64,000 bases of DNA, taken from Fibrobacter sp. (GTDB lineage: Bacteria; Fibrobacterota; Fibrobacteria; Fibrobacterales; Fibrobacteraceae). The notes below the pieces were generated by a model that ran no database searches, was not told the DNA's origin, and saw nothing but the letters and a program-made list of their open reading frames with translations. The stretch is from NCBI GenBank assembly GCA_024399015.1, contig JAKSIC010000002.1, positions 132,732-196,731 of the forward strand, given 5' to 3'. The translations under genes and the position numbers were made by a program. Each line of letters begins with the position of its first letter. Positions within the stretch are counted from its first letter, which is position 1. This document shows positions 1-64,000 of this stretch, piece by piece.

Positions 1-1566
1 TACAAGGGCGAAATTGCTCTTGGCGACACCATGCGTTTGAACGTTGAATTGTTCAAGGGCGACAGTTCCAAGATGGATGAAACCGAAATCTACATCGACA
101 GCACGGAAAACACCATTCCGCTGTACCTGGGCAAACTCGCCAAGGGAAGCCGAATCAGGGTTTTCGCAAGAACGAATAATTTTGAAAACGATCAGATCAA
201 GGTAAGAAGCGAACAGGGCGAATACCTTCGTGCAGTAACAGCTGTACCCAAGAAGGCTCAAAGTACGGATTCCATCTTCACAAACTATTTCGTACCCAGC
301 TTCGGTTCCGACTCTTCCAAGATTTTCAAGGATTCCAACGAGTTCGTCGTATTCGATGAAAACCACTACTACATTGAAGTTTCTGGAAACTTTACTGACG
401 AATCGACCCTGCGCCTTAAGGCTGTTGTAGACACCGCCTACTATAACTACACCGGTGATACTAAATCTGTCTCCATGAAGATGACCGACACCATCCGTGG
501 CGTTGTTCTTATGAACGACACTTTGGATGCAATCAGCATTGACTTCGCAGCAGCAGAAGGTTACAGCATCAACCTCAAGTCCACCGGCAAGAACATTACC
601 AAGGTTCAGCTGACCGATGGTGACGAAGTGCTCGGTTCCTACACCAAGAATATCGACACCTTGCTCGTTCCTAACGATTCTGTAAACTGGTCCCTGAAGG
701 TGAAGACTGAAGACGCAGCCTTCTTCTTCCTCACGGGTCCCTTCGCATTCTTTGAAGTTTCCACCAAGGCTCGTGCGCTGGAACAGGGTGAATACTTTGC
801 AAAGCCAGACTCCATTAAGATGCCGGGCGAAGTGTTTACCCGCACCCGTCCGAAGGACGACCCAAACAAAGCTATTTACAAGTACGACCTCCGTCAGGAA
901 CAGTTCGTTTGGTTAGGCGATTTCAAGAGCGGTGATTCCATTCTTGTCGAACATAAGATTTCCAACTACGCCATTGACAAGGGCCAGGTCACCATCGAAA
1001 TTCTCGACAAGAACAAGGTGAAGCAGGGTTCCGTGAGCTCTGTTTATGGTGGCTCTCTCAAGATTACAGGAGACATGCCCGAAGGTCCCTACTACCTCCA
1101 CTATCTTCGTTTGAATTCGGATCCTCTCGACCAGGTGGCCGATTCCATGCGATATGTACTGCAATTGCATACGCTCTTGCAGCAAGTCGGTTCCGTGGAA
1201 TCCATGGATTTCTACAACAGAGAAACAGACGCTACATTCAAGGTTGTCTCCAAGAGCCCTGGCGATACCATCCGTTTCAGCAACCTCAACTTCACCATGG
1301 AACCCAACGAAGCAAAGGGCTGGAAGGACGTCGGCTATGACGTACACTGGTACATCCCGTGCGACAACCTGAGCATCATCAACTCCTCCCCAAAGGTCTC
1401 ATGTTCTGTAAATGGTACTGGAGAGCAATTAATTTCTTCTAACTACGTCATCGTGCAGAAAGAAACTATCGGCGAAACCGCCAAGCTCATTGCAGAAAGT
1501 ATTGCAGACCCGTCGATGAGAGACACCTTGGATGTCATGATCATCGCAAAGTCTGCAGAAGACTAA
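1..1566 (+). CDS. C-terminal part of a large beta-rich protein of unknown function
   Basis: The frame is open from base 1 (codons before the first internal Met at 31 read YKGEIALGDT), so the gene starts upstream; 521 residues plus the stop are visible. I do not recognise a family. The protein is built of alternating short hydrophobic and polar stretches typical of beta-sandwich modules, is rich in Asp, Lys, Ser and Thr, and has only two obvious Cys near the C-terminus (visible residues 454 and 468). No membrane segment or catalytic motif is evident. This composition suggests an exported or surface protein, but the N-terminus that would carry a signal peptide is missing. It is convergent with the antitoxin gene, and a hairpin lies between the two stops. 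Confidence 0.75.
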   Translation, partial: YKGEIALGDTMRLNVELFKGDSSKMDETEIYIDSTENTIPLYLGKLAKGSRIRVFARTNNFENDQIKVRSEQGEYLRAVTAVPKKAQSTDSIFTNYFVPSFGSDSSKIFKDSNEFVVFDENHYYIEVSGNFTDESTLRLKAVVDTAYYNYTGDTKSVSMKMTDTIRGVVLMNDTLDAISIDFAAAEGYSINLKSTGKNITKVQLTDGDEVLGSYTKNIDTLLVPNDSVNWSLKVKTEDAAFFFLTGPFAFFEVSTKARALEQGEYFAKPDSIKMPGEVFTRTRPKDDPNKAIYKYDLRQEQFVWLGDFKSGDSILVEHKISNYAIDKGQVTIEILDKNKVKQGSVSSVYGGSLKITGDMPEGPYYLHYLRLNSDPLDQVADSMRYVLQLHTLLQQVGSVESMDFYNRETDATFKVVSKSPGDTIRFSNLNFTMEPNEAKGWKDVGYDVHWYIPCDNLSIINSSPKVSCSVNGTGEQLISSNYVIVQKETIGETAKLIAESIADPSMRDTLDVMIIAKSAED

Positions 1567-1572
1567 TTTCTA

Positions 1573-1620
1573 GAAAAAAAACGGATATTTTTAAACTTCC
1601 CAAATCTGATTGGGAAGTTT
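1573..1620. terminator. Bidirectional intrinsic terminator
   Basis: Perfect 11-bp stem AAACTTCCCAA (1593-1603) / TTGGGAAGTTT (1610-1620) with a 6-nt loop. On the minus strand it is followed by an A/T-rich stretch and an 8-U run (1573-1580), and the stem includes the end of the antitoxin gene. It lies between convergent genes and probably ends both. Confidence 0.65.
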
Positions 1621-1791
1621 TCCTATATCACGGAAGTCCAGCTTGCCGGCGGATGTTGTAGAAACACTTACCAGGCGAGCCAGGGGCTTACCGGCACGTT
1701 CAATTACGATTTCCTCGTCCTTAAGGGCGACCTGATTCAAAAGGTTGCCAAAATTTTGACGGACTTCCATTGCAGAAACGACTTTTGCCAT
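1591..1791 (-). CDS. Phd/YefM-family antitoxin, no toxin partner visible
   Basis: 66 aa starting MAKVVSAMEVRQNFGNLLNQ, the typical Phd/YefM N-terminal DNA-binding fold, followed by a strand carrying EEIVIERAGKPLARLVS. Family members neutralise a RelE, Doc or other toxin with their C-terminal tail and repress their own operon. Here the tail is short (ending IWEV) and the next feature downstream is a terminator, then a convergent gene. No toxin ORF is adjacent on either strand, so it is an orphan antitoxin or a repurposed regulator. A TATTTT hexamer (1802-1807, minus strand) lies 10 nt before the start codon. It diverges from xseA across only 41 bp, so the two may share control. Confidence 0.8.
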   Translation of the reverse strand: MAKVVSAMEVRQNFGNLLNQVALKDEEIVIERAGKPLARLVSVSTTSAGKLDFRDIGKLPNQIWEV

Positions 1792-1832
1792 AGTGCCCCG
1801 AAAAATAGAAAAGAAATAGTTATATTCTCATC

Positions 1833-3131
1833 GTGGAAACAGAAGTAAGATCCTATACAGTCACCCAATACATGACTTCCCTCAAGAGAAAGGTGGAAGA
1901 AACCCCTGCTGTATGGGTTCGAGGCGTCATTACCCAGATTACTCAGAAGCCCAACATCATTTATTTGACTATTGCGGATTTTGAAGAGGGCAATGTAAAA
2001 CCCATTTCTGTTATTAGTTTATCCTGTTTTGCAGGACGTTTTGCAGCAATCCAGGCAAAAATTGCATCCTGCGGCAAGCCCTTTGAATTAAGAGACCAAC
2101 TTAAGGTCAGTTTTTTAATTAAGGCAGAAATTTACGTGCCTTATGGAAAGCTGCAGGCTCAGATTCTGGACATTGACCCCGTGTACACCGTCGGTGAGTT
2201 GGCCATGACCCGCATGGAAATTCTGCGTAAGCTGAACGCCGAAGGTCTTATTGACAAGAACAAGTCGTTGGAACTAGCCCCTGCCCCCATGCGAATCGGT
2301 TTGATTACCGGCGAGGGAACAGCAGCATTCAAAGACTTCACTACGAAGCTGGCCGAGTCCCCCTTCGCCTTCAAGGTTATGACCATCTACGCAAAAATGC
2401 AAGGCGCAGAGACCGAGGCAACAGTACTTGCAGCCCTTGAAAAACTGTCAAAGGTAGACGCCCTGGATGTGGTCTGCATCGTTCGCGGAGGCGGTTCAAA
2501 GACCGATTTGAATTTCTTTGACAGCGAGGCTCTGTGCCGCGCCGTAGCCAACTTTCCTGTTCCTGTTTTTACTGGCATCGGGCACGAAATCGACAAGAGC
2601 CTTTTGGATGAAGTGGCATACCAAAGTTGCATCACGCCTACGGATACAGCAAAACGCCTTATCGACCGCGTTGCCGAAAGCTGGAACCGTATGCAAGTCA
2701 CCGCACAAAACATCGCCGTAGGAGCCAAGGACACTCTTGTTCACGAGAGCCAAGCTCTAACTAACCTCGGCGCTACCTTACAGCAAAAAGTGACCGGACG
2801 CATCCAGAATGAAAAAATGAAGTTGACCGTTTCAGGAAGCAACATGAAGCGAATGCTCCAGTACATCGTCCGTAACGAGAACGCCCGTCTGGACCGCAAC
2901 ATAGAAGGTCTTCATCAAGGCTCACGAAAAATTCTCGACCTGGCTAAGTCAAAATTCTCTTTGATAGAAACCAAGGTTAAGGCTGCCGACCCAGCTACCG
3001 TTTTAGCAAAGGGCTACTCCTTGACTCTCGACGCCAACGGAAAGTTTGTTCGTAATGCAAGCCAGCTAAAGTCTGGGGACAAGTTGACTACCCGCCTCCG
3101 CGACGGCGAAGTAACCTCCGTGGTGCAGTAA
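1833..3131 (+). CDS. xseA: Exodeoxyribonuclease VII large subunit
   Basis: 432 aa, the usual XseA length. Together with XseB it would degrade single-stranded DNA in both directions. The N-terminal OB-fold is visible as YTVTQYMTSLKRKVEETPAVWVRG (residues 8-31, cited by position and family pattern), followed by the catalytic domain with IGLITGEGTAAFKDF near residue 153, the VCIVRGGGSKTDLNFF stretch near 215 and GIGHEIDKSLLDEVA near 249. A long helical region follows, as in the family. The start is taken as GTG 1833 because a TATATT box (1821-1826) ends 6 nt upstream and no Shine-Dalgarno is present; ATG 1872 would cut into the OB-fold. xseB is not next to it. Confidence 0.93.
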   Translation: METEVRSYTVTQYMTSLKRKVEETPAVWVRGVITQITQKPNIIYLTIADFEEGNVKPISVISLSCFAGRFAAIQAKIASCGKPFELRDQLKVSFLIKAEIYVPYGKLQAQILDIDPVYTVGELAMTRMEILRKLNAEGLIDKNKSLELAPAPMRIGLITGEGTAAFKDFTTKLAESPFAFKVMTIYAKMQGAETEATVLAALEKLSKVDALDVVCIVRGGGSKTDLNFFDSEALCRAVANFPVPVFTGIGHEIDKSLLDEVAYQSCITPTDTAKRLIDRVAESWNRMQVTAQNIAVGAKDTLVHESQALTNLGATLQQKVTGRIQNEKMKLTVSGSNMKRMLQYIVRNENARLDRNIEGLHQGSRKILDLAKSKFSLIETKVKAADPATVLAKGYSLTLDANGKFVRNASQLKSGDKLTTRLRDGEVTSVVQ

Positions 3132-3167
3132 TGTCATTGCGAGCGAAGTGACGCAAACGAAGCGGAC
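3132..3167 (+). repeat. TGTCATTGCGAG-type intergenic repeat
   Basis: Begins TGTCATTGCGAGCGAAGTGA directly after the xseA stop and continues as ACGCAAACGAAGCGGAC. It shares the TGTCATTGCGAG head with copies at 25817, 26411, 20969 (minus) and 30099. A T-run follows at about 3172-3181, so it may also help end xseA transcription. Confidence 0.7.
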
Positions 3168-3179
3168 TCTTCTATTTTT

Positions 3180-3596
3180 TTATTCAAAAACCGGTAGCGT
3201 ATCGATTTTTTCAAATCGTTTCGTTGCAGGATCCAATTTGAAATAACGGACCGCATCCCCTAAGGAAAGCATTACATAGTTGGGCGTGAGAATTTGCAGG
3301 TACTTGTTCAACTGCTGCTGCAATGCGGGCCAGGTGTATTCTCCAGGAGCCTTGCATTCCACCAAAAGCCAAGGTTTGTCAATGGTCGCCCCTGCACGAA
3401 AATTGTGGACCATAATGTCGACGCGGTCCTCTGTTTTCGGGTCGATCGTACCCAGTGGAAACTCCACCGCGATCAAATGTTCCGGAACCTTCACCTGGTC
3501 CAGCAAATAACGAATCGTCGCCTGGCGCACATGTTCTTCGGGCGTTGCAGGAACATCCTTCTTGCGTATGGGATCGTATAAGGTATCAGAAGCCAT
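3180..3596 (-). CDS. Stand-alone type I restriction HsdR N-terminal-like domain protein
   Basis: 138 aa. The sequence EEHVRQATIRYLL near the start, followed by EDRVDIMV and PWLLVECKAP, matches the HsdR_N / restriction-endonuclease-like fold: the D of RVDIMV and the E-x-K of VECKAP are the expected metal-binding residues. In type I restriction enzymes this domain precedes a helicase motor, but here no motor, methylase or specificity subunit follows. Single-domain proteins of this kind are common in Bacteroidetes and Fibrobacter and their role is not established. The start is set at 3596 (MASDTLYDP) because a TACATT box (3604-3609, minus strand) ends 7 nt upstream; a longer frame would begin with an unlikely 37-residue hydrophobic extension. 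Confidence 0.75.
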   Translation of the reverse strand: MASDTLYDPIRKKDVPATPEEHVRQATIRYLLDQVKVPEHLIAVEFPLGTIDPKTEDRVDIMVHNFRAGATIDKPWLLVECKAPGEYTWPALQQQLNKYLQILTPNYVMLSLGDAVRYFKLDPATKRFEKIDTLPVFE

Positions 3597-3642
3597 GTCC
3601 GCAAATGTAAAAAAGGAAATCCAAAAACTTTTTATGGACATC

Positions 3643-3671
3643 TTGACTTTATCAAAATTCAGTAGTATATT
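3643..3671 (+). promoter_or_regulatory. Sigma-70-type promoter of the Ala-rich leader
   Basis: TTGACT (3643-3648), 17-nt spacer, TATATT (3666-3671). The predicted transcription start falls at 3678-3679, on or next to the ATG of the leader peptide, so the transcript should be leaderless. Confidence 0.7.
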
Positions 3672-3678
3672 CTTTGGC

Positions 3679-3783
3679 ATGAACAAGATCTTTGAACAGA
3701 ACATCATCGCAGCAGCGATTGCGGCAGGCGCGGCGGAAGCACGAGCCTGTGTTAAGTCGTGGGCGGCTGTTCAAGAATTGTAA
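3679..3783 (+). CDS. Ala-rich leader peptide, putative attenuator ORF
   Basis: 34-codon ORF with 11 alanines (centre: IIAAAIAAGAAEARACV), starting 7 nt after a TATATT box and followed 44 nt later by an intrinsic terminator, then by an aminotransferase gene. A short peptide enriched in one amino acid ahead of a terminator and a biosynthetic gene is the layout of classical translation-coupled attenuators. The peptide would sense charged tRNA-Ala and so suggests that the downstream aminotransferase makes alanine; that link is inference. The RNA could also fold on itself: TTGAACAG (3692-3699) pairs with CTGTTCAA (3767-3774), so a structured small RNA is the alternative reading. Compare the Leu-rich leader at 23121-23189. 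Confidence 0.6.
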   Translation: MNKIFEQNIIAAAIAAGAAEARACVKSWAAVQEL

Positions 3784-3827
3784 AAGTCTAACCGAAACAA
3801 GTAACAAGGATTAGGCAAAAGGAATTC

Positions 3828-3857
3828 AAAGGGCAGTCCCGCAAGGACGGCCCTTTT
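3828..3857 (+). terminator. Leader terminator (attenuator) before the aminotransferase
   Basis: AAAGGGCAGTCC / GGACGGCCCTTT around a CGCAA loop (one A-G mismatch) followed by a U-run. It lies between the Ala-rich leader ORF and the aminotransferase start codon 113 bp further on, so read-through would be needed for expression from the upstream promoter. Confidence 0.8.
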
Positions 3858-3970
3858 TATTTTAGCCGATTTTAAACCAAAAACAACAAACAAGGGAAAT
3901 TCAAAATCATTTTTTATCTATTATTAAGCGGTAAATTATTTGAATTTTCAATACGATACAGGAGTATAAA

Positions 3971-5275
3971 ATGAGAAAGCGTTTGCTTACCGAAGGTGCC
4001 AAGGAACTGTCTTACGAAATCCGTGAGATCGTGAAGAAGGCGAACCTCCTGAAAACGCTGGGCATGCCGAAGATCCACTGGGAAAACATCGGCGACCCCA
4101 TTGAAAAGAAGTGCCAGGTTCCCGAATGGATCAAGGACATCGTTGTGGACCTTTCCAAGGAAAACCGTTCCTATGGTTACTGCCCGTCCAAGGGTATGCT
4201 GGAAACCCGCGAATTCATCGTGAAGGAAACCAACAAGCTGGGCGGCGCCCAGATTACCGTTGACGACATCCTGTTCTTCAACGGCCTCGGTGATGCAATC
4301 GCCACATTGTACAGCCTCCTGTCCATGACCACCCGCATCATTGGACCTTCTCCTGCATACAGCACCCACAGCTCTGCAGAAGCAGCACATGCACACTCTG
4401 CTCCTATCACCTACAGCATGAAGCCGGAAAACCACTGGTATCCGGACCTGGAAGAACTAGAAAACAAGGTGAAGTACAATCCCTCCATCGCCGGTATCCT
4501 GATTCTGAATCCGGATAATCCCACTGGCATGGTGTACCCCCTGGAAATTTTGCAGAAGATCGTTGATATCGCCAAGCGCTACAACCTGTTCATCATCTGC
4601 GACGAAATCTACAACAAGATCACCTACAATGGAGCAAAGGCTTACGCTCTGGCCGAATACATCGGCGACGTTCCGGCTATCGCTCTGAAGGGTATTTCCA
4701 AGGAATATCCGTGGCCGGGTGCACGTTGTGGCTGGGCTGAATACTACAACCGCGACAAGGACGAACAGTTCGACGCCTTCTGCCGCGCTCTTGACAACGC
4801 CAAGATGGTTGAAGTCTGCTCCACCACACTCCCCCAGATGACCATTCCTCGCGTGCTGGGCGATCCTCGCTTCATGGAACACCGCCAGGCTTTGAACGAA
4901 AAGATTGGCCGTCGCTCCGCCATCATTAACGAAATTCTTTCCGACATTCCGGAACTGTATTTCAACCCCACCTACGGTGCATTCTACAACACCATCATCT
5001 TCCGTGAAGGTGTTTTGAACAACCACCAGAGTCTGAAGATCGACAACCCGCAGATTAAGGCCAAGGTGGAAGAATGGTGCTCCAAGACCGAAAACCTGGA
5101 CTACCGTTTCGTGTACTATCTGTTGGGCGCAAAGGGTATTTGCGTGGTGCCCAGCACCAGTTTCTGCACCGACCTCAAGGGCTTCCGCGTGACGCTGCTT
5201 GAAGAAGACGAAGCAGAACTGCGTAGCGTGTTCACCACCATCCACGACGCTATTATCGAATACCTGCACAGCTGA
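3971..5275 (+). CDS. Class I/II PLP-dependent aminotransferase, possibly alanine-forming
   Basis: 434 aa. Fold-type I aminotransferase features run in order: GYCPSKGMLETREFI near residue 73, FFNGLGDAI near 98, the IGPSPAYSTHS segment near 117, NPDNPTGMVYP near 178, CDEIYNKITYNG near 210 and the PLP-lysine segment ALKGISKEYPWPGARCGW near 238. It transfers an amino group between an amino acid and a 2-oxoacid in the cytoplasm. The family is close to AspC/AlaA-type enzymes, but substrate cannot be read from the sequence. The preceding Ala-rich leader and terminator suggest alanine synthesis. The ATG has a clear AGGAG six bases upstream, unlike most first genes in this window. Confidence 0.85.
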   Translation: MRKRLLTEGAKELSYEIREIVKKANLLKTLGMPKIHWENIGDPIEKKCQVPEWIKDIVVDLSKENRSYGYCPSKGMLETREFIVKETNKLGGAQITVDDILFFNGLGDAIATLYSLLSMTTRIIGPSPAYSTHSSAEAAHAHSAPITYSMKPENHWYPDLEELENKVKYNPSIAGILILNPDNPTGMVYPLEILQKIVDIAKRYNLFIICDEIYNKITYNGAKAYALAEYIGDVPAIALKGISKEYPWPGARCGWAEYYNRDKDEQFDAFCRALDNAKMVEVCSTTLPQMTIPRVLGDPRFMEHRQALNEKIGRRSAIINEILSDIPELYFNPTYGAFYNTIIFREGVLNNHQSLKIDNPQIKAKVEEWCSKTENLDYRFVYYLLGAKGICVVPSTSFCTDLKGFRVTLLEEDEAELRSVFTTIHDAIIEYLHS

Positions 5276-5277
5276 AT

Positions 5278-5347
5278 CAGTGGTTAGTAAACAGTGGTTA
5301 GTAAACAGTAATCACTAACCACTAGCCACCAACCACTAGCCACTAAA
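5278..5347. repeat. Tandem heptamer array, ten units
   Basis: The whole gap between the aminotransferase and potA reads as ten 7-nt units in one phase: CAGTGGT TAGTAAA twice, CAGTAAT, then CACTAAC CACTAGC CACCAAC CACTAGC CACTAAA. The first half is roughly the inverse complement of the second (AGTGGTTAGT against ACTAACCACT), so it can fold back. It ends one base before the potA ATG and leaves no room for a Shine-Dalgarno. Confidence 0.85.
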
Positions 5348-5348
5348 T

Positions 5349-6434
5349 ATGAAATCTTTCGATCTTCAGGTTAAGAACGTTTCCAAGAGCTTCGGACCTA
5401 AGTCCGTACTCAAGGGAATTGATGTTTTCATCAAGGATGGAGAATTCGTTACCTTGCTTGGTCCTTCCGGCTGCGGCAAGACTACCCTCCTCCGCATTAT
5501 TGCAGGCTTCGAAAAGGCCGATGCTGGCGAAGTCATTCTCGGCGGCGAAGTCATTTCCAACAAGTCTCCGGCACACCGTCCTATTAACACGGTGTTCCAG
5601 AGCTATGCATTGTTCCCCCATCTGAGCGTCTACAACAACATCGCATTCGGTCTCAAGAGCCACAAGGTTCCCAAGGACGAAATCGAGAAGCGTGTAAACG
5701 CCATGATGGAAACCGTGAACATCACGGACTTGGCAAACGAAATGCCCGCCACCTTGAGCGGTGGTCAAAAGCAGCGTGTAGCCCTCGCCCGCGCCCTGGT
5801 GAACGAGCCGGACATCCTGCTCCTGGATGAGCCCCTCAGCGCCCTTGACGCAAACCTCCGCAAGAAATTGCAGGTGGAACTCCGCGAAGTGCAGAAGAAG
5901 ACTGACACAACCTTCATTATGGTCACCCACGACCAGGACGAAGCAATTGCTGTTTCCGATCGTGTTCTCGTGATGCACAAGGGTGAAATTGTTCAGGACG
6001 GCAGTCCCGAAGATGTTTACGAACATCCGGTCAATCGTTTTGTTGCAACCTTCATCGGCGAAGCCAACATCCTTGAATGCGAAAAGGTTGCAGACGACAA
6101 AGTCGCTTGCGCTTTCGGCGAACTGGTTGTTGAGAAGAAACCTGAATGGAACGCAAACGAATCCGGCAAGTGCTGCGGCGGTGTAGCTATCCGCATGGAA
6201 GACATCCACGTTTGCACTCCCAGCGAAAGCTTTACAAACAACGTATTCGACGCACGTATTCTGGAACGTATCTTCCGCGGTGACTACTGGGAACTGATTG
6301 CAGAACTTCCCGGCGTAGGCGCCAACAAGAGTTTGCAGCTCCGCGTCATGACTGACCCCGACGAAATCTACAACGCCGGCGATCAAGTCAAGCTTTATAT
6401 TGAACCGCAATACCTGCAGGTTCTGGCTGACTAA
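5349..6434 (+). CDS. potA: ABC transporter ATP-binding protein, PotA type
   Basis: 361 aa. Walker A GPSGCGKTT (38-46), ABC signature LSGGQKQR near 136, Walker B ILLLDEP near 157 and the switch His in MVTHDQDEA are all present, followed by a C-terminal TOBE-like domain (from about residue 240) as in PotA and other spermidine/putrescine or ferric-iron importers. It would power the PotBC permease. The gene sits 1.6 kb away from potBCD, separated by an SPFH gene, two terminators and a tRNA, so the transporter genes are not one simple transcription unit. The start is immediately behind a heptamer repeat array and shows no Shine-Dalgarno. Confidence 0.9.
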   Translation: MKSFDLQVKNVSKSFGPKSVLKGIDVFIKDGEFVTLLGPSGCGKTTLLRIIAGFEKADAGEVILGGEVISNKSPAHRPINTVFQSYALFPHLSVYNNIAFGLKSHKVPKDEIEKRVNAMMETVNITDLANEMPATLSGGQKQRVALARALVNEPDILLLDEPLSALDANLRKKLQVELREVQKKTDTTFIMVTHDQDEAIAVSDRVLVMHKGEIVQDGSPEDVYEHPVNRFVATFIGEANILECEKVADDKVACAFGELVVEKKPEWNANESGKCCGGVAIRMEDIHVCTPSESFTNNVFDARILERIFRGDYWELIAELPGVGANKSLQLRVMTDPDEIYNAGDQVKLYIEPQYLQVLAD

Positions 6435-6441
6435 TAATGTA

Positions 6442-6470
6442 AGCAGCCTCTAAAGGCTACTATTTTTTTT
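6442..6470 (+). terminator. Intrinsic terminator after potA
   Basis: Stem AGCAGCCT / AGGCTACT with one mismatch, 3-4-nt loop, then ATTTTTTTT. It separates potA from the SPFH gene. Confidence 0.7.
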
Positions 6471-6494
6471 CTAAAACACAGGAGGAGAAACCTA

Positions 6495-7793
6495 ATGCCT
6501 AAGGTTTACGAAATGTCCAATAGTACTCTTTCCAAGCACAAGGTAACCATTGCGCTCATTGCAATCGCAGTCATCGCCATTGCTGTTTTGTGGAGTTCCA
6601 TCTTCGGTTACAACAACGCCACCCAGATTCTTGTAAAGCAGAGCCCGTTTGGCGAAATGTCCTGCGTGGATCACGCCGGTTTCTACTTCAAGGGTTTCGG
6701 TACCATTTACGAATACGACCGTACCAAGGACTTCTACTTCAACTCTTCTAACGAAAAGGTCCGCGGTCAGTCCTGGGAAGGTGACGACACCGATGAAGAC
6801 GATATTTCCGTTACCCTTTCCCGTAACGCAAACGCAGACATCTCTGGCTACATCAAGTACCAGCTCCCCATCAACTGCGACGAACTCATCAAGATCCACA
6901 TGGACCAGCGTGGCGATAAGCAGCTGAAGCATGGTCTCGTCCGTAACGCAGTTCTTTCCGCAGTTCGCAAGACCGCTCCGCTTTTCACTGCTGAAGAAGC
7001 AAAGGTGACCAAGATTGCAGAATTCCGCCGTATTGCAGAAGACCAGTTGATCTACGGCGAATACCTGACCACCACCGAAATTCGTGAAGAAAAGGTTGGT
7101 GACGATGAAGTGGATTCTACCGGCCGCGTTATCAAGAAGGCAGAAAGCCAGCAGTACACCGTGACCAAGCTCGCTCTCGATTCCAACGGACAGCGCGTAC
7201 TCATCAAGGAATCCGCATTGAAGCAGTACAACATCCGTATTCTTCAGTTCGAAATTCAGAACGTGAAGCTTGATGCAAAGGCTCAGCAGCAGTTGGACAT
7301 CGTGAAGGAACGTGAAATGAAGCGCGTTGCCGAACGTACCGCATCTGAAACTGCAAAGCAGCAGGCAATCACCGCCGAAGCCGAAGGTAAGGCTAAGGTC
7401 GCTAAGGAAAAGGCTGAACAGGAAGTTGTCAAGATTCGCGAAGTGACCCAGGCAGAAAAGGAACGCGACGTGGCAATCCTTAACGCTCAGAAGGAAAAGG
7501 AAGTTGCACGCCTCGCCGCAGAAAAGGCCGTGGAAGACGCAAAGCGCATCCGTGCCGAAGGTGAAGCAGAAGCTGCAGCAAACCGCGCCAAGGTTCAGGC
7601 AGGTCTTACTCCACAGGAAGCTGCAGAATGGGCTTACAAGACTAAGGTTGGTGTTGCACAGTCCCTGGCCAAGTCCAGCCACCCGCTGGTTCCAACCATC
7701 ATGATGGGCGGCGACGGCAAGAACGGCAATACCGCTATGGACGCCGTTGGCCTCAAATACCTGATGGACATTACCGAAAAGTTGTCCAAATAA
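6495..7793 (+). CDS. SPFH/band-7 (flotillin-like) membrane protein
   Basis: 432 aa. One N-terminal membrane segment (about residues 17-36, VTIALIAIAVIAIAVLW), then an SPFH-type domain, then a long Ala/Glu/Lys-rich coiled coil (about 265-375: repeats such as AEAEGKAKVAKEKAEQE) and a short C-terminal tail. SPFH proteins form membrane-bound oligomeric cages or scaffolds that organise transporters, proteases or lipid domains. A strong GGAGGAG precedes the ATG. Its place between potA and potBCD hints at a link to the polyamine transporter, but terminators flank it and the link is only positional. No NfeD-like partner is adjacent. Confidence 0.85.
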   Translation: MPKVYEMSNSTLSKHKVTIALIAIAVIAIAVLWSSIFGYNNATQILVKQSPFGEMSCVDHAGFYFKGFGTIYEYDRTKDFYFNSSNEKVRGQSWEGDDTDEDDISVTLSRNANADISGYIKYQLPINCDELIKIHMDQRGDKQLKHGLVRNAVLSAVRKTAPLFTAEEAKVTKIAEFRRIAEDQLIYGEYLTTTEIREEKVGDDEVDSTGRVIKKAESQQYTVTKLALDSNGQRVLIKESALKQYNIRILQFEIQNVKLDAKAQQQLDIVKEREMKRVAERTASETAKQQAITAEAEGKAKVAKEKAEQEVVKIREVTQAEKERDVAILNAQKEKEVARLAAEKAVEDAKRIRAEGEAEAAANRAKVQAGLTPQEAAEWAYKTKVGVAQSLAKSSHPLVPTIMMGGDGKNGNTAMDAVGLKYLMDITEKLSK

Positions 7794-7881
7794 ACCACTT
7801 TTTGCAGAAAATGAAAAATATTTTCTAAAAAAAGGTTTAAAATTCTCCCAAATTATACTACCTTTGGGCTCACCTAAGCAA

Positions 7882-7953
<72 letters not shown>

Positions 7954-7974
7954 CTAGAATTTTAGGGTTATTTA

Positions 7975-8008
7975 AAGACTCGTCAGCATTGACGGGTCTT
8001 TTATTTTT
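7975..8008 (+). terminator. Terminator after tRNA-Thr
   Basis: AAGACTCGTC (7975-7984) / GACGGGTCTT (7991-8000) with one wobble pair, then TTATTTTT. It separates tRNA-Thr from potB. Confidence 0.8.
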
Positions 8009-8032
8009 GACCCAACTTTCTATCTTTTGTCC

Positions 8033-8932
8033 ATGCAGACAGAAGTCTTCGAAGGTAAACTCACTACCCGCGCCCACATGCGCAAGTTCGGCGTTTTGCT
8101 GACTGGCCCCGGCATGTTGTGGCTTATCGTATTTCTGCTTTTGCCCACCATTTTCCTGATGGTTTTGGCTTTTGCCCAGCGCGGCTCCTACGGAAGCATC
8201 AACTGGGATTTTTCCATTGAAAACCTGAGACGTCTCGTAGGCTTCAGTTCCTTTGGCTGGTCTCCCGACAACCTGCTGATCCTTTGGCGCAGTTTGAAGA
8301 TTGCCGTCATTACCACAGTGCTTTGCATCGCCTTCGGCCTCCCCATGGCATTCTGGATTGCAAACCACGGCAAGACCATGCGCGCATTCCTTTTTGCATT
8401 GATCATGGTGCCCAGTTGCACCAACCTGGTGATCCGTACAGCCGCCTGGATGGTCCTTCTCGGACCGGACATGTTCCCTGCAGAAATTGCAAGATTCTTC
8501 GGTCTCATAGCCGAAGGGGAATCCCTGTACCCGGGTAGTTTCGCCGTCTATATCGGCATGGTCAGTTCCATGTTGCCTTTTGCGGTTCTTCCTCTCTACA
8601 CCAGCGTTGAACGTTTGGACTGGGGCATTGTGGAAGCCAGCCGCGACTTGTACGCCGGCCCCTTCCGCACTTTCTACCACGGCATCCTCTCCCAGATGAT
8701 GCCGGGCATTGTGGCAAGCGTTATCCTGACTTTGGTCCCCAGCCTCGGTATGTACGTTATCAGCGACTTGCTGGGCGGTGGCAAATACATGCTTATCGGT
8801 AACCTGATCCAGCAGCAGTTCGGTTCCGCCATGGACTGGCCCTTCGGCGCCATGCTGGGTTCCGTGTTGATTATCTGCAGCGTCATCAGTCTGGTGATTT
8901 TCCAGAAGGTGGGAGGAAAGAACTTTGTCTAA
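8033..8932 (+). CDS. potB: ABC transporter permease, PotB type
   Basis: 299 aa with about six membrane segments, beginning with TGPGMLWLIVFLLLPTIFLM near residues 22-41. The EAA-type loop for docking the ATPase is at about 200-219 (VEASRDLYAGPFRTFYHGIL region). Such permeases pair with PotC in spermidine/putrescine uptake. ATG 8033 is preferred over the in-frame TTG 8027, because a TATCTT box (8021-8026) ends 6 nt before it and the gene appears to be leaderless; it follows a terminator by 25 nt, so it needs its own promoter. potC overlaps its end by 8 bp. Confidence 0.88.
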   Translation: MQTEVFEGKLTTRAHMRKFGVLLTGPGMLWLIVFLLLPTIFLMVLAFAQRGSYGSINWDFSIENLRRLVGFSSFGWSPDNLLILWRSLKIAVITTVLCIAFGLPMAFWIANHGKTMRAFLFALIMVPSCTNLVIRTAAWMVLLGPDMFPAEIARFFGLIAEGESLYPGSFAVYIGMVSSMLPFAVLPLYTSVERLDWGIVEASRDLYAGPFRTFYHGILSQMMPGIVASVILTLVPSLGMYVISDLLGGGKYMLIGNLIQQQFGSAMDWPFGAMLGSVLIICSVISLVIFQKVGGKNFV

Positions 8933-9758
8933 GAGAAAGCTTCCCATCATCGCCGTCATTCTTTCTGTTATCGGCTTCGCCCTTCTGTACCTCCCCATGT
9001 TCCTGGTGGTGGAACAAAGCTTTAACGCCAGCAAGCACGGCCAAAGCTGGGGCGGTTTTACCCTGGATTGGTACACCGGCCTCGCCAGCAACTCCATGGT
9101 CCAGACCACCACGGTGAACACCTTGATTCTTGCCGTGGTCAGTACCATCATCGCTACCGTTCTTGGAACCCTCCTGGCCATCGGTATTCACCGTACGCCC
9201 TGGGGCAAGAAGATGCAGTATTTCTACGACATGAGCATCAACGTTCCTGTGGTGACCCCGGACATTTTGATGGCCATCGCCCTGGTTTCCGTATTCGCCC
9301 TTTTCCGCAGCTGGACCTCGTTGTTCGACCCGGGCATGCTTACCATGGTCATCGCCCACGTTACCCTTGAAACAAGCTTTGTTGTTCTGGTGGTGCAGAG
9401 CCGTTTGGTCAGCATCGGCAAGGACCAGATCGAAGCAGCCCGCGACCTTTACGCAAGCACCGCAGGTGCCTGGTTCCGCGTCATCATCCCCCAGCTTTCC
9501 ACAGCAATTGTTTCCGGCGCCCTTCTGGCATTTACGCTGTCCCTGGATGACTTCATCCTCAGCTTCTTTACCAGCGGTCCAGAATCCCAGACGTTGCCTT
9601 TGTACATCTACGGCTCCCTGAAGCGCGGTGTTTCTCCCCAGATTCACGCATTGTCTTCTATCATCTTTGGCCTCACCCTCTTTGTGATGGTCCTGATGGT
9701 TCTCAAGGGTATCCGTAATGAACGTAAGCTTGCAAAGAAGAAATTAACCAACCAATAA
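8925..9758 (+). CDS. potC: ABC transporter permease, PotC type
   Basis: 277 aa, six predicted membrane segments, with the EAA-type cytoplasmic loop IEAARDLYASTAGAWFRVI near residue 167. The start is TTG 8925, overlapping potB by 8 bp, with GGGAGGAA 7-14 nt upstream; translational coupling is likely. The last codons lie in an AACC-rich heptamer-like stretch that continues into the gap before potD. Confidence 0.88.
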   Translation: MSKRKLPIIAVILSVIGFALLYLPMFLVVEQSFNASKHGQSWGGFTLDWYTGLASNSMVQTTTVNTLILAVVSTIIATVLGTLLAIGIHRTPWGKKMQYFYDMSINVPVVTPDILMAIALVSVFALFRSWTSLFDPGMLTMVIAHVTLETSFVVLVVQSRLVSIGKDQIEAARDLYASTAGAWFRVIIPQLSTAIVSGALLAFTLSLDDFILSFFTSGPESQTLPLYIYGSLKRGVSPQIHALSSIIFGLTLFVMVLMVLKGIRNERKLAKKKLTNQ

Positions 9759-9771
9759 CCACCAACCTAAG
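9745..9771 (+). repeat. Short heptamer-like array at the potC stop
   Basis: Units of the form TAACCAA CCAATAA CCACCAA CCTAAGG span the potC stop codon and resemble the CACCAAC/CACTAAC units of the 5278-5347 array. The match is degenerate and short. Confidence 0.45.
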
Positions 9772-9780
9772 GGCCTAAAA

Positions 9781-10845
9781 ATGAAAAAGATTTTTCTTGC
9801 TCTTACTCTCCTGATCGCAGCATCCCTCTTCGTGGGCTGCAACGATGATAAGAAATCATCCTCTCAGCCGGACAAGGTCACTGTGATGATCTACAGTGAA
9901 TACATTGATCCCGAAATGCTGACCGATTTCCAGATGAAGACTGGTTTCAAGCTTCAGCTTGAACTTTATGAAGCTCAGGAAGAAATGATTGGCAAGCTTC
10001 AGGCATCCGGCACCAGCCAGTACGATGTCATCATCGCAAGCGACGTGGTTATCCAGCAGATGATCCACCTGGGTCTTATCCAGCCCATCGACACAAACAA
10101 GGTTCCGAACCGTGTGAACATCGCAGACCAGTTCAAGAACCCCAGCTACGACCCCACCAACAGCTACTCCATTCCTTACCTCTGGGGTACCACCGGTATT
10201 CTTTACCGCGACGCAGCTGTTGATCCTCTCAAGGTCAGCTACAACATGCTCTTTGACGCAGCCCAGACCAAGGGTAACTTCAGCCTTCTGGAAGAAAGCC
10301 GTTCCATGCTTTCCATGGCATTGCAGGCTAAGGGCTACGACGCAAACTCTACTGACCAAAAGCAGATTAACGAAGCCGTTGAACACATTCTCAAGGCTAA
10401 GAAGGATCCTCACTTCCTTGGCTTCGACGGTTCCGTGGGCGGCAAGGACAAGGTTCTTTCCAAGATGGACTGGGCTGCAATCGTCTTCAACGGCGAAGCT
10501 ATGGCCGCTATCGAAGAAGATTCCTCCCTCCAGTTTGCTATTCCGACCGAAGGTTCCTTTATGTGGGTTGACGCAATGCTCCTCAGCTCCAAGGCTCCCA
10601 ACAAGGAAGGCGCCTACGCATTCATGAACTACATTCTCGATGCAAAGATCGGTGCACAGTTGGCTAAGTTCATCAACTACGCCACCCCCAACAAGGCTTC
10701 CCTGGAAGTCATCGACGAAGAATTCAAGAACAACCGCGTCATCAACCCGTCCAAGGAAGAAATCGACCGCATGGTGTTCCTGAAGGACCCGGGCGACGCA
10801 GCACGCCTCTTCGACGAAGCCTGGACCATCGTGAAGACCCGCTAA
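9781..10845 (+). CDS. potD: Spermidine/putrescine-type substrate-binding lipoprotein
   Basis: 354 aa. The N-terminus MKKIFLALTLLIAASLFVGC is a lipoprotein signal with lipidated Cys20. The mature part is a type II periplasmic binding protein of the PotD family: YSEYIDPEMLTDF near residue 38, SQYDVIIASD near 80 and IPYLWGTTGILY near 134 are typical. It would capture the substrate outside the inner membrane and deliver it to PotBC. The gene ends the potBCD unit and is followed by a strong terminator. Confidence 0.9.
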   Translation: MKKIFLALTLLIAASLFVGCNDDKKSSSQPDKVTVMIYSEYIDPEMLTDFQMKTGFKLQLELYEAQEEMIGKLQASGTSQYDVIIASDVVIQQMIHLGLIQPIDTNKVPNRVNIADQFKNPSYDPTNSYSIPYLWGTTGILYRDAAVDPLKVSYNMLFDAAQTKGNFSLLEESRSMLSMALQAKGYDANSTDQKQINEAVEHILKAKKDPHFLGFDGSVGGKDKVLSKMDWAAIVFNGEAMAAIEEDSSLQFAIPTEGSFMWVDAMLLSSKAPNKEGAYAFMNYILDAKIGAQLAKFINYATPNKASLEVIDEEFKNNRVINPSKEEIDRMVFLKDPGDAARLFDEAWTIVKTR

Positions 10846-10865
10846 TCAAGGTTTAAAAAGACTTC

Positions 10866-10896
10866 AAAAAAGCTCCGTATTTTGCGGGGCTTTTTT
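10866..10896 (+). terminator. Terminator after potD
   Basis: AAAAAAGCTCCG (10866-10877) / CGGGGCTTTTTT (10885-10896), 7-nt loop, U-rich end. Confidence 0.85.
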
Positions 10897-10929
10897 GTTT
10901 GCAGGCGCATTTCTTTGTATTTTGTTTTT

Positions 10930-11973
10930 GTGCGTTACTTTGCTTTGACAATTCTACTTCTATTGATGTCTGCGTGCTACACTGCGCAGACTATGACTAC
11001 AGATCAGCCAAGGCCGGCCCATCACCTTCCCGACGGTCATTTTCAGAACACCGACAACAGTTGCGAGCCTATCCGCGACACCCTGGAACCCGACGAAAAT
11101 GTTCCTACGCATCGCACCCACCTGCGCCGCCTCCCCATCATCCGCGGGAACGAAAATCTTTGGGCAGACACCAGCATAAGTACCGCCACATGGATCGGCC
11201 ACGCCACCTACTATTTGAAGTTAAAGAACGTAGGCATCCTCGCCGACCCCATCTTCAGTTTGCGTTCCTCGCCGGTGCAGTTCGCAGGCCCCAAGCGCGG
11301 CACCCCGCCGGGACGAGACCTGGATTCCCTCCCCCGCGTGGACTTGGTCCTCATCACCCACGACCATTACGACCATCTGGACAAGAACAGCATCATCAAG
11401 ATTCACAAGCTCTGGAAGGATTGCGTTTTCGCAGTACCGCTGAAAGTCGCAGACATTCTCAAGGACTGGGGAATTCCCGAAAAGCAAATCATTGAACGAG
11501 ACTGGTGGGAAACAGCCAACGTAGACGACATCAAGTTGACTTTCGTTCCCTGCCACCACCTGAGCCGAAGAGGCATTTTATCCTCCAGCAAAAACTCCAC
11601 CCTCTGGGGCAGCTGGATGATCGAAAAGGATTCCAAGAAAATCTGGTTCGCAGGAGACCTGGCCATGGGCGACGGCACCTACTATAAGACCATCGCCGAA
11701 AAGTTCGCCCCGGTAGACCTGTCGCTACTTCCCATTGGAAGCTACAAGCCCTCCCGCTACACCCGCGTACACGTAAGCCCCCGTCAGGCAGCACAACTTC
11801 ATCAGATAATGCAGTCCAAGCAAAGCCTGGCCATGCACTGGGGAACCTTCAGCATGGTCTACGACCGTATGGACGATCCGCCAAAGGACCTTGCAAAAGC
11901 CCGAAAGGAACTGAACATTCCCGACAGCACCTTCTACGTGCCCATGCCGGGTGAAATCTTTAAATTGTATTAA
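10930..11973 (+). CDS. Lipoprotein metallo-beta-lactamase-fold hydrolase (NAPE-PLD/UlaG-like)
   Basis: 347 aa from GTG 10930. The first residues MRYFALTILLLLMSAC give a lipoprotein signal with Cys16. The metal-binding HDHYDH is at 144-149, further ligands are likely in the PCHHLSRRG and WFAGDLAMGDG segments, and a late MHWGTF His completes the site. The layout resembles the NAPE-PLD / RomA branch of the superfamily; substrate is unknown. The start is chosen because a TATTTT box (10918-10923) ends 6 nt before GTG; a start at 10882 would lie inside the potD terminator. The gene converges with the exonuclease III gene and their stops overlap by 4 bp. Confidence 0.8.
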   Translation: MRYFALTILLLLMSACYTAQTMTTDQPRPAHHLPDGHFQNTDNSCEPIRDTLEPDENVPTHRTHLRRLPIIRGNENLWADTSISTATWIGHATYYLKLKNVGILADPIFSLRSSPVQFAGPKRGTPPGRDLDSLPRVDLVLITHDHYDHLDKNSIIKIHKLWKDCVFAVPLKVADILKDWGIPEKQIIERDWWETANVDDIKLTFVPCHHLSRRGILSSSKNSTLWGSWMIEKDSKKIWFAGDLAMGDGTYYKTIAEKFAPVDLSLLPIGSYKPSRYTRVHVSPRQAAQLHQIMQSKQSLAMHWGTFSMVYDRMDDPPKDLAKARKELNIPDSTFYVPMPGEIFKLY

Positions 11974-12779
11974 ACGCCTTCGCTCTTCTTGATGGGGAGC
12001 GGTGCAAAAGGCGGTTCCAGTTCAATACTAATAGGGCAATGGTCAGAACCCATCACTCCAGTATGGATATTGGAATTCACAATGTTGGGAACAAGGCCAG
12101 CATCCACGAAAGCATAGTCCAGACGCCAACCCACGTTACGGGAACGGGCGCCAAAGCGGTTGCTCCACCAAGAGTACATATCACGGGCTTCAGGATTCAA
12201 GTGGCGGAAGCTATCTACATAGCCGTTTTCCACATACTTGTCCATCCAGGCGCGTTCAATGGGCAAAAAGCCGCTGATGTTTTCGTTTTCCTTGGGGCGG
12301 GCAATATCAATTTCCTTATGGCAGGTATTGTAGTCACCCACAGTCACCACGTGCTTGCCATTGGCCAGCCAGCGGTTGCTGTTTTCCAGGAATGCATCAT
12401 AGAAACGGAGCTTGTAATCCAAGCGGTCGTCGCCGGAGCCACCATTGGGGAAATAGATGCAGTTCAGCACCCAGTCCGGGAAAACCAGCTGGATAACACG
12501 GCCTTCGTCGTCAAATTCTTCGATATCGAAGCCATAATTGACGCGGTCCGGTTCAATCTGGGTATAAATACCTACCCCGCTGTAGCCCTTTTTGCGCTTA
12601 CAGGGGTTCCAGTAGACAAAATAGCCTTCGGGATTTGCGATGGAATCCGGAATCTGGTCTTCTTCGGCACGAACTTCCTGCAAGCACAGGATGTCGGGTC
12701 TGGTGGCATTGAACCACTCTTCGAAGCCCTTCTTCATGACGGATCTGAGTCCGTTGACGTTCCAGCTGTAGATATTCAT
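11970..12779 (-). CDS. Exodeoxyribonuclease III / AP endonuclease
   Basis: 269 aa, the family length. Motifs in order: NVNGLRS (8-14), CLQEVRAEEDQ near 33, the VGDYNTCHKEIDIARP block near 145 with the catalytic Asp/Asn, and the C-terminal RLDYAFVDAG and MGSDHCPI with the catalytic Asp-His. ExoIII/ExoA enzymes cut at abasic sites and trim 3' ends in DNA repair. The subgroup is closer to the ExoA (exodeoxyribonuclease III type 1) pattern than to eukaryotic APE1. A GGGAAC precedes the ATG. Confidence 0.92.
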   Translation of the reverse strand: MNIYSWNVNGLRSVMKKGFEEWFNATRPDILCLQEVRAEEDQIPDSIANPEGYFVYWNPCKRKKGYSGVGIYTQIEPDRVNYGFDIEEFDDEGRVIQLVFPDWVLNCIYFPNGGSGDDRLDYKLRFYDAFLENSNRWLANGKHVVTVGDYNTCHKEIDIARPKENENISGFLPIERAWMDKYVENGYVDSFRHLNPEARDMYSWWSNRFGARSRNVGWRLDYAFVDAGLVPNIVNSNIHTGVMGSDHCPISIELEPPFAPLPIKKSEGV

Positions 12780-12908
12780 TTTGTTCCCAATCTAATTTCA
12801 AGGCGAAAGATAGCTTTTTCGCCAATCATCCAAGGGAAATGTTAAAACTTTTTCACTTTATTTTAAGAAAAAAGAGCAAAATGAAATAATAAAAGTATAT
12901 TTATAGCC

Positions 12909-13505
12909 ATGAAAAACCATATTTTGTTCGCATCGAGTATCGCTTTTTTGTCTTTTTTGGCAGGTTGCGGTGGTTCCAGCAAGGCAACAGTAAGTGCCGA
13001 AAATTTGGAAATTCCCACAAATATGCCTCCCATCTGCCGCGACATCGACTTTGTCGCCCAGCCTGACATGCGAGAAATGTGCGGCGTTCGTGTAAGCCAC
13101 TCCAAGGCCTATAAGAACATCCCCCAACAGCGCTATTTGATCAAGCCTGCCGAAACTTCCATCGTGAAGACCAACGGCAAACTTGAACTCCGTCTTCAAA
13201 ACGCCCTGCCGTTGTACCTGACAGGTCCCATTGTCGATGAACTTCAGTTCAACCAGGACAAGCGTCTTGAAAAGATTCGTAACTCCTACGACTACCACGA
13301 AATCTACACCAAGAATTCCGGCCGTATCCGAATCTTCAAGATGGGCATTCCCACCGACGAAGGCAACATCTATAACTTCTGCTACAACATCCCCGAAAAG
13401 AAGGGTAACGCAAGAACCCGTAGCGTGGCCATGGGTAGCAAGATTGAAGAAATGTCCTGTGAAGATTTCGATCGTCTCGTAGCAGAAAACACCAAGAAGA
13501 AATAA
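12909..13505 (+). CDS. Hypothetical lipoprotein
   Basis: 198 aa. The N-terminus MKNHILFASSIAFLSFLAGC is a lipoprotein signal with Cys20, followed by a short Gly/Ser/Lys stretch. The mature region has two early cysteines (in PPICRDID and REMCGVR) and two later ones (in NFCYNI and MSCEDF), which could form disulphides in the periplasm. I recognise no family. The ATG follows a TATATT box (12896-12901) by 7 nt and has no Shine-Dalgarno, so a leaderless mRNA is likely. A terminator follows. Confidence 0.75.
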   Translation: MKNHILFASSIAFLSFLAGCGGSSKATVSAENLEIPTNMPPICRDIDFVAQPDMREMCGVRVSHSKAYKNIPQQRYLIKPAETSIVKTNGKLELRLQNALPLYLTGPIVDELQFNQDKRLEKIRNSYDYHEIYTKNSGRIRIFKMGIPTDEGNIYNFCYNIPEKKGNARTRSVAMGSKIEEMSCEDFDRLVAENTKKK

Positions 13506-13553
13506 CACCTCGACCGCTTAGGAAATAAGCGCCTCGAGCCATTGATTTTCAAG

Positions 13554-13584
13554 CATCCTCGTTTTTTACGAGGGTGTTTTTTTT
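13554..13584 (+). terminator. Terminator after the hypothetical lipoprotein
   Basis: CATCCTCGT (13554-13562) / ACGAGGGTG (13568-13576), 5-nt loop, then eight T. A smaller hairpin CGCTTA-GGAAA-TAAGCG lies just before it (13515-13531). Confidence 0.85.
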
Positions 13585-13680
13585 CTACATGGCAAGCAAG
13601 CTTGCTGTAGAGGCAGTTCGGCTATGTCCATAAGCAAGCTTTTGGACGCAGCACTCACTTTTTTCTACATTTTCTCCGTC

Positions 13681-14571
13681 ATGGCAAACGAAGGCAAATT
13701 CATCCACAACGCACTGAAACAGGTTCACGTCGACACCTCCTGTTCCACCGTTTCCGGCTTTTCCATTTCTGGACTAGCCACCTACTTGCAGTTGCCCGAA
13801 CTGGATTTTTGCATTGACATGGGGGAATGCCCCCTTTCCGCCACCTCCATCAACCATGTGTTCCTGACCCATGCCCACGGCGATCACGGCCGCTGCCTCA
13901 TGCGTCACCACAGCCTCCGCAAAATGATGGGTGTAGAACGAGACAGCGTTTACTACATGCCGGATTTCATTTGCGAAAGCGCCAAGGCCTGGATCAAGGC
14001 CGAAGCCATATTTGAAGGTGTCGCCGAATCCAAGTTCCGCTATCCGGAAATCATTCCCGTAAGCACTGGGGAGCTGCAGTTCCTCAAGTACCGCAAGGAT
14101 CTTGCCATTGAAGCTTTTGAAGTAAAGCATTCCATTCCAGCCATGGGCGGAATCCTTTATTTCTACAAGAAGAAATTGAAGGACGAGTTTCTGGACAAGA
14201 CTCCCGCCGAGTTGATTGAACTTCGCAAGAACAAGGTGGAAATCACCCGCGAAGTTTACGAACCGTTGGTCAGTTTCATGGGCGACTGCCTTGGCGAAAG
14301 TCTGCTGGACAACAGCCGTGTATTCCAGTCCAAGGTTCTCATCACCGAATGCACCTTCCTGACTCCTGAAGATGAAGCGATGAGCGTCAAGAAGAGCCAC
14401 ACCCACATCAAGGACATCGTTCGAGCCCTCAACGAAATCGGTGACGATGTGAAGTGCGAAAAAATTATCCTGAGTCACTTCTCCATGAAGTACTCCGACA
14501 AACTGATCCGCGACATGGTGAACAAGTACGTTCCGGAAAAGTTCAAGGATAGGATCGAGATTTTAATCTAA
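13681..14571 (+). CDS. Metallo-beta-lactamase-fold protein, RNase Z-like
   Basis: 296 aa. The ligand motif THAHGDHGRC near residues 64-73 is the H-x-H-x-D-H metal site of RNase Z and related hydrolases; further ligands are plausible in FMGDCLGE near 200 and in the C-terminal LSHFSMKYSD near 265. It lacks the classical long exosite arm of tRNase Z and is a little shorter, so it may process RNA or another phosphodiester. The start is ATG 13681 (MANEGKFIH), 9 nt behind a TACATT box (13666-13671) with a TTGGAC -35 (13642-13647). A longer frame from 13624 would add a hydrophobic stretch without a start signal. Confidence 0.75.
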   Translation: MANEGKFIHNALKQVHVDTSCSTVSGFSISGLATYLQLPELDFCIDMGECPLSATSINHVFLTHAHGDHGRCLMRHHSLRKMMGVERDSVYYMPDFICESAKAWIKAEAIFEGVAESKFRYPEIIPVSTGELQFLKYRKDLAIEAFEVKHSIPAMGGILYFYKKKLKDEFLDKTPAELIELRKNKVEITREVYEPLVSFMGDCLGESLLDNSRVFQSKVLITECTFLTPEDEAMSVKKSHTHIKDIVRALNEIGDDVKCEKIILSHFSMKYSDKLIRDMVNKYVPEKFKDRIEILI

Positions 14572-14613
14572 AGGCGCGAGGCACGAGGTTCGAGGCTTGA
14601 GGCGCGAGGAAAA
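14572..14613 (+). repeat. AGGCNNG heptamer array before trmB
   Basis: Six consecutive units: AGGCGCG AGGCACG AGGTTCG AGGCTTG AGGCGCG AGGAAAA. They fill the gap after the RNase Z-like gene up to 2 nt before the trmB ATG. The last unit supplies the GAGGA that acts as Shine-Dalgarno for trmB. Confidence 0.85.
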
Positions 14614-14615
14614 TT

Positions 14616-15362
14616 ATGAGCGAAGAAAAAATTGAAGTTGTTGAAGGCGAAGAAGCCGTTGAAAAGGAAGTGGTCATTCCGGAATTTTTCCGCGACCTGA
14701 AGGAAGATGAAAACGCCAAGTCTCTTTGGCATTACGTGTTCCGCACCAACGGCGACCGCAAGCCTATCGCCACCCCGGATGGTCTCCCCCACAAGCTGGA
14801 CTTCGACTGGAAGGATATGTTCCCCAACCACAACGACCACATCGAAGTGGAAATCGGTTCCGGCAAGGGCAGCTTCATTGCCGACTACGCAGCCAAGCAC
14901 CCGGACTACTACATCATGGGTAGTGAATGGGATTACACCTGGGCAGCATTCGCACAGCGCAAGATGAACAAGGCCGGAGTTCTGGGCAACGCCTCCATGC
15001 TTCGCGGTGACGTTTTCTATTTCCTCCGCGACTGCGTCAAGGACAACACCGTGGACGCATTCCACATGTACTTCCCGGATCCGTGGCCCAAGGAACGCCA
15101 CCACAAGAACCGTTTGCTTCGCCCCGACTTCTTGGAACAGGTCGCTCGCGTGATGAAACCCGGCAAGAGAATTTTCTACTGGGGCACCGACCACAAGGAA
15201 TACAACGAAGTAGCTCTGGAAGTGTTCGACAACTTCAAGGGTTGCAAGGTTTTGGTCCGCAACTCTGCTGAACCTACCGAAGGCATCATGACCGGCTTCG
15301 AAAAGAAGTACCGCAAGGAAGGCCGTCCCATTTATCGTTCCATTATCGAGTTCGAAAAATAA
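14616..15362 (+). CDS. trmB: tRNA (guanine-N7-)-methyltransferase
   Basis: 248 aa. SAM-binding EIGSGKGSFIAD is at 79-90; the TrmB hallmark FPDPWPKERHHKNRLL is near 149, and the late TDHKEYN and EKKYRKEGRPIYR segments fit tRNA binding. It forms m7G46 in the variable loop of tRNAs. The first 35 residues are an acidic extension (many Glu) not needed for catalysis. The ribosome-binding site is supplied by the preceding heptamer array. Confidence 0.92.
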   Translation: MSEEKIEVVEGEEAVEKEVVIPEFFRDLKEDENAKSLWHYVFRTNGDRKPIATPDGLPHKLDFDWKDMFPNHNDHIEVEIGSGKGSFIADYAAKHPDYYIMGSEWDYTWAAFAQRKMNKAGVLGNASMLRGDVFYFLRDCVKDNTVDAFHMYFPDPWPKERHHKNRLLRPDFLEQVARVMKPGKRIFYWGTDHKEYNEVALEVFDNFKGCKVLVRNSAEPTEGIMTGFEKKYRKEGRPIYRSIIEFEK

Positions 15363-15416
15363 CGCGAAGGTTAGTGTCTCCTTTTGTCATTTGAGATTTG
15401 CTAGTTTATCGTTGCT

Positions 15417-17066
15417 ATGTTAAAGTCACTTTCTATTAACGGATTCACTCTTATTGCCCAAGCGGACATCAACTTCCGCAAGGGATTTACCGCCATTACA
15501 GGCGAGACTGGCGCTGGCAAGTCAGTATTGTTAAAGGCCCTCCGCATTGTTTGCGGCGACAAGGCCCAAGCCAGCATGGTTCGCAGTGGCGAGGAGAAAG
15601 CTGTTGTAGAAGCGACTTTCGATATCCAGAACGTCCCCAAGGTCCAGAAGATCCTGGAAGAACTGGAAATCGATTCTGATGACGAACTGGTTATCCGTCG
15701 CGAAATTCTGGAAAGCGGCAAGGGCCGCGCCCGCGTCAACGGCTCCATGGTGAACCAGGCTGATCTCCAGCGCATTGGCGAAGAACTGATCCAGATGCAC
15801 GGCCAGAGCGAACAGCTTTTGCTTCGCGATACCCGTACCCACGCCCAGATGCTGGACGCCTACGCCGGTAACGGAAACTTACTTGAAGAATACGGCAAGT
15901 TGTGGACTACATGGAACGAAATCCAAAACAAGATTGCAGCCACCGAAGAACGCGCCAAAAATCTTGCAGCACAAAAAGATTTCTTGAAGTTCCAGCACGA
16001 CGAACTGACCAAGGCAGCCCTTAAAGAAGGCGAAGAAGAAGAACTTGAAGACAAGGTCAGCAACGCCAGCAAGAGCGAAGCGGAACGCCGCCATCTCAGC
16101 GATATTCAAGGAATGTTGGCTGGTGAAAACGGCCTCTTGGATATGGTGCAAAGCCTCCAGGCCCGTATGCGTACTCTCGCCATCAAGTGTCCGAATTACG
16201 AAGAAGAATTCAAGGCTCTTGAAGAAGTGGCCGATCCTTTTGAAAGCATCTGTAAGGACTTGATGCGTTTGACTCCGTCTACCGCCATGAATGCGGCAGA
16301 AATCGACAGAGCCAACACCCGCATCGCCCAGATTCAAAAACTGAAGCGCAAGTACCGCACCGATGTGGCAGGCCTCATCGCCTTAACGGAACAGCGTAAG
16401 GAAGAATTGAGCAGCCTCGAGAATCTCGACGCCGACCTTGAAGAACTTTCCCGCCAGTCCACCAAGACTTTGGCCGAATTGGAAAAGGTTGCCGCCAAGC
16501 TCACGGCGGCCCGCGTCGAGGCTGCAGCCCGTTACGACAAGTCCGTCAGCAACATTTTGCACACCTTGGGTATGCCTAAGGCAGAATTCACCACCTCCAT
16601 CGAAAAGCAGTCCCTCGCCCCGATTGGCGCCGACCGCATCGAATTCCTTCTGGCCCCCAACCCGGGCGAAGGTTCCAAGAGCCTTCAGAAGGCCGTGTCC
16701 GGTGGTGAACTGTCCCGCCTGCTTTTGGCCATCAAGAGCGTCATGGCAGAACTGGACAAGGTCCCCCTGCTCATATTCGATGAAGTGGATTCCGGCATCA
16801 GCGGCGAAGTTGGCAACAGCATTGGCGAAGCCCTTTGCAACCTCGGCAAGCACCATCAGATTTTGACAATCACCCACCTCCACCAGGTGGCAAGTCGCGC
16901 TCAGAACCAGTTGGCAGTCAGCAAAAAGGAAATTGAAGGCAGAACCTTCACTTCCGTAAGCGAACTGGATCACGACGGCCGCATCCAAGAAATTTCCCGC
17001 ATGCTGGGTGGCGATAACGAAACCATCCGCGAACATGCAAAACAGCTTTTGGAGAATAACAAATGA
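15417..17066 (+). CDS. recN: DNA repair protein RecN
   Basis: 549 aa, normal RecN length. Walker A GETGAGKS (29-36), the Q-loop region, the ABC signature VSGGELSRLLLAIK near 427 and Walker B LLIFDEVDSGISG near 452 are present, flanking a long coiled-coil middle (about 150-360), as in SMC-like repair ATPases. RecN acts in the cytoplasm on double-strand breaks. The ATG follows AT-rich -10-like hexamers (TAGTTT 15402-15407, or TTTATC 15405-15410) by 6-9 nt. The end overlaps the next gene by 4 bp (ATGA). Confidence 0.93.
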   Translation: MLKSLSINGFTLIAQADINFRKGFTAITGETGAGKSVLLKALRIVCGDKAQASMVRSGEEKAVVEATFDIQNVPKVQKILEELEIDSDDELVIRREILESGKGRARVNGSMVNQADLQRIGEELIQMHGQSEQLLLRDTRTHAQMLDAYAGNGNLLEEYGKLWTTWNEIQNKIAATEERAKNLAAQKDFLKFQHDELTKAALKEGEEEELEDKVSNASKSEAERRHLSDIQGMLAGENGLLDMVQSLQARMRTLAIKCPNYEEEFKALEEVADPFESICKDLMRLTPSTAMNAAEIDRANTRIAQIQKLKRKYRTDVAGLIALTEQRKEELSSLENLDADLEELSRQSTKTLAELEKVAAKLTAARVEAAARYDKSVSNILHTLGMPKAEFTTSIEKQSLAPIGADRIEFLLAPNPGEGSKSLQKAVSGGELSRLLLAIKSVMAELDKVPLLIFDEVDSGISGEVGNSIGEALCNLGKHHQILTITHLHQVASRAQNQLAVSKKEIEGRTFTSVSELDHDGRIQEISRMLGGDNETIREHAKQLLENNK

Positions 17067-18220
17067 CAGAAGAAAAAATTTCTGATGTTAGATTACGTTC
17101 CCGCATTTGGAGCGCCCTTCGCGTCGCAGTGTTCATCTGCGTAACATGCTTCATCTGGAACGATATGCCGAAGACTGCAACCGCCTTCGTGCTCATCGCC
17201 ATGGCCATGGGCTGGGTCAATCTTTACCAGCTCCGTTCCGAAGAAGTGGAAAAGCCTTATTACAGACTGTGGCTCAACGTCATTGACGGCGCACTTTCCT
17301 TCGTGGTGATGGCCAGCATCTTTATCCACGACCTCCTCAAGGAAGAATCCGCCGAAAAGCTCTTGGCTGTAGGCTGCGTATTACTTCTGGCTCGCCTCAT
17401 CGCACACACCTTGTTCTCCCTGGGCGTCCTTCGCGAAGGCAAGCAGCTCCCCCGCAAGCGCCGCTGGAGCAAATTGGCCAACATTTCCATTACCATCACC
17501 ATGGCAGTCTACCTCTTGAACCTGGAAGACTACCAGCAGATTTCCATGGTAACATCCATGTTGCTCATGGGCGCAAGCACAGCCGCATACGCCTACTGGT
17601 ACTATCGCGACCCCGCTCACCGCAAGCCTCTTTCCATTGCAAGCCAGCTCACCATGAGCCGTATCGTCCTTACCCCCTTCTTCCTGTGGGTTTTCTTCTA
17701 CGATAACGACCTGGATTACAGCAACAACAGTTTGGTATTCAAGGTTCTTTCCCTGGTCATGGTCCTTGGCTTTATGCTCACCGACTATCTGGATGGCAAG
17801 CTTGCTCGTTCCATGGGCGAAGTCAGCACCCTGGGTAAGTATTTGGACCCGTTCTCCGACAAGATTTCCAACATGACCATTTTCATGTGCTTCATCGCTA
17901 CCGGTTACGCCCCGGTGTGGATGGTGGCTGTGATCTACTTCCGCGAATCCAGCGTGGAAACGCTCCGCACCTTGGCAGCAAGCGAAGGCTTGATTATGCC
18001 AGCTCGTCGCAGTGGTAAGTGGAAAACCGCATTGCAGGGCATGGGCATTGTGGGCATTTTGGCAGGCGCCATTGACCCCATCCGCCATTTCATCCCCGGT
18101 TTTGACGGAATTTGGCCCTATTTCCCGCAAACCATCATGGGCATCATCACCTTGGTGACCATCATCAGCGGCGTGGATTACTTCGTGGCAAGCAAGCACA
18201 TCCTCAAGAAATTCGTCTAA
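17063..18220 (+). CDS. pgsA: CDP-alcohol phosphatidyltransferase, PgsA-like, with extra N-terminal membrane domain
   Basis: 385 aa, about twice the length of a usual PgsA. The C-terminal half carries the CDP-alcohol phosphotransferase motif: DYLDGKLAR, GKYLDP and SDK (about residues 239-268), which matches D-x2-DG-x2-AR-x8-G-x3-D-x3-D. It would make phosphatidylglycerol phosphate from CDP-diacylglycerol. The N-terminal half (about 1-185) adds at least four further hydrophobic segments of unknown role. The start overlaps recN by 4 bp, so the two genes are cotranscribed. Substrate specificity within the family is inferred, so the symbol is tentative. Confidence 0.75.
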   Translation: MTEEKISDVRLRSRIWSALRVAVFICVTCFIWNDMPKTATAFVLIAMAMGWVNLYQLRSEEVEKPYYRLWLNVIDGALSFVVMASIFIHDLLKEESAEKLLAVGCVLLLARLIAHTLFSLGVLREGKQLPRKRRWSKLANISITITMAVYLLNLEDYQQISMVTSMLLMGASTAAYAYWYYRDPAHRKPLSIASQLTMSRIVLTPFFLWVFFYDNDLDYSNNSLVFKVLSLVMVLGFMLTDYLDGKLARSMGEVSTLGKYLDPFSDKISNMTIFMCFIATGYAPVWMVAVIYFRESSVETLRTLAASEGLIMPARRSGKWKTALQGMGIVGILAGAIDPIRHFIPGFDGIWPYFPQTIMGIITLVTIISGVDYFVASKHILKKFV

Positions 18221-18225
18221 AACCC

Positions 18226-18254
18226 TTGCCAAGATTATTATAATTAACTATATA
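18226..18254 (+). promoter_or_regulatory. Promoter of tRNA-fMet
   Basis: TTGCCA (18226-18231), 17-nt spacer, TATATA (18249-18254). The predicted start is about 7 nt before the mature tRNA. Confidence 0.65.
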
Positions 18255-18267
18255 TGGGCTACCTCGA

Positions 18268-18341
<74 letters not shown>

Positions 18342-18343
18342 CT

Positions 18344-18378
18344 AAAAAAGAACCAGTTGCAAAACTGGTTCTTTTTTT
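18344..18378 (+). terminator. Terminator after tRNA-fMet
   Basis: AAAAAAGAACCAGTT / AACTGGTTCTTTTTT around a GCAA tetraloop, ending in an eight-base T-run. Confidence 0.9.
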
Positions 18379-18413
18379 TGTCATCCTGGAGTGGCGAAGC
18401 CACGATAGGATCC
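18379..18413 (+). repeat. TCATCC-type intergenic repeat
   Basis: TGTCATCCTGGA, then the perfect hairpin GTGGC-GAA-GCCAC (18391-18403), then ATAGGATCC. It belongs to the same broad class as the copies at 30157, 46120 and 46496 and the one inside topB. Confidence 0.6.
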
Positions 18414-18446
18414 AAAAACCAACGGGTCTTTTTCTACATTTTAAGC

Positions 18447-19487
18447 ATGTCCCGAATGACTGAATCCGAAGCTCTTGATTTGTTTTTGAACGCCCCCCTG
18501 GACGAACTTTGCGCCATAGCCAATGCCGAGAAGGAACGTCGCCACGGCAAGTCCGTTTACTGGGTGAACAACCGTCAGATTAACTACACCAATGTCTGCG
18601 TGCTGCACTGCAAATTCTGCGCATTCAGCAAGATCAAGAAGGATAGCCCCACCGCCTACGACTGGGACTACGATACCATTCGTGACAAGGCTGCATTTGC
18701 CATCGATGGCGGCGCCCGTGAACTTCATATTGTCGGCGGCCTCCATCCGGACCACCCCTTCGATTACTACATCGAAATGCTCCGCAAGCTCCGCGGCGAA
18801 TTCCCCAAGGTGAACCTGAAGGCCTTTACCGCCGTGGAAATTGCCCACTTCGCCAAGCTTTCTGGCCAGACTCCCCTGCAAATTATGGAAACCCTGAAGG
18901 GCGCAGGTCTTGACGCGCTCCCCGGTGGCGGTGCCGAAATCCTCGTTCAGAGTGTCCGCGACCAGATTTGCCCGGGTAAGGAAACCGGCGAAGAATGGTT
19001 GGACGTCCATCGCGCCGCCCACAAGATCGGCATTCCCACCAACGCCACCATGCTTTTTGGACACATCGAAAAGCCGGAACACCGAATTGCCCACATGCGC
19101 ATGCTTCGCGACCTGCAAGACGAAGCTCCGGGATTTTTCGCATTCATTCCGCTGGTCTACCATCCGGAACACAACGCCCTCCATAACATCGTGCCCAACA
19201 TGACTTCTCAGGAAGACATTCTCCGCACCGTAGCAGTGGCTCGACTGTTCCTGGATAACTTCCCCCACATCAAGGCTTACTGGATCCAGATGGGTATTGA
19301 AACCGCCATGAAGGCTCTGCACTCCGGCGCCAGCGACTTGGACGGCACCATCATCGAAGAAAAGATTACCCACGCCGCAGGAGCCACCGTTCCCGTGGGC
19401 ATGAGTCCGGAACGCATGCGTCAGCTGATTCTTGGCGAAGGCCTGGAACCTGTGGAACGCGACGCGTTATATGAACGATTCTCTTAA
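18447..19487 (+). CDS. mqnE: Aminodeoxyfutalosine synthase (radical SAM, menaquinone pathway)
   Basis: 346 aa. The radical-SAM cluster motif CVLHCKFC gives Cys51, Cys55 and Cys58. The LPGGGAEI segment near residue 157 and NATMLFGHIE near 197 are typical of the MqnE/CofH group; ICPGKETGEEWLDVHRAAH between them favours MqnE over MqnC. It joins chorismate-derived dehydroxychorismate with SAM in the futalosine route to menaquinone. Other mqn genes are not in the window. The start is ATG 18447, 6 nt after a TACATT box (18435-18440), without a Shine-Dalgarno. The complex I operon in the same window fits a need for a quinone pool. Confidence 0.88.
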   Translation: MSRMTESEALDLFLNAPLDELCAIANAEKERRHGKSVYWVNNRQINYTNVCVLHCKFCAFSKIKKDSPTAYDWDYDTIRDKAAFAIDGGARELHIVGGLHPDHPFDYYIEMLRKLRGEFPKVNLKAFTAVEIAHFAKLSGQTPLQIMETLKGAGLDALPGGGAEILVQSVRDQICPGKETGEEWLDVHRAAHKIGIPTNATMLFGHIEKPEHRIAHMRMLRDLQDEAPGFFAFIPLVYHPEHNALHNIVPNMTSQEDILRTVAVARLFLDNFPHIKAYWIQMGIETAMKALHSGASDLDGTIIEEKITHAAGATVPVGMSPERMRQLILGEGLEPVERDALYERFS

Positions 19488-19505
19488 CGAGAATTACGCG
19501 AAACT

Positions 19506-19537
19506 AAAAAAACTCGGGCCTTCAAGCTCGAGTTTTT
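19506..19537 (+). terminator. Terminator after mqnE
   Basis: AAACTCGGGC (19510-19519) / GCTCGAGTTT (19526-19535), one wobble pair, 6-nt loop, short T-run. It lies between convergent mqnE and the aminotransferase. Confidence 0.75.
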
Positions 19538-19552
19538 CATTTTGCAATCGTC

Positions 19553-20977
19553 TTATAAAAGTTCCGCCATCCGCTGAACTGCTTCAGCAAACTTTGCTGG
19601 TTCTTGCAACAAACTAATGACCACCCAGCCATCTTCTTCAAAGTCAAAGAAGAAACCTGGCTGCACCAGCACATGTTTTTCCCGGAGCAAGCGAAGGGTC
19701 AGTTCTTCGTCGTCTTCGCCCAGATGGACAACAGCATACCATCCCCCAAGAACCTTGGGGCAGTACTTGCTTGGGAATGCGGAACGCAACGTTTCCCAGT
19801 TCTGTTTCAAGCGGGCGGTAACCTGCGATTCGTACTCTGCAGCGCGGGCAAGCAGCGGCGTTGCCAGAGCCTGTGCGCAGGATGAAGTACTGAGGTAGGC
19901 GTCTTCCACGAATTCCAGGGCGGCGCGTATTTCCTCGAAACGTTCACGGGGCGCGTAGAAAGCCATCCAGCCGAACTTCAGCTGAGGCGCACCCACGGCC
20001 TTGCTTAAACCGTTCAGCCAGAAGATCGGGCACTTGGGTCCATCGACGGGTGCGTAGACCACATCGTTTCCGCCACAATCAAAATAATCCGCAGCATTCT
20101 GTTCCTCATTTCTCGTACCTCGAACACTTTGACCACTTAGTGCTTCAGTACTTACGTGGTCATGATCCCCGAATGGGGACTCGAGCCTGGAACCTGGAGC
20201 CTCACTCCTCAAATACTGCCAGCTGCGTTTGACTTCGTCGCTAAATCCGTAATCGCCGAAAACTTCATCCACCACAAGAACCAAGTTATTCTCTTCGCAG
20301 AAAGCAACAATCTCTTTCCATTCAGCAAGGCTTACAATGTGTCCCGTAGGATTGTGTGGCGACACCAGCAACAGGATGCGAGAACGTTCTGGAGCAGCAA
20401 GCAAGCTGTCCGTATCAATGACAAAACGGAACTCCGCTGCCGGTTTTTGCGCACTAGCCTTATCGCCATTCACAGATGCCCTCAACTGAGCCAAAGACTT
20501 CAAGCCTCGAGCCTCGGGTCTGGAGCCTCTATCACGCACCAATTTCAAAAAGTACGGTGCACATTCCAGATGCTCCAACTGGGCCAACGTATCCAACAGC
20601 GGATATCCCGGCATGGGCGTCAGAATCACATCGCCCGGATCGCAGAACGTCTTGAAAAGAACAGAGTAGGCTTCGCTGGTACTGGCGGTGACGATCACCT
20701 GATTGGAAGTGAAGACTCCCCCACGATCCTTGTAATACAAGGAAACAGCTTCGCGAGCCTCACGCCAGCCCGACGCATCAGGAGACCAGTGTCCAAACTT
20801 TTCACGGCCAGCATCTACGGCAGAATCCAATTCCACCGGCAAACCAACTCGCACCGGAGAACTCATCGTCATATCAATGAAATCCGGGCATTCCTTTTTT
20901 GCCTTTTCCAGTTCAGCAAAAAAAGGACTTGGGGTCAAGTCCTTCGGTAAACGGTTCGACAGCTTAAACTTCGCCAC
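19553..20977 (-). CDS. Class I/II PLP-dependent aminotransferase with in-frame repeat insertions
   Basis: 474 aa, longer than most relatives (about 390-430). Core motifs: TASTSEAYSVLFK near residue 93, PMPGYPLLD near 119, LLLVSPHNPTGHIVS near 202, VDEVFGDYG near 236 and the PLP lysine in LNGLSKAVGAPQLKFGW near 332. The substrate is unknown; it is the last gene of a leuA operon, so an amino-acid biosynthetic role is plausible. Two segments look like repeat insertions: residues 148-160 (DRGSRPEARGLK), encoded by heptamers, and about 257-291, encoded by a longer heptamer-like block. GTG 20977 and its GAGGAG lie inside an intergenic repeat. Confidence 0.8.
   Translation of the reverse strand: MAKFKLSNRLPKDLTPSPFFAELEKAKKECPDFIDMTMSSPVRVGLPVELDSAVDAGREKFGHWSPDASGWREAREAVSLYYKDRGGVFTSNQVIVTASTSEAYSVLFKTFCDPGDVILTPMPGYPLLDTLAQLEHLECAPYFLKLVRDRGSRPEARGLKSLAQLRASVNGDKASAQKPAAEFRFVIDTDSLLAAPERSRILLLVSPHNPTGHIVSLAEWKEIVAFCEENNLVLVVDEVFGDYGFSDEVKRSWQYLRSEAPGSRLESPFGDHDHVSTEALSGQSVRGTRNEEQNAADYFDCGGNDVVYAPVDGPKCPIFWLNGLSKAVGAPQLKFGWMAFYAPRERFEEIRAALEFVEDAYLSTSSCAQALATPLLARAAEYESQVTARLKQNWETLRSAFPSKYCPKVLGGWYAVVHLGEDDEELTLRLLREKHVLVQPGFFFDFEEDGWVVISLLQEPAKFAEAVQRMAELL
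20105..20205 (-). repeat. Heptamer-like block inside the aminotransferase gene
   Basis: On the plus strand the clearest units are GACTCGA GCCTGGA ACCTGGA GCCTCAC (20178-20205); CTCATTT CTCGTAC CTCGAAC and further degenerate 7-nt units fill 20105-20160. The reading frame of the aminotransferase stays open across it. The units resemble the AGGCTCG/AGGTTCG arrays at 14572 and 51104. Confidence 0.6.
20501..20528 (-). repeat. Second heptamer array inside the aminotransferase gene
   Basis: Plus strand: CAAGCCT CGAGCCT CGGGTCT GGAGCCT, four in-phase heptamers, read on the coding strand as AGGCTCC AGACCCG AGGCTCG AGGCTTG. It encodes the RGSRPEARGLK stretch. Confidence 0.7.
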
Positions 20978-21001
20978 GTCGGTTCACTCCTCGCAATGAC
21001 A
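20969..21001 (-). repeat. TGTCATTGCGAG repeat that carries a start codon
   Basis: On the minus strand it begins TGTCATTGCGAGGAGTGAAC and continues ACGTGGCGAAG. It fills the gap between the 118-aa gene and the aminotransferase. The GAGGAG inside it (20992-20987) is a Shine-Dalgarno 9 nt before the GTG start (20977), which also lies in the element. Confidence 0.7.
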
Positions 21002-21008
21002 CTCAGAG

Positions 21009-21365
21009 TTATTTCTTTCTGCTCTTGATGAACTTCACCAAGATCGTGGCGATCAAGATTCCCGCAGGAACAACAACAGCAATAGTCAAAAGGATCAGCT
21101 TCTGGAAATCGCCCATTTCCTTCAAGGATTTCTTGAAGTTCTTGAGGCGGCCAAGAAGACCTGGCTTACCTGCGGCGGCACCCTCGGCACCTTCAGCATC
21201 TACAGAATCTTCAGCCAAGTCTTCGGAACCGGCGAATGCCTTCGCGCTAGGAACCTTGCCCAGCAGATCCAAAGTCGCATTCCAAACAGGCTTGGCAAAG
21301 GCGCTGACCTTGCCAGCGTACTTGTCATACCTTTTCTTAAACGGACGTATTAACCTTCCGAACAT
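21009..21365 (-). CDS. Small hypothetical membrane protein
   Basis: 118 aa. The N-terminal half is basic (FKKRYDKYAGK), the middle is acidic and Ala/Gly-rich (about residues 47-70), and one membrane segment lies near the C-terminus (about 90-111, LILLTIAVVVPAGILIATILV) followed by KFIKSRKK. I recognise no family. It lies between leuA and the aminotransferase in a leftward row with short gaps, so it is probably cotranscribed with them. Confidence 0.6.
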   Translation of the reverse strand: MFGRLIRPFKKRYDKYAGKVSAFAKPVWNATLDLLGKVPSAKAFAGSEDLAEDSVDAEGAEGAAAGKPGLLGRLKNFKKSLKEMGDFQKLILLTIAVVVPAGILIATILVKFIKSRKK

Positions 21366-21368
21366 CTT

Positions 21369-21410
21369 TCGTCTCTCGTCTGTAGGGCGAAGCCCGCTCT
21401 CTCGTCTATT
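21369..21410. repeat. Heptamer-type repeat with hairpin after leuA
   Basis: Plus-strand units TCGTCTC TCGTCTG TAGGGCG AAGCCCG CTCTCTC GTCTATT. The centre can fold as GGGC-GAA-GCCC (21385-21395). It covers the gap between the leuA stop and the next gene's start. Confidence 0.55.
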
Positions 21411-22977
21411 TGTACAGCAAGTTCACACCGCCAAACAAAGCGCGCATGTTGGCCTTCAGAGTATCACTAGAAACACCGCGGCCTTCCAGTTCCTTGCCGT
21501 TAGCCTTCAGCACGATGCGGCTGAGACCGCGACCGGCCCACAGTTTATCCTTTTCGGGAACCACCACCTGGCGGTACTTGATCAGTTCCACCGGCATGCC
21601 GATTTCGCGCATGAGGATGAGGCCCGCTTCAATAGGACCTTCAGCAGTCACGGACTTGACCAGGGATTCGCCGTCCTTCTTGAAGTGGAAGATAAAGCGG
21701 CCTTCGTCGGGAATCACTTCGACGTTGTTGAAAATCAGACGGCCGTTCACATTCACGCGTTGTTCGCGGAACACGTCCAGAACGCGTTCGGCACTCATTT
21801 CGCCTTCCTTTTCGCTGTAGCTCTTGAGGATGGGCTGCAGTTCGGCGGCCTCGGCCAGGCTCAGCTTGTAGCCGAACTTGGTGATGATTTCGTACACGGC
21901 GGTACGACCACTCTGGCTAGTAAAGCTCAGAGAGTCATTCTGGTTACGGCCAATGATAGAGTAATCAATGGGGCGGTAGGCACCCTTCTTCATGTCCTTG
22001 GTCTTGCTTGCGCCATCCTGATGGATACCGCTACGATGAACGATGGCTTCGGCACCGATCAGCGGAGCGCGGCTATAAATGTTGATACCGGACCACTGGG
22101 AAATCAAGATGGCGGTTTCGTAAATCTTGTCCAGGTGCAGGCCAGTGTCCACACCAGAGTTATGCAGACCCAAAGCCACTTCATAGAAGTTGGTGTTACC
22201 ACAACGTTCGCCCAAACCGTTCAGGGCAACTTCCAACTGGGTAGCACCCACAAAGAAACTTTCCACGGTAGCGGCGGTAGCCATACCCAGGTCATTGTGG
22301 CAGTGAACAGAAATGGTCACGTCCTTAGGCATTGCATCGTACACCTGCTTGATCTGGGAGATGTACAGCATGGGGCGGTAACGTTCCACAGTGTTGGGCA
22401 AGTTCAAGGTAGTTGCACCAGCTTCCACCACAGCCTTCAAAACTTCAATCACGAAGTCCATATTCTCCAGGCAGTCGCCAAAATGTTCGCAGCTGAATTC
22501 CACGTCGCCCTTGTCGCCCACCAGGGACTTGGCAAGCTTCACGCAATCCACGGCGCGGGCCTTCACCTGTTCCGGAGTCATGTGCAGCACATGTTCCATG
22601 GAGAGGGGGCTGGTAGCCAAGAAAGTATGGATACGAGGATGAGGTGCATACTGGACAGCTTCCCAGCAGCGCTGAATGTCGCTAGGTACGCAACGAGCCA
22701 AACCGGAGACCACCACCTTCTGGGCAACTTCGTCGCCTGCGGCAGCCATTTCGGCAGTGAGCTGAGCCAGTTCCTTTACAGATTCAAAATCCATTTCAGA
22801 AGAAGCGGGGAAACCCACTTCGGCACCCTGCACACCCAGCTTCAACAACTGGAGGTACACATCCTTCTTCTGGGCATTGTTCCAGGGCTTGGGCAAAGCC
22901 TGGTTTCCGTCACGCAGAGTGACATCATAAAAGAACGGTTTTCTTGCCTGGTCGGCACAATCCATCATACAGTTCAT
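21406..22977 (-). CDS. leuA: 2-isopropylmalate synthase family enzyme
   Basis: 523 aa. DVTLRDGNQALPKPW (residues 18-32) holds the metal-binding Asp and catalytic Arg of the DRE-TIM metallolyases. EVGFPASSEMDF near 52, LPNTVERYRP near 188, SVHCHNDLGMATA near 217 with the His-x-His metal ligands, and the HRSGIHQDGASK segment near 305 are typical of isopropylmalate synthases. The C-terminal part (about 395-523) would be the regulatory domain that binds leucine. It condenses acetyl-CoA with 2-oxoisovalerate in leucine synthesis. The Leu-rich leader peptide upstream supports this over a homocitrate or citramalate role. Shine-Dalgarno AGGAGAT precedes the ATG. Confidence 0.9.
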   Translation of the reverse strand: MNCMMDCADQARKPFFYDVTLRDGNQALPKPWNNAQKKDVYLQLLKLGVQGAEVGFPASSEMDFESVKELAQLTAEMAAAGDEVAQKVVVSGLARCVPSDIQRCWEAVQYAPHPRIHTFLATSPLSMEHVLHMTPEQVKARAVDCVKLAKSLVGDKGDVEFSCEHFGDCLENMDFVIEVLKAVVEAGATTLNLPNTVERYRPMLYISQIKQVYDAMPKDVTISVHCHNDLGMATAATVESFFVGATQLEVALNGLGERCGNTNFYEVALGLHNSGVDTGLHLDKIYETAILISQWSGINIYSRAPLIGAEAIVHRSGIHQDGASKTKDMKKGAYRPIDYSIIGRNQNDSLSFTSQSGRTAVYEIITKFGYKLSLAEAAELQPILKSYSEKEGEMSAERVLDVFREQRVNVNGRLIFNNVEVIPDEGRFIFHFKKDGESLVKSVTAEGPIEAGLILMREIGMPVELIKYRQVVVPEKDKLWAGRGLSRIVLKANGKELEGRGVSSDTLKANMRALFGGVNLLYK

Positions 22978-23049
22978 TTTTTATCTCCTGCCGGCATCCA
23001 CACGCCGCAAGCCTTAATTTTACGCATCAAAGATAAAAAAATTGACCAT

Positions 23050-23084
23050 AAAAAAAGAACCCGCATCGTTGTGGAAGCGGGCCT
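23050..23084 (-). terminator. Leader terminator (attenuator) of leuA
   Basis: On the minus strand: GGCCCGC, a 12-nt apical region, GCGGGTTC, then seven U (23056-23050). It lies 37 nt after the stop of the Leu-rich leader peptide and 72 nt before the leuA start codon. Confidence 0.85.
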
Positions 23085-23120
23085 TTTATTGGTTAAAATC
23101 TTTGTAGCGTAGATAATAGC

Positions 23121-23189
23121 CTAGAACCTCGCCTCAGTATCACGAAGAGCGATGCAAAGTAGAAGTCGAAGGTCTAGAATCTTTTTCAT
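23121..23189 (-). CDS. Leu-rich leader peptide of leuA (attenuator)
   Basis: 22 codons: MKKILDLRLLLCIALRDTEA followed by RF and a TAG stop. Six of 22 residues are Leu, with three in a row (CTT CTA CTT). An intrinsic terminator and then leuA follow. This is the arrangement known from leuL attenuators of proteobacteria: when charged tRNA-Leu is scarce, ribosomes stall on the Leu codons and the terminator does not form. The stall-dependent alternative RNA fold was not computed here. The ATG is 7 nt after TATATT, so the leader mRNA itself should be leaderless and be read from its 5' end. Confidence 0.8.
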   Translation of the reverse strand: MKKILDLRLLLCIALRDTEARF

Positions 23190-23196
23190 GTTTAGG

Positions 23197-23225
23197 AATA
23201 TACAAACAATCTTTCGAATTGGCAA
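23197..23225 (-). promoter_or_regulatory. leuA leader promoter
   Basis: On the minus strand: TTGCCA (23225-23220), 17-nt spacer, TATATT (23202-23197), then 7 nt to the leader ATG. The element spacing is identical to that of the Ala-rich leader promoter at 3643-3671. Confidence 0.75.
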
Positions 23226-23270
23226 GATGGATTTTCAAGCCAACAAAATTCATTTATTATCTTTAAATTC

Positions 23271-24701
23271 ATGATCGAATCTATTCATTCCGTAATTTCC
23301 AATATCAGCAATTTTCTGTACCAGCCCTTTATCGTGCCTCTATTCTTAGTGGCAGCTGGTCTGTACTTCTCCATCCGAATGAAGTTCCCCCAGATACGCC
23401 TTTTCAAGGAAACCATTCGCGTTACCAAGGAAAAGCCTATGGAGGGCAGCGGCATTTCCTCCTTCGGAGCTTTAATGGTCTCTACCGCCTCTCGTGTAGG
23501 TACTGGCAACATTGTGGGCGTTTCCTCTGCAATTTGCTTGGGTGGTCCCGGAGCTGTTTTCTGGATGTGGCTTATCGCTATTTTTGGAGCATCTTCAGCC
23601 TTCGTTGAATCGACTCTTGCTCAGATCTACAAGCGTGAAGACTTGGTTACCGGTCATTCTTACGGTGGTCCTTCCTACTACATTCAGACAGCACTGAAAT
23701 GCCGTTGGTTGGGCATTATCTTCTCCGTATTCGTTTTACTGACCTACGTCATCGGATACAACCTTCTGGCCTCCTACAACATTCAAACCTCTCTTTCCAG
23801 CTATAGTTTCTACAGCGAAGGAACAACCCCGGCAATCGTAGGCATTCTTCTTGCCATATTGTTCGCTGCCTGCGTTTTTGGTGGAGCAAAACGACTCACC
23901 AAAATCACAAGCTACTTGGTTCCCATCATGGGCGTCATCTACGTGTTGGTCGCCATCGGTGTTATTCTCTACAACTTCACCAACATCCCTTCTATGTTCG
24001 CCTTGATTTTCAAGGACGCCTTTTCCTTTGAAGCTGGAGCAGGTGGTTTCGCCGGAAGCTGCATTATGTATGGTATTAAGCGCGGTTTGTACTCTAACGA
24101 AGCAGGTATGGGATCCGCACCCAACGCCGCCGCCAGCGCCAGCGTTAGCCACCCCGTAAAGCAAGGCCTGGTCCAATCCTTCTCTGTCTTTATTGACACC
24201 TTGGTCATTTGCACCGCCACAGCACTTATGTGTCTTTCCACCGGCGTATCCCCCAACGGAGATCTTTCCGGTATTCCTTACGTTCAGGAATCCCTACGCA
24301 GCGTCCTTGGTGGCATCGGTCCTATTTTCATTACCATTTCCATTGGTCTTTTCGGATTCACCACCTTGATCGGAAACTACTACTACACCGAAGGCTGCCT
24401 CCGCTTTATTATGGCCAAGCGTCCGGGTAAAACAGTCATGACCGTTTTCAGAATCATCGCAACAATCATTGTTTTTGTGGGCGCCATTTCCAGTGCAGGT
24501 TTCGCCTGGGATTCTGCCGACTTGTGCCAGGCCTTGATGGTTGTGGTAAACATTCCCTGTATCTTGATTCTCTCCCCCATCGCTTTCAAGGCCCTTAAGA
24601 ATTACACGGACCAGAGAAATGCAGGCAAGGAACCGGTCTACATCGCCAAGGAATGTGGTGTAAAACAGGATACCGATTTCTGGAATAAAGAAGAAGACTA
24701 A
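23271..24701 (+). CDS. Sodium:alanine (AGCS family) symporter
   Basis: 476 aa with about ten hydrophobic segments. GALMVSTASRVGTGNIVGVS (residues 64-83) is the conserved AGCS signature, and the GLYSNEAGMGSAPNAAA segment near 274 is also typical. Such proteins bring alanine or glycine into the cell with Na+. The start ATG lies 7 nt after a TATCTT box (23258-23263), with no Shine-Dalgarno. It is divergent from the leuA leader across about 80 bp, so the two promoters are back to back. Confidence 0.9.
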   Translation: MIESIHSVISNISNFLYQPFIVPLFLVAAGLYFSIRMKFPQIRLFKETIRVTKEKPMEGSGISSFGALMVSTASRVGTGNIVGVSSAICLGGPGAVFWMWLIAIFGASSAFVESTLAQIYKREDLVTGHSYGGPSYYIQTALKCRWLGIIFSVFVLLTYVIGYNLLASYNIQTSLSSYSFYSEGTTPAIVGILLAILFAACVFGGAKRLTKITSYLVPIMGVIYVLVAIGVILYNFTNIPSMFALIFKDAFSFEAGAGGFAGSCIMYGIKRGLYSNEAGMGSAPNAAASASVSHPVKQGLVQSFSVFIDTLVICTATALMCLSTGVSPNGDLSGIPYVQESLRSVLGGIGPIFITISIGLFGFTTLIGNYYYTEGCLRFIMAKRPGKTVMTVFRIIATIIVFVGAISSAGFAWDSADLCQALMVVVNIPCILILSPIAFKALKNYTDQRNAGKEPVYIAKECGVKQDTDFWNKEED

Positions 24702-24711
24702 GCAGGGAATA

Positions 24712-25092
24712 ATGGAACACGAATTCACCATTAGGGGCCGAATCTCCAAGGGGATTGATTTGGGCGCAAAGCTGCAATGGGTAGAGCAGGACTTTGAAAG
24801 CCTTGGTCTAAAATTCAATTCCCAGGAGCCCACAAAGTTTTCCTTGAAAAGCGAAGATGTGGACAACCAAGTATTGGAACAGGCTTGTTTGAATTTGTCT
24901 GTAATTCTCGGTTGCAAGGTCGCCATCTGCAAGGATCACGAAGTTTACGGCGTGGCCAACGTATTTAACGGCGGTTCCGATTACGAAGTGGTAGACGAAG
25001 ATTGCTACTTATGGATTTACGAACGTGGCGCCCGTCTAGAATTTGAGCACACAAAATTCTTTAACGAAAAATTCATATCTTTGATGCCATGA
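24712..25092 (+). CDS. Hypothetical protein upstream of topB
   Basis: 126 aa, soluble, mildly acidic. Visible features are a short patterned N-terminal part (FTIRGRISKGIDLGAKLQWV) and a C-terminal half with many aromatic residues (EDCYLWIYERGARLEFEHTK). I recognise no family. It follows the symporter by 10 bp and overlaps the topB start by 4 bp, so it is probably translated together with topB. Confidence 0.65.
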   Translation: MEHEFTIRGRISKGIDLGAKLQWVEQDFESLGLKFNSQEPTKFSLKSEDVDNQVLEQACLNLSVILGCKVAICKDHEVYGVANVFNGGSDYEVVDEDCYLWIYERGARLEFEHTKFFNEKFISLMP

Positions 25093-28000
25093 TTCTTCTT
25101 GTGGCAGAAAAACCCTCCGTAGCAAACCAGCATTACAGACCGATGCTGGAACGTTTGGAAGGTGAAAAATTCACCCAAGGAGATGGTTGCCTTATTGGCC
25201 AGAACCATTGCATCACTTGGTGCGTGGGTCACTTGATCACCTTGGCTCCCCTGGACGCCTATCCCGGATTTGAAGGCGGATGGCGTTTAAGCAACTTGCC
25301 GCTGCTTCCTGAAAAGTTCCGCCTGATGGAAATTGAAAGCACCCGAAAGCAGTTGGCCGTGGTTCGTGACATGATGAGCAAGGCGGATGTTCTGGTAAAC
25401 GGAGCCGATGCCGGCCGCGAAGGTAACCTGATTTTTGATTTGATTCTGGATTACACCCCCGCCTTCCGCCAAAAGCAGGTGAAGCGCCTTTGGGTGAACA
25501 GCTATGTGGCAAAGGACCTGGACAAGGCCTGGAAAAATCTGGAAGACGCCACACAGCGTTTGAATTTAAGCTACGCCGCTCGCCTACGTCAACGTGCGGA
25601 CTGGATGGTGGGCCTCAACGCCACCCGAGCCTACACACTTACCGCCGGCCGCGGCAAGATGATTTCCGTAGGTCGAGTGCAGACGCCAACCCTCAACTTG
25701 ATTGTGGAACGCGACGCCATGGTGGAACAGTTCAAGGAACTGTACTACTACAGCGTGGTGGGAACCTGGAAAGGATACCAGGCTCAATTGCTACGTCCCG
25801 ATCGGGACTCCAAGGAGGTCATTGCGAACCCGCAGGGTGAAGCAACCGAAGCAGGCTCTGCCAATGTTCCAAAGCAAGCTTTAAAGGTTGCTATCTTTGA
25901 GAGGGAAACTCCCGCCCAGGCCGTAGTAGACAAATGTTCCCCACCGGAAGAAGCGGTCATTACCGCCATCGATGTCCAGCAGAAAAAGCAGTTTCCGCAG
26001 AAGCCTTTCGACTTGACGGAACTGCAGAAAGAAGGCAACAAACGCTTCAAATACAGCGCCCAACAAGTGCTGGACTGCGCCCAGAACCTTTACGAAAAGA
26101 AGCTCCTCACCTACCCTCGTACGGATTCCGCCTACCTGCCCGACACCATGAAGCAGGAAGCATACGCCTTGGCTCAGCGTCTGGCCACCCCCGCCCAGCA
26201 GGGGATCATGCGTCCGGAATCGGAGAACTTCGTTTTCATCAATTCCAGCAAGGTGACGGACCACTTCGCCATTATTCCTACCGGGGAACAGCCCAATGGT
26301 CTCCCTGAAATGGAAGAGAACATCTACAACCTGGCCAAGGAACGCTTTGTCCAGGCATGGCTAAAGCCCTACGTTTGGAATGAAATGGAAATTCTATTGA
26401 GAAGTCCAGATGTCATTGCGAGCCCACAGGGCGAAGCAATCGAAGCAGGCACACCCAGCAGTTCTCAAGAAACCTTCCGTCTCAAGCTGAAGCAAAACGA
26501 AGACTTAGGTTTCCGCGCCCTCGTCAAGGAAGAAAAGAAAGCCAAGTCCAAGAAGAAGGGAGATCCCGGCTCGGAGGCCGGAATGACAGATGGAAAATCC
26601 AGCGAAGACGGCGGCAATTCCGATGACATCACCAACATCGTAGAAACCTTCCCCGACTGGAAAGCCGGCGACAAGGCTCCCTTCGACAGCATAGAACTGC
26701 AAAAGAAAAAGAAGTCCAAGCCCAAGTACTACACCGAGGCAACGCTCCTTGCCGCCATGAAGACCGCAGGCAAGCAAATCGATAACGAAGAGCTGGCCGA
26801 AGCCATGAAGGACCGCGGTCTTGGCACCCCGGCAACCCAGGCAGGCATCATCGAAACTTTGAAAAAGCGCGGTTTCATTGAAGCCCAGAAGAACAATCTG
26901 GTCAGCACCCTCCGCGGCCGCGAAGTCATCGCCTTGATGGATGAAAAAGTCAAGTCCCCGGAAATGACCGGCGAATGGGAATACAAGCTTTCCCTGGTGG
27001 AAAAAGGCAACCTGGATCCTAAAGAATTCCGCGACGGCATCGTGGAATACGTCCGCGATCTTTTCGTCCGCCTGCACGAGCAATACGGCAGCCAATTTGA
27101 GCGCGAAACCGTTACCGACGCCCTTCCCTGCCCCAAGTGCAGCCAGCCTATGGAAATTGCCCCCTGGGGATACGTCTGCAAGAACAGCGAATGCGGTTTC
27201 AAGGCCGGTCACACCATCGCCGGCCGCACCCTTAGCCACGCCGAAATGGGCAAGCTTCTCGCCACAGGTAAATCCGACTTACTCAGCGGATTCAAGAGCA
27301 AGAAGGGAACCACCTTCAGCGCCACGCTGACTCTCGCCGAAGACGGCAACATCGGATTTGAATTTAGCGACGAGCCCAAGGCTTCAACGCCCACACAATT
27401 CAAATGCCCCAAATGTGGCAAGCAGATTCTTGACTCTGGCAACCGTTTAGTTTGCGAAGGTTCCGCAGTCCCTGCAGAATCCACCCCCACTTGCGATTTC
27501 GTTTTCTACAAAACCATCGCCGGTCACATCATGAGCGACGAAGAAATGGCCGAGCTGTTCAACAACGGAACCACCGACGTCATCACCGACTTTATTACAA
27601 AGAAGGGACAAGCCTTCAGCGCCAAGGTGGTGTGGGATAACGACCACAAGGCAACTTTCGCCTTCGAAAACGATGGTCACTTCCACGGAACAGAAACCAA
27701 GTACAAGTGCCCCATTTGCAAGCACACCTTGGAAGAAAACAAGAACGCCATTTTCTGCACAGGTAAGGGCACCGACCGCGACGAACAAGGCAACCCTTGC
27801 GATTGCAAGTTCACCCTCTTCAAGACCGTCGCTGGCAAGAAACTTCGTGCAGCCGACATCAAGGCGCTCCTTACCGGCGAAAAAACAGAACTCATCAGCG
27901 GATTCAAGAGCAAGAAGGGCGACACCTTCGACGCCTTCCTGAAAATGAGTCCCGTAGGCCGCGTGGAATTTGAATTCCTCCGCAGAGACTTCCCCTGCCC

Positions 28001-28286
28001 CGCCTGCGGTGACCAGCTCCGTTTCTGCAGAGGCAGCGACGACCAAGGCAGAAACCTTTCCGCCTACGTTTGCCGCAATCCCCACTGCAATTACGGAATT
28101 CCCCAAGTGTTCTACCAGCGCACCTTTACCGACGCCGAAATGGAAGAACTCCTCACCAAAAAATGCACTCCCGTTCTGGAGCCATTTAAAAAGAACGACA
28201 CGAAATTCCGTGCCGCCCTTGAAATCCGCGAAGGCGGAAAACTCGCCTTCAATAAATTGACCGTGGAAGTCATCGAAAAGAAGTAA
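25089..28286 (+). CDS. topB: Type IA DNA topoisomerase, topoisomerase III-like, with in-frame repeat elements
   Basis: 1065 aa, far longer than E. coli TopB (about 650). The TOPRIM domain starts at LLVAEKPSVA (3-12), with the GADAGREG metal site near 105; the catalytic tyrosine is in TYPRTDSAYLP near 342. The C-terminal third holds four zinc-ribbon/repeat units (CPKC near 681, 771 and 873 as CPIC, and CPAC near 970). It relaxes or decatenates DNA by single-strand passage. Three stretches, residues about 243-256, 441-454 and 491-500, are encoded by palindromic repeats that otherwise lie between genes; they look like insertions between conserved blocks. ATGA overlap with the upstream gene. Confidence 0.88.
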   Translation: MILLVAEKPSVANQHYRPMLERLEGEKFTQGDGCLIGQNHCITWCVGHLITLAPLDAYPGFEGGWRLSNLPLLPEKFRLMEIESTRKQLAVVRDMMSKADVLVNGADAGREGNLIFDLILDYTPAFRQKQVKRLWVNSYVAKDLDKAWKNLEDATQRLNLSYAARLRQRADWMVGLNATRAYTLTAGRGKMISVGRVQTPTLNLIVERDAMVEQFKELYYYSVVGTWKGYQAQLLRPDRDSKEVIANPQGEATEAGSANVPKQALKVAIFERETPAQAVVDKCSPPEEAVITAIDVQQKKQFPQKPFDLTELQKEGNKRFKYSAQQVLDCAQNLYEKKLLTYPRTDSAYLPDTMKQEAYALAQRLATPAQQGIMRPESENFVFINSSKVTDHFAIIPTGEQPNGLPEMEENIYNLAKERFVQAWLKPYVWNEMEILLRSPDVIASPQGEAIEAGTPSSSQETFRLKLKQNEDLGFRALVKEEKKAKSKKKGDPGSEAGMTDGKSSEDGGNSDDITNIVETFPDWKAGDKAPFDSIELQKKKKSKPKYYTEATLLAAMKTAGKQIDNEELAEAMKDRGLGTPATQAGIIETLKKRGFIEAQKNNLVSTLRGREVIALMDEKVKSPEMTGEWEYKLSLVEKGNLDPKEFRDGIVEYVRDLFVRLHEQYGSQFERETVTDALPCPKCSQPMEIAPWGYVCKNSECGFKAGHTIAGRTLSHAEMGKLLATGKSDLLSGFKSKKGTTFSATLTLAEDGNIGFEFSDEPKASTPTQFKCPKCGKQILDSGNRLVCEGSAVPAESTPTCDFVFYKTIAGHIMSDEEMAELFNNGTTDVITDFITKKGQAFSAKVVWDNDHKATFAFENDGHFHGTETKYKCPICKHTLEENKNAIFCTGKGTDRDEQGNPCDCKFTLFKTVAGKKLRAADIKALLTGEKTELISGFKSKKGDTFDAFLKMSPVGRVEFEFLRRDFPCPACGDQLRFCRGSDDQGRNLSAYVCRNPHCNYGIPQVFYQRTFTDAEMEELLTKKCTPVLEPFKKNDTKFRAALEIREGGKLAFNKLTVEVIEKK
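25817..25856 (+). repeat. In-frame TGTCATTGCGAG-type repeat in topB, copy 1
   Basis: 40 nt starting GGTCATTGCGAACCCGCAGG, 35/40 identical to copy 2 at 26411. It is read as VIANPQGEATEAG in the TopB frame. The core TTGC..CCCgcaGGG..GCAA is palindromic. Confidence 0.85.
26411..26450 (+). repeat. In-frame TGTCATTGCGAG-type repeat in topB, copy 2
   Basis: 40 nt starting TGTCATTGCGAGCCCACAGG. It is in the same reading phase as copy 1 and gives VIASPQGEAIEAG. The palindrome is TTGC-ga-GCCC-aca-GGGC-ga-aGCAA. Nearly the same head is found in intergenic copies at 3132 and 30099. Confidence 0.85.
26559..26588 (+). repeat. In-frame GGAGATCCCGG-type repeat in topB
   Basis: 30 nt starting GGAGATCCCGGCTCGGAGGC, 27/30 identical to the intergenic copy at 46496-46525. 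Read in frame as GDPGSEAGMTD, in a low-complexity Lys/Gly/Asp stretch of the protein. Confidence 0.85.
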
Positions 28287-28313
28287 CGAATCGAGGCATA
28301 CCCGCCTCAAAAA

Positions 28314-28490
28314 TCAATCTTCAATTGTTTCTCCAAGAATAACACTGGCATAGGCCACAGCCACTGCGGTTGCAGCAAGCATACTGCCGGACAGCACCAG
28401 CATTCCAGCAAAAGCAGCCGGAGTGAGAGCCAGGAGCATGGGGAAAATGGCGCGGGAAACGGTACGAGAAGCATTGATAATTTGACGCAT
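28314..28490 (-). CDS. Small membrane protein, 58 aa
   Basis: Starts MRQIINASRTVSRAIFPMLL and continues as two hydrophobic segments separated by a Gly/Ser turn (about 16-36 and 37-54), ending GETIED. It has AGGA 6-9 nt before the ATG within an A-rich leader (AAAAAAGGAATCAAAT) that closely matches the leader of the minor-pilin operon. It lies alone on the minus strand between convergent topB and the SNF transporter terminator. I recognise no family; a two-helix membrane peptide or a small exported protein are both possible. Confidence 0.6.
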   Translation of the reverse strand: MRQIINASRTVSRAIFPMLLALTPAAFAGMLVLSGSMLAATAVAVAYASVILGETIED

Positions 28491-28587
28491 ATTTGATTCC
28501 TTTTTTCTTTTTTACACTTCAAATATACGTTTTAGACAGCGACAAAAAATGTCACAAAATATTTTTGTTTTCAGGAGCATCGCGCAT

Positions 28588-28613
28588 AAAAAAAAGCCCG
28601 CAAACATGCGGGC
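28588..28613 (-). terminator. Terminator of the SNF transporter gene
   Basis: Minus strand: GCCCGC-ATGTTT-GCGGGC (28613-28596) followed by eight U (28595-28588). Confidence 0.9.
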
Positions 28614-28635
28614 ATTCCCTTTTCAACAGAACAAC

Positions 28636-30042
28636 TTAGCCGAAGATCTTGTTGTAGAAATCCGGGGCGAACTTCTGGATGTAACCCACGGCAAAGATGA
28701 ACAGCACGATCAGCGGTAAGATCCACTTGATATAGAAGCGGAGAGCCTTGTTCATGGGAAGCTTCATACCGTCGCCGGTATTGACTTCGTTAAAGAACTT
28801 TTCCTGACCCCAGCCGTAACGGATGTTACAGAACAGAACGAAGAACATGGAGCCCAGCGGGAGCAAGGTGTTGGAAACCAGGAAGTCTTCCAAGTCAAGC
28901 ACGCAGCTGCCTTCGCCAAAGGGAGTAAAGCCTGCGAGAACGTTGAAGCCCAAGGCGCACGGGAGAGAAAGGATGATGATAGCTACGATGTTTGCAGCCA
29001 CAACCTTCTTACGGGCAAAGCCCTTCAGGTCCATCCAGAAGGCAACGATGTTTTCGAACACGGCGACCAAGGTGGAAAGCGCAGCAAAGCTCAGGAACAG
29101 GAAGAAAGCAGCACCGCAAATACGACCTGCAGGCATCTGGGCGAACACGTTAGGCAAGGTGACGAACACAAGGCCCGGGCCCTGACCCGGAGCAAGGTTA
29201 AAGGCGAAGCAAGCCGGGATAATGATAAGGCCAGCGAGGAATGCCACTACGGTATCGAGAACGCAGACATTCACCGCTTCCTTGGTCAAGGAATGCTTCT
29301 TATTGATATAGCTACCAAAGATAGACATGGAGCCGATACCGATACTCAAGGTAAAGAAGGCCTGGCCCATGGCGGCAAACACCACGGCACCGATGCCCTG
29401 TTCAGCCATACGGCCAAAGTCCGGAAGGAGGTAGAACTTAAGGCCTTCAGCGGCACCCGGCAAGGTAATCACGCGAATGGCAAGAGCGATCATGATGAAG
29501 AAGAGAAGCGACATCATCCACTTGGTGATGCGTTCCACGCCCTTCTGCAAGCCGAGGGAAACGATACCGAGACCGAGGACGGTAGCCACAATCATGCCGC
29601 CCACCTGAGTGGGGGCGCTGCCCAGCATTCCACCGAAAGCGGCACCGATCTGGTCGGGAGTAGCGCTCTGGAGGTCGCCCACGAAAGCCATGCGATAGAA
29701 GTAATAGAACATCCAGCCGCTAACCGTGGTGTAGAACATCATCAGCAGGTAGTCGCCAGCGATCATGGGATACTTGGCCCAATGCCACTTGGTGCCCTGG
29801 GGCTGCAAAATATCGAAGGACTTGGCAATGCCTCGGCCGGAACCGCGACCTACAGCGAATTCAGCCATCAAGGCCGGCAAACCGAGAATCACCAGGAAGA
29901 ACAAATAGACGAGAATAAAAGCGGCACCGCCATACTGACCGGTAATAAAGGGGAAACGCCAAACATTACCAATGCCAATGGCGCAACCGGCAGCAATCAG
30001 AATAAAACCTAAACGAGATGCAAAGTTTTCTCTTTCCTTCAT
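28636..30042 (-). CDS. Neurotransmitter:sodium symporter (SNF) family transporter
   Basis: 468 aa with about eleven to twelve membrane segments. The N-terminal ASRLGFILIAAGCAIGIGNV (residues 8-27) followed by WRFPF is the SNF (LeuT-type) hallmark of the unwound helix 1 that binds Na+ and substrate. Bacterial members import amino acids. A single operon gene with its own terminator; AGGA stands directly before the ATG. Substrate cannot be inferred. Confidence 0.9.
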   Translation of the reverse strand: MKERENFASRLGFILIAAGCAIGIGNVWRFPFITGQYGGAAFILVYLFFLVILGLPALMAEFAVGRGSGRGIAKSFDILQPQGTKWHWAKYPMIAGDYLLMMFYTTVSGWMFYYFYRMAFVGDLQSATPDQIGAAFGGMLGSAPTQVGGMIVATVLGLGIVSLGLQKGVERITKWMMSLLFFIMIALAIRVITLPGAAEGLKFYLLPDFGRMAEQGIGAVVFAAMGQAFFTLSIGIGSMSIFGSYINKKHSLTKEAVNVCVLDTVVAFLAGLIIIPACFAFNLAPGQGPGLVFVTLPNVFAQMPAGRICGAAFFLFLSFAALSTLVAVFENIVAFWMDLKGFARKKVVAANIVAIIILSLPCALGFNVLAGFTPFGEGSCVLDLEDFLVSNTLLPLGSMFFVLFCNIRYGWGQEKFFNEVNTGDGMKLPMNKALRFYIKWILPLIVLFIFAVGYIQKFAPDFYNKIFG

Positions 30043-30098
30043 TTCCTAGCCTCGAAGATAAGCATTGTGTGAGTGAAAGATAATAAATCCCGCCCAAG

Positions 30099-30140
30099 TG
30101 TCATTGCGAGCCTGCGCAGCAGGCGTGGCAATCAAAGCAA
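30099..30140. repeat. TGTCATTGCGAG intergenic repeat
   Basis: TGTCATTGCGAGCCTGCGCA, continuing GCAGGCGTGGCAATC. The core GCCTGC-gca-GCAGGC is a perfect hairpin flanked by TTGC/GCAA. It lies in the divergent gap between the SNF gene and sufB. Confidence 0.75.
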
Positions 30141-30156
30141 CCCCACCCATTCAATT

Positions 30157-30185
30157 TGTCATCCCGGGCTTGACCCGGGATCTCC
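30157..30185. repeat. TCATCCCGGG intergenic repeat
   Basis: TGTCATCCCGGGCTTGACCC followed by GGGATCTCC; the arms ATCCCGGG and CCCGGGAT are inverted complements. It is the reverse-orientation equivalent of the elements at 46120 and 46496 and inside topB. Confidence 0.75.
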
Positions 30186-30238
30186 ATTCCCTACGATTTT
30201 TATATATTTGACCGCGAAATCAGTCGTAGGATTAGAAA

Positions 30239-31654
30239 ATGAGCGAAAATTACAAGTACGGTTTTGTGACGGATATCGAGAACGAGGCTTTTGAAAAAGG
30301 CCTTAACGAAGATGTCATCCGCCGTGCCAGCGCTCTCCGAGGCGAGCCCCAGTTCATGCTGGACTTCCGCCTAAAAGCCTACGAAAAGTTCTTGACCATG
30401 GAGCAGCCCAACTGGGGCGAACTGAATTTCGCTCCTGTGGACCTGCAGGACATCGTCTACTACTCCGCCCCCAAGAACAAGAAGTCCCACGAAAAAATCG
30501 AAGATGTGGACCCGGAACTCCTGGCCACCTTCGAAAAGCTGGGAATTCCTCTGGACGAACAGAAGCGTCTGGCCAACGTGGCCGTGGACGCCGTGTTCGA
30601 CTCCGTCAGTATTTATACAAGCCACAAGAAGAAGCTCATGGAAATGGGCATTATCTTCTGCAGTATTTCCGACGCCATCAAGGAATATCCGGAACTGATC
30701 GAACAGTACCTGGGCAGCGTGGTCCCTGCAGGCGACAACTACTTTGCCGCCCTGAACAGTGCAGTCTTTGGCGATGGTAGCTTCGTCTACATTCCCGCAG
30801 GCGTCAAGTGCCCCATGGACCTGTCCACCTACTTCCGCATCAACAACAAGGAAGCTGGCCAGTTCGAACGCACCCTGATTATCGCCGACGACAACGCCGA
30901 AGTCAGCTACCTGGAAGGCTGTACCGCTCCTGAATTCAGCAGCAAGCAGCTCCATTCCGCCATCGTAGAACTGGTAGCCAACGAAAACGCCAAGATTAAG
31001 TACAGCACCGTACAGAACTGGTACGCCGGCGACCGCGAGACTGGCGCAGGTGGCGTCTACAACTTTGTGACCAAGCGCGGCAAGTGCGCCGGCAAGAACA
31101 GCCGCATCAGCTGGACTCAGGTAGAAACCGGTTCCGCCATCACCTGGAAGTACCCCAGCTGCGTTCTGGTGGGCGACAACTCCGTCGGTGAATTCTACAG
31201 CGTGGCTCTGACCAACGGCCACATGCAGGCCGATACCGGCACCAAGATGATCCACATCGGTAAGAACACTCGCAGTACGATCATTTCGAAAGGTATCAGC
31301 GCCGACAATTCCAGCAACGCCTACCGCGGCGAAGTTTCTATCCGCAAGTCTGCCACAGGCGCCCGCAACTACACCCAGTGCGACAGCATGCTTGTTGGCG
31401 ACAAGAGTGCCGCCCACACCTTCCCCTACATTACGGTAGCTAACGGTACCGCCCAGACGGAACACGAAGCAACTACCAGCCGTATCAGCGAAGACCAGCT
31501 GTTCTATTTCGAGAGCCGCGGCATCAAGCGCGAAGACGCCATCCAGGCTATGGTGGGCGGTTTCTGTAAGGATGTGTTCAAGGAACTGCCCGGCGAATTC
31601 GCTACCGAAGCCCGCCAGCTGCTGACCCTGAAGCTGGAACACTCCGTAGGGTAA
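30239..31654 (+). CDS. sufB: Fe-S cluster assembly scaffold protein SufB
   Basis: 471 aa, the usual SufB length. The central beta-helix region and the [16 protein letters not shown] block near residues 381-396, with the conserved Cys, are typical of Suf[20 protein letters not shown]-type sequence near 178-196 is also a family mark. It forms the SufBC2D scaffold with SufC and SufD, but neither is adjacent on either side. A TATATT box at 30203-30208 and an AGGA before the ATG give it a normal leader. A 7-bp inverted repeat CCTACGA (30190) / TCGTAGG (30224) brackets the -10 region and could be a regulator site. Confidence 0.93.
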
Positions 31655-31672
31655 GACATCCTCCATGTTTTT

Positions 31673-31888
31673 TGTCACTAAACGTGAATTTCTCTAAGTT
31701 TAGTGACACGATTTTTACTTTGTCTGCAAAGCAGCTTTAAAAGTTTTATCACCAAATCATCTAAAAGACCTAATTAGTGACAAACAAAGAGTCTTTTTTT
31801 TATTACAACTAACAAACAACCCGCCATTTTTAATTACTTTGTTTGAAATCTCTGTCACTAAACACACATTTTCTTGGTTTTGGTGACA
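31673..31888. repeat. Three TGTCACTAAA / TTTAGTGACA inverted-repeat pairs in a 330-bp gap
   Basis: The gap 31655-31987 contains no gene. Pair 1: TGTCACTAAAC (31673-31683) and GTTTAGTGACA (31698-31708), perfect. Pair 2, degenerate: TATCACCAAA (31747-31756) and ATTAGTGACA (31773-31782). Pair 3: TGTCACTAAA (31853-31862) and TTTGGTGACA (31879-31888), one wobble. Half-sites are 14-16 nt apart. Pair 1 is followed by ATTTTT and could end sufB transcription; as a group they may be operators or a mobile repeat. Confidence 0.6.
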
Positions 31889-31987
31889 CATTTTCGCGAA
31901 AACGACCCTTTCAAACGTTCAAATTTCAAAGACTACTCGATTTCTGTCCAGCATTTGTTATTTTAGCAGCAAAAACAGAGGTACCCA

Positions 31988-32551
31988 ATGAACGTTCTTT
32001 TCCTTATGGCAAATGGTTTTGAAGAAACCGAATTCGTCACCCCCTTTGACTACTGGCAGCGCGGCGGGCTCAACGTAGCCTTGGCTTCCATCAGCGACAA
32101 CCTGGATGTTGTAGGCGCCCACGGTCTTGCCATCAAGGCAAACGTTCTTTTGAAGGATGTGATGGCTGGAGCCGCAGCAAGCCTCGCCGACTTCGACGCA
32201 GTCTGCCTCCCCGGCGGCGGTCCCGGCGTCAAAAATCTCAAGGCATCTGCAGCCGTGGCCGAAGTTCTCAAGAACTTTGACGCCGCTGGCAAATGGATAT
32301 TTGCCATCTGCGCCGCGCCCCTGGTGCTTTCCCAGGCGGGCCTCCTCAAGAACAGAACCTGCACCTGCTTCCCGGGCTGCGAAGTGGAGCTGGACTGCAA
32401 GCAGTTCCTTACCGACCGTGTGGTAGTAGACGGCAACGTCATCACAAGCCGCGGCGCAGGCACCGCCGAAGAATTTGCCTTCGAATGCCTGGCCCACGCC
32501 ACTGACCGCGCCACCTCCGAAAAGATCCGCAACCAAGTCGTCGCCCGCTAA
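31988..32551 (+). CDS. DJ-1/PfpI family protein (YajL/ThiJ-like)
   Basis: 187 aa. NVLFLMANGFEETEFVTPFD (residues 2-21) has the conserved Glu, and the nucleophile elbow AICAAPLVLSQAG near 106 holds the reactive Cys (about 108). TSRGAGTAEEFA near 157 is also typical. Members protect against oxidative or glyoxal damage or act as small amidotransferase-like enzymes; the exact role is open. An AGAGG precedes the ATG, so this gene has a normal leader, unlike many neighbours. Confidence 0.88.
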   Translation: MNVLFLMANGFEETEFVTPFDYWQRGGLNVALASISDNLDVVGAHGLAIKANVLLKDVMAGAAASLADFDAVCLPGGGPGVKNLKASAAVAEVLKNFDAAGKWIFAICAAPLVLSQAGLLKNRTCTCFPGCEVELDCKQFLTDRVVVDGNVITSRGAGTAEEFAFECLAHATDRATSEKIRNQVVAR

Positions 32552-32564
32552 TAAACCACAAGAC

Positions 32565-32591
32565 TTGCCGCGAAAGTTCATTTCGCGGCAA
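32565..32591. repeat. Perfect 11-bp hairpin after the DJ-1 gene
   Basis: TTGCCGCGAAA (32565-32575), loop GTTCA, TTTCGCGGCAA (32581-32591). There is no T-tract right after it, so it may be a processed 3' end or a weak terminator between convergent genes. GCGGCAACC recurs at 32617. Confidence 0.5.
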
Positions 32592-32701
32592 CCATCTTCA
32601 GCGACAGCATTTTTCTGCGGCAACCTTATTCTCTAAAAACATCTCGCAACAGCCTAGACTTCCATCAGTTCGCAACCGATACGATGGAATTCTTCGCCAA
32701 T

Positions 32702-33826
32702 TTACATTCCCTTAAGCCACAGAGCAAAGAACCTGTCGTAAACAACATACCCCTTTGGCGTTTGCATCACATATTCCTTGTCCAGCAAATACTCCAAGGC
32801 ACGATTAACGCAGCTAGCCGTTTTCAACCCACTATTCTTTACAAATTCACCGGAATTAATAGCAGAAACACAGCCCGCAAGCGCAATGGACAAAAGCAGA
32901 CGATTTTGGTTAAAAGTCAAGACATTCTGCATTCGTTGATAAATATCCATCTCGGACACCATGATTTTGCGAACACACATATTGACATCGTCCAGGCAAA
33001 CCACTTTTGGTGCCATCTCGTAAAGACGATTCAGCACCGCCTGCATATACCAAGTATGCCCTTCTAATCGTTCATACAAGGCATCAAAGCAGTCTCTAGG
33101 CAAATTGATCTCAGCCTTTTTCATCCAACCATTGGCAAATTCATAGTACGCCTTTTTTTCAATAGCATATAGATGAAACATTTCAGTGCTGCGGTAAAAT
33201 GGATGCCCCACGGAGCTAAACATTTCGGACATCAAATGATGCTTGCTACCCGAAAAAATGAAATGAACATTCGGGCAGAACTGGACATACGAACGTAACA
33301 AAGCCTCTACAGTTTCATCACCATATTCCGAAATCTGCTGGAATTCATCAACAGCGATAAAACATTCCCTTTCTGAATTTTTCAAGTATGAAAATATATC
33401 AGACAAAGTATTCTTCGTTTCTTTAGGATGAAAATCAAGTGCCGGCTGAAGGTTACCCGTCACAGGATCAACGGACATAGTCAACTTACAACTTTTGAAA
33501 ACGGAGACCGCCGCATTCAAGGCCTTCTTGCCCAAGCCGTCTAAAGTACCCAGAACAACTTTACCCAGCAAAACAACAAAATCTTCAAGAGACCTTGTTG
33601 GATAGATATCCACATAGAAACAAGCTGAATTTTTATCTCGTTTCTTAATTTCATCAAACACCCGCATAATAAGACCTGTCTTTCCCATGCGGCGAGGACT
33701 CAGCAAGGTAACATTTCGCCCATTCTTTAATGCAGAAATCAGCTGTTCCGTTTCAGAAACACGATCACAGAAATACTTTGGACCTGCGTAGCCATATACA
33801 AAAAATGGATTTACATTTTTACTCAT
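32702..33826 (-). CDS. AAA ATPase, archaeal-type / P-loop protein
   Basis: 374 aa. P-loop SPRRMGKT (43-50), Walker B FIAVDEFQQI near 173 and a sensor-like FSGSKHHLM near 205 give an AAA ATPase of the archaeal-type ATPase group. The C-terminal 90 residues look like a winged helix (AINSGEFVKNSGLKTASCVN pattern near 330). Relatives are often linked to mobile or defence loci, but their roles are poorly defined. The start is ATG 33826 (MSKNVNP), 6 nt after a TATATT box (33838-33833 on the minus strand). A 39-bp perfect palindrome lies directly upstream of that box. Confidence 0.78.
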   Translation of the reverse strand: MSKNVNPFFVYGYAGPKYFCDRVSETEQLISALKNGRNVTLLSPRRMGKTGLIMRVFDEIKKRDKNSACFYVDIYPTRSLEDFVVLLGKVVLGTLDGLGKKALNAAVSVFKSCKLTMSVDPVTGNLQPALDFHPKETKNTLSDIFSYLKNSERECFIAVDEFQQISEYGDETVEALLRSYVQFCPNVHFIFSGSKHHLMSEMFSSVGHPFYRSTEMFHLYAIEKKAYYEFANGWMKKAEINLPRDCFDALYERLEGHTWYMQAVLNRLYEMAPKVVCLDDVNMCVRKIMVSEMDIYQRMQNVLTFNQNRLLLSIALAGCVSAINSGEFVKNSGLKTASCVNRALEYLLDKEYVMQTPKGYVVYDRFFALWLKGM

Positions 33827-33840
33827 AACTACAATATACA

Positions 33841-33879
33841 AAAATTACACATTTTGCGTAACGCAAAATGTGTAATTTT
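33841..33879. promoter_or_regulatory. 39-bp perfect palindrome, probable operator of the ATPase gene
   Basis: Arms of 19 bp, AAAATTACACATTTTGCGT and its exact complement, around a single central base (33860). It occupies the -35/upstream region of the ATPase promoter. Such a site could be bound by a dimeric repressor, or form a hairpin. The window contains no obvious cognate regulator unless the ATPase's own winged helix binds it. Confidence 0.65.
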
Positions 33880-34019
33880 CATTTTAAAACCGAAAATATT
33901 ACAGAAGATTCGCCATCAATATTGCAATCAACAATCATGAGTACGATGCAGTTGGCAGACCGCATTTCAATATTAATCAAAGAATTTCTTTTTTCATGAC
34001 CGCCAGAAGGCTTTTACGG

Positions 34020-34044
34020 AACTACCGGCCTAGCCGGTAGTTTT
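34020..34044. terminator. Hairpin/terminator 1 before the pilin operon end
   Basis: AACTACCGGC (34020-34029) / GCCGGTAGTT (34033-34042), 3-nt loop, then TT. Perfect 10-bp stem. It can act on either strand. Confidence 0.6.
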
Positions 34045-34056
34045 CGGTTATACAAG

Positions 34057-34083
34057 AAAGCCTCCCCGAAGGGTGGCTTTTTT
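34057..34083. terminator. Hairpin/terminator 2 before the pilin operon end
   Basis: AAAGCC-t-CCC-CGAA-GGG-t-GGCTTT then TTT on the plus strand; on the minus strand it is followed by TTTCTTGT. It lies 70 bp beyond the stop of the giant pilin gene. Confidence 0.65.
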
Positions 34084-34151
34084 AGATGTTAGAAAAAGAG
34101 GTTAGCATGAAATAAATGCGATAAAAGTCTCTTTCAAGATTTTTATACAAA

Positions 34152-37100
34152 TTACCACGCGTTAAAGTTCATTTCAACATCTCCATCAGGAACGATGAAC
34201 ACATTACATGTGCCTCCCCAGATGTTAACATCAAATTCATTCCAAGAACCTTTTTCGCTTGATATTGTAATACTTCCTAAAGAACCATCACACTTTTTGA
34301 TGCTGATGGTGACCGGATTACTTCCAGACAAGCGTTCCAGCCTAAGTTTCACTCCATTATACTTGTACGGTATGTTGACGTAGTAACCGGTATTCTTTTC
34401 CATGTTAACATGCTGTGATGGGGCGTTATCTCTATTTTCAACAGTACCTATATTTGTTGAATTTCCTGTGTTACAACTAGAAGCGTCTGTAATGCCAGCA
34501 CTTACAGTCAATGTTCCACAATTATCCCCGGTTCCAAGAACATCAATTGTCACTGAGTAATCGCCGGTGCGGGGATCGGCAATGCCGCTAAATGATGCAG
34601 TCCCATTATTTACCGAACAACTATAAGGATAACCATTAATTGTAACAAAACATTCACTACCATTGGGAGCGTTAGTCGTTGCAGAAACGTCAAACGATCC
34701 ACGTGCACTTACTGTCAAAGGAGACAGGCCACATCCCGAAACGGTCACGTTTTCCACCACATTCACCTGCTTGGAGCAAATTTCCTGGGTGTAAGGCTTT
34801 GCATGACCATAGCAGAGATAGTAGTTGCCAGAGCCACTTGTAGGTTCAAACGACTGACTAATGTCACCCATAAGTGTAGCCTCCGTACCTTCAATCAACG
34901 TGCCGCTATTGCCACAACCGCCAGCATAGATTGCGTACTTCAAGTTCGCATCATATTCGCTGAGGCTAGCTTCAATCTTCGGCAAGGTACCGTTCTTCAC
35001 GTATGTGGTCGGGGTTTCATCACAAGAGAAACCATCCTTAACAGTAGCCTTTTTCTTTACAGTTACATACTGCACGCAAGACTTTGTTGTTCCATTGACA
35101 GATGACTTTGCGGTAAAGGTCAACGGTTCATTTTGCATTTCGCTGTTGAATGTGATAGAGTAGCTATTCCTACCAGAGAGCGTACATGCTACCCTATCGC
35201 TAGCATTGCTGGAGTTGTGACCCGCGCCATCAAAGGAACATTCATTCGTATTATCCAAGTCAGCGGAGAAGGTCACTCGGTCTCCCTGATACACGACCAG
35301 AGGATCCGTAGAGACATTTCTGTTTACACCATTCAACTGGCAGTTGCTCAGGTTGAATGCCGACGGGCAACTAGACTGAATATTACCAATGTGGAAGAAG
35401 GTACCATAGTTGTTATCGTTTGCATCTTCTGTGTTACCCATCCAGTCGGATCGATTATAAGCAGCTGCTATTTTGGCATCAAAATTAGCTTCGTTTTCAT
35501 CGTTAAGTCTCTTATACACCTTAGTCGGGTATTCCTCCATGCGAGAAGGCTTATTTTCTAACCGGTAATAAACCCTAGACACACGATCCGGCTTAAACAT
35601 CACTGAATCCAAGGACATATCGACTTTAACGGAAACGCGCCTATTCACCGGAGTGTCGCCACCCTTGGCATCTCTCCACCAGATTAGGCCTCGCTGACAA
35701 CAATCGTAAGCTGTATAAACCCTACTGTCGTGTGTTTTACCATTGTAAGTAACCTTCTCCATATGGTATGAGGTCGCTCCAGACTTTCTCCAAAAATCAA
35801 CAAAATATCCATTCTCATCCTTAGGGTTTTCATCTCTATATCTGTCAATTACTTTAACCGGTATGGTCGCATCGTACTTAAGAGTAATGTGTTCTTCACA
35901 GTTATTTACACGATAAAAATCAGCACTATGGCAATAGCTGGACAATCCATACTTACCATTGGTTTCAGGACCAGGTGTATGACCATCCACTTCCATACCA
36001 GCCATGTAATTCACGGAATCCAAGGGTATATGGCGAGATTCACCGCCATCTGTATCCACAAACCAATATTCAATTGCAGTTGCATTATTGGGCTGCAAAA
36101 TGTCGAAACTGAAGGTTGCACCATTCAAGTTCAAACGATAGGAACCCGTCACAGAATCGCGAAGCTGGATGTACTTGGTCGTTTCGCCCCAAGTCCACTT
36201 ACCCGTATTGTCAATGGAAACCTTAATCAAGTCAGGATTTTTCACCGTACCTAATTCGCCCGACTTGTAAGGATGAATCAAAGTTCCAGAAGGATTATTA
36301 GTCCACCCAGTACATTCTCCATCGGCATTTCGTGCTGTACACTGAGAATTATCGCCAATCCAATATTTGCAAGTAGTACCGTCTAATTTCTTTTCTCCAC
36401 ACATAGTATTTGCACCCTGGTCTTGAATATAATGGAATCCACCCCCCAAATAGACATTCGTGTACATGCCCTTTTCGCTAACGCCACCATTATTTAAGCC
36501 ACGATAAGAGTAAGTAGAATCAAAGCCAGAAATTTCACTACCATAGAGGTAAATATACGGGTAACCACGTCTCTGCTCATACTGGTTATCAACAAAGATG
36601 TGGTATGAATCCGTGCACATATTCTCATCGGAACCACGATCGTAGGTACTGAAGGCAGCACAAGGGGCTCGACCAACCCAGTTTTCCTTATAGTGCCTAA
36701 TACCATTGGCATCTTCATAGCCCAACAAGTCCTTACATTCCATCTTTACCTGCAAGGCTCCCTTACCATAGGTTGCTACACTGCGGAATGTCCCATCCCA
36801 CTTAGAACCATTAAGGTAGAAGGTGGGGGTACATTCGCATTCACCCCCATCAGGGCAGTAGTCTGTTACATAAGCCTTGGGGCGATCCTTTGTGTTGATT
36901 GCCACATAGGGATTATCGTACCCGCAGTAAATCGATGGTTCAGTGGTGGTACCTTCTTCACAGTTACCACCGCTGCGCCAGCTGACGTTATAGAACTTTA
37001 CCACTGCAGAATGAACATTGAAACCCACATAACGGTGGCTTGCAGTATCATTCCTCATTGCAGTAATCGGATTATCGGGCCTAGAATAGTGGAATACTTC

Positions 37101-40100
37101 CGGATCTTCCAGATTAACATGATAATCACTATAAACCATATTGGCACCATCATCGCTTTCGTAGGCAAGTTCGATATCAGCATAGGGACCGTCCAAATCC
37201 ACGGTGACCTGGATAGTCTTACCAACCAATTGATTGAACGGAATGTTCGTTTTTACCTTTTCCCAGGTGCAATGGCCAAGGTTATCGACACCACCCTCAT
37301 TGCGGTAATATCCGTTCTCTTCACGAGCATACTTTTCACCATATATAGCAGTGGAATCTGGGTTGCCTGCAGTTTCCCATCCTGGCGACCAACCCTTAAT
37401 ACCAAGTTCGTAGTAAGGATGCTTTGAATAGCAGTAACCCTCAGTACAGTGACATAATTGAAGGTGGGCTGTATTGGTTGTGGTAGATGACACCACATTG
37501 CTGAATATGAGAGTATCACCTTCAGGATCGTAAGTCACATTAGAGTATTCATTATGTTTGTCTCCCGCCGGATCAATAGCCAATGTAAAGAAAGATGTAA
37601 GGTCGGAATTCGCTCGGAAAATGAGGGATGTTTTTGAACCCCAGGACTCAATACCCTCGGATCCAGTGATTTTAATGGTTTCACGCAAGGTTCCATTATA
37701 ACCAGCCTGATGCTTACGAAGCATCATCTGCTGAACCTTATTTTTGCTGTTGTAAGCGTGGGTGGCGTATCCCAAATCACGATTGATAAAGGGTTTCTCG
37801 TTCCATTGAGTACTTTTGGAAGGACGCATAGGACCTCCCTTAGGCTGCTGAACACCTTGAGTCATTATCACCTTGAGCCAGGGGGACAAGGTATCATCTT
37901 GTGCATAATAGCCACCCTTAATACGAGGAGCGTCAAGAACGGGTGGATGACTATCCACTTTTTCCTCGCAGCAACGAGGGTTAGAAGTAGAACACGTATC
38001 AGGCAAACAAAAATCTTGCTTAACACCTCGATAGTGGCGATCGATAGCATTGTATTTTCCAAGTTCTCTTTCACCAGGGTCAAAGTAACTCCAAACCGAG
38101 TCTTCCTTTTCTGCCACAGAGCGCCTATCCATATAATTATGTGGATCCAGTTCACTCAATGTTTCGCCTTCCACATCGCAGTAAATACCATAATAATGGG
38201 AGTAGTTTGTTCCCGCGGTTTTCGGCGCACCATAAGCTTCTTGCACATTATAGTTTTCTTGCGTATAACGATAGAACTTATTAGAAACACACTGGTCAAT
38301 ACAGTATTTGGCTTGATAACCATTTTCAGCAGTAGCTGGCTCACGGCCAAAATCTCTCATGGCAACCCTAATAGGATTATGCTGAGCGCGATCCAATCTT
38401 ACAAAACCACCTTCCGCAACTGAATATACCGAACCCTCTACTGCAAATTGGTTATAATCACTACCCAAGTTCGCAAACCATCCTCCATTTGACCCGTTAG
38501 TACCAGCAGCCTTATCTTTGTATGTCGTAGCATTCGATTTCACGCCGCCCAAATATGCACCAGACACTTCCCTATCACAATAAGAATAGAGATTCTTGAA
38601 GTCTTCCACAAAGCAGTAGCCCGCATTGGTGAAGTAGGCGATAATCGTCATGTTGCCTTCGGGGCGAATTGTGATTCTTCGGTTATTAATGTCAGTCAGG
38701 CTGTTATCGCTACTGGACCAATGATTGAAATTTCTACCAGTTGCACGGGCATAGTACGTTTCATCATAATAAACAGTAAACGAGCACTTTCCAGCGTTAC
38801 CTGTTTTACAAGTACCCATGTAGTTGTTGTTACTATCGTAAATGGAAACATCAAAGTCTTCGTCGTCACCCTTGCCGTCGTCAGAAGGATCTCCTTTCAG
38901 GACATGAGCACTTCCCTTTAGGCCAGAAATTTTTACCGTAAGGGTATAATGACGTTTCTTAAGAGAGGCATAAGCCATCGTTACAGATCCATTGACAATC
39001 ACCGGGAAATTTTCCTGGCGGACAATGCATTTCTTTTCATCAAAACCACTGGCCTTCATGTAAGCCCTAGGATTAGCCTTACCTTCGATGTCGCATTCCC
39101 AAGGACCAGTAGCTTTGTCAAAGCCGCTACCTTCGTTACACCCCTCATTTCCGTCAATGTAGGCGCCCCAACTTACACCATTTTCGCCTATAGCACTTTC
39201 ATCACAGTCGGGAATCTGGGACAAGGTATCCAATACAGCAGGGAGTATGTAAGGATCGGCAGAAAGTTCACCCCTCTTCACGATACCCTTAGCAGAACCA
39301 AACATCACGAGTTCATTACTGGGGTTACCCGTTGTAAACTCATCAGAATAATCTTCATCTTCAAGCTTAAACTGAATGGATCCAGTTGCAGAGCCACAGT
39401 CATTTACAATAATATTAAACGGAGTAATCTGAGAAACACCGTCTGCTACGGTAAGTTCATATATAATTGCATCGTCGGTAACTGCTTTCTGAGACATGGA
39501 ATAACCTGTTCCAGACAAGCTGGTAACAAAGTCAATAGCAGACTTGTTGCTTTGGTCATAAACCGTCAATTTCAGTTTGCCACCCTTCTGCTTGGGGATA
39601 TTTATGCTAACCTGCTTGGTATTCTCCGCCTGGCAACGCTCACTATCCAGCATATAGTACAACACGTCGAAAGAGGCTAGCGATGTGGCGCCTTCGTCTA
39701 CAACATACACCCAGAATTTAGATTTTTCCGAACCTTCCTCGTAAACACAGGTATGAATACCATTAACCTTGAATGGCGAGGATTCGGAGACAGTCGTTCC
39801 AGAACTTTCGCTGGAACCAACATGACACACGGCCGAACCATTACCTGGGGCGAGTCCGCCAAGATACATCACTGAATATGCCTTTTTACCATTGTGATTC
39901 AGCATACTATCAACGTTTGTATAAATAACACGAGGTATCACCACTAACGCAGGTTCCAAAGATTCTACCTTATCCTGGTCCACCACCTCATTGTTTACAT
40001 ACTGCGTTGCAAGGTCAATTTTCAACTGAGGAGCAAAGGGGACCCACGGCTCCGAATTTACTTCAGGTTCTTCTGTCGAAGATTCAGAACCCGATGTTGA

Positions 40101-41978
40101 AGAAGTGGAAGTCGAGGATCCATCGCGATTTTCCGCACAAGAAGCGCCAGCACTATAATCGCAAATCGCCCCAGCATCACTCAAAGCATCTATGATCGTT
40201 TGGTCAAATTCAAGGTTCAAGGTACTTGGCAAACTACCCAGTTTAGCGCAACTTGCAGCCTCCGCATAAACAGAGCCCTTTAGAGTTCCATTATTCTTGA
40301 TATTATCAATATCGCCCTTCGTATAAATGAAGTATCCATAATTACCGGTGTCGCCTTTTTCAAGTTCAATAGCACCAGCGCCATTCTTAAGGAAAATCAA
40401 GACCGACTTGCCTTCAGTCGTCTGAGGAAGTTTCATTGTGTTAGGACGTTCTTCAAAAATGAAAATAAAATTTCCATTTAAAATACTATTTCCTGTATTT
40501 TCAAAGGCGTTGACATCATTAGGCTTAACAACCATAAATCCGCCATTTCCATACAAATCCGAGCTTTTCTTATCTGTAGCGGCGTAAATGGCATTCAATT
40601 TACCAATAGCGTCGTTGTCGCGCCATTGTGTACTTCCCCAAGTTACAATATCAGAAACAGTAACGCCCCCAGAAGCAGTAGTTACCGCATTAGCCTTGGA
40701 TTCGAAATTACCAAGAGAAATCATGTCTTGTATGGTAAACTTGGAGCCAGAGCAAGTCTTTTCAGCCTTTTTATCAAAGAGGGTCATGCAATAATCTTTG
40801 GCAACGTGCTGGCATGTGTGCGAGAACGCAGCACCCACATGTTTATCATTACTGTTGGAAATAAAGCAAAGATTACTAACCCCATCCTTACATACATTTC
40901 CGTTATTTTCGCTAAAACCTTCGCCAAGATGCAAAGATGAAGACTGTCGAGAAGTTAACCAGGCTGTAGTCCCCCCTATATAACCATCGATGCTGGACCC
41001 ACGCGGTATCCACACATCACCAACGGCGTTAAACGGATGATTTCTGTTAAAATTGAATTTGCCATTATCCGTCAAACAAAGTTCTTCACTGAAGATAATA
41101 TCGTGGCCTCCAAGAGCATCATTAACGCGGCCATTAAACGAAGCGTTTCCACCAAAAGTAACGTTGAAGTTGCCTGCTAAATCCACATCACCTTCAAAAT
41201 ACGAAGTGCCTCCCACATTACCCCTAATAGTAGATTTCGTTTTGGTATCGCTTTCGCCAGCAACATAGACATCCTTAAGGTCAGTTCCGTCGTTATTCAT
41301 CTCAATGTGACCACCAACGCAAGTTGTTCCACCCACAGATATGGCGCCACCACTGACAATATTCAGATTACCTGTAACAACGACATCTTCTTCAACAGAA
41401 GCTGCTTCACCGGATGCATTATAATCACCATTGATTAAAAGCGATGTTTTCTTATGGCCACCACCATTAATAGACAAGGAACCGCCAAAGTAGGAGTACT
41501 TGAACTTGGATTTTTTTGCAGTGGTTGGCGGATTGATTTGATAAAGGCCAGTCACCTTAAGAATGGCAACCTGACTATACTTAGAATTATCTCTGCCACT
41601 GCCCGTAGAAATCAACTTCAGTTTAATAGAACCACCTTCAGGCACGGCCTCGGTCGCGACCACAGTATAACTTTGGTTTCTACCGCTTGTCATGGCGGTC
41701 AGCTTGCTGCCAAGATCAACAACAACACCATTCTCACGACCATTCATGAGCTGGGTCACAAGGCCCGCGGTTTCCTCGCCATTATAGGCAAGCCATGCTC
41801 GAGCAGCATTAAGGCCAGCCTGTGAAGCCTGGTATGCCTCAGACTGTTTCAATCGAGAAGCGCTAGCGCGTTCCGCTGAATTCAACCACTTATAGACAGC
41901 CGTTGCAGCAATCGTCGCAATGGTCATGAATAAAAGAACCGTTACAAGGGCAACGCCCTTCTTTCCTTTCCAAAACAT
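34152..41978 (-). CDS. Giant PilX/GspK-like minor pilin with a ~2,500-aa extracellular extension
   Basis: 2608 aa. MFWKGKKG precedes a hydrophobic helix VALVTVLLFMTIATIAATAV, a type IV prepilin/pseudopilin N-terminus; there is no Glu at +5, as in GspK. ATG 41978 is chosen over 41996 because GGAGG stands 8 nt upstream. After the pilin part come beta-solenoid-like Gly/Asn repeats (about 165-295) and a Ser/Thr/Glu linker near 620-640. The remaining 1,960 residues are Cys-rich beta modules with many Trp and Tyr, ending in a domain containing KGSWNEFDVNIWGGTC. The giant part probably stands on the cell surface at a pilus tip, as an adhesin. I could not assign named domains to it. Confidence 0.8.
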   Translation of the reverse strand: MFWKGKKGVALVTVLLFMTIATIAATAVYKWLNSAERASASRLKQSEAYQASQAGLNAARAWLAYNGEETAGLVTQLMNGRENGVVVDLGSKLTAMTSGRNQSYTVVATEAVPEGGSIKLKLISTGSGRDNSKYSQVAILKVTGLYQINPPTTAKKSKFKYSYFGGSLSINGGGHKKTSLLINGDYNASGEAASVEEDVVVTGNLNIVSGGAISVGGTTCVGGHIEMNNDGTDLKDVYVAGESDTKTKSTIRGNVGGTSYFEGDVDLAGNFNVTFGGNASFNGRVNDALGGHDIIFSEELCLTDNGKFNFNRNHPFNAVGDVWIPRGSSIDGYIGGTTAWLTSRQSSSLHLGEGFSENNGNVCKDGVSNLCFISNSNDKHVGAAFSHTCQHVAKDYCMTLFDKKAEKTCSGSKFTIQDMISLGNFESKANAVTTASGGVTVSDIVTWGSTQWRDNDAIGKLNAIYAATDKKSSDLYGNGGFMVVKPNDVNAFENTGNSILNGNFIFIFEERPNTMKLPQTTEGKSVLIFLKNGAGAIELEKGDTGNYGYFIYTKGDIDNIKNNGTLKGSVYAEAASCAKLGSLPSTLNLEFDQTIIDALSDAGAICDYSAGASCAENRDGSSTSTSSTSGSESSTEEPEVNSEPWVPFAPQLKIDLATQYVNNEVVDQDKVESLEPALVVIPRVIYTNVDSMLNHNGKKAYSVMYLGGLAPGNGSAVCHVGSSESSGTTVSESSPFKVNGIHTCVYEEGSEKSKFWVYVVDEGATSLASFDVLYYMLDSERCQAENTKQVSINIPKQKGGKLKLTVYDQSNKSAIDFVTSLSGTGYSMSQKAVTDDAIIYELTVADGVSQITPFNIIVNDCGSATGSIQFKLEDEDYSDEFTTGNPSNELVMFGSAKGIVKRGELSADPYILPAVLDTLSQIPDCDESAIGENGVSWGAYIDGNEGCNEGSGFDKATGPWECDIEGKANPRAYMKASGFDEKKCIVRQENFPVIVNGSVTMAYASLKKRHYTLTVKISGLKGSAHVLKGDPSDDGKGDDEDFDVSIYDSNNNYMGTCKTGNAGKCSFTVYYDETYYARATGRNFNHWSSSDNSLTDINNRRITIRPEGNMTIIAYFTNAGYCFVEDFKNLYSYCDREVSGAYLGGVKSNATTYKDKAAGTNGSNGGWFANLGSDYNQFAVEGSVYSVAEGGFVRLDRAQHNPIRVAMRDFGREPATAENGYQAKYCIDQCVSNKFYRYTQENYNVQEAYGAPKTAGTNYSHYYGIYCDVEGETLSELDPHNYMDRRSVAEKEDSVWSYFDPGERELGKYNAIDRHYRGVKQDFCLPDTCSTSNPRCCEEKVDSHPPVLDAPRIKGGYYAQDDTLSPWLKVIMTQGVQQPKGGPMRPSKSTQWNEKPFINRDLGYATHAYNSKNKVQQMMLRKHQAGYNGTLRETIKITGSEGIESWGSKTSLIFRANSDLTSFFTLAIDPAGDKHNEYSNVTYDPEGDTLIFSNVVSSTTTNTAHLQLCHCTEGYCYSKHPYYELGIKGWSPGWETAGNPDSTAIYGEKYAREENGYYRNEGGVDNLGHCTWEKVKTNIPFNQLVGKTIQVTVDLDGPYADIELAYESDDGANMVYSDYHVNLEDPEVFHYSRPDNPITAMRNDTASHRYVGFNVHSAVVKFYNVSWRSGGNCEEGTTTEPSIYCGYDNPYVAINTKDRPKAYVTDYCPDGGECECTPTFYLNGSKWDGTFRSVATYGKGALQVKMECKDLLGYEDANGIRHYKENWVGRAPCAAFSTYDRGSDENMCTDSYHIFVDNQYEQRRGYPYIYLYGSEISGFDSTYSYRGLNNGGVSEKGMYTNVYLGGGFHYIQDQGANTMCGEKKLDGTTCKYWIGDNSQCTARNADGECTGWTNNPSGTLIHPYKSGELGTVKNPDLIKVSIDNTGKWTWGETTKYIQLRDSVTGSYRLNLNGATFSFDILQPNNATAIEYWFVDTDGGESRHIPLDSVNYMAGMEVDGHTPGPETNGKYGLSSYCHSADFYRVNNCEEHITLKYDATIPVKVIDRYRDENPKDENGYFVDFWRKSGATSYHMEKVTYNGKTHDSRVYTAYDCCQRGLIWWRDAKGGDTPVNRRVSVKVDMSLDSVMFKPDRVSRVYYRLENKPSRMEEYPTKVYKRLNDENEANFDAKIAAAYNRSDWMGNTEDANDNNYGTFFHIGNIQSSCPSAFNLSNCQLNGVNRNVSTDPLVVYQGDRVTFSADLDNTNECSFDGAGHNSSNASDRVACTLSGRNSYSITFNSEMQNEPLTFTAKSSVNGTTKSCVQYVTVKKKATVKDGFSCDETPTTYVKNGTLPKIEASLSEYDANLKYAIYAGGCGNSGTLIEGTEATLMGDISQSFEPTSGSGNYYLCYGHAKPYTQEICSKQVNVVENVTVSGCGLSPLTVSARGSFDVSATTNAPNGSECFVTINGYPYSCSVNNGTASFSGIADPRTGDYSVTIDVLGTGDNCGTLTVSAGITDASSCNTGNSTNIGTVENRDNAPSQHVNMEKNTGYYVNIPYKYNGVKLRLERLSGSNPVTISIKKCDGSLGSITISSEKGSWNEFDVNIWGGTCNVFIVPDGDVEMNFNAW

Positions 41979-41979
41979 A

Positions 41980-43248
41980 TTATTCCTCCGTTCCATTATC
42001 CGGTGTCGGAATCATTTTCTTAATACGGGTCGTTTCCTTTCCGTACTTAAGAGCCAAATTCAAATTAAAGGCTTTAACCTTTTTCTTTTCTTCTTTGTCG
42101 TTAAGGTTAAAATCAACAAAAGAATACTCAGCTTCGTCTCTTAACGTAACAGCAAACTTAGAAACAGTCAAAGATCCCTTCCAAACCAAGGGAGAGAACA
42201 GGGCTATCGTAAAGGCCAAGCACACGTCATCCGTCTGCTGAGGTACACTAAATTCCACATAGCGATTGTAGTCGTCATTCGATTCAGACGGATACACCAT
42301 AAAGTCGGGAGCATACGGAATAATATTTCCGTCCGGCTTACGAAGACCAATGCTTATATGATCTGTTCCTGGTAAGAAATCTCGCATAAAGTTTGGATTG
42401 GCATTCGAAGCAAAGGCCACCAGCTGAAAAGCTATAGCATAAGTCTTATATGGTTCGAACTTAAACTTCACACACTTTTTCCAATCAAAGTCTCCACCTG
42501 TGGGATTTCCATCCAGCAAATACAATTGCGATGCAACCTTTTCACTACCCGTATTGGAAGAAAACTGAGAGAGTGCAACATTGCTGCCGCTAGCAAAAGA
42601 CTCAATTCGCATAAAGCCCGAACCAGTTCTTGGAGCTAAAGCAAAACTATTCCCTAGAGCGAAATACCCCTTTGCCGGATAATAGGTTGCGGCATCAGTT
42701 TTAAAATCGGCATCTTGCAAACGACGACCAGGGGTTAGAGAAAATTCTTCCACCTTATCACTAATCAAAACTTCAAAAGACGAACCTTCGTCCTTATGAG
42801 GACAGTCCGAAGGATAACTGGTGATGGAGGTCGACTTAATTTCCAGAGACTGACATGATCTATAAAGTTTTTTTCCATCCAGCCTCCATTTAATCAGCTG
42901 GGAATATTCAGCAACACCATTTTTATCATAAACCAATTTTTTAAAACTAATCTCATCTTTCGATGCATTCAGAGCAAACGACGAATGATCCGAATTGGCG
43001 TCATCATAAAACACATCAGTTTCCAACTTGTTAGAGCCATCGGTCAAGACAAACTTCGCACCCATTTGGCTTAGATCTTCCGCAATCATCTGCGAAAGAT
43101 TATCAGCCTCGGTAGTTCCCTGAAGCATGTTTTCCGTGCGAACACGGAACTTCGTACTATCGCTGAAAGCCTGACCGGCGACTATCACAATAATGCCAAT
43201 AAGGCCCATATACACGAGCAATTCTATTAAAGTAAAGCCTCTTTTCAT
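41980..43248 (-). CDS. PilW-like minor pilin
   Basis: 422 aa. MKRG then FTLIELLVYMGLIGIIVIVA is a classical prepilin leader and N-methylated helix with Glu at +5. The long C-terminal domain includes a beta-rich region and the LSQFSSNTGSEKVASQL-type stretch near 225; it is larger than typical PilW (about 350). It should be cleaved by the prepilin peptidase and assembled with the neighbouring pilins. It overlaps the PilV-like gene by 4 bp and ends just before the giant gene. Confidence 0.85.
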   Translation of the reverse strand: MKRGFTLIELLVYMGLIGIIVIVAGQAFSDSTKFRVRTENMLQGTTEADNLSQMIAEDLSQMGAKFVLTDGSNKLETDVFYDDANSDHSSFALNASKDEISFKKLVYDKNGVAEYSQLIKWRLDGKKLYRSCQSLEIKSTSITSYPSDCPHKDEGSSFEVLISDKVEEFSLTPGRRLQDADFKTDAATYYPAKGYFALGNSFALAPRTGSGFMRIESFASGSNVALSQFSSNTGSEKVASQLYLLDGNPTGGDFDWKKCVKFKFEPYKTYAIAFQLVAFASNANPNFMRDFLPGTDHISIGLRKPDGNIIPYAPDFMVYPSESNDDYNRYVEFSVPQQTDDVCLAFTIALFSPLVWKGSLTVSKFAVTLRDEAEYSFVDFNLNDKEEKKKVKAFNLNLALKYGKETTRIKKMIPTPDNGTEE

Positions 43249-43742
43249 CGTACAACCCCCGATACCGAAATAGAGTGAGTTGATCCCTTATTAGTCCAAG
43301 ACACATCCACTGTTGCATTTTTCGCATAGACATGCTTTACCGGGGCGTCCAGGTAGTTAGATGAACTCTCGCTTTGGAACATTACATCATCAGAAAGCGT
43401 AACAGTCACATCATAGTCAACACGAATGGTATACTCTAAAAGACCAGGCTGTCCTTTCCATTCCCTGGAACGAGATAAATTAATAGTCCTATTGGTATTG
43501 TTATTGCTCAGTGCTGCAATACCCACGGCATTAAGCGAGTCGAGGATTTCCTGTGCAACCATATTTGCACCATCACGAGCACGAATACGCCAAAGAGAAT
43601 CACGGTTGCTGCTTTGCATGTGGTTCAAGGCAACGAGCATAAAGCCGAGAACCGCGGCGGCGACAAGAATTTCAGCAATTCCAAAGCCAGACTTGGAATT
43701 TTTGAAATTAGCGTTGAGAATTTTTTTGCTTTTGCACCACAT
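43245..43742 (-). CDS. PilV-like minor pilin
   Basis: 165 aa from ATG 43742. The leader MWCKSKKILNANFKNSKSG is followed by FGIAEILVAAAVLGFMLVAL, a prepilin cleavage site (SKSG/FGIAE, Glu at +5) and helix. Then comes NMVAQEILDSLNAVG, typical of PilV. AGGTG lies 7-11 nt upstream of this ATG. A longer frame would overlap the FimT-like gene and give a poorer leader. Confidence 0.82.
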   Translation of the reverse strand: MWCKSKKILNANFKNSKSGFGIAEILVAAAVLGFMLVALNHMQSSNRDSLWRIRARDGANMVAQEILDSLNAVGIAALSNNNTNRTINLSRSREWKGQPGLLEYTIRVDYDVTVTLSDDVMFQSESSSNYLDAPVKHVYAKNATVDVSWTNKGSTHSISVSGVVR

Positions 43743-43755
43743 AAGGCAACACCTG

Positions 43756-44328
43756 TTAAAGTCCTGACATACCAGAATTATCATCGCTATAGCCAGTCAA
43801 AGCCTTTACTGAATTCTCAGAGAGCCGCTTAAGTGCAGCAGCGTAATGATTGGAATTGGCATAGCGAGCGCAAATATACCCAGACGGCACCGCAGAGCCA
43901 CCTATACGGGGGACAAATTCACCATTGGAATTGATAATAAGATTTACAGAACAGCCATCATTTGCTCCACAACCGTTAAATGACGGGCAAGTATTGGAAA
44001 AACTCATTGGAGCTTCTAGTTCAAACGTAAATAAGGGATCGCTGTTCACATTCTTTTTGCCTTCATCATCATCAGGAAGGCATTCACCCTTCGTCACAAG
44101 AAGCTTCTGACCAGATGCCGTAAGGCATAATGGGGTGGATAGACGTTTTGATTCACTAGCCGTTTGTTCAAGAAAAGCTGCCATATTTCGTGCTGCACCA
44201 GCAACCCTTTTGTTTTCGATAGCCTGACGAAGACTCACCACGCCCATGGACGACAAAACACCCATGATAGCCACGACCACCATAACCTCAACAAGGGTAT
44301 AACCGCTTTTTTTACAGGACCTCAACAT
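43756..44328 (-). CDS. FimT/GspH-like minor pilin
   Basis: 190 aa from ATG 44328. MLRSCKKSG, then YTLVEVMVVVAIMGVLSSMG: prepilin leader, Tyr at +1 and Glu at +5. The downstream domain has AARNMAAFLEQTASESKRLS and two Cys pairs (NTCPSFNGCGANDGC). It is the first gene of the four-gene operon and has an AAGGAATCA Shine-Dalgarno within an A-run leader. The -10 TATATT lies upstream of the A-run. Confidence 0.85.
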   Translation of the reverse strand: MLRSCKKSGYTLVEVMVVVAIMGVLSSMGVVSLRQAIENKRVAGAARNMAAFLEQTASESKRLSTPLCLTASGQKLLVTKGECLPDDDEGKKNVNSDPLFTFELEAPMSFSNTCPSFNGCGANDGCSVNLIINSNGEFVPRIGGSAVPSGYICARYANSNHYAAALKRLSENSVKALTGYSDDNSGMSGL

Positions 44329-44556
44329 AATTTTGATTCCTTTTTTTTTTAATATAAATAAATAATAGCCGAAGTGTAAACGGAGATTTACCAAGCAGCA
44401 CTTGTTTTTGCACAAAATCAACCTCGTAAAAAATCGCTCACTGCATGTTACTAAAAATTTACAAAGCTATTGTAATGGTATTCATCTCGCGTCTTATTTT
44501 CCCTCCGTTTCAGCTGAAATTCATAAAAAATCGCAAGAATTACTATATTTGGTGCC

Positions 44557-45480
44557 ATGAATTTTAAGGACCGCATTATTCGATCTACGGGCAAGAAGGC
44601 TCCTTTCCGCCTGGTTCTTGTGGACATCACCAACACAATGAACGAAATCGGGGCAAAGCACGGAGCCCAGTCTTACTCCCTTAAATTGCTGGCTGAAACC
44701 ACAATTTCGTCCATTTTTTTGAGCAGTAGCCTCAAGATGAAGGGTACTGTAAGCGTAACCGCCACCTTCGGTGGTGAAATTTCCTACGCAAAGGCAGACA
44801 CTACCCCCTACATCAGCCGTAAGGAAGACGAAGAGTCCTACTACTTTGTACGCGCCATGATTCCACAGGACGACCTGCAGTCCATCAAGGGCGACGAACC
44901 GGCCCTGATTCCTCAGAACTATCAGGTGGTAAAGCTGAACGAATACGGCAAGCGCGTTCACGAGAGCGTGGTACAGGCCGTTAGCCCCTCCATGGGTCAG
45001 AATCTGGCAACCTACTTGTTCCAGTCCGAACAGATTCTTTCTGCAGTGGGCATCGAAGCCCAGTTCAACAAGCAGGACCCCAGCAAGCTGGACTATGCCG
45101 TTGGTTTTTACGTAGAAGCCTTCCCCGAAATGGAAGAGAAGGACACCACCACCTTGGAACAGGTTGTGTTGAACTTGCCCAAGTTCTCTGAAATGTACGA
45201 CGCCCAGGAAAAGGGCGGCAAGACCATGGTGGACGAATTGCTTTACCAGTTCGAAGGTCCCTACGAAATTGAAGTCATCAAGGAATTTGGCGCCAAGGCA
45301 TTCTGCCCTTGCAGCAAGGAACGCACCATCAGTTCTCTGGCAGCACTGCCCTTGAACGACTTGAAGGACTTGGAAAAGGAAGGCAAGGATCTTGAAATGG
45401 TCTGCGACTTCTGCCGCAACAAGTACATCGTGACTATCGATGACTTGAGAAATTTGATTAAGGAAAGAGAATCCAAGTAA
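44557..45480 (+). CDS. hslO: Hsp33 redox chaperone
   Basis: 307 aa. The C-terminal zinc/redox switch is complete: Cys250-x-Cys252, 30 residues, Cys283-x-x-Cys286. The N-terminal domain is of the usual length. Hsp33 holds unfolding proteins under oxidative stress when its zinc is released. The ATG lies 7 nt after a TATATT box (44544-44549) with no Shine-Dalgarno. thrH follows 20 bp downstream. Confidence 0.92.
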   Translation: MNFKDRIIRSTGKKAPFRLVLVDITNTMNEIGAKHGAQSYSLKLLAETTISSIFLSSSLKMKGTVSVTATFGGEISYAKADTTPYISRKEDEESYYFVRAMIPQDDLQSIKGDEPALIPQNYQVVKLNEYGKRVHESVVQAVSPSMGQNLATYLFQSEQILSAVGIEAQFNKQDPSKLDYAVGFYVEAFPEMEEKDTTTLEQVVLNLPKFSEMYDAQEKGGKTMVDELLYQFEGPYEIEVIKEFGAKAFCPCSKERTISSLAALPLNDLKDLEKEGKDLEMVCDFCRNKYIVTIDDLRNLIKERESK

Positions 45481-45500
45481 GGGTTCAAAAAAGGATTTAT

Positions 45501-46118
45501 ATGTTTACTAAGCAATGTGTCGTGACTCTGGACTTGGAAGGCGTTCTCGCTCCTGAAATCTGGATTGCTGTCGCAGAAAAGACCGGCATCGAAGACCTGC
45601 GTCTCACTACCCGCGACATCCCCGACTACGACGTTCTGATGAAGGGTCGTATCAAGATCATGGAACGTGAAGGCCTTAAGCTTTCTACCATCCAGGACGT
45701 GATCCGCAACCTGGGTCTTCTGAAGGGCGCCCGCGAATTCATGGACACTCTCCGCGACGAAGCCCAGGTGATCATTCTTTCCGACACCTTCCAGGAATTC
45801 GCCTACCCCATCATGCAGAACCTGGGCATGCCCACCATTTTCTGCCACAACCTGATTGTGGAAGACGACATGATCAAGGGTTACCACCTGCGACTGAACG
45901 ACCAGAAGACCAAGGTGGTCAAGTCCCTGCAGGACCTGAACTTCAAGGTTTTCGCCAGCGGCGACTCCTTCAATGACACCGGCATGCTGAAGCAGGCCGA
46001 CAAGGGTTGCTTCTTCTGCGCTCCGGATTCCATCGTGGCTCAGTTCCCCCAGCTGGATTCCACCAAGACTTACGCAGAATTGTTGGAAAAATTCCATAAG
46101 TTCCAGGACACGTTGTAA
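45501..46118 (+). CDS. thrH: ThrH-type phosphoserine phosphatase / homoserine phosphotransferase
   Basis: 205 aa of the HAD family. The N-terminal VTLDLEGVLAPEIW (8-21) has the nucleophile Asp11 but Glu in place of the usual second Asp, which is characteristic of ThrH. RDIPDYDVLMKGRIKIM near 39, ILSDTFQEFA near 92 and ASGDSFNDTGML near 153 complete the match. Homologues cleave phosphoserine and can move the phosphate to homoserine. It follows hslO closely and is probably cotranscribed. Confidence 0.9.
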   Translation: MFTKQCVVTLDLEGVLAPEIWIAVAEKTGIEDLRLTTRDIPDYDVLMKGRIKIMEREGLKLSTIQDVIRNLGLLKGAREFMDTLRDEAQVIILSDTFQEFAYPIMQNLGMPTIFCHNLIVEDDMIKGYHLRLNDQKTKVVKSLQDLNFKVFASGDSFNDTGMLKQADKGCFFCAPDSIVAQFPQLDSTKTYAELLEKFHKFQDTL

Positions 46119-46119
46119 A

Positions 46120-46169
46120 GGAGATCCCGGGTCATCCCCGTCAAGCGAGGACAAGCGCCCGGGATGACA
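46120..46169 (+). repeat. GGAGATCCCGGG intergenic repeat between thrH and ybjQ
   Basis: Begins GGAGATCCCGGGTCATCCCC and ends CGCCCGGGATGACA; the ends are inverted complements. The AAGGAG just after it acts as the Shine-Dalgarno of the next gene. Confidence 0.75.
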
Positions 46170-46180
46170 AGGAGTAAAAT

Positions 46181-46495
46181 ATGAAGCTTTATACAACAGA
46201 CTTTATTTCTGGAAAAGAAATTGAAACCATCCAGATGGTCAAGGGCAGCATCGTGTTCAGCAAGAACGTGGTTCGCGACGTTTTTGCAGGCCTTAAGTCC
46301 ATCATTGGTGGCGAACTTGCAGGCTATACCGAAATGCTGGAACAGGCCCGTCAAGAGGCAACAAACCGCATGGTTATTCAAGCCCAGAACATTGGTGCCG
46401 ACGCCATTGTTTCCGTACGTTTCATGACATCTGCCGTTATGGCTGGCGCCGCAGAAATCATTGTCTACGGCACCGCGGTAAAATTCAAGAAATAA
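46181..46495 (+). CDS. YbjQ/UPF0145 family protein
   Basis: 104 aa, the family length. VVRDVFAGLKSIIGGELAGY (residues 30-49) followed by TEML, and NIGADAIVSVRF near 69, are diagnostic. These proteins form pentamers and bind metal in some structures; function is not established. AAGGAG lies 8 nt before the ATG. Confidence 0.88.
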   Translation: MKLYTTDFISGKEIETIQMVKGSIVFSKNVVRDVFAGLKSIIGGELAGYTEMLEQARQEATNRMVIQAQNIGADAIVSVRFMTSAVMAGAAEIIVYGTAVKFKK

Positions 46496-46525
46496 GGAGA
46501 CCCCGGCTCGGAGGCCGGGGTGACA
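46496..46525 (+). repeat. GGAGACCCCGG intergenic repeat after ybjQ
   Basis: GGAGACCCCGGCTCGGAGGC then CGGGGTGACA. It matches the in-frame copy in topB (26559) at 27 of 30 positions. Confidence 0.8.
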
Positions 46526-46553
46526 TTTGGGGCAGGTCCCCGCCGTTCACAGT

Positions 46554-46591
46554 AAAAAAACACCTGGGCGAAAACCCAGGCGTTTTTTTTT
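46554..46591. terminator. Bidirectional terminator between ybjQ and the esterase gene
   Basis: A-run, CACCTGGG-CGAAAA-CCCAGGCG (one mismatch), T-run: usable on both strands between convergent genes. Confidence 0.85.
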
Positions 46592-46615
46592 CTAATCCAA
46601 AACCCCAAAAAGCTC

Positions 46616-48112
46616 TTATTTCAGAGTGGGAGTTTCCCAGTCGATCCAATCGGACTTATTCCACTTAATCTGCTCAGAATTCTTGGTGTAATCAATCTTA
46701 CCAGTCTTGATTCCATCCTTACCCACCAGGAACTTGTTGATGAAGTCCTTGACTTCGTCAAACTGGCCGTTGGGCAAAGAGCAGTGGGCGTGAGCGCCTT
46801 CCTGGCTATAGGTGTAGTTTTCGCTTACTCCAAGTGCATCGAACACTTCCTTGGAAGCCTGGCCGCAGTAGTTGGAGGGAACTTCACCAAGCCATTCCTG
46901 GCCTGCGTTGTCGATAATCAGCAAGGGACGTGGAGCCACCATAGCCACAAGCATGTGCTGGTCGAAGGGCAGAGTGTTTTCGCGACCATCGTAGTTCTTG
47001 AAGGTGGTTTTCATCCAGTTGCCTTCGGAGCCTGCGCTATTCAAGCCCTGGACAAACTGCTTACCCTTCTGCTTGTTGACTTGAGCACCAACGCGCCAGA
47101 GGGAGGCGCCACCAGAGCCGGATTCCTGAGGAATAACCAGGGCGATTCGGGAGTCGAAAGCACCTGCGGCAAGGGAGCCCTTGCCCCAGCGTGAACAGCC
47201 TGTAATGCCCAGATGCTTCACATCAATGCCAGCTTCAGGGGTTTTCTCCAGAGCGTCAATCAAGCGGCTAACGCCCCAGGCCCAGGCCATGATGGTACCG
47301 GCGCTGGCATTGGATCCGTAAATGTCGTAGAACTTGCCGCTTCCACGATTACTTTCGGGAGCCACGTTATCGGGGTTAAAAATAATCTGGGCAATATCAA
47401 GACCAGTGAGCGCTCCACCTAGGCTACCACAGGTATTGCCCATAAAGCCACCGCCAAAGCCAATCATTGCAGGCTTCGGGTTATCCTTGGTTCCTGCACC
47501 ACTGATGTTTACAGCAAAGGAAGCAGACTTACCCTTGTCGGTCACGGTCACCGTAAAGGTGCTTCCTGCAAGCTTGCCTTCCACCTTTTCGGGGTTACGA
47601 GGCTTGTCACCGTACATAATCTTTTCGTACATGGCGCCAATTTCTTCGCGGCGGCACTTCCATTCATCCTTGGTGGAAATTCTCGTTCCTGCGAGAGTCT
47701 TGAAGGGGTCCGGCAGCTTTGCATTGTTGATGCTGGTGGGAATTTCACCGATGGAACATTCGCTGCGGTAATCCTCCTTGAACGCAGGAGCAGCCTGGAT
47801 GACTTCGGAACTGCTGGAGCTTAACACTCCCTCGCTGCTAGAACTCGCAATCACACTAGAGCTGGAAGCAGTCGCACTACTGGAAAATACGGCACTGCTA
47901 GAATTTGGAATGTCCGTAATTCCAGCCACGGAACTGCTGGACAAGCCCACATCAGCAACGTTGCTGCTAGAAGACTCATCGGCAACCCCAGCTTCAGAAC
48001 TGTAGCCGAGATCGTCGTTACCAGGATTTACGGAATTATTATCGTCGCCGCAGGCGCCAAATACACCTAAAACGGCCAAGGCCGTAATGGCCATGCACTT
48101 TGTACTCTTCAT
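46616..48112 (-). CDS. CE15-type glucuronoyl esterase lipoprotein with Ser-rich linker
   Basis: 498 aa. A lipoprotein signal ends at LGVFGAC (Cys21). The next about 85 residues are a low-complexity linker with five or more Ser runs (SSSSNV, SSSSVA), a style frequent in Fibrobacter glycan enzymes. The catalytic domain (about 110-498) has the serine-nucleophile elbow GITGCSRWGKGS near 303-314 and a later His in EGAHAHCSL near 440. CE15 enzymes cut the ester bond between lignin alcohols and glucuronoxylan. The lipid anchor and linker would place it on the cell envelope. Family assignment rests on the GCSRWGK motif and layout. Confidence 0.82.
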   Translation of the reverse strand: MKSTKCMAITALAVLGVFGACGDDNNSVNPGNDDLGYSSEAGVADESSSSNVADVGLSSSSVAGITDIPNSSSAVFSSSATASSSSVIASSSSEGVLSSSSSEVIQAAPAFKEDYRSECSIGEIPTSINNAKLPDPFKTLAGTRISTKDEWKCRREEIGAMYEKIMYGDKPRNPEKVEGKLAGSTFTVTVTDKGKSASFAVNISGAGTKDNPKPAMIGFGGGFMGNTCGSLGGALTGLDIAQIIFNPDNVAPESNRGSGKFYDIYGSNASAGTIMAWAWGVSRLIDALEKTPEAGIDVKHLGITGCSRWGKGSLAAGAFDSRIALVIPQESGSGGASLWRVGAQVNKQKGKQFVQGLNSAGSEGNWMKTTFKNYDGRENTLPFDQHMLVAMVAPRPLLIIDNAGQEWLGEVPSNYCGQASKEVFDALGVSENYTYSQEGAHAHCSLPNGQFDEVKDFINKFLVGKDGIKTGKIDYTKNSEQIKWNKSDWIDWETPTLK

Positions 48113-48263
48113 TTTTAACCCAAAACAACCTCATCCCAACCATTTGAGATGGAGGTAGCATAAATATAAGTTTTCGCAGTGTTCTTCATCACATTGTCTT
48201 GTCGGATTGCGTTGTCCACAGACAACAAAGGAGTTTTGCAAAGTCCTTTCTAACGCCTTCAAG

Positions 48264-48280
48264 TATTCCAATTTGGAATA
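48264..48280. promoter_or_regulatory. Palindrome in the gap between the esterase and relA
   Basis: TATTCCAA-T-TTGGAATA, 8-bp arms with one central base, in a 255-bp divergent gap. About 100 bp from both genes' predicted promoters. A candidate operator; nothing else obvious is in the gap. Confidence 0.4.
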
Positions 48281-48367
48281 TTTAGCCAAACGGGGAAAAC
48301 CCTATTTTCTGCTTATTTTTGCCGTTTTTCCAACCAGCCATCGTTTTTTTAGATATACTTGATAACA

Positions 48368-50512
48368 ATGGAACAGGTAACTCTTTCATCTAATCAAGCA
48401 CACATTATCAATGTGCTCCTTAAGAAGAATCCCGCTCTAGACCGCGAGATTCTGTCTAAGGCTGTAGCCTTTATTGCCACTGCTCACGAAGGCCAGTACC
48501 GCAAAAGCGGCATGCCCTATACCGAGCATCCTTACGAAGTTGCGAAAATTCTTGCTGACTTGAAACAAGACCAGCCTACGGTTCTTGCAGGTCTTTTGCA
48601 CGATGTTGTTGAAGATACGGAATACACCCTGGAACAGCTGTCCGAAATGTTCGGAGAAGACGTTGCCTTCATGGTGGATGCCGTTACCAAAATTACTGCG
48701 GCCCAGGAAGCCAACAAGACCGCCCAGAAGGCGGAAACCTACCGTAAGCTGATTATCGCCATGGCCAAGGATCCCCGCGTGATCATGATTAAGATCGCGG
48801 ACCGTATCCACAACATGCGTACCATGCGCTACATGAAGCCGGAACGCCGTCAGGCTATCGCCCAGGAAACCCTGGACATCTATATTCCCCTGACCCATCG
48901 ATTCGGTCTCTACAGGCTTAAAACTGAACTTGAAGACTTGAGCTTCAAGTACGTCAATCCGGATGAATACCAGAAGCTGGTGGACGCCCTTATTGAAAAT
49001 AAGGAATCCCGAGAACAGTACATCCAGTCCGTGATCGGACCGCTTCAGTTCAAGATGGCCCTTGAAGATTTCGACTGTACCATCCAGGGCCGTACCAAGA
49101 ACATTTACAGCATCCACAACAAGATGATTAGCCGAGGCTGTCAATTCGAAGACATCTTCGACATTTTCGCCATTAGAATCATTGTGGAATCCATTCCGGA
49201 ATGCTACCTGGCTCTGGGTTACGTGCATAACCTCTGGACCCCACTCCAGAGCCGTTTCAAAGATTATATCGCCACTCCCAAGCCCAATTTGTACCAGAGC
49301 ATCCATACTACGGTAATCGGTCCGGACAACAAGATGGTGGAAGTCCAGATCCGAACCAAGGATATGGATGTGGTGGCAGAAAAAGGTTTTGCCGCCCACT
49401 GGGCCTACAAGCTGGAAACCCAGCACGAAGGTGAAGAGCTCGCATGGCTGAACCACATGGTGAAGCTGCAGTCCGAGATTTCAGACTCCAAGGAATACCT
49501 GGATTTCTTGAAGGTGGACCTGAAGCCCCAGGGTATGACCGTGTTTACTCCCAAGGGAACTTCCATCGAGCTTCCCGACGGAGCCATCGTGCTGGACTTT
49601 GCTTTTGCGGTCCATACCGAACTGGGCCTGCACTGCATTGGCGCCCGCATCAACGATGAAGTGGTGAACCTGGACAAAGTCGTCCCCAATGGTGCGACTG
49701 TTCAGATTCTTAAGAGCCCCCACCAGGAGCCCAGCCCCGAATGGTTGGAGATGGTGAAAACCGTCAAGGCTAAGCAGGAGCTGCGTCGCTGGATCCGTTC
49801 CAGCACCATCCAGCAGGCTAAGGAACTGGGCAAGGAAATCTGGATCCGCGAACTTCACCTGCAGAAGATTGAAAAGGACAAGCGCCCCAAGGAAGAGGAC
49901 ATCTGCAAGTTCTTCGGCACGGCTGACATCAATGACTTCTATCAGCGCATTGGCGAAGGCGAACTGCCACTGGTAGACATCCAACGGTTCATTAGCGGTG
50001 GCCGCGACGTGACCAAGGAGTCTGCATCGCTGCGATTCTTCCCCGGCTTCAACAAGGACAAGAAACTGGACGTTCGCGACGAAATGCCGCTGCAGATTGG
50101 CGGCGAAACAAAGCTTCTCATTCACTTTGGCAAGTGCTGCGGCCCCGTGCCAGGCGACAAGATTATAGGCGTACTTCGCCCCCAGATCGGCATCGAAATC
50201 CATTGTGCCGACTGCGCCGAACTGAAGAAGTTGCCGAAGGAACAACAAGTGGCCGTGGAATGGAACGAAGAAACCAGCCATTCCTTCACCACTCACCTGA
50301 CTATTGAAACTGACAACCGCAAGAACATTACTTTGGATGTACTCACGGAACTGAAGAAGGCAAATATCTTCCTGGAACGCATGACTGTAGCTAGCAAGCA
50401 TTCCTCCGGCCGAATCAAGATTGTCTGCAAGGCCTTCCGTAAGGACCAGATTGAATCCGTAATGAATTGCATCAAGAACATTTCCGGAGTCCACGAGGTA
50501 GTTAAAGTATGA
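48368..50512 (+). CDS. Bifunctional (p)ppGpp synthetase/hydrolase, RelA/SpoT type
   Basis: 714 aa from ATG 48368. The HD hydrolase motifs are intact (His54, His78-Asp79, LLHDVVED), so hydrolysis is likely. The synthetase region includes GRTKNIYSIHNKM near 242 and PNLYQSIHTTVIG near 307 with VEVQIRT. TGS (about 390-450) and a Cys-rich segment (GKCCGPVPGDKIIG near 592) precede a C-terminal ACT domain. It would set ppGpp levels during starvation. The start lies 8 nt after a TATACT box (48354-48359). The next gene overlaps by 4 bp. Confidence 0.92.
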   Translation: MEQVTLSSNQAHIINVLLKKNPALDREILSKAVAFIATAHEGQYRKSGMPYTEHPYEVAKILADLKQDQPTVLAGLLHDVVEDTEYTLEQLSEMFGEDVAFMVDAVTKITAAQEANKTAQKAETYRKLIIAMAKDPRVIMIKIADRIHNMRTMRYMKPERRQAIAQETLDIYIPLTHRFGLYRLKTELEDLSFKYVNPDEYQKLVDALIENKESREQYIQSVIGPLQFKMALEDFDCTIQGRTKNIYSIHNKMISRGCQFEDIFDIFAIRIIVESIPECYLALGYVHNLWTPLQSRFKDYIATPKPNLYQSIHTTVIGPDNKMVEVQIRTKDMDVVAEKGFAAHWAYKLETQHEGEELAWLNHMVKLQSEISDSKEYLDFLKVDLKPQGMTVFTPKGTSIELPDGAIVLDFAFAVHTELGLHCIGARINDEVVNLDKVVPNGATVQILKSPHQEPSPEWLEMVKTVKAKQELRRWIRSSTIQQAKELGKEIWIRELHLQKIEKDKRPKEEDICKFFGTADINDFYQRIGEGELPLVDIQRFISGGRDVTKESASLRFFPGFNKDKKLDVRDEMPLQIGGETKLLIHFGKCCGPVPGDKIIGVLRPQIGIEIHCADCAELKKLPKEQQVAVEWNEETSHSFTTHLTIETDNRKNITLDVLTELKKANIFLERMTVASKHSSGRIKIVCKAFRKDQIESVMNCIKNISGVHEVVKV

Positions 50513-51102
50513 TTTCCACTTTGCACCATAGCGACTACACCTTAAAGAACCGCGCCTTCAACTGCCGAATGCGCAATCGCTATTACGAAGAAGTCTACTA
50601 TGCCTTCAGAGCCCTTTTCCCCAACGAAGTTGCCGAACGTAAGGAGCCAAACCCGGTGGCGGACGCCATCTGGTTCCAGCACCTGAGTCGCGAAATCAAG
50701 CGTTACGAGCGCCTGCTCATGACATGCCTGGAATATGCCCAGGCTGCCGTTTTTTATGGAAAAAATGGCAACGCCGCCCTCTATTCCAAGGACAAACGCT
50801 GGGGTATTCTCCAGGAAGAAATCTTCTTGGTACACTTTTTGCAAGAGTTACAATCTACAACCCGCTACGTAATCGCCCGAATTGATACTGACCAGATGCT
50901 CCAGCAGTGGAGCGGAGAAATGCAGGACATGAAGGCTAAGCCGGTGGGTTCTGGCTATGTGAACGCAATTCAGGAGAAACTGAACGAAATGAATGCCGCA
51001 ACGATCGTCGAATTCAAGGACCTGCTGAAGCACGTCCTGGACCGATTCCAGATCGGCAATACTTTGTTCGGAACCGTCCAGGAACTGCAGAATTTCTATT
51101 AG
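50509..51102 (+). CDS. Hypothetical protein coupled to relA/spoT
   Basis: 197 aa, alpha-helical by pattern (RYYEEVYYAFRALFP, REIKRYERLLMTCLEYAQAA, a helical C-terminus), no membrane segment or signal peptide. I recognise no family. The ATG overlaps the relA/spoT stop by 4 bp, so it is likely translationally coupled; a role in the stringent response is only a positional guess. Confidence 0.6.
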   Translation: MISTLHHSDYTLKNRAFNCRMRNRYYEEVYYAFRALFPNEVAERKEPNPVADAIWFQHLSREIKRYERLLMTCLEYAQAAVFYGKNGNAALYSKDKRWGILQEEIFLVHFLQELQSTTRYVIARIDTDQMLQQWSGEMQDMKAKPVGSGYVNAIQEKLNEMNAATIVEFKDLLKHVLDRFQIGNTLFGTVQELQNFY

Positions 51103-51103
51103 G

Positions 51104-51131
51104 AGGCTCGAGGTTCGAGGCACGAGGTAAA
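51104..51131 (+). repeat. AGGCNNG heptamer array before nuoA
   Basis: Four units, AGGCTCG AGGTTCG AGGCACG AGGTAAA, start 2 bp after the stop of the previous gene. They match units of the array at 14572-14613 exactly (AGGTTCG, AGGCACG). Confidence 0.8.
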
Positions 51132-51152
51132 GAGTTTTAATTAAGGTAATAT

Positions 51153-51533
51153 ATGTCTGAATACATTATTCTATCCATATTCCTATTCCTAGGTGCGTTC
51201 ATCGCGGCGGCAGCCACGGTGGTGGGCCTATTGCTAGGCTATCGCACTAGAAAGACAAAGAACAAGATGCTTCCGTACGAATGCGGTATGGAAACATTCG
51301 GTAATGCCCGAATCCAGTTTAAGGTGGGCTACTATGTTTTCGCCCTGCTTTTCCTGGTTTTTGACGTGGAAGCCTTGTTCCTGCTCCCTGTTATGGCCAA
51401 TTTCAAGGAAATTATGGCAGGAAACACCGCTCTTTCCCCCGTCATTGTGATTGTTGACTTGGTGATCTTCTTGGCGATTCTGGTTTCCGGCCTCGCCTAC
51501 GCTTGGAAAAAAGGAATTCTCAAATGGGAATAA
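51153..51533 (+). CDS. nuoA: NADH-quinone oxidoreductase-type subunit A
   Basis: 126 aa with three hydrophobic segments. [17 protein letters not shown] (residues 41-57) is the conserved NuoA loop with its Cys, and [13 protein letters not shown] near 69 completes the signature. It is a membrane subunit next to the quinone site. First gene of the operon; nuoB overlaps its end by 10 bp. Confidence 0.92.
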
Positions 51534-52771
51534 TCAATTTTGCACCTAAGATCCTGGACCCCATTCCCGGCGGCAAATACGTTGTCAACGCCGTGGATTA
51601 TGTGGTGAACTGGGCTAGAGCCAATTCCATTTGGCCCCTCACTTACGGTACCAGCTGCTGCGCTATCGAAATGATGAGTAGCTCCATGGCCCGTTACGAC
51701 ATTGCCCGCTTCGGCTCAGAAGTGTTCCGCGCCTCCCCCCGTCAGGCCGACTTGTTCATCCTGGCAGGTACCATTACGAAGCGCATGGCTCCCGCCATCC
51801 AGATGCTGTGGGAACAGATGCCCGGCCCCAAGTACGTGCTCGCCATGGGCGCCTGCACCATTAGCGGCGGCCCCTTCATTTACGACAACTACTCCGTGGT
51901 CCGCGGCGCCCAGAATATTCTGCCGGTAGACGTTTTCGTTCCTGGTTGCCCGCCCCGCCCCGAAGCATTGTTCCACGGTCTTTTGACCTTACGCGAAAAG
52001 ATTTTGAAGGAAACCTGCCGCAACCCCTGGCAGGAAGGCTACCCGGAAGACGTTTCCCGCGTAGACCGCTACCGTGAAGCAGCCAAGGCCTGGGCTGAAC
52101 TTGAAAAGATCAAGGACGAGGAAATGGCGGAAGCCCGCGAAAAGTTCAAGGCTGAAAACCCTGACTACAAGAGCACTTTCAAGCCTGTCCGCGTTACCAA
52201 GGAAGCATTCCCGGAAGTGGAACGCCCGGCTGCAGCAGAACTCACCGCAGGTGAACTCTCCCAGGCTGACATTTTCGGCAAGATCAAGGCTAAGTTCGAA
52301 AGTGCAACGGTGGACGAAGCAATCCTCGCTACCGCAAGTTCCGACAGCCCGGCGGAAATTACACTGGATGTAAAGGACTACTTCGCTGCTACAGAATTTG
52401 TAAAGAACGATCCGGCCCTCAAGATGGATTACCTCATCGATGTAACCGCCATCGACTACCCGGACCACTTTGAATTGATTACCCAGCTTCGCAGCATAGA
52501 ACTCGGCCACAAGGTCTTCTTCTGCGTGCCGCTCCCGAAGGACGAATCCATTCCCGAGGAAAAGCGCGCCACAAGCCTGCTGGCAAAGGTTCCCAGCATC
52601 ACGGCCCTGTACCCCGCCGCAAGCATCAAGGAACGGGAGGTCTACGACATGTTCGGCATCAAGTTCGAAGGTCACGACGACCTGCGCCGCATTTTCCTGG
52701 ACAAGGATTTCGTCGGTTTCCCGCTGCGTAAAGATTTTACTAACCCTGAAATGATTAAGAGGCCCGTATGA
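51524..52771 (+). CDS. nuoBC: Fused complex I subunits NuoB-NuoC
   Basis: 415 aa. Residues 1-185 are Nuo[14 protein letters not shown] with Cys45-Cys46, GACTISGG and [10 protein letters not shown] supply the N2 [4Fe-4S] ligands. A charged linker (about 185-245, Glu/Ala/Lys-rich) leads to NuoC (about 260-415: [39 protein letters not shown]). In most bacteria nuoB and nuoC are separate, or nuoC is joined to nuoD. The start is ATG 51524, inside nuoA; an earlier start at 51503 would add residues before the NuoB start. nuoD overlaps by 4 bp. Confidence 0.9.
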
Positions 52772-53919
52772 GTATGACACAGCTCCCTCCGGGATTCAAA
52801 ATCATCCGTGACGAAAATAGCGAAGCCTATTCCGACGAATTCTTCGTCAACATGGGCCCGCAGCACCCCAGTACACATGGTGCCCTTCGCCTTGCCATCC
52901 GCATGGACGGTGAAACCATCGTAGAACTGGTTCCCCATCACGGTTACATTCACCGCGGCATGGAAAAGCAGGCCGAGTCCATGAGCTACCTGCAGTACAT
53001 TCCCATGTCCGACCGTCAGGACTACCTGACCGCCATCCAGAACAACCTAGGTGTGGTTCTCGCCTACGAAAAAGGCATGAACGTAGGCGTTCCTCTTCGT
53101 CAGGAATATATCCGCGTCATGCTGCAGGAACTTGGCCGTATTGCAAGCCACCTGGTGTTCTTCGGCTGCTTCGGCGGCGACCTGGGCGGACAAACCTGCT
53201 TGCTCTTCGGTTTCAAGGAACGTGAAATGATTCACGACATCCTGGAAGAAGTCACCGGTTCTCGCTTGACCATGAACTTCTTTAGACCGGGTGGCAGCCG
53301 TTTCGACGTGCCCGACACCTTTATTCCTCGTGTAAAGGCTTTCCTGGAACACCTGGAAACCACCATGAAGGATTACGAACGTTTCCTCAGCAAGAACGTA
53401 ATCGTTCGCGAACGTAGCATCGGTATCGGCGTTCTCTCCAAGGAAGACGCCATCGCCTACGCATGCTCTGGCCCCGTGGCCCGCGCAAGCGGCGTAAACT
53501 TCGACGTTCGTCGCAACAATCCTTACAGCATTTACAGCCAGCTGGAATTTGATGTGCCTGTGACCTACAATGGTGACTGCTACGACCGCTACAATGTTCG
53601 TATCGCAGAAATCCACGAATCCATGCGCATCCTTCGCCAGTGCATTGACAAGTTCCCCGCCGAAGGTCCGTGGCGCAGCAAGGAAAAGCCCGTAAAGCTG
53701 AATCCTGGCCGCTACTACAGCGAAATCGAAACCGCCAAGGGCCTTTACGCAACCTACGTGGTGGCTGCTGCAGGCGACAAGCCTTACCGCATTCATACCC
53801 GCGGCCCCAGCTTCCCCCATATTGGCGTATTGAACAAGATGTGCCAGGGCTTGACCGTTTCGGACTTGGTGACCATCATGGCCACCCTGGACCCTGTGAT
53901 CCCGGAAATTGACAGGTAG
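52768..53919 (+). CDS. nuoD: Complex I subunit D (49-kDa)
   Basis: 383 aa. [20 protein letters not shown] (residues 27-46) is the NuoD quinone-site motif, and [14 protein letters not shown] near 91 and [14 protein letters not shown] near 343 are conserved. With NuoB it forms the quinone-binding cavity. Length is normal for the stand-alone subunit. Confidence 0.93.
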
Positions 53920-53927
53920 GTAATTAC

Positions 53928-55049
53928 ATGTTCGTTCCCTCCATAACAAATCCTGTTGGCGACTTTGTACGAGAATGGGTACCGAAGCTTGCAGAATATC
54001 TGCCGGCAGCAATTCAGTCCGATACCTTGAACAATATCGTTGCCTTTTTGATTAACGCCGTCATCTGCGTTATCGCAGTCTGCGTCGTGAACATCGGTTC
54101 CGCACCGATCCTCATCTACATGGAACGTAAGGTTTGCGCTCATGTGCAATGCCGCTTGGGCCCCATGCGCCTTGGTTGGCACGGTACCATCCAGACCATC
54201 GCCGACGTTCTGAAGATGCTCTTCAAGGAAGTCTACGCACCTGGTGGAGTAGACAAGTTCGTCTACTTCTTGGCTCCGCTGATTGTGCTGATTGCACCCT
54301 TCATGGTGGCAGCATTGATCCCCTTCGGCCAGAACCTGGTGGTTGCAGACATCGACATGGGCATTCCCCTGATTATCGCCATCAACGGTTTCGGCGTGCT
54401 GGGCATTTTGCTTGGCGGCTGGTCCAGTAACAACAAGTACTCCTTGCTTGGTGCTCTTCGTAGCGGCGCTCAGATGATCAGCTACGAAATCTCCTTTGCC
54501 TTGGTGCTTTTGTTCGTGGTCATGATTTCCGGATCCACCAACCTGATGACCATTACCCAGACCCAGAGCGGCACCGTCTTTGACTGGATGATTTTCAAGG
54601 TTCCCGTACTTGGCTTTATCGCCTTCATCCTGTTCTTCATTTCTTCTACTGCAGAAATGAACCGCGCACCTTTCGACATTGCCGAAGCTGAACAGGAATT
54701 GACCGGCGGTTATCATACTGAATATAACGGCACCCCGTTCGCCATGTTCTACTTGGCAGAATACATCGCATTGGTGACCAACTCCTCCCTGGCAGTGACT
54801 TGCTTCCTGGGCGGTTTCCACGCACCTTGCCTGGGCATTGCCGCAATTGACGGATACCTCACCATGATTCCGGGAGTTATCTGGTTCTTCGCCAAGGTAT
54901 TCTTTATGATTTGGTGCTACATGATGGTCCGCTGGACTTTTGTCCGCCCCCGTGTAGACCAGCTGATGAGTTTTGAATGGAAATTCCTGCTGCCCCTGAA
55001 CCTGCTGATGCTGGTGGCTGGCGCTGCTTATGTGGCTTTGGTAGGCTAA
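53928..55049 (+). CDS. nuoH: Complex I subunit H (ND1)
   Basis: 373 aa with about eight membrane segments. YMERKVCAHVQCRLGPMRLG near residues 64-83, and STAEMNRAPFDIAEAEQELT near 239 with the acidic residues of the quinone channel, are hallmark NuoH sequences. It links the peripheral arm to the proton-pumping arm. Confidence 0.93.
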   Translation: MFVPSITNPVGDFVREWVPKLAEYLPAAIQSDTLNNIVAFLINAVICVIAVCVVNIGSAPILIYMERKVCAHVQCRLGPMRLGWHGTIQTIADVLKMLFKEVYAPGGVDKFVYFLAPLIVLIAPFMVAALIPFGQNLVVADIDMGIPLIIAINGFGVLGILLGGWSSNNKYSLLGALRSGAQMISYEISFALVLLFVVMISGSTNLMTITQTQSGTVFDWMIFKVPVLGFIAFILFFISSTAEMNRAPFDIAEAEQELTGGYHTEYNGTPFAMFYLAEYIALVTNSSLAVTCFLGGFHAPCLGIAAIDGYLTMIPGVIWFFAKVFFMIWCYMMVRWTFVRPRVDQLMSFEWKFLLPLNLLMLVAGAAYVALVG

Positions 55050-55063
55050 GGTAGAGGTATTTT

Positions 55064-55540
55064 ATGGATCAGAAAAAGATTTCTACAAAACAGTACTTCA
55101 AGACTTACTTGAAAAAGTGCGTTACTGGCCCGTGGAGCCTTCTCTGCGGTTTGTCCGTGAGCCTCAAGTATTTCTTCAATCCGAAAAAGATTGTCACGGA
55201 ACAGTATCCGGAAAATCGCAAAACCTTGAAGATGCACGAACGTTTCCGCGGCCGCCTTTCCATGGTGGAAGACGCCGAAGGTAACAACCGCTGCACCGCT
55301 TGCGGCATGTGCGAACGTAGCTGCCCCAATGGAAGCATCAACGTTCAAGCAACAAAGAACATCGCCGGCAAGAAGGTCCTGGGTCGTTACGTGTATCACT
55401 TTGCAAGTTGCACCCAGTGCGGCCTCTGCGTAGAAGCCTGCCCCTTCGGCGCCATCGAAATGGCTCCTGAATTTGAAGTGGCTACTACCGACATCAACTC
55501 GCTGGAAATGATTTTGAACAAGAAGGAGGGTCAAGGCTAA
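55064..55540 (+). CDS. nuoI: Complex I subunit I (8Fe ferredoxin type)
   Basis: 158 aa. Two [4Fe-4S] motifs, CTACGMCERSCP near residue 77 and CTQCGLCVEACP near 116, carry electrons toward cluster N2. The first membrane-facing part is basic. nuoJ starts within the stop codon (TAATG). Confidence 0.93.
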   Translation: MDQKKISTKQYFKTYLKKCVTGPWSLLCGLSVSLKYFFNPKKIVTEQYPENRKTLKMHERFRGRLSMVEDAEGNNRCTACGMCERSCPNGSINVQATKNIAGKKVLGRYVYHFASCTQCGLCVEACPFGAIEMAPEFEVATTDINSLEMILNKKEGQG

Positions 55541-56103
55541 TGTTCCCGGATCTTTCAAGTTTGGCAAACGTATTCCCCACAGGCGGAATCGACATTGCCT
55601 TCTACGTGGTCGCATTCGTCATGGTGGTGACAGCCATCTGCACTGTTGCGGTCAAGAACATTTTGCAGAGCGCAGTATTCCTCATTTTCTCCTTTGTAGG
55701 AACTACCGTTCTCTACTTGCTGCTCCACGCTGAATTCAACGCCCTGGCACAGATCATGGTGTACATCGGCGGCGTGGTCATCTTCGTTATCTTCACCATC
55801 TTGCTCACAAGCCATTTGGGCGAAGAAGCTTTCTCCACGAAGATTCCCCGCTACTTTGCAGCATTCGCAATTTCCATTGCATTCGTCGCCATCATGGCCA
55901 AGTGCCTGGTGCCGGTGCAGGAACTTGTAACTACCGCAGCAACAGCTCCCGAAGGATTCGCATCCTTGAAGGCATTGTCTGTTCGCCTGCTGGGCTATGG
56001 CGCCGACGGTTTCATCCTTCCCTTTGAAATCGTAAGTATCCTGCTGCTCGCAACCTTGATTGGCGCAATTACCATTGCTCGCCGCGGCAAGGAGGAAAAG
56101 TAA
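55540..56103 (+). CDS. nuoJ: Complex I subunit J (ND6)
   Basis: 187 aa, five hydrophobic segments. AEFNALAQIMVYIGGVVIFV (about 65-84) is the NuoJ signature helix. One-base overlaps (TAATG) link it to nuoI and nuoK. Confidence 0.9.
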   Translation: MFPDLSSLANVFPTGGIDIAFYVVAFVMVVTAICTVAVKNILQSAVFLIFSFVGTTVLYLLLHAEFNALAQIMVYIGGVVIFVIFTILLTSHLGEEAFSTKIPRYFAAFAISIAFVAIMAKCLVPVQELVTTAATAPEGFASLKALSVRLLGYGADGFILPFEIVSILLLATLIGAITIARRGKEEK

Positions 56104-56408
56104 TGACTTTGATGAATTGCCTTATCCTCTCGTTCATCCTCTTTGGCATTGGCCTTTGGGGCCTTATGCGTCGCCGTCACTTGGTGGGCATGTTGATTTC
56201 CACCGAAATCATGCTGAACGCAGCCAACATGAACTTTATCTCGTTTGCCTACTTTAGCGCAAAGGACGCTACCGCAGGTTCCGTGTTTAGCATTTTCGTC
56301 ATCGCAGTGACTGCATGCGAAATGGCAGTGGCCTTGGCCATTATCGTTAGCATGTATCGTCGTCGCAAGAGCCTTGACGTAGAACAGTTGAGGGATCTCC
56401 ATGATTAA
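56103..56408 (+). CDS. nuoK: Complex I subunit K (ND4L)
   Basis: 101 aa, three membrane helices with GMLISTEIMLNAANMNF (about 29-45), which holds the conserved Glu, and a second Glu in VTACEMAVALAI near 72. Typical length. Overlaps nuoL by 8 bp. Confidence 0.92.
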   Translation: MTLMNCLILSFILFGIGLWGLMRRRHLVGMLISTEIMLNAANMNFISFAYFSAKDATAGSVFSIFVIAVTACEMAVALAIIVSMYRRRKSLDVEQLRDLHD

Positions 56409-58356
56409 TGACGTCTCTATCAGCTATCTCATTTTCCTGATGCCGCTCCTCACTTTCGTGGTGAACGGCCTCTTCCTGGGCAAGCGTTCCGCCAAGGGTG
56501 CCGCAGCATTCGCCATCGTCTGCAACGGTATTGCCATGGTTTCAGCATTGCTGCTTGCCGTCAGCTACTTCACTTCCGGCTATGCCCCGCAGAAAGCGAT
56601 TCTCTTTGAACTTCCCTTCTTGAAGTTCGCAGAAACCTTCGCTGCAAACATTGGCCTCCTGGTAGACCCCCTTTCCATCATGATGCTGGTGGTGGTTACC
56701 TTCATCGCGTTCCTGGTGAACATATACAGCGTAGGCTATATGCGCGGCGACCGTGCAGAAGGTCGATTCTTCGCACTGCTTTCCCTGTTCAGCTTTAGCA
56801 TGCTTGGCCTTGTGGCCGCAACCAACCTTTTCCAGATGTTCATCTTCTGGGAACTGGTGGGCGTCTCCAGCTACCTGCTTATCGGTTTCTGGTACCACAA
56901 GCCTTCTGCAGTTAGTGCTTCCAAGCAGGCATTCATCCTCACCCGCTTTGCCGACAGTTTCTTCCTGCTGGGCATCGTGATCGTGAGCTTCGTGGTACAG
57001 AGCTTTGACTTCGAAAAGATCAACGCCCTTACCTTGAGTGCATTCCAGAGCCAGACTATTGATCTCGGCTTTATGGTGATGACCAAGGCAGAAGCTCTTG
57101 TTCTCGGCGGCGTCCTGATTTTCACCGGTGGCTGGGGCAAGTCTGCAATGTTCCCCATGCACATTTGGTTGCCGAATGCTATGGAAGGTCCGACCCCGGT
57201 TTCCTCCATCATTCACAGTGCCACCATGGTGGTGGCTGGCGTTTACCTGGTAGCTCGTCTGTTCCCCTTCTTCGCTCTCAGCGGAAGCACCATGAACTTG
57301 ATTATGGTGGTGGGCGCATTCACTATGGTATTTGCAGCTGTTATCGCCTGCACTCAGAAGGATATTAAGCGCATTCTCGCTTACTCTACCCTTTCTCAGT
57401 TGGGTTACATGATGTTCTCCCTGGGCGCTTGCCGTATGGGTGACGTTGTGGTCACCACCGGCTGGACCGCATCTACCTACCACATTTTCACTCACGCATT
57501 CTTCAAGTGCAGCTTGTTCCTTATCGCAGGTTCCCTGATTCATCAGGTTCATACCAACGATTTGGACGCCATGGGCGGTCTCCGCAAGAAGATGCCCTTG
57601 ACCTATGTCTGCGCATTGATTTCCATTCTCGCCATTTCCGGCATCCCGCCGTTCTCCGGTTTCTTCTCCAAGGACGAAATCATTCTGACGGCATTCCAGG
57701 GACACCATTACGTGGTATTCGGTTTGGCTCTCCTGACCAGCGGCCTCACCACCTTCTACATGTTCCGTCTGTTCTTCCTTGCCTTCCACGGCGCACCCCG
57801 CTCCGAAAGCGTCAAGGCCGGACACGTTCACGAAGACTTCTTTATGACTCTCCCCATTGCAATTCTTGCCGTGCCTGCTTTGGCCAGCGGTTTTGCAGCA
57901 AAGGGTCTGTTTGAAGAATTCTTTGTTCCGGGCAAGTTGAATGTTCCGCAGTTGGTTCAGTTGGCAGAAGCCCACTGGATTCCCTACGTTGCCGTAGCAA
58001 TCGCAGTTGTAGCACTGCTCATCGCCTGGGTTCTTTACGCAAGCCCCAAGGCTAAGGTTGAACGCGCCCTCGACGACATCAACCGCGGCAGCGTCTACAA
58101 GGTGATTTACCACAAGTTCTATTTCGATGAAATGTACTACGCCGTGGTTCGCCAGTTCGTTATCGGCGGCATTGCTCGCGCAGCTCGTTTCATCCAGGAT
58201 TACATCATCGAAGGTATCCTCGCTTTCGTCGTGTGGTTCGTACATACATTGGGCAGTCTCGTTCGTCGCGCCCAGAGCGGCAACTTGACTTTCTACCTGG
58301 GAACCCTGGTGGTCGGCGTACTGCTGTGGCGTTTCTTCGGTCAGCTTCCGTTTTAA
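56401..58356 (+). CDS. nuoL: Complex I subunit L (ND5)
   Basis: 651 aa with about 16 membrane segments. FWELVGVSSYLLIGFWYHKP near residues 149-168, and the SAMFPMHIWLPNAMEGPTPV segment near 246 with HSATMVVAGVYL, are NuoL marks of the antiporter-like proton channel. The lateral helix and C-terminal tail are present. Length is in the normal range. Confidence 0.93.
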   Translation: MINDVSISYLIFLMPLLTFVVNGLFLGKRSAKGAAAFAIVCNGIAMVSALLLAVSYFTSGYAPQKAILFELPFLKFAETFAANIGLLVDPLSIMMLVVVTFIAFLVNIYSVGYMRGDRAEGRFFALLSLFSFSMLGLVAATNLFQMFIFWELVGVSSYLLIGFWYHKPSAVSASKQAFILTRFADSFFLLGIVIVSFVVQSFDFEKINALTLSAFQSQTIDLGFMVMTKAEALVLGGVLIFTGGWGKSAMFPMHIWLPNAMEGPTPVSSIIHSATMVVAGVYLVARLFPFFALSGSTMNLIMVVGAFTMVFAAVIACTQKDIKRILAYSTLSQLGYMMFSLGACRMGDVVVTTGWTASTYHIFTHAFFKCSLFLIAGSLIHQVHTNDLDAMGGLRKKMPLTYVCALISILAISGIPPFSGFFSKDEIILTAFQGHHYVVFGLALLTSGLTTFYMFRLFFLAFHGAPRSESVKAGHVHEDFFMTLPIAILAVPALASGFAAKGLFEEFFVPGKLNVPQLVQLAEAHWIPYVAVAIAVVALLIAWVLYASPKAKVERALDDINRGSVYKVIYHKFYFDEMYYAVVRQFVIGGIARAARFIQDYIIEGILAFVVWFVHTLGSLVRRAQSGNLTFYLGTLVVGVLLWRFFGQLPF

Positions 58357-58378
58357 GGATTGAGAGGTTATAAGTACT

Positions 58379-59908
58379 ATGGATACATTACTTTTTAATC
58401 TGATTTGGCTCATCCCGCTTTTGACAGTTCTCGTCTGCGTTCCAATTCCGGGAACCAAGGCAAAACTGATCAAGGGCATTCATGCCTTCTCCGGAACTTT
58501 CGTTCTGGCTTTGGTGGGATACCTCACCTACCGAGTTTACGCTCTTTCCGGAACTCCTATTGATGACAAGGCAGCCCCGCTGTTCCTCCGATTCTTTACG
58601 GACATTCCCTGGATCAATTCCCTGAACGCACACTACATCGTTGGCGCCGACGGCCTCAACATGTTCCTGTTGCTCCTTACCGCGGTAATCGTGTGGGGCG
58701 GCATTCTCGTAAGCTGGGAAATCAAGGGAAACCAGAAGGTATTCTTCGCCTTGATCCAGATGCTTGCCACAAGCGTCTACGGCGTGTTCATGAGCATGGA
58801 CTTGGTTTTGTTCTTCGTGTTCTACGAAATGGAAGCACTGTGCATGTACCTGATGATTGCCGGTTACGGTTCCGGCCGCAAGGATTACGGTGGTAAGAAA
58901 CTTACCTTGACTCTCGCCTTCGGCTCCTCCATGATTTTGGCAACCCTTTTCGGCCTCTACTTCGAAAGCGGTTCTACCAGCTGGAGCCTTGTGGAACTTT
59001 CCAAGATTACCCTCCCCACAAGTTTCCAGATGTGGGCATTCCCCCTGATGTTCATGGGCTTTGCCGTTAGCTCCTCTTTGTTCCCGTTCCACTTCTGGAG
59101 CCCGGACGGTCATGCATCTGCGCCTACCGCAGTTTCTATGCTGGCAGCAGGCGTCATGATGAAGATGGGTGCATATGGGTGCCTTCGCGTCGCCATGTTC
59201 CTTATGCCGGAAGCAGCAAAGGTTTGGCTCCCCTACGTTGTGGCTCTCCTGATCTTCAACGTGGTTCTCGGCCCATTCATTGCCCTTCGCCACAAGGACC
59301 TTAAGTACATCACAGCTTACAGTTCCATCAGCCACTTGGGCCTTATCTTCCTGGGCCTCGCCGCCATCACTCCGGTGGGTCTCCGCGGCGCATCCCTCCA
59401 GATGATTTCCCACGGTTTCTTGACTGGTTTGTTCTTCGCAACCATCGGTATGATTTACGAGCGTACCCACACTCGTGACATTACCGAAATGGGCGGCATC
59501 ATGCGCAAGGTACCCTTCCTTGGCGTAGGCTTCGCTATTGCAGGTTTCGCAGGCCTCGGCTTGCCGGGCTTCAGCGGATTCGTTGCAGAAAGCAACATTT
59601 TCATTGGCGCTTTCGCTCAGGATTCCACCCTCACCCGCGTCGTGACAATCCTTGCAATTCTTTCTATCACCACCACGGCAGTTTACATTCTGCAGACTGC
59701 AAACCGCATGCTCCACGGCAATATGCCCGCCAAGTACGAAACTTTGACCGATGCAAACCTTCGCGAAAAGATTGTGGTTGTGGTTCTCGTTCTCTGCTTG
59801 CTTTTGATCGGTATTTTCCCGGGTTGGATTGCAGATATGCTTGACCAGAGCATCGCTCCCATCTTTGCAAAACTTGCAGCAGCCCAAGCACCGGTGATTG
59901 GAGGTTAA
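58379..59908 (+). CDS. nuoM: Complex I subunit M (ND4)
   Basis: 509 aa with about 14 membrane segments. LFFVFYEMEALCMYLMI near residue 143 has the conserved Glu, SSSLFPFHFWSPDGHASAPT near 229 is the channel motif. It has 22 bp between nuoL and its start. Normal length. Confidence 0.92.
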   Translation: MDTLLFNLIWLIPLLTVLVCVPIPGTKAKLIKGIHAFSGTFVLALVGYLTYRVYALSGTPIDDKAAPLFLRFFTDIPWINSLNAHYIVGADGLNMFLLLLTAVIVWGGILVSWEIKGNQKVFFALIQMLATSVYGVFMSMDLVLFFVFYEMEALCMYLMIAGYGSGRKDYGGKKLTLTLAFGSSMILATLFGLYFESGSTSWSLVELSKITLPTSFQMWAFPLMFMGFAVSSSLFPFHFWSPDGHASAPTAVSMLAAGVMMKMGAYGCLRVAMFLMPEAAKVWLPYVVALLIFNVVLGPFIALRHKDLKYITAYSSISHLGLIFLGLAAITPVGLRGASLQMISHGFLTGLFFATIGMIYERTHTRDITEMGGIMRKVPFLGVGFAIAGFAGLGLPGFSGFVAESNIFIGAFAQDSTLTRVVTILAILSITTTAVYILQTANRMLHGNMPAKYETLTDANLREKIVVVVLVLCLLLIGIFPGWIADMLDQSIAPIFAKLAAAQAPVIGG

Positions 59909-59909
59909 A

Positions 59910-61346
59910 ATGAGTTTTACTGTACCTAATTTCATCATCCCCGATCTCGTTCTTCTGATTCTTCCCTTCCTCGTGATCGGATGCCGCCTGGTCATCAAGA
60001 ATTCCAAGTTGCCTTGGCGCTTGGCTTGCGTTGGCCTCATCGCAGTATTCGTGATGCTGAACTTCTTACCCCTAGTTGGCGGCGAAGGCAATTACTTTAT
60101 CAGCAATTGGCGCGTAGACGACTTCGGCATTCTCATGCGCGAAGTGCTTACCTTGAGCGCCCTGCTGGGTCTGCTCCTGGCAAAGGACTACTTTGACCAT
60201 GGCGCCGATGGCAAGCCCCAGATGAACCAGATTGCAGAATTCGCAGGAACCGTGGCATTCGCAACCTTCGGCGGTTACATTGTTGTATCCGCATGCGATT
60301 TGCTCACCTTCTTCCTGGGCCTGGAAATGGCAACCATCCCCATGTACATTCTGACCGCTTGGAACAAGAAAGACCAGATGGGTTCCGAAGCAGCCACCAA
60401 GTACATCTTGATGGGTTCTGTGGCAACCGCATTTGAATTGTTCGGTTTCAGCTACCTCTACGGTTTCGCAGGCTCTATCAGCTTCGACGTCATCCAGAGC
60501 GCCGCTGCCGCAGGAACATCTCCGCTGCTGTGGATCGCCGTGCTGTTCCTCTTCTGCGGAATCGGTTTCAAGCTGACCCTGTTCCCATTCTACACCTGGG
60601 CTCCGGACGTTTACGAAGGCGCACCGTCTCCTGTTACCGCACTTTTGGCTGTAACTTCCAAGGCAACCGCCATCGCATTCCTCGTTGTCCTGATTTACGG
60701 CCCGTTGGCTCCTGTGCAGGAACAGATTGCACCGCTGATCGCTCTTCTCGCAGGTGTTACCTTGTTCGTAGGCAACCTGGGCGCTTTGAAGCAGAGCCGT
60801 CTCCGCCGTTTCATGGCTTACAGCTCTATCGCTCAGGCTGGTTACATCATGGTTGCACTCCTCGGCCCTGCCGACACAGCAAAGACAGCCATCATCTACT
60901 ACCTGTTCCTCTACACCTTGGCTAACTACCTGGCATTCTTCGTGTTCGGCGTTATTGGCCATCGTCGCGAAGAATCCTTCGATTCTCTCAGAGGTCTTTC
61001 CAAGCAGAACGTGAGCCTTGCAACCGCTTTGGCAGTAGCAATGTTCAGCTTGGCAGGTATTCCGCCTCTTGCAGGTTTCTTCGGTAAGTTCCACTTGTTC
61101 TTCAGCGGTGCATCCACTGGTCACTACGCTCTCGTGGTATTTGCCGTTCTGAACAACGTGTTGGCTCTCTACTACTACTTGCAGGTCATCAAGAGTGCCT
61201 GGGCTGACGAACCGGAAGGAGAACTTACTCCCCTCCGTATGACCAAGCGTCAGATTATCGTCACCTTCCTACTGACCGCAGCAGTGATCCTCATGGGTGT
61301 TCTCCCCCACTTGAGCAACAACATCTTCGCAGGATTCTCTCTGTAG
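59910..61346 (+). CDS. nuoN: Complex I subunit N (ND2)
   Basis: 478 aa with about 14 membrane segments. FFLGLEMATIPMYILTAW near residue 136 and KLTLFPFYTWAPDVYEGAPSP-type sequence near 222 are NuoN/NuoM-type. ATG 59910 is used (MSFTVPNF), with GGAGG 9 bases upstream. It ends the operon and a terminator follows. No nuoE, nuoF or nuoG follows. Confidence 0.92.
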   Translation: MSFTVPNFIIPDLVLLILPFLVIGCRLVIKNSKLPWRLACVGLIAVFVMLNFLPLVGGEGNYFISNWRVDDFGILMREVLTLSALLGLLLAKDYFDHGADGKPQMNQIAEFAGTVAFATFGGYIVVSACDLLTFFLGLEMATIPMYILTAWNKKDQMGSEAATKYILMGSVATAFELFGFSYLYGFAGSISFDVIQSAAAAGTSPLLWIAVLFLFCGIGFKLTLFPFYTWAPDVYEGAPSPVTALLAVTSKATAIAFLVVLIYGPLAPVQEQIAPLIALLAGVTLFVGNLGALKQSRLRRFMAYSSIAQAGYIMVALLGPADTAKTAIIYYLFLYTLANYLAFFVFGVIGHRREESFDSLRGLSKQNVSLATALAVAMFSLAGIPPLAGFFGKFHLFFSGASTGHYALVVFAVLNNVLALYYYLQVIKSAWADEPEGELTPLRMTKRQIIVTFLLTAAVILMGVLPHLSNNIFAGFSL

Positions 61347-61369
61347 ATTTTCCCAAAAGATTCTTGATC

Positions 61370-61398
61370 AACGGTCCGCTTTTACGCGGGCCGTTTTT
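61370..61398 (+). terminator. Terminator of the nuo operon
   Basis: AACGGTCCGC (61370-61379) / GCGGGCCGTT (61386-61395) with one wobble pair, 6-nt loop and T-run. Confidence 0.88.
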
Positions 61399-61505
61399 CG
61401 TACTCATTTGTAACCATATTCAGGAACGAACCCGTCCTTTGTCGCTAGCCAAAATGCTAGATTATGTATGGTAAATTTTAACCCTCCATTCAATGGAAAT
61501 CATAT

Positions 61506-64000
61506 ATGAGCACTAAAGAATACCTTGCCGGCGCCAAGATGGCCGGTTCCGTCCAGAAGCTTATGACCCCGGGTCTCGCCGTGGAATTCATCCAGCCCTG
61601 GTATACCCCGCTTTCTACCACTCCGTCTACCACCGGTATCGCAGTGGGCGGCATTGGTTCCACCTTTACTGCAACTCCCGCAGGCACCACTCCGGTGATG
61701 AACGTAATGCCGGGTGTTCAGGTTCGCACCGAAAAGCCGGAAGACCTTCGCTTCAACAATTTCTTCTTCCGCGAATCCGTCATTAGCGACAAGGCTCAGC
61801 TGGTCATTTACAACTTCGCAGCATTCACCACCTACCTGGGCAAGTTCACTCTCGTGGACGCCAAGGGTGCCGCCCTCTTCACCGAAACCGACCAGAAGAA
61901 GGCCGAAGCAAAGCTGAACAAGATTCTTTCTGACAAGGAATTCCTGAAGAACAACATGGCTGCATTCGAACGCTGGCACATCCAGTGGAGCGACCGCACT
62001 GCAGCTCTCCTCGCTAAAATGTCTTTGACCAAGCCCGGCGCTAAGGTTGAAGATGTCAACCGCGCAGTAATGATCGATTTCTTCGACGGTGTTGTTGGTG
62101 AAAAGATTGCTCGTCAGGGCGCATTGACCGCAGCATGGGCAGACGATAAGACTTTCCTGGGCCAGGAAGGTTACGACGCTGCTAAGATGCAGTACACCGC
62201 ACTCTATCCTGTTAGCGAAACCAAGTACGAAGGCAAGGGCGTTCAGATTACCAAGACCCAGTCCAGCTACGTGACTCCGGGTGACGAACGTCTCTCCAGC
62301 CTGCCGGTGAACGCCACCGTATTTACCTTGGAAAACACCACCAAGGAAACCCGCGAAATGACCATCGTCCAGGTTCAGGACAGCCTCTGCGGCTACTACG
62401 CCCGCAAGGACCGTCAGGGCGTGCAGGACTCCAGCTTCGTTCTGGTTCCCATGGCCAAGAATCCGAAGGCAGTCAGCTTCAGCATGGAAGCTGCCGACGG
62501 TCGTGACGTTCGCGGTATTGAATTCTACAACGAAGAACAGCAGCCCGCTAGCGACTTCAACGGCTGCATGGGTATTTCTGTTGCATGGAACAAGAAGGAC
62601 AACCTGAACGTTTCCGTGAAGCCCATGTTCTACCAGGACGACGCCGCAGCTACCGTCAAGGCAGCACTCCAGAGCGGTCGCGTCAATAACACTTTCGTGA
62701 AGAACGTTTACAGCGGCCGCGAAACCATCGCCGGCGCAATCGCCGTGACCGTCGTTCTCAAGCCGAAGCAGAAGGTTTCCTTCCAGTTCAACACTGTTCT
62801 GGACTTCCCGGAAATCAAGCTCGTGAAGCTCACCAGCCAGAAGAAGTACACCGCTTTCTATCCGGAAGCTTACGGCCGCGTTGGCGCCATCCTGGACGAA
62901 GCTCTTGCAGCAGACAAGACCATGGACGCACGCCTCAAGGCATTCGAAGCCCTGGTGCCGAAGGCTAAGGTTGCAAAGATCTATAAGGCTGCAAACAAGC
63001 AGGTTGAATTCAAGAGCCTCGCTATCAATACCTTGAGCTTCCTCGCCGAAGCAACCGTTTGGGACAAGGAAGACCGCTTCCTGGTTCGTGAATGCGCAGA
63101 CTATCCGTTCTTCAACTCCCTGGACGTTTACTTCTACGGCAGCTTCAGCCTGCTGGCTTTGATGCCCCGCCTCGATGGCGTTGTGATGAAGCGCTTTGGC
63201 GATGCTATTCTCGCTGTTAACGAAAACCGTCGTCGTCACCACGAATACGTGAACCTCCCCTTCGCTGATCTTCCGGATCCGAAGCTGGAAGGTCCTCGCG
63301 CAGTTCGCGGCGCCGTAATTCATGACCTCGGTAGCCCCTTCGATGCAGAACCGGATGCCTACGACTGGCACAACGTTAAGGAATGGAAGGATCTGGCTCC
63401 CAAGTACGTTTTGATGGTTCTCCGTCACTATCACAAGACCAAGGATATGCAGTGCCTCGCTGATTGCAAGGAAGCAGTCTATGCCGCCATGGAATACTTG
63501 GAAAAGATGGTCAAGGTCGGTGAAAACTTCCCGCTGACCCACGGTACCGACGATACCTTCGACAACCTCAGCTCTCACGGCATTTCCGTTTACTGCGGCT
63601 CCCTCTGGATTGCAGGCCTCCGTGCAGCTGCAAAGATTGCAGAACTCCTGGGCGATAAAGAACAGGCTGCCAAGTGGAACGAAAAGTCCGTTGCTGCCAA
63701 CAAGGAATTCGACGAAGCCCTCTGGGACGAAAATGAAGGTTACTACCACTTCTTCGTTACCCCCATGGAATTGAAGGACGTTAACGTTGAAAAGTATGCC
63801 GCCCTCCGTGAAGCCGTGAAGGAATCTATCGAACTTCCGGAATGCCCGAAGGCTGGTGTCAAGGCAATCAACGCTTGGTTGAACGCTGGCGAAATTCCGT
63901 CTGACGTTGAACTTTCCAAGATGGAACTCCGTGGCCTCAAGAAGGCATGGCTCACCGCTCAGTGCAAGGAAGCATTCTCCGCTTCTTGGGACAAGAAGGT
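61506..64000 (+). CDS. GH116-family glycosidase (GBA2-like), 5' part
   Basis: The frame is open from ATG 61506 to the window end: 831 codons are visible, so the C-terminus is missing. Two blocks match GH116: ECADYPFFNSLDVYFYGSFS near residue 526 (family form E-x-x-Y-x-x-x-N-T-x-D-V-x-F-Y-x-S-F) holding the likely nucleophile Glu, and GTDDTFDNLSSHGISVYCGS near 681 with the likely acid/base Asp. Residues such as WKDLAPKYVL near 630 support it. Known GH116 enzymes are beta-glucosidases, beta-xylosidases or glucosylceramidases. No signal peptide is seen, so it should act in the cytoplasm, for instance on imported oligosaccharides. Substrate is not predictable. Confidence 0.82.
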   Translation, partial: MSTKEYLAGAKMAGSVQKLMTPGLAVEFIQPWYTPLSTTPSTTGIAVGGIGSTFTATPAGTTPVMNVMPGVQVRTEKPEDLRFNNFFFRESVISDKAQLVIYNFAAFTTYLGKFTLVDAKGAALFTETDQKKAEAKLNKILSDKEFLKNNMAAFERWHIQWSDRTAALLAKMSLTKPGAKVEDVNRAVMIDFFDGVVGEKIARQGALTAAWADDKTFLGQEGYDAAKMQYTALYPVSETKYEGKGVQITKTQSSYVTPGDERLSSLPVNATVFTLENTTKETREMTIVQVQDSLCGYYARKDRQGVQDSSFVLVPMAKNPKAVSFSMEAADGRDVRGIEFYNEEQQPASDFNGCMGISVAWNKKDNLNVSVKPMFYQDDAAATVKAALQSGRVNNTFVKNVYSGRETIAGAIAVTVVLKPKQKVSFQFNTVLDFPEIKLVKLTSQKKYTAFYPEAYGRVGAILDEALAADKTMDARLKAFEALVPKAKVAKIYKAANKQVEFKSLAINTLSFLAEATVWDKEDRFLVRECADYPFFNSLDVYFYGSFSLLALMPRLDGVVMKRFGDAILAVNENRRRHHEYVNLPFADLPDPKLEGPRAVRGAVIHDLGSPFDAEPDAYDWHNVKEWKDLAPKYVLMVLRHYHKTKDMQCLADCKEAVYAAMEYLEKMVKVGENFPLTHGTDDTFDNLSSHGISVYCGSLWIAGLRAAAKIAELLGDKEQAAKWNEKSVAANKEFDEALWDENEGYYHFFVTPMELKDVNVEKYAALREAVKESIELPECPKAGVKAINAWLNAGEIPSDVELSKMELRGLKKAWLTAQCKEAFSASWDKK

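Follow-up and report, generated by a model that had tools for sequence, protein, structure and literature searches.

Why should the promoter of an ATPase gene contain a long and perfect palindrome? A sequence-only reading of the Fibrobacter DNA studied here, a stretch of 64 kb that we refer to as the window, had described a 39-bp palindrome in the promoter of an AAA ATPase, and had proposed that it was either an autoregulatory operator or a recent inverted duplication with a function in recombination. Based on comparisons with relatives of the ATPase, we consider it probable that the palindrome is an autoregulatory operator, which the ATPase would bind and through which it would control its own promoter.

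The Palindrome and the Promoter of the ATPase Gene

The features of the locus that are relevant to this question are as follows (all on the minus strand, positions of the window).

32702-33826: ATPase gene, 374 residues, ATG at 33824-33826, stop included (ORF, PF01637 profile and relatives)
32705-32914: C-terminal winged-helix domain (residues 305-374), the proposed DNA-binding part (AlphaFold2 model; HosA profile match)
32801-32803: Arg342 codon, recognition helix, the residue associated with box base 3 (association tests)
33833-33838: -10-like TATATT (sequence; 34 nt from the box start, as in L004, L006, and L057)
33841-33879: 39-bp perfect palindrome, proposed operator (repeat search; sole copy within 3 mismatches in the genome, 31-nt core pattern)
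33848-33858: box 2, CGCAAAATGTG, in the opposite orientation to box 1 (box analysis)
33856-33861: place of the -35 hexamer (TTACGC), given a 17-nt spacer to the -10; weak match (inferred from sequence)
33859-33861: 3-nt spacer TTA, center of the palindrome (repeat search and box analysis)
33862-33872: box 1, CACATTTTGCG, a 14-bp-phased unit (box analysis)

The repeat search confirmed the 39-bp palindrome, with arms of 19 nt each (33841-33859 and 33861-33879) that were 100% complementary and had 1 nt between them. Its perfect arms were the longest among the nine inverted repeats listed for the window (arms of at least 14 nt, up to 80 nt apart), the runner-up being a perfect pair of 15 nt. By simple arithmetic, the chance that all 19 pairs match around a particular center is about 0.25^19, which gives about 2e-7 over 64 kb. 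The composition of the palindrome is TTA CACATTTTGCG TTA CGCAAAATGTG TAA.

Read along the strand of the gene, the end of the palindrome is followed by 2 nt, TATATT (33833-33838), GTAGTT (33827-33832), and the ATG (33824-33826). The spacing given by the sequence-only reading was correct in placing TATATT 6 nt before the ATG, but its distance of 3 nt between the palindrome and TATATT is in fact 2 nt. With the usual 17-nt spacer, the place of the -35 hexamer would be at the palindrome center, and a transcript from TATATT would begin near the ATG, downstream of the palindrome. An in-frame TTG at 33841 represents an alternative start for the gene; in three of the five homologs next in score after that of G009 an in-frame TAG was present between the TTG position and the ATG, which makes the ATG the likelier start.

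Further genomic copies, for which the sequence-only reading had suggested a search, were sought in the genome to which the window belongs, and there was no second strong site. With up to 3 mismatches allowed, the 31-nt core pattern identified no second copy of the palindrome in the genome (3.34 Mb). A 13-nt half-site, with 1 mismatch tolerated, had one other genomic place, compared to 5 control matches, and the 19-nt core had five other places, each at 3 mismatches, compared to one control place. Protein searches of the same genome identified no paralog of the ATPase, and the four weaker PF01637 matches in it were all below the cut-off.

The ATPase and Its Predicted DNA-Binding Domain

Profile searches bore out the description of the gene behind this promoter as an ATPase gene, as its product matched PF01637 (ATPase_2) with a score of 34.3 bits against a cut-off of 33.2, and five diverse relatives scored 35.0-45.3 bits. 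G48, K49, D160, and E161 were invariant among 28 aligned proteins; we take SPRRMGKT to be the Walker A motif and VDEFQ to be the Walker B motif. The AlphaFold2 model of the protein (mean pLDDT 88.2, pTM 0.82) comprised an ATPase domain followed by a winged helix at the C terminus, the latter with pLDDT values of 88-94 and a predicted recognition helix at residues 337-349. In addition, the C-terminal part matched the MarR-type regulator HosA (profile positions 277-349, E 0.0059). The best solved folds for the model were 2qen and 2fna (Z 23), followed by Orc1/Cdc6 proteins (some DNA-bound), TnsC/MuB, and STAND proteins, and alignments to NLR and CED-4 chains extended over residues 10-374 with Z of about 15-18. 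The protein terminates at its winged helix, with no separate sensor domain seen beyond it.

Two other identities for the ATPase were considered and dropped. A phage origin for the protein was discarded as there was no match to PHROG profiles at E 0.01; among viral contigs, 3 of the 54 pattern matches encoded an ATPase relative. An anti-phage defense gene (PADLOC PDC-S01) was rejected on the basis that the matches were partial, of 37 and 86 residues only (E 3e-5 and 8e-5), and six relatives gave a weak match to PDC-S01 or none.

Sites Upstream of Related ATPase Genes

Protein searches identified homologs of the ATPase in 29 of 60 related genomes. The sequence-only reading had regarded absence of the palindrome from relatives with the same gene, together with a lack of protein binding, as evidence against it; however, in most relatives a site was found to be retained at this position, with its sequence varying by subfamily. 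In the closest copy (G009, 94% identity) the palindrome was kept with one mismatched pair. The 60%-identical copies L004-L006 had CGCATTTTGCG-TTA/TAA-CGCATTTTGCG, with outer arms in inverted orientation but inner boxes that form a direct repeat. Distant subfamilies had very different, yet equally regular, sites, e.g., TTTAACATTTTG-TATATT-ACAAAATGTTAAA in L017, and the upstream site of L011 is a 41-nt palindrome. Many relatives had direct repeats instead of a single hairpin (L086, L095, L101, and L107), and tandem arrays of at least four units occurred (L008). Most homologs in Fibrobacter, Bacteroidales, Kiritimatiellae, and Lentisphaerae had a repeat array of their own at this position.

A scan of species genomes revealed at least 573 relatives, of which 80 were kept. 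Among the matches listed, the nearest relatives outside Fibrobacter were Bacteroidales, with up to 55% identity, whereas other subfamilies inside Fibrobacter had about 22-36% identity to the focal ATPase. That the Bacteroidales proteins are nearer than other Fibrobacter subfamilies suggests the ATPase family may have been exchanged horizontally within gut communities, with contaminated metagenome bins a possible alternative source of this closeness. Nine members of full length, from B. fragilis, Parabacteroides gordonii, Hallella bergensis, and B. oleiciplenus, were inspected by eye, and several of them had their own sites.

Even longer perfect palindromes were observed upstream of family ATPases at L144 (59 nt, 27-nt arms) and L142 (54 nt, 25-nt arms), whose hosts are Bacteroides oleiciplenus and Parabacteroides gordonii. 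At L007 and L058, a homolog of 66% identity was missing about its first 53 residues, and neither a start codon nor an array could be assigned upstream, giving the appearance that the site and the gene start had been lost together.

Repeats in the Promoters of the Family Mostly Have a Period of 14 bp

To describe these sites as a group, upstream regions of 110 nt from 101 family genes, after deduplication, were compared with 233 other upstream regions from the same loci and with 1010 dinucleotide shuffles. The 101 genes were derived from 124 loci, 118 of which had a start and enough upstream sequence, by removal of 17 near-duplicates. A repeat score of at least 10 was reached by 79 of the 101 family loci, 43 of the 233 controls (which may include other family ATPases), and 9.3% of the 1010 shuffles; for a score of at least 12 the corresponding values were 58/101, 18/233 (with the same reservation about the controls), and 1.6%. 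The higher repeat scores of the family's own promoters had a Mann-Whitney p of 8e-28. At 12 of the 101 family loci no repeat reached a score of 9.

The best direct-repeat offset in the 75 loci with a clear repeat was 14 bp in 46, 28 bp in 8, and 15 bp in 7. The mean autocorrelation was highest at 14 (z 11.9) and lower at 9 (4.2) and 28 (3.9), and the commonest spacing of dyad centers was 7.0 bp. Based on the 14-bp period and the 7.0-bp dyad spacing, the usual unit is an 11-bp quasi-palindromic box with a 3-nt spacer. Exceptions to the 14-bp period were subfamily-specific, with a spacing of 39 bp in L023, L024, and L026, and of 15 bp in L027, L029, and L030.

Elsewhere in the window, at 5279-5347, AGTGGTTAGTAAAC (a 14-nt unit) recurred in imperfect copies, both direct and inverted. 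These copies immediately precede a gene for an ABC-transporter ATPase (5349-6434), which is outside the focal ATPase family.

Residue 342 of the Recognition Helix Is Associated with Base 3 of the Box

The register of the boxes was set from the DNA alone, with a threshold at 99% of shuffles, and could be assigned at 66 of the 101 loci and not at the other 35. When box base 3 was compared with 324 variable protein columns, residue 342 ranked first, with an excess information of 0.73 compared to 0.49 for the next column. Base 3 was C in 11 of 14 loci with R342 and in 7 of 8 with K342, A in 9 of 10 with S342, G or T in 16 of 19 with T342, and T in 8 of 9 with L or Q342, the overall rule pairing L, Q, and V with T. 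The focal protein has R342, and base 3 is C in both of its half-site types (CAC and CGC). Under a second, more neutral scoring, by which 52 of the 101 loci were assigned, the base-3 rule was right in 45 of 51 cases (17.7 expected) and residue 342 was again first. Residue 342 ranked 2 of 374 in a test of the CA/CG class.

As the residue-342 pattern had been spotted by eye ahead of the first ranking, new loci were tested. Held-out set 1 consisted of 66 Bacteroidales-order loci, largely of other subfamilies (after exclusion of six weak partial matches, L143 and L146-L150, and then of 2 unusable loci and 5 near-duplicates from 73). With the first scoring, a stricter two-base rule was right in 9 of 17 loci of set 1 (4.5 expected; 11 of 5000 permutations). 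With the second scoring there was no support from this set, the base-3 rule being right in 11 of 14 (9.6 expected; 802 of 5000) and residue 342 ranking 48 of 338; R and S were the sole residue-342 types among these 14. Held-out set 2 was drawn from the G062 family and comprised 80 loci, from 90 among the matches listed (an initial 30 loci and 60 further matches) less 2 partial and 8 duplicates. In this set, 27 loci were assigned by the first scoring, with the two-base rule right in 10 of 21 (3.9 expected; 6 of 5000) and residue 342 ranking 1 of 322. The second scoring assigned 29 loci, with the base-3 rule right in 19 of 25 (8.1 ± 2.3 expected; 0 of 5000) and a rank of 2 of 326. The association between residue 342 and base 3 was replicated in set 2, and set 1, which is less diverse, gave mixed support.

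A further test used pairs of loci whose connecting paths on the tree did not overlap, the pairs being chosen greedily at a tree distance of at least 0.15. Identity at residue 342 went with identity at base 3 in these pairs (22/9/5/13; p 0.007, rank 1 of 374), as it did under the second scoring (21/3/8/9; p 0.013, rank 3 of 374); the pair-test p values (about 0.004-0.013) are uncorrected and would fail a correction for 374 columns. The partial effects of protein similarity on operator similarity were 0.086 for the winged helix and 0.119 for the ATPase domain, values that are about equal and constitute weak evidence.

CGC-type boxes and a NASS(I/V)(S/N)R helix occurred together in the focal clade and also in L067 and L071, which are elsewhere on the ATPase-domain tree. 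The boxes and recognition helix of L067 and L071 were almost identical to those of the focal clade even with their ATPase domains placed apart, a likeness that would reflect either convergence or a joint exchange of helix and site.

Position of the Boxes on Promoters

TAnnTTTG, which we take to be the Bacteroidetes -7 motif, was present in 33 of the 54 non-Fibrobacter loci with an assigned box and absent from 21. The box started 3-5 nt after TAnnTTTG in 17 of these 33 loci, and 11-19 nt after it in 10 more. Boxes within -33 to +20 of the motif numbered 27, compared to 19.5 expected with random box placement. In the Fibrobacter loci L012, L013, L016, L019, and L031, TATATT was within the array and TTGAC was upstream, an arrangement in which occupancy of the array would hinder the start of transcription.

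Genomic Context of the ATPase Genes

In 18 of 21 within-genome paralog pairs there was no common upstream stretch scoring above 11.5. The three exceptions (22, 15, and 12), and a median upstream score for within-genome pairs (8.0) close to that for between-genome pairs (9.0), count against the model given below. At 105 loci, the next downstream gene had the same orientation as the ATPase gene in 52 cases, 23 of them within 50 nt, and the opposite orientation in another 52; one locus had no such gene. As judged by orientation and distance only, the 52 of 105 on the same strand speak against a fixed downstream partner, and the variable downstream context fits a regulator acting upon its own gene.

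The window and G009 have a 1213-bp block in common, and an upstream neighbor gene and an IS200-type sequence were common to G000 and G009. A reading of the ATPase gene as a moving unit was dropped for the G009 pair because of these common upstream features. The 60-66%-identical copies in G004, G006, G019, and G035 had no flank in common with the window, which alone is no proof of movement.

In two species pairs, homology among close relatives ended a few bases from the ATPase stop codon (window 32696; L034 9917), with the upstream side shared. The 3' flank of the ATPase gene resembles a variable spot, at which G009 has an OLD-like TOPRIM/AAA_15 gene. Between the ATPase promoter and a long neighbor gene was a remnant of an IS200-type left end (window 33925-34083; L032 7254-7850), with 94% identity over 139 bp and an Rfam STnc490 match below the cut-off; at this place G009 has a Y1_Tnp transposase gene and an rve-type transposase gene. 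A 2614-aa open frame on the minus strand (34152-41996) had, by eye, a prepilin-like N-terminus and no Pfam match at E 0.001.

A Model for Autoregulation and Its Alternatives

From the site, its periodicity, its position, and the protein-DNA association, all of which were obtained by comparison, we infer physical binding, repression rather than activation, an oligomer, and a role for ATP. The ATPase would consist of a P-loop ATPase domain at its N terminus and, at its C terminus, a winged helix acting as the reader of the DNA. Several subunits would lie side by side, with their winged helices on half-sites of alternating orientation, in a 14-bp repeat with dyads 7 bp apart. These subunits would cover the -35 region and the spacer directly upstream of TATATT, shutting off transcription of their own gene; repression is the most likely sign of control because the array lies on the promoter. 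The nucleotide state of the ATPase, or a ligand, may set the occupancy of the array, and the operator and recognition helix would have changed together in each subfamily, so that each ATPase would mostly read its own promoter. The operator proposed by the sequence-only reading is supported by a site that is kept in relatives and whose sequence appears to follow a recognition-helix residue, with mixed results in set 1. Its recombination alternative is not supported, as the G009 copy has the same upstream neighbor, direct repeats take the place of a palindrome in many relatives, and no second copy was found in the genome.

The ATPase could also bind the array with another main job, either activating its own gene or nucleating an initiator- or filament-like complex for replication, partition, or target marking. 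The fold in common with Orc1/Cdc6 proteins and two DNA-bound ATPases, TnsC and MuB, together with the tandem arrays of four or more units as in L008, would be in keeping with such a job, which we nevertheless consider unlikely, as boxes are on or just past promoter elements in many loci and partition would be poorly served by only one site in a genome. The GC skew had no switch over 20-48 kb, which makes a replication origin there less likely. Control of the ATPase gene by another regulator that binds the palindrome is very unlikely. Long palindromes usually bind dimeric regulators, and binding by the ATPase is a prediction; however, the sequence of the site varies between ATPase subfamilies and according to residue 342, and the same-strand downstream gene at only half of the loci (52/105, as judged by orientation) is also contrary to this idea.

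A recent inverted duplication or template switching could have produced the palindrome as a mutational accident, or it could be part of a mobile unit. The unusually perfect arms, the single mismatched pair in G009, the end of homology at the 3' end of the gene in two species pairs, and the lack of a common flank in G004, G006, G019, and G035 would all accord with such an origin, but the neighbor gene and IS200-type sequence common to G000 and G009 and the presence of related sites at the same place in 60%-identical relatives render it highly improbable. Scarcely credible is a cis-acting RNA hairpin or cruciform: good folding would be expected of a perfect stem of 19 bp, but L086, L095, L101, and L107 have direct repeats rather than one hairpin, and TATATT as the -10 would put the start of transcription downstream of the palindrome. 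An Rfam search at the palindrome gave two micro-RNA models far below their cut-offs, reflecting the stem alone, and an RNA element was dropped as a candidate.

If autoregulation by the ATPase is correct, a large ATPase family of gut and rumen bacteria, most of whose members are unnamed, would acquire a testable activity in the form of sequence-specific binding to the promoters of their own genes. With the residue-342/base-3 code, this prediction is precise enough for an exchange of one amino acid and one base, and the predicted ATP-dependent regulators, being naturally distinct, could be useful for gene circuits in Bacteroidales. We further speculate, as a doubtful extension, that these AAA+/STAND-like ATPases, a widespread family of which some genomes have several, are largely insulated self-reading modules, each of which polymerizes or assembles on a private 14-bp-periodic array, with a code close to one residue for one base. 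The array would then be an assembly platform and sensor switch (similar to an initiator or apoptosome) and more than a site for repression.

Comparison with Known Systems

The promoter repeats of this ATPase family were not described in the top-ranked matches among open-licence PubMed Central papers. The closest proteins of known structure are the PF01637 members SSO1545 (2fna) and PAB2304 (2qen), which the ATPase matched by profile (E 3e-20 and 2e-13) and by fold over the whole length, including the winged helix (Z 23). Unlike the focal bacterial ATPase, both are archaeal, and they are compared here by sequence and fold. Orc1/Cdc6 proteins (2qby and 2v1u) likewise have an AAA+ domain and a winged helix, were solved with DNA, and matched the fold with Z of 18-19. 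These initiators bind repeated origin sites. Their role is in archaeal origin recognition, whereas the sites of the focal family are in promoters and no link to replication was seen (GC skew, 20-48 kb). The fold of the ATPase would tie transcription control to Orc1/Cdc6 and the STAND machines.

The passages on SSO1545 in PMC5760070 and PMC4599002 refer to it as a structural reference only. The mycobacterial IniR has, like the focal ATPase, an AAA+ ATPase domain, which its authors likened to SSO1545, and is described as binding the iniBAC promoter and inducing transcription (PMC5760070). Unlike the focal ATPase, IniR has 818 residues and combines a MalT-like domain with a DNA-binding domain that is SdiA-like; the target described for it is iniBAC, and the term "autoregulat" is absent from the main text of that paper (PMC5760070). 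For the LacI family, Camas et al. (2010, PMC2978694) described a residue-to-base code derived from sites that lie close to the genes of the regulators themselves (local regulation). That code is one of two residues and two bases (PMC2978694), whereas a P-loop ATPase with a winged helix and one residue for mainly one base is proposed here. IniR and the LacI recognition code are the nearest precedents for the ATPase and its palindrome.

Follow-up and report, generated by a model that had tools for sequence, protein, structure and literature searches.

The window analysed here is a 64,000-nucleotide stretch of a Fibrobacteraceae genome (G000; 3.3 Mb in 43 contigs, 99.85% complete) whose nearest named relative is a Fibrobacter MAG from horse faeces. 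Positions 44328-34152 on the minus strand hold a minor-pilin operon of four overlapping genes in the order FimT/GspH-, PilV/GspI-, PilW/GspJ- and PilX/GspK-like (H, I, J and K, respectively). The H prepilin (43756-44328; 190 aa) matched N_methyl (E 1.4e-7) and GspH (E 5e-10), and has the cleavage site SG/YTLVE with Glu5 present. The I prepilin (43245-43784; SG/FGIAE, Glu5 present) is a 179-aa ORF whose true start may be internal, and its matches to PilV (E 0.002) and GspI (E 0.003) were both sub-threshold. The J prepilin (41980-43248; 422 aa; N_methyl E 9.5e-6) has the cleavage site RG/FTLIE, again with Glu5, and its gene overlaps both the pilV-like gene and the longer ORF version of the fourth gene. 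The open reading frames and the N_methyl/prepilin matches on genes 1-3 agree with the four consecutive prepilin genes of the original prediction. The operon is bordered by SufB-like and DJ-1-like genes on the left (30239-32551, plus strand) and by a FolE2-like gene on the right (44557-45480, plus strand). A 379-aa AAA ATPase-like ORF (32702-33841), located between DJ-1 and the fourth gene, was not seen at this place in the relatives tested.

The fourth gene encodes a K-like modular prepilin, referred to below as the giant (34152-41978, minus strand). Read from the upstream ATG at 41996 (34152-41996), the ORF amounts to 2,614 aa. A Shine-Dalgarno sequence, GGAGG, lies at 41985-41989 on the minus strand, ahead of the inner ATG at 41978, making this ATG the likely start, with the 2,608 aa predicted originally. 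Residue numbers count from ATG 41996 unless stated otherwise. With a mass of about 280 kDa, the giant is about nine times the normal size of a pilus-cap protein. Set against the 284-aa K-like protein that this genome encodes in its T2SS-like cluster, the earlier description of the extension as about ten times longer than usual is fair.

The leader MFWKGKKG, the hydrophobic alpha1 and the pilin moiety span residues 7-154 (41535-41978), which is the most conserved part in the family (dN/dS 0.04). It is followed by a solenoid-like segment (residues 155-345; 40962-41534) with short strands every ∼6-7 residues, where 14 copies of the motif hydrophobic-(x)-G-[GN] were counted, mostly at 6-7-residue spacing, compared to 4.2 in shuffled sequences. 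A Ser/Thr-rich linker (residues 622-650; 40047-40133), 60% identical between orthologues, leads to a beta-rich core kept across the family (residues 651-1126; 38619-40046), in which residues 1010-1126 look like a repeat of the InlB-B type (one relative matches Pfam Flg_new_2 at E 0.006). Residues 1127-1681 (36954-38618; 555 aa) are an expanded form of a ∼220-350-aa domain, and residues 1682-2614 (34155-36953) comprise variable Cys-rich modules, a mosaic with recently recombined blocks. The giant has 65 Cys in all, with 2-4% Cys in large segments C-terminal to residue 360. The solenoid-like repeats, Ser/Thr linker and Cys-rich modules that the original prediction had described were thus all recovered. 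Self-BLAST listed no internal repeats, a weak negative as its filter compared coordinates as text. About 2,450 aa lie beyond the pilin moiety, and the giant is therefore a modular pilin in the sense of non-pilin modules on a pilin.

The nearest relative, L002, encodes a full-length orthologue of the giant (84-85% identity). Over 2,595 codons the dN/dS between the two was 0.108, and as it never exceeded 0.19 in any segment, the giant is kept as protein over its whole length; on this comparison, the giant is intact and under purifying selection throughout. Against distant members, conservation was highest in residues 1-160, moderate to about residue 1126, and dropped in the lineage-specific stretches 1160-1360 and after 2010. 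Homologues were found in 96 of 111 Fibrobacteraceae genomes, covering 54 of 56 high-quality assemblies and 10 of 11 genera. This spread, the full-length orthologue and the low dN/dS together argue that the gene is not a chance ORF. Complete giants read from contigs in the main set range from 1,562 to 3,201 aa; a divergent genus of the family has a homologue of 925 aa, and a sister family in the order one of 1,500 aa, directly preceded by a PilW-like gene. Beyond these a single weak match was found in the phylum, and the viral contigs searched yielded no relatives. In all the 45 giants inspected, a PilW gene lies directly upstream (gap of -76 to +16 nt) and the +5 residue is T, A or V, never Glu.

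The giant itself has a class III prepilin leader followed by hydrophobic alpha1 (KKG/VALVTVLLF), with Thr at +5 where its H, I and J partners carry Glu5, and it is encoded after their genes. In the minor-pilin complex, the capping subunit is the one without Glu5 (PMC10191384). Its N-terminus matched PilX_N below threshold (E 0.023) and the GspK N-terminus of NCBIfam (E 2e-5); the curated scores were missed in both families (15.1 versus 25.5 bits for PilX_N; 24.2 versus 130 for NF037980). By likeness and position the giant thus corresponds to a K subunit, yet its membership of the curated families would be remote at best.

We considered whether the giant could be a tip pseudopilin of a T2SS, with its extension being periplasmic or engaged in substrate handling. 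In NCBIfam, the giant is indeed ranked as GspK and the product of the first gene as GspH, and the genome has three secretins. ComZ-type pilins, however, also show GspK-like N-termini, and the separate T2SS-like secretin cluster (C34:140-145 kb) already has its own small prepilins together with the 284-aa K-like protein. The giant is on a different contig from the secretin clusters. Outside the T2SS-like cluster, the N_methyl search returned one H-I-J set, that of the window, and four scattered single matches. An exported domain of this length with fast-exchanging modules would also fit poorly in a periplasmic pseudopilus, and we regard the T2SS assignment as improbable. The genome has T4P genes as well, namely PilB, PilC with PilT, a second PilT and a PilM...PilQ-like cluster. 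The PilW gene upstream, the absence of Glu5, this T4P machine and the T2SS-like cluster with its own K together make the K subunit of a type IV pilus tip the most likely identity of the giant; where the original prediction placed a PilX/GspK-type tip subunit at the end of a minor-pilin operon, it is upheld by gene order, Glu5 pattern, family conservation and the T4P machine. The 284-aa K-like protein (L105:11301-12155), which had no NCBIfam match, contains a short glycine-rich, possibly solenoid-like stretch.

Apart from the N-terminal pilin signature, Pfam, NCBIfam and PDB searches of the window giant gave nothing convincing. Among its relatives, no recurrent domains other than PilX_N and GspK were seen (39 proteins against Pfam, 20 against NCBIfam). 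A profile of the whole giant gave a single chance-level match in PDB (E 0.5), and one of residues 1127-1681 gave nothing usable in PDB or Pfam. From its motif order, the latter segment is possibly a ConA-like jelly roll, on a weak and inconsistent profile signal; hhalign scored it 24 with the PF06439 set, versus ≤18 for negative controls (E 0.01), and 9 with the Laminin_G_3 set, in a test that barely linked two known ConA-like sets. AF2 models were unusable for residues 12-1160 (3 sequences; mean pLDDT 34) and 1118-2010 (2 sequences; mean pLDDT 26), and the solenoid-like segment was the best, still low, stretch (pLDDT 50-59).

Sequence profiles recognised no CBM or lectin domain among 39 giants; the window giant showed no recognisable CBM, lectin or fibro-slime domain, and the fibro-slime family TIGR02148 matched neither this protein nor 19 relatives. 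Cellulose, the substrate that made an adhesin role attractive in the original prediction, is therefore unsupported as the ligand of the giant. The fibro-slime proteins of F. succinogenes, surface proteins implicated in cellulose adhesion (PMC3079729, PMC4668043), belong to the same genus and differ from the giant in this family match. That no ligand-binding domain was recognised might also be taken to mean that the extension is a structural spacer or a surface polymer devoid of any specific ligand. Invariant Cys and Trp residues and the ∼220-350-aa domain are, however, kept in nearly all giants while other modules vary, and we find the spacer explanation very improbable.

The original prediction had also stated that no pilY1 gene is seen at the locus. 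PF05567, the C-terminal beta-propeller of PilY1/PilC, matched none of the giants and none of the 168 Fibrobacterota genomes, a result that is uncalibrated, as the 14 control genomes were also without a match.

Taking these data together, we propose, with a probability of roughly 0.68, that the operon encodes a type IV pilus tip complex in which the giant K subunit caps the fibre and carries the adhesive part, doing the job of PilY1. In the giant, the pilin moiety would be followed by a solenoid-like stalk and, beyond the Ser/Thr linker, by the conserved core rich in beta structure and the variable modules rich in Cys. Judging from its motif, the leader would be cleaved by the prepilin peptidase. 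The K subunit without Glu5 would then join H-I-J, and start and cap the fibre as in homologous systems; its assembly and tip display are inferred from such systems (PMC7541494, PMC10191384). The extracellular part of ∼2,450 residues would be shown at the tip and bind a surface or a partner, so that the pilus would grapple and adhere with no need for PilY1 as a separate protein. The evidence for this proposal comes mostly from sequence comparisons among draft genomes.

Tip pilins that carry grafted adhesive modules are known in principle (PMC8179133, PMC9934059, PMC6561018). PilB and PilC of Streptococcus sanguinis are modular pilins whose extra modules are of the vWA and ConA-like lectin kinds; they have been modelled at the tip of the pilus (PMC8179133, PMC9934059). 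As in the giant, modules are grafted there on a minor pilin, and they are adhesive in S. sanguinis; PilY1 is absent there and gave no match here. PilC, however, is about 53 kDa, comes from a monoderm and, like PilB, has recognisable domains, whereas the modules of the ∼280-kDa giant are unrecognised and the giant belongs to a diderm, where it fills the K place in a complete H-I-J-K set. The FimU-PilV-PilW-PilX plus PilY1 clusters of Pseudomonas and Myxococcus have the same H-I-J-K gene set as the window, and M. xanthus has three alternative clusters of this kind per genome (PMC13190605). Unlike in those clusters, the candidate adhesin is part of PilX, with no match to PilY1 in the uncalibrated search. 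The size of the giant, its capping position in a diderm H-I-J-K set, its family-wide spread and the exchange of its cassettes are new, and no record of such a subunit was found in the open-access papers searched.

The interval between sufB-DJ-1 and folE2-serB (window 30239-45480, L161-L170) holds different cassettes, other genes or nothing in different genomes. The cassette adjoins folE2, as in the window, in G050, G051, G052, G094 and G096; sufB/DJ-1 lies on its other side in G052, G094 and G096, the three of these genomes in which that side was covered. The pilins and giants of these five cassettes are about 27-49% identical to those of the window. Close relatives have in the same slot giant versions with 33-39% identity, or none, although the folE2 genes are 95% (G050), 93% (G051) and 91% (G052) identical to that of the window. 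The slot is empty in G048 (85 bp between DJ-1 and folE2) and occupied by other genes in G028 and G057, and G047 has an 85% orthologue of the giant located elsewhere. By these comparisons, related species swap the whole minor-pilin gene set, which is suggestive of a sticky pilus tip that can be exchanged.

The giant is also a recombination mosaic. Against a background of mostly 67-81% nucleotide identity between the operons of the window and L002, blocks of 97-99% identity occur near residues 1617-1817 and 2317-2417 (from ATG 41978), and dS is 0.19 in residues 1676-2004 (from ATG 41978) versus 1.2-1.7 in most N-terminal segments. The FimT proteins of the two are merely 32% identical. As judged from these alignments, the blocks in 34152-37128 are due to recent recombination in the C-terminal modules. 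In L002, a tyrosine recombinase of 283 aa (PF00589, E 5e-21) lies between two divergent minor-pilin/giant cassettes and is enclosed by a 204-nt inverted repeat (L002:6230-7797), 90% identical in its non-coding part. This segment, 6434-7593 of L002, is a candidate invertible switch between two tip cassettes; no element of this type is present in the window. Inverted repeats in L049, L057 and L058 were rejected as switches, being in or near the starts of paralogous genes and explained by homology. In the IncI-type PilV shufflon (compare TP114, PMC9045228), a tyrosine recombinase diversifies a T4P subunit with an adhesin role. The L002 arrangement is similar, except that its inverted repeats surround the region between the cassettes instead of a pilin gene's 3' end.

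The sequences show cassettes being replaced at a fixed slot, recombined as mosaics in the C-terminal modules and multiplied through duplication of the pilW-pilX pair, with tandem or divergent pairs in many genomes; such diversification would fit selection on a ligand-binding part. It is possible, though tentative, that Fibrobacteraceae replaced PilY1 by giant K modular pilins on exchangeable cassettes and thereby change the pilus ligand between cells or strains, through slot swaps, C-terminal recombination, tandem duplication and possibly the invertible, recombinase-bearing segment of the one relative. A tip-displayed giant could also serve mainly in DNA uptake, in contact with bacteria or a host, or vary under pressure from phages or protozoa, instead of adhering to plant polymers. 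The solenoid-like segment beside the pilin moiety is reminiscent of Thermus ComZ, a pilin of GspK type that has a beta-solenoid and is proposed to act as a tip receptor (PMC6561018); the ComZ solenoid has about 380 residues and ComZ binds DNA, while in the giant >2,000 further residues follow. The replacement and mosaicism of alleles have the look of a diversifying exchange, and the recombinase-flanked arrangement in L002 points the same way. Adhesion to a diverse substrate would, however, select for diversity as well. We consider such a main task somewhat unlikely, and compatible with, not exclusive of, the proposed adhesive tip complex.

That the giant functions as an adhesin at the pilus tip is plausible by analogy with modular pilins, and from its architecture and cassette exchange; the original prediction is supported in part, and no adhesive domain was recognised. 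Pili are reportedly involved in Fibrobacter adhesion (PMC3079729, PMC4668043, PMC6851124), which makes the role reasonable to test. In the S85 genome paper a few pilin genes were listed, and the set needed for a pilus was considered incomplete (PMC3079729). The way in which Fibrobacter holds on to cellulose has long been in question; pili have been implicated in it, and the genes described here, which 54 of the 56 good family genomes share, now offer concrete targets. The giants extend modular pilins to an unusually large size and to the capping position of a diderm pilus, and with exchange at a fixed slot, tip specificity becomes testable by allele swap.

Duplicated pilW-giant pairs, in tandem or divergent and often without a fimT/pilV of their own, were observed in L043, L046, L047/L048, L049, L058, L066, L067 and L078.
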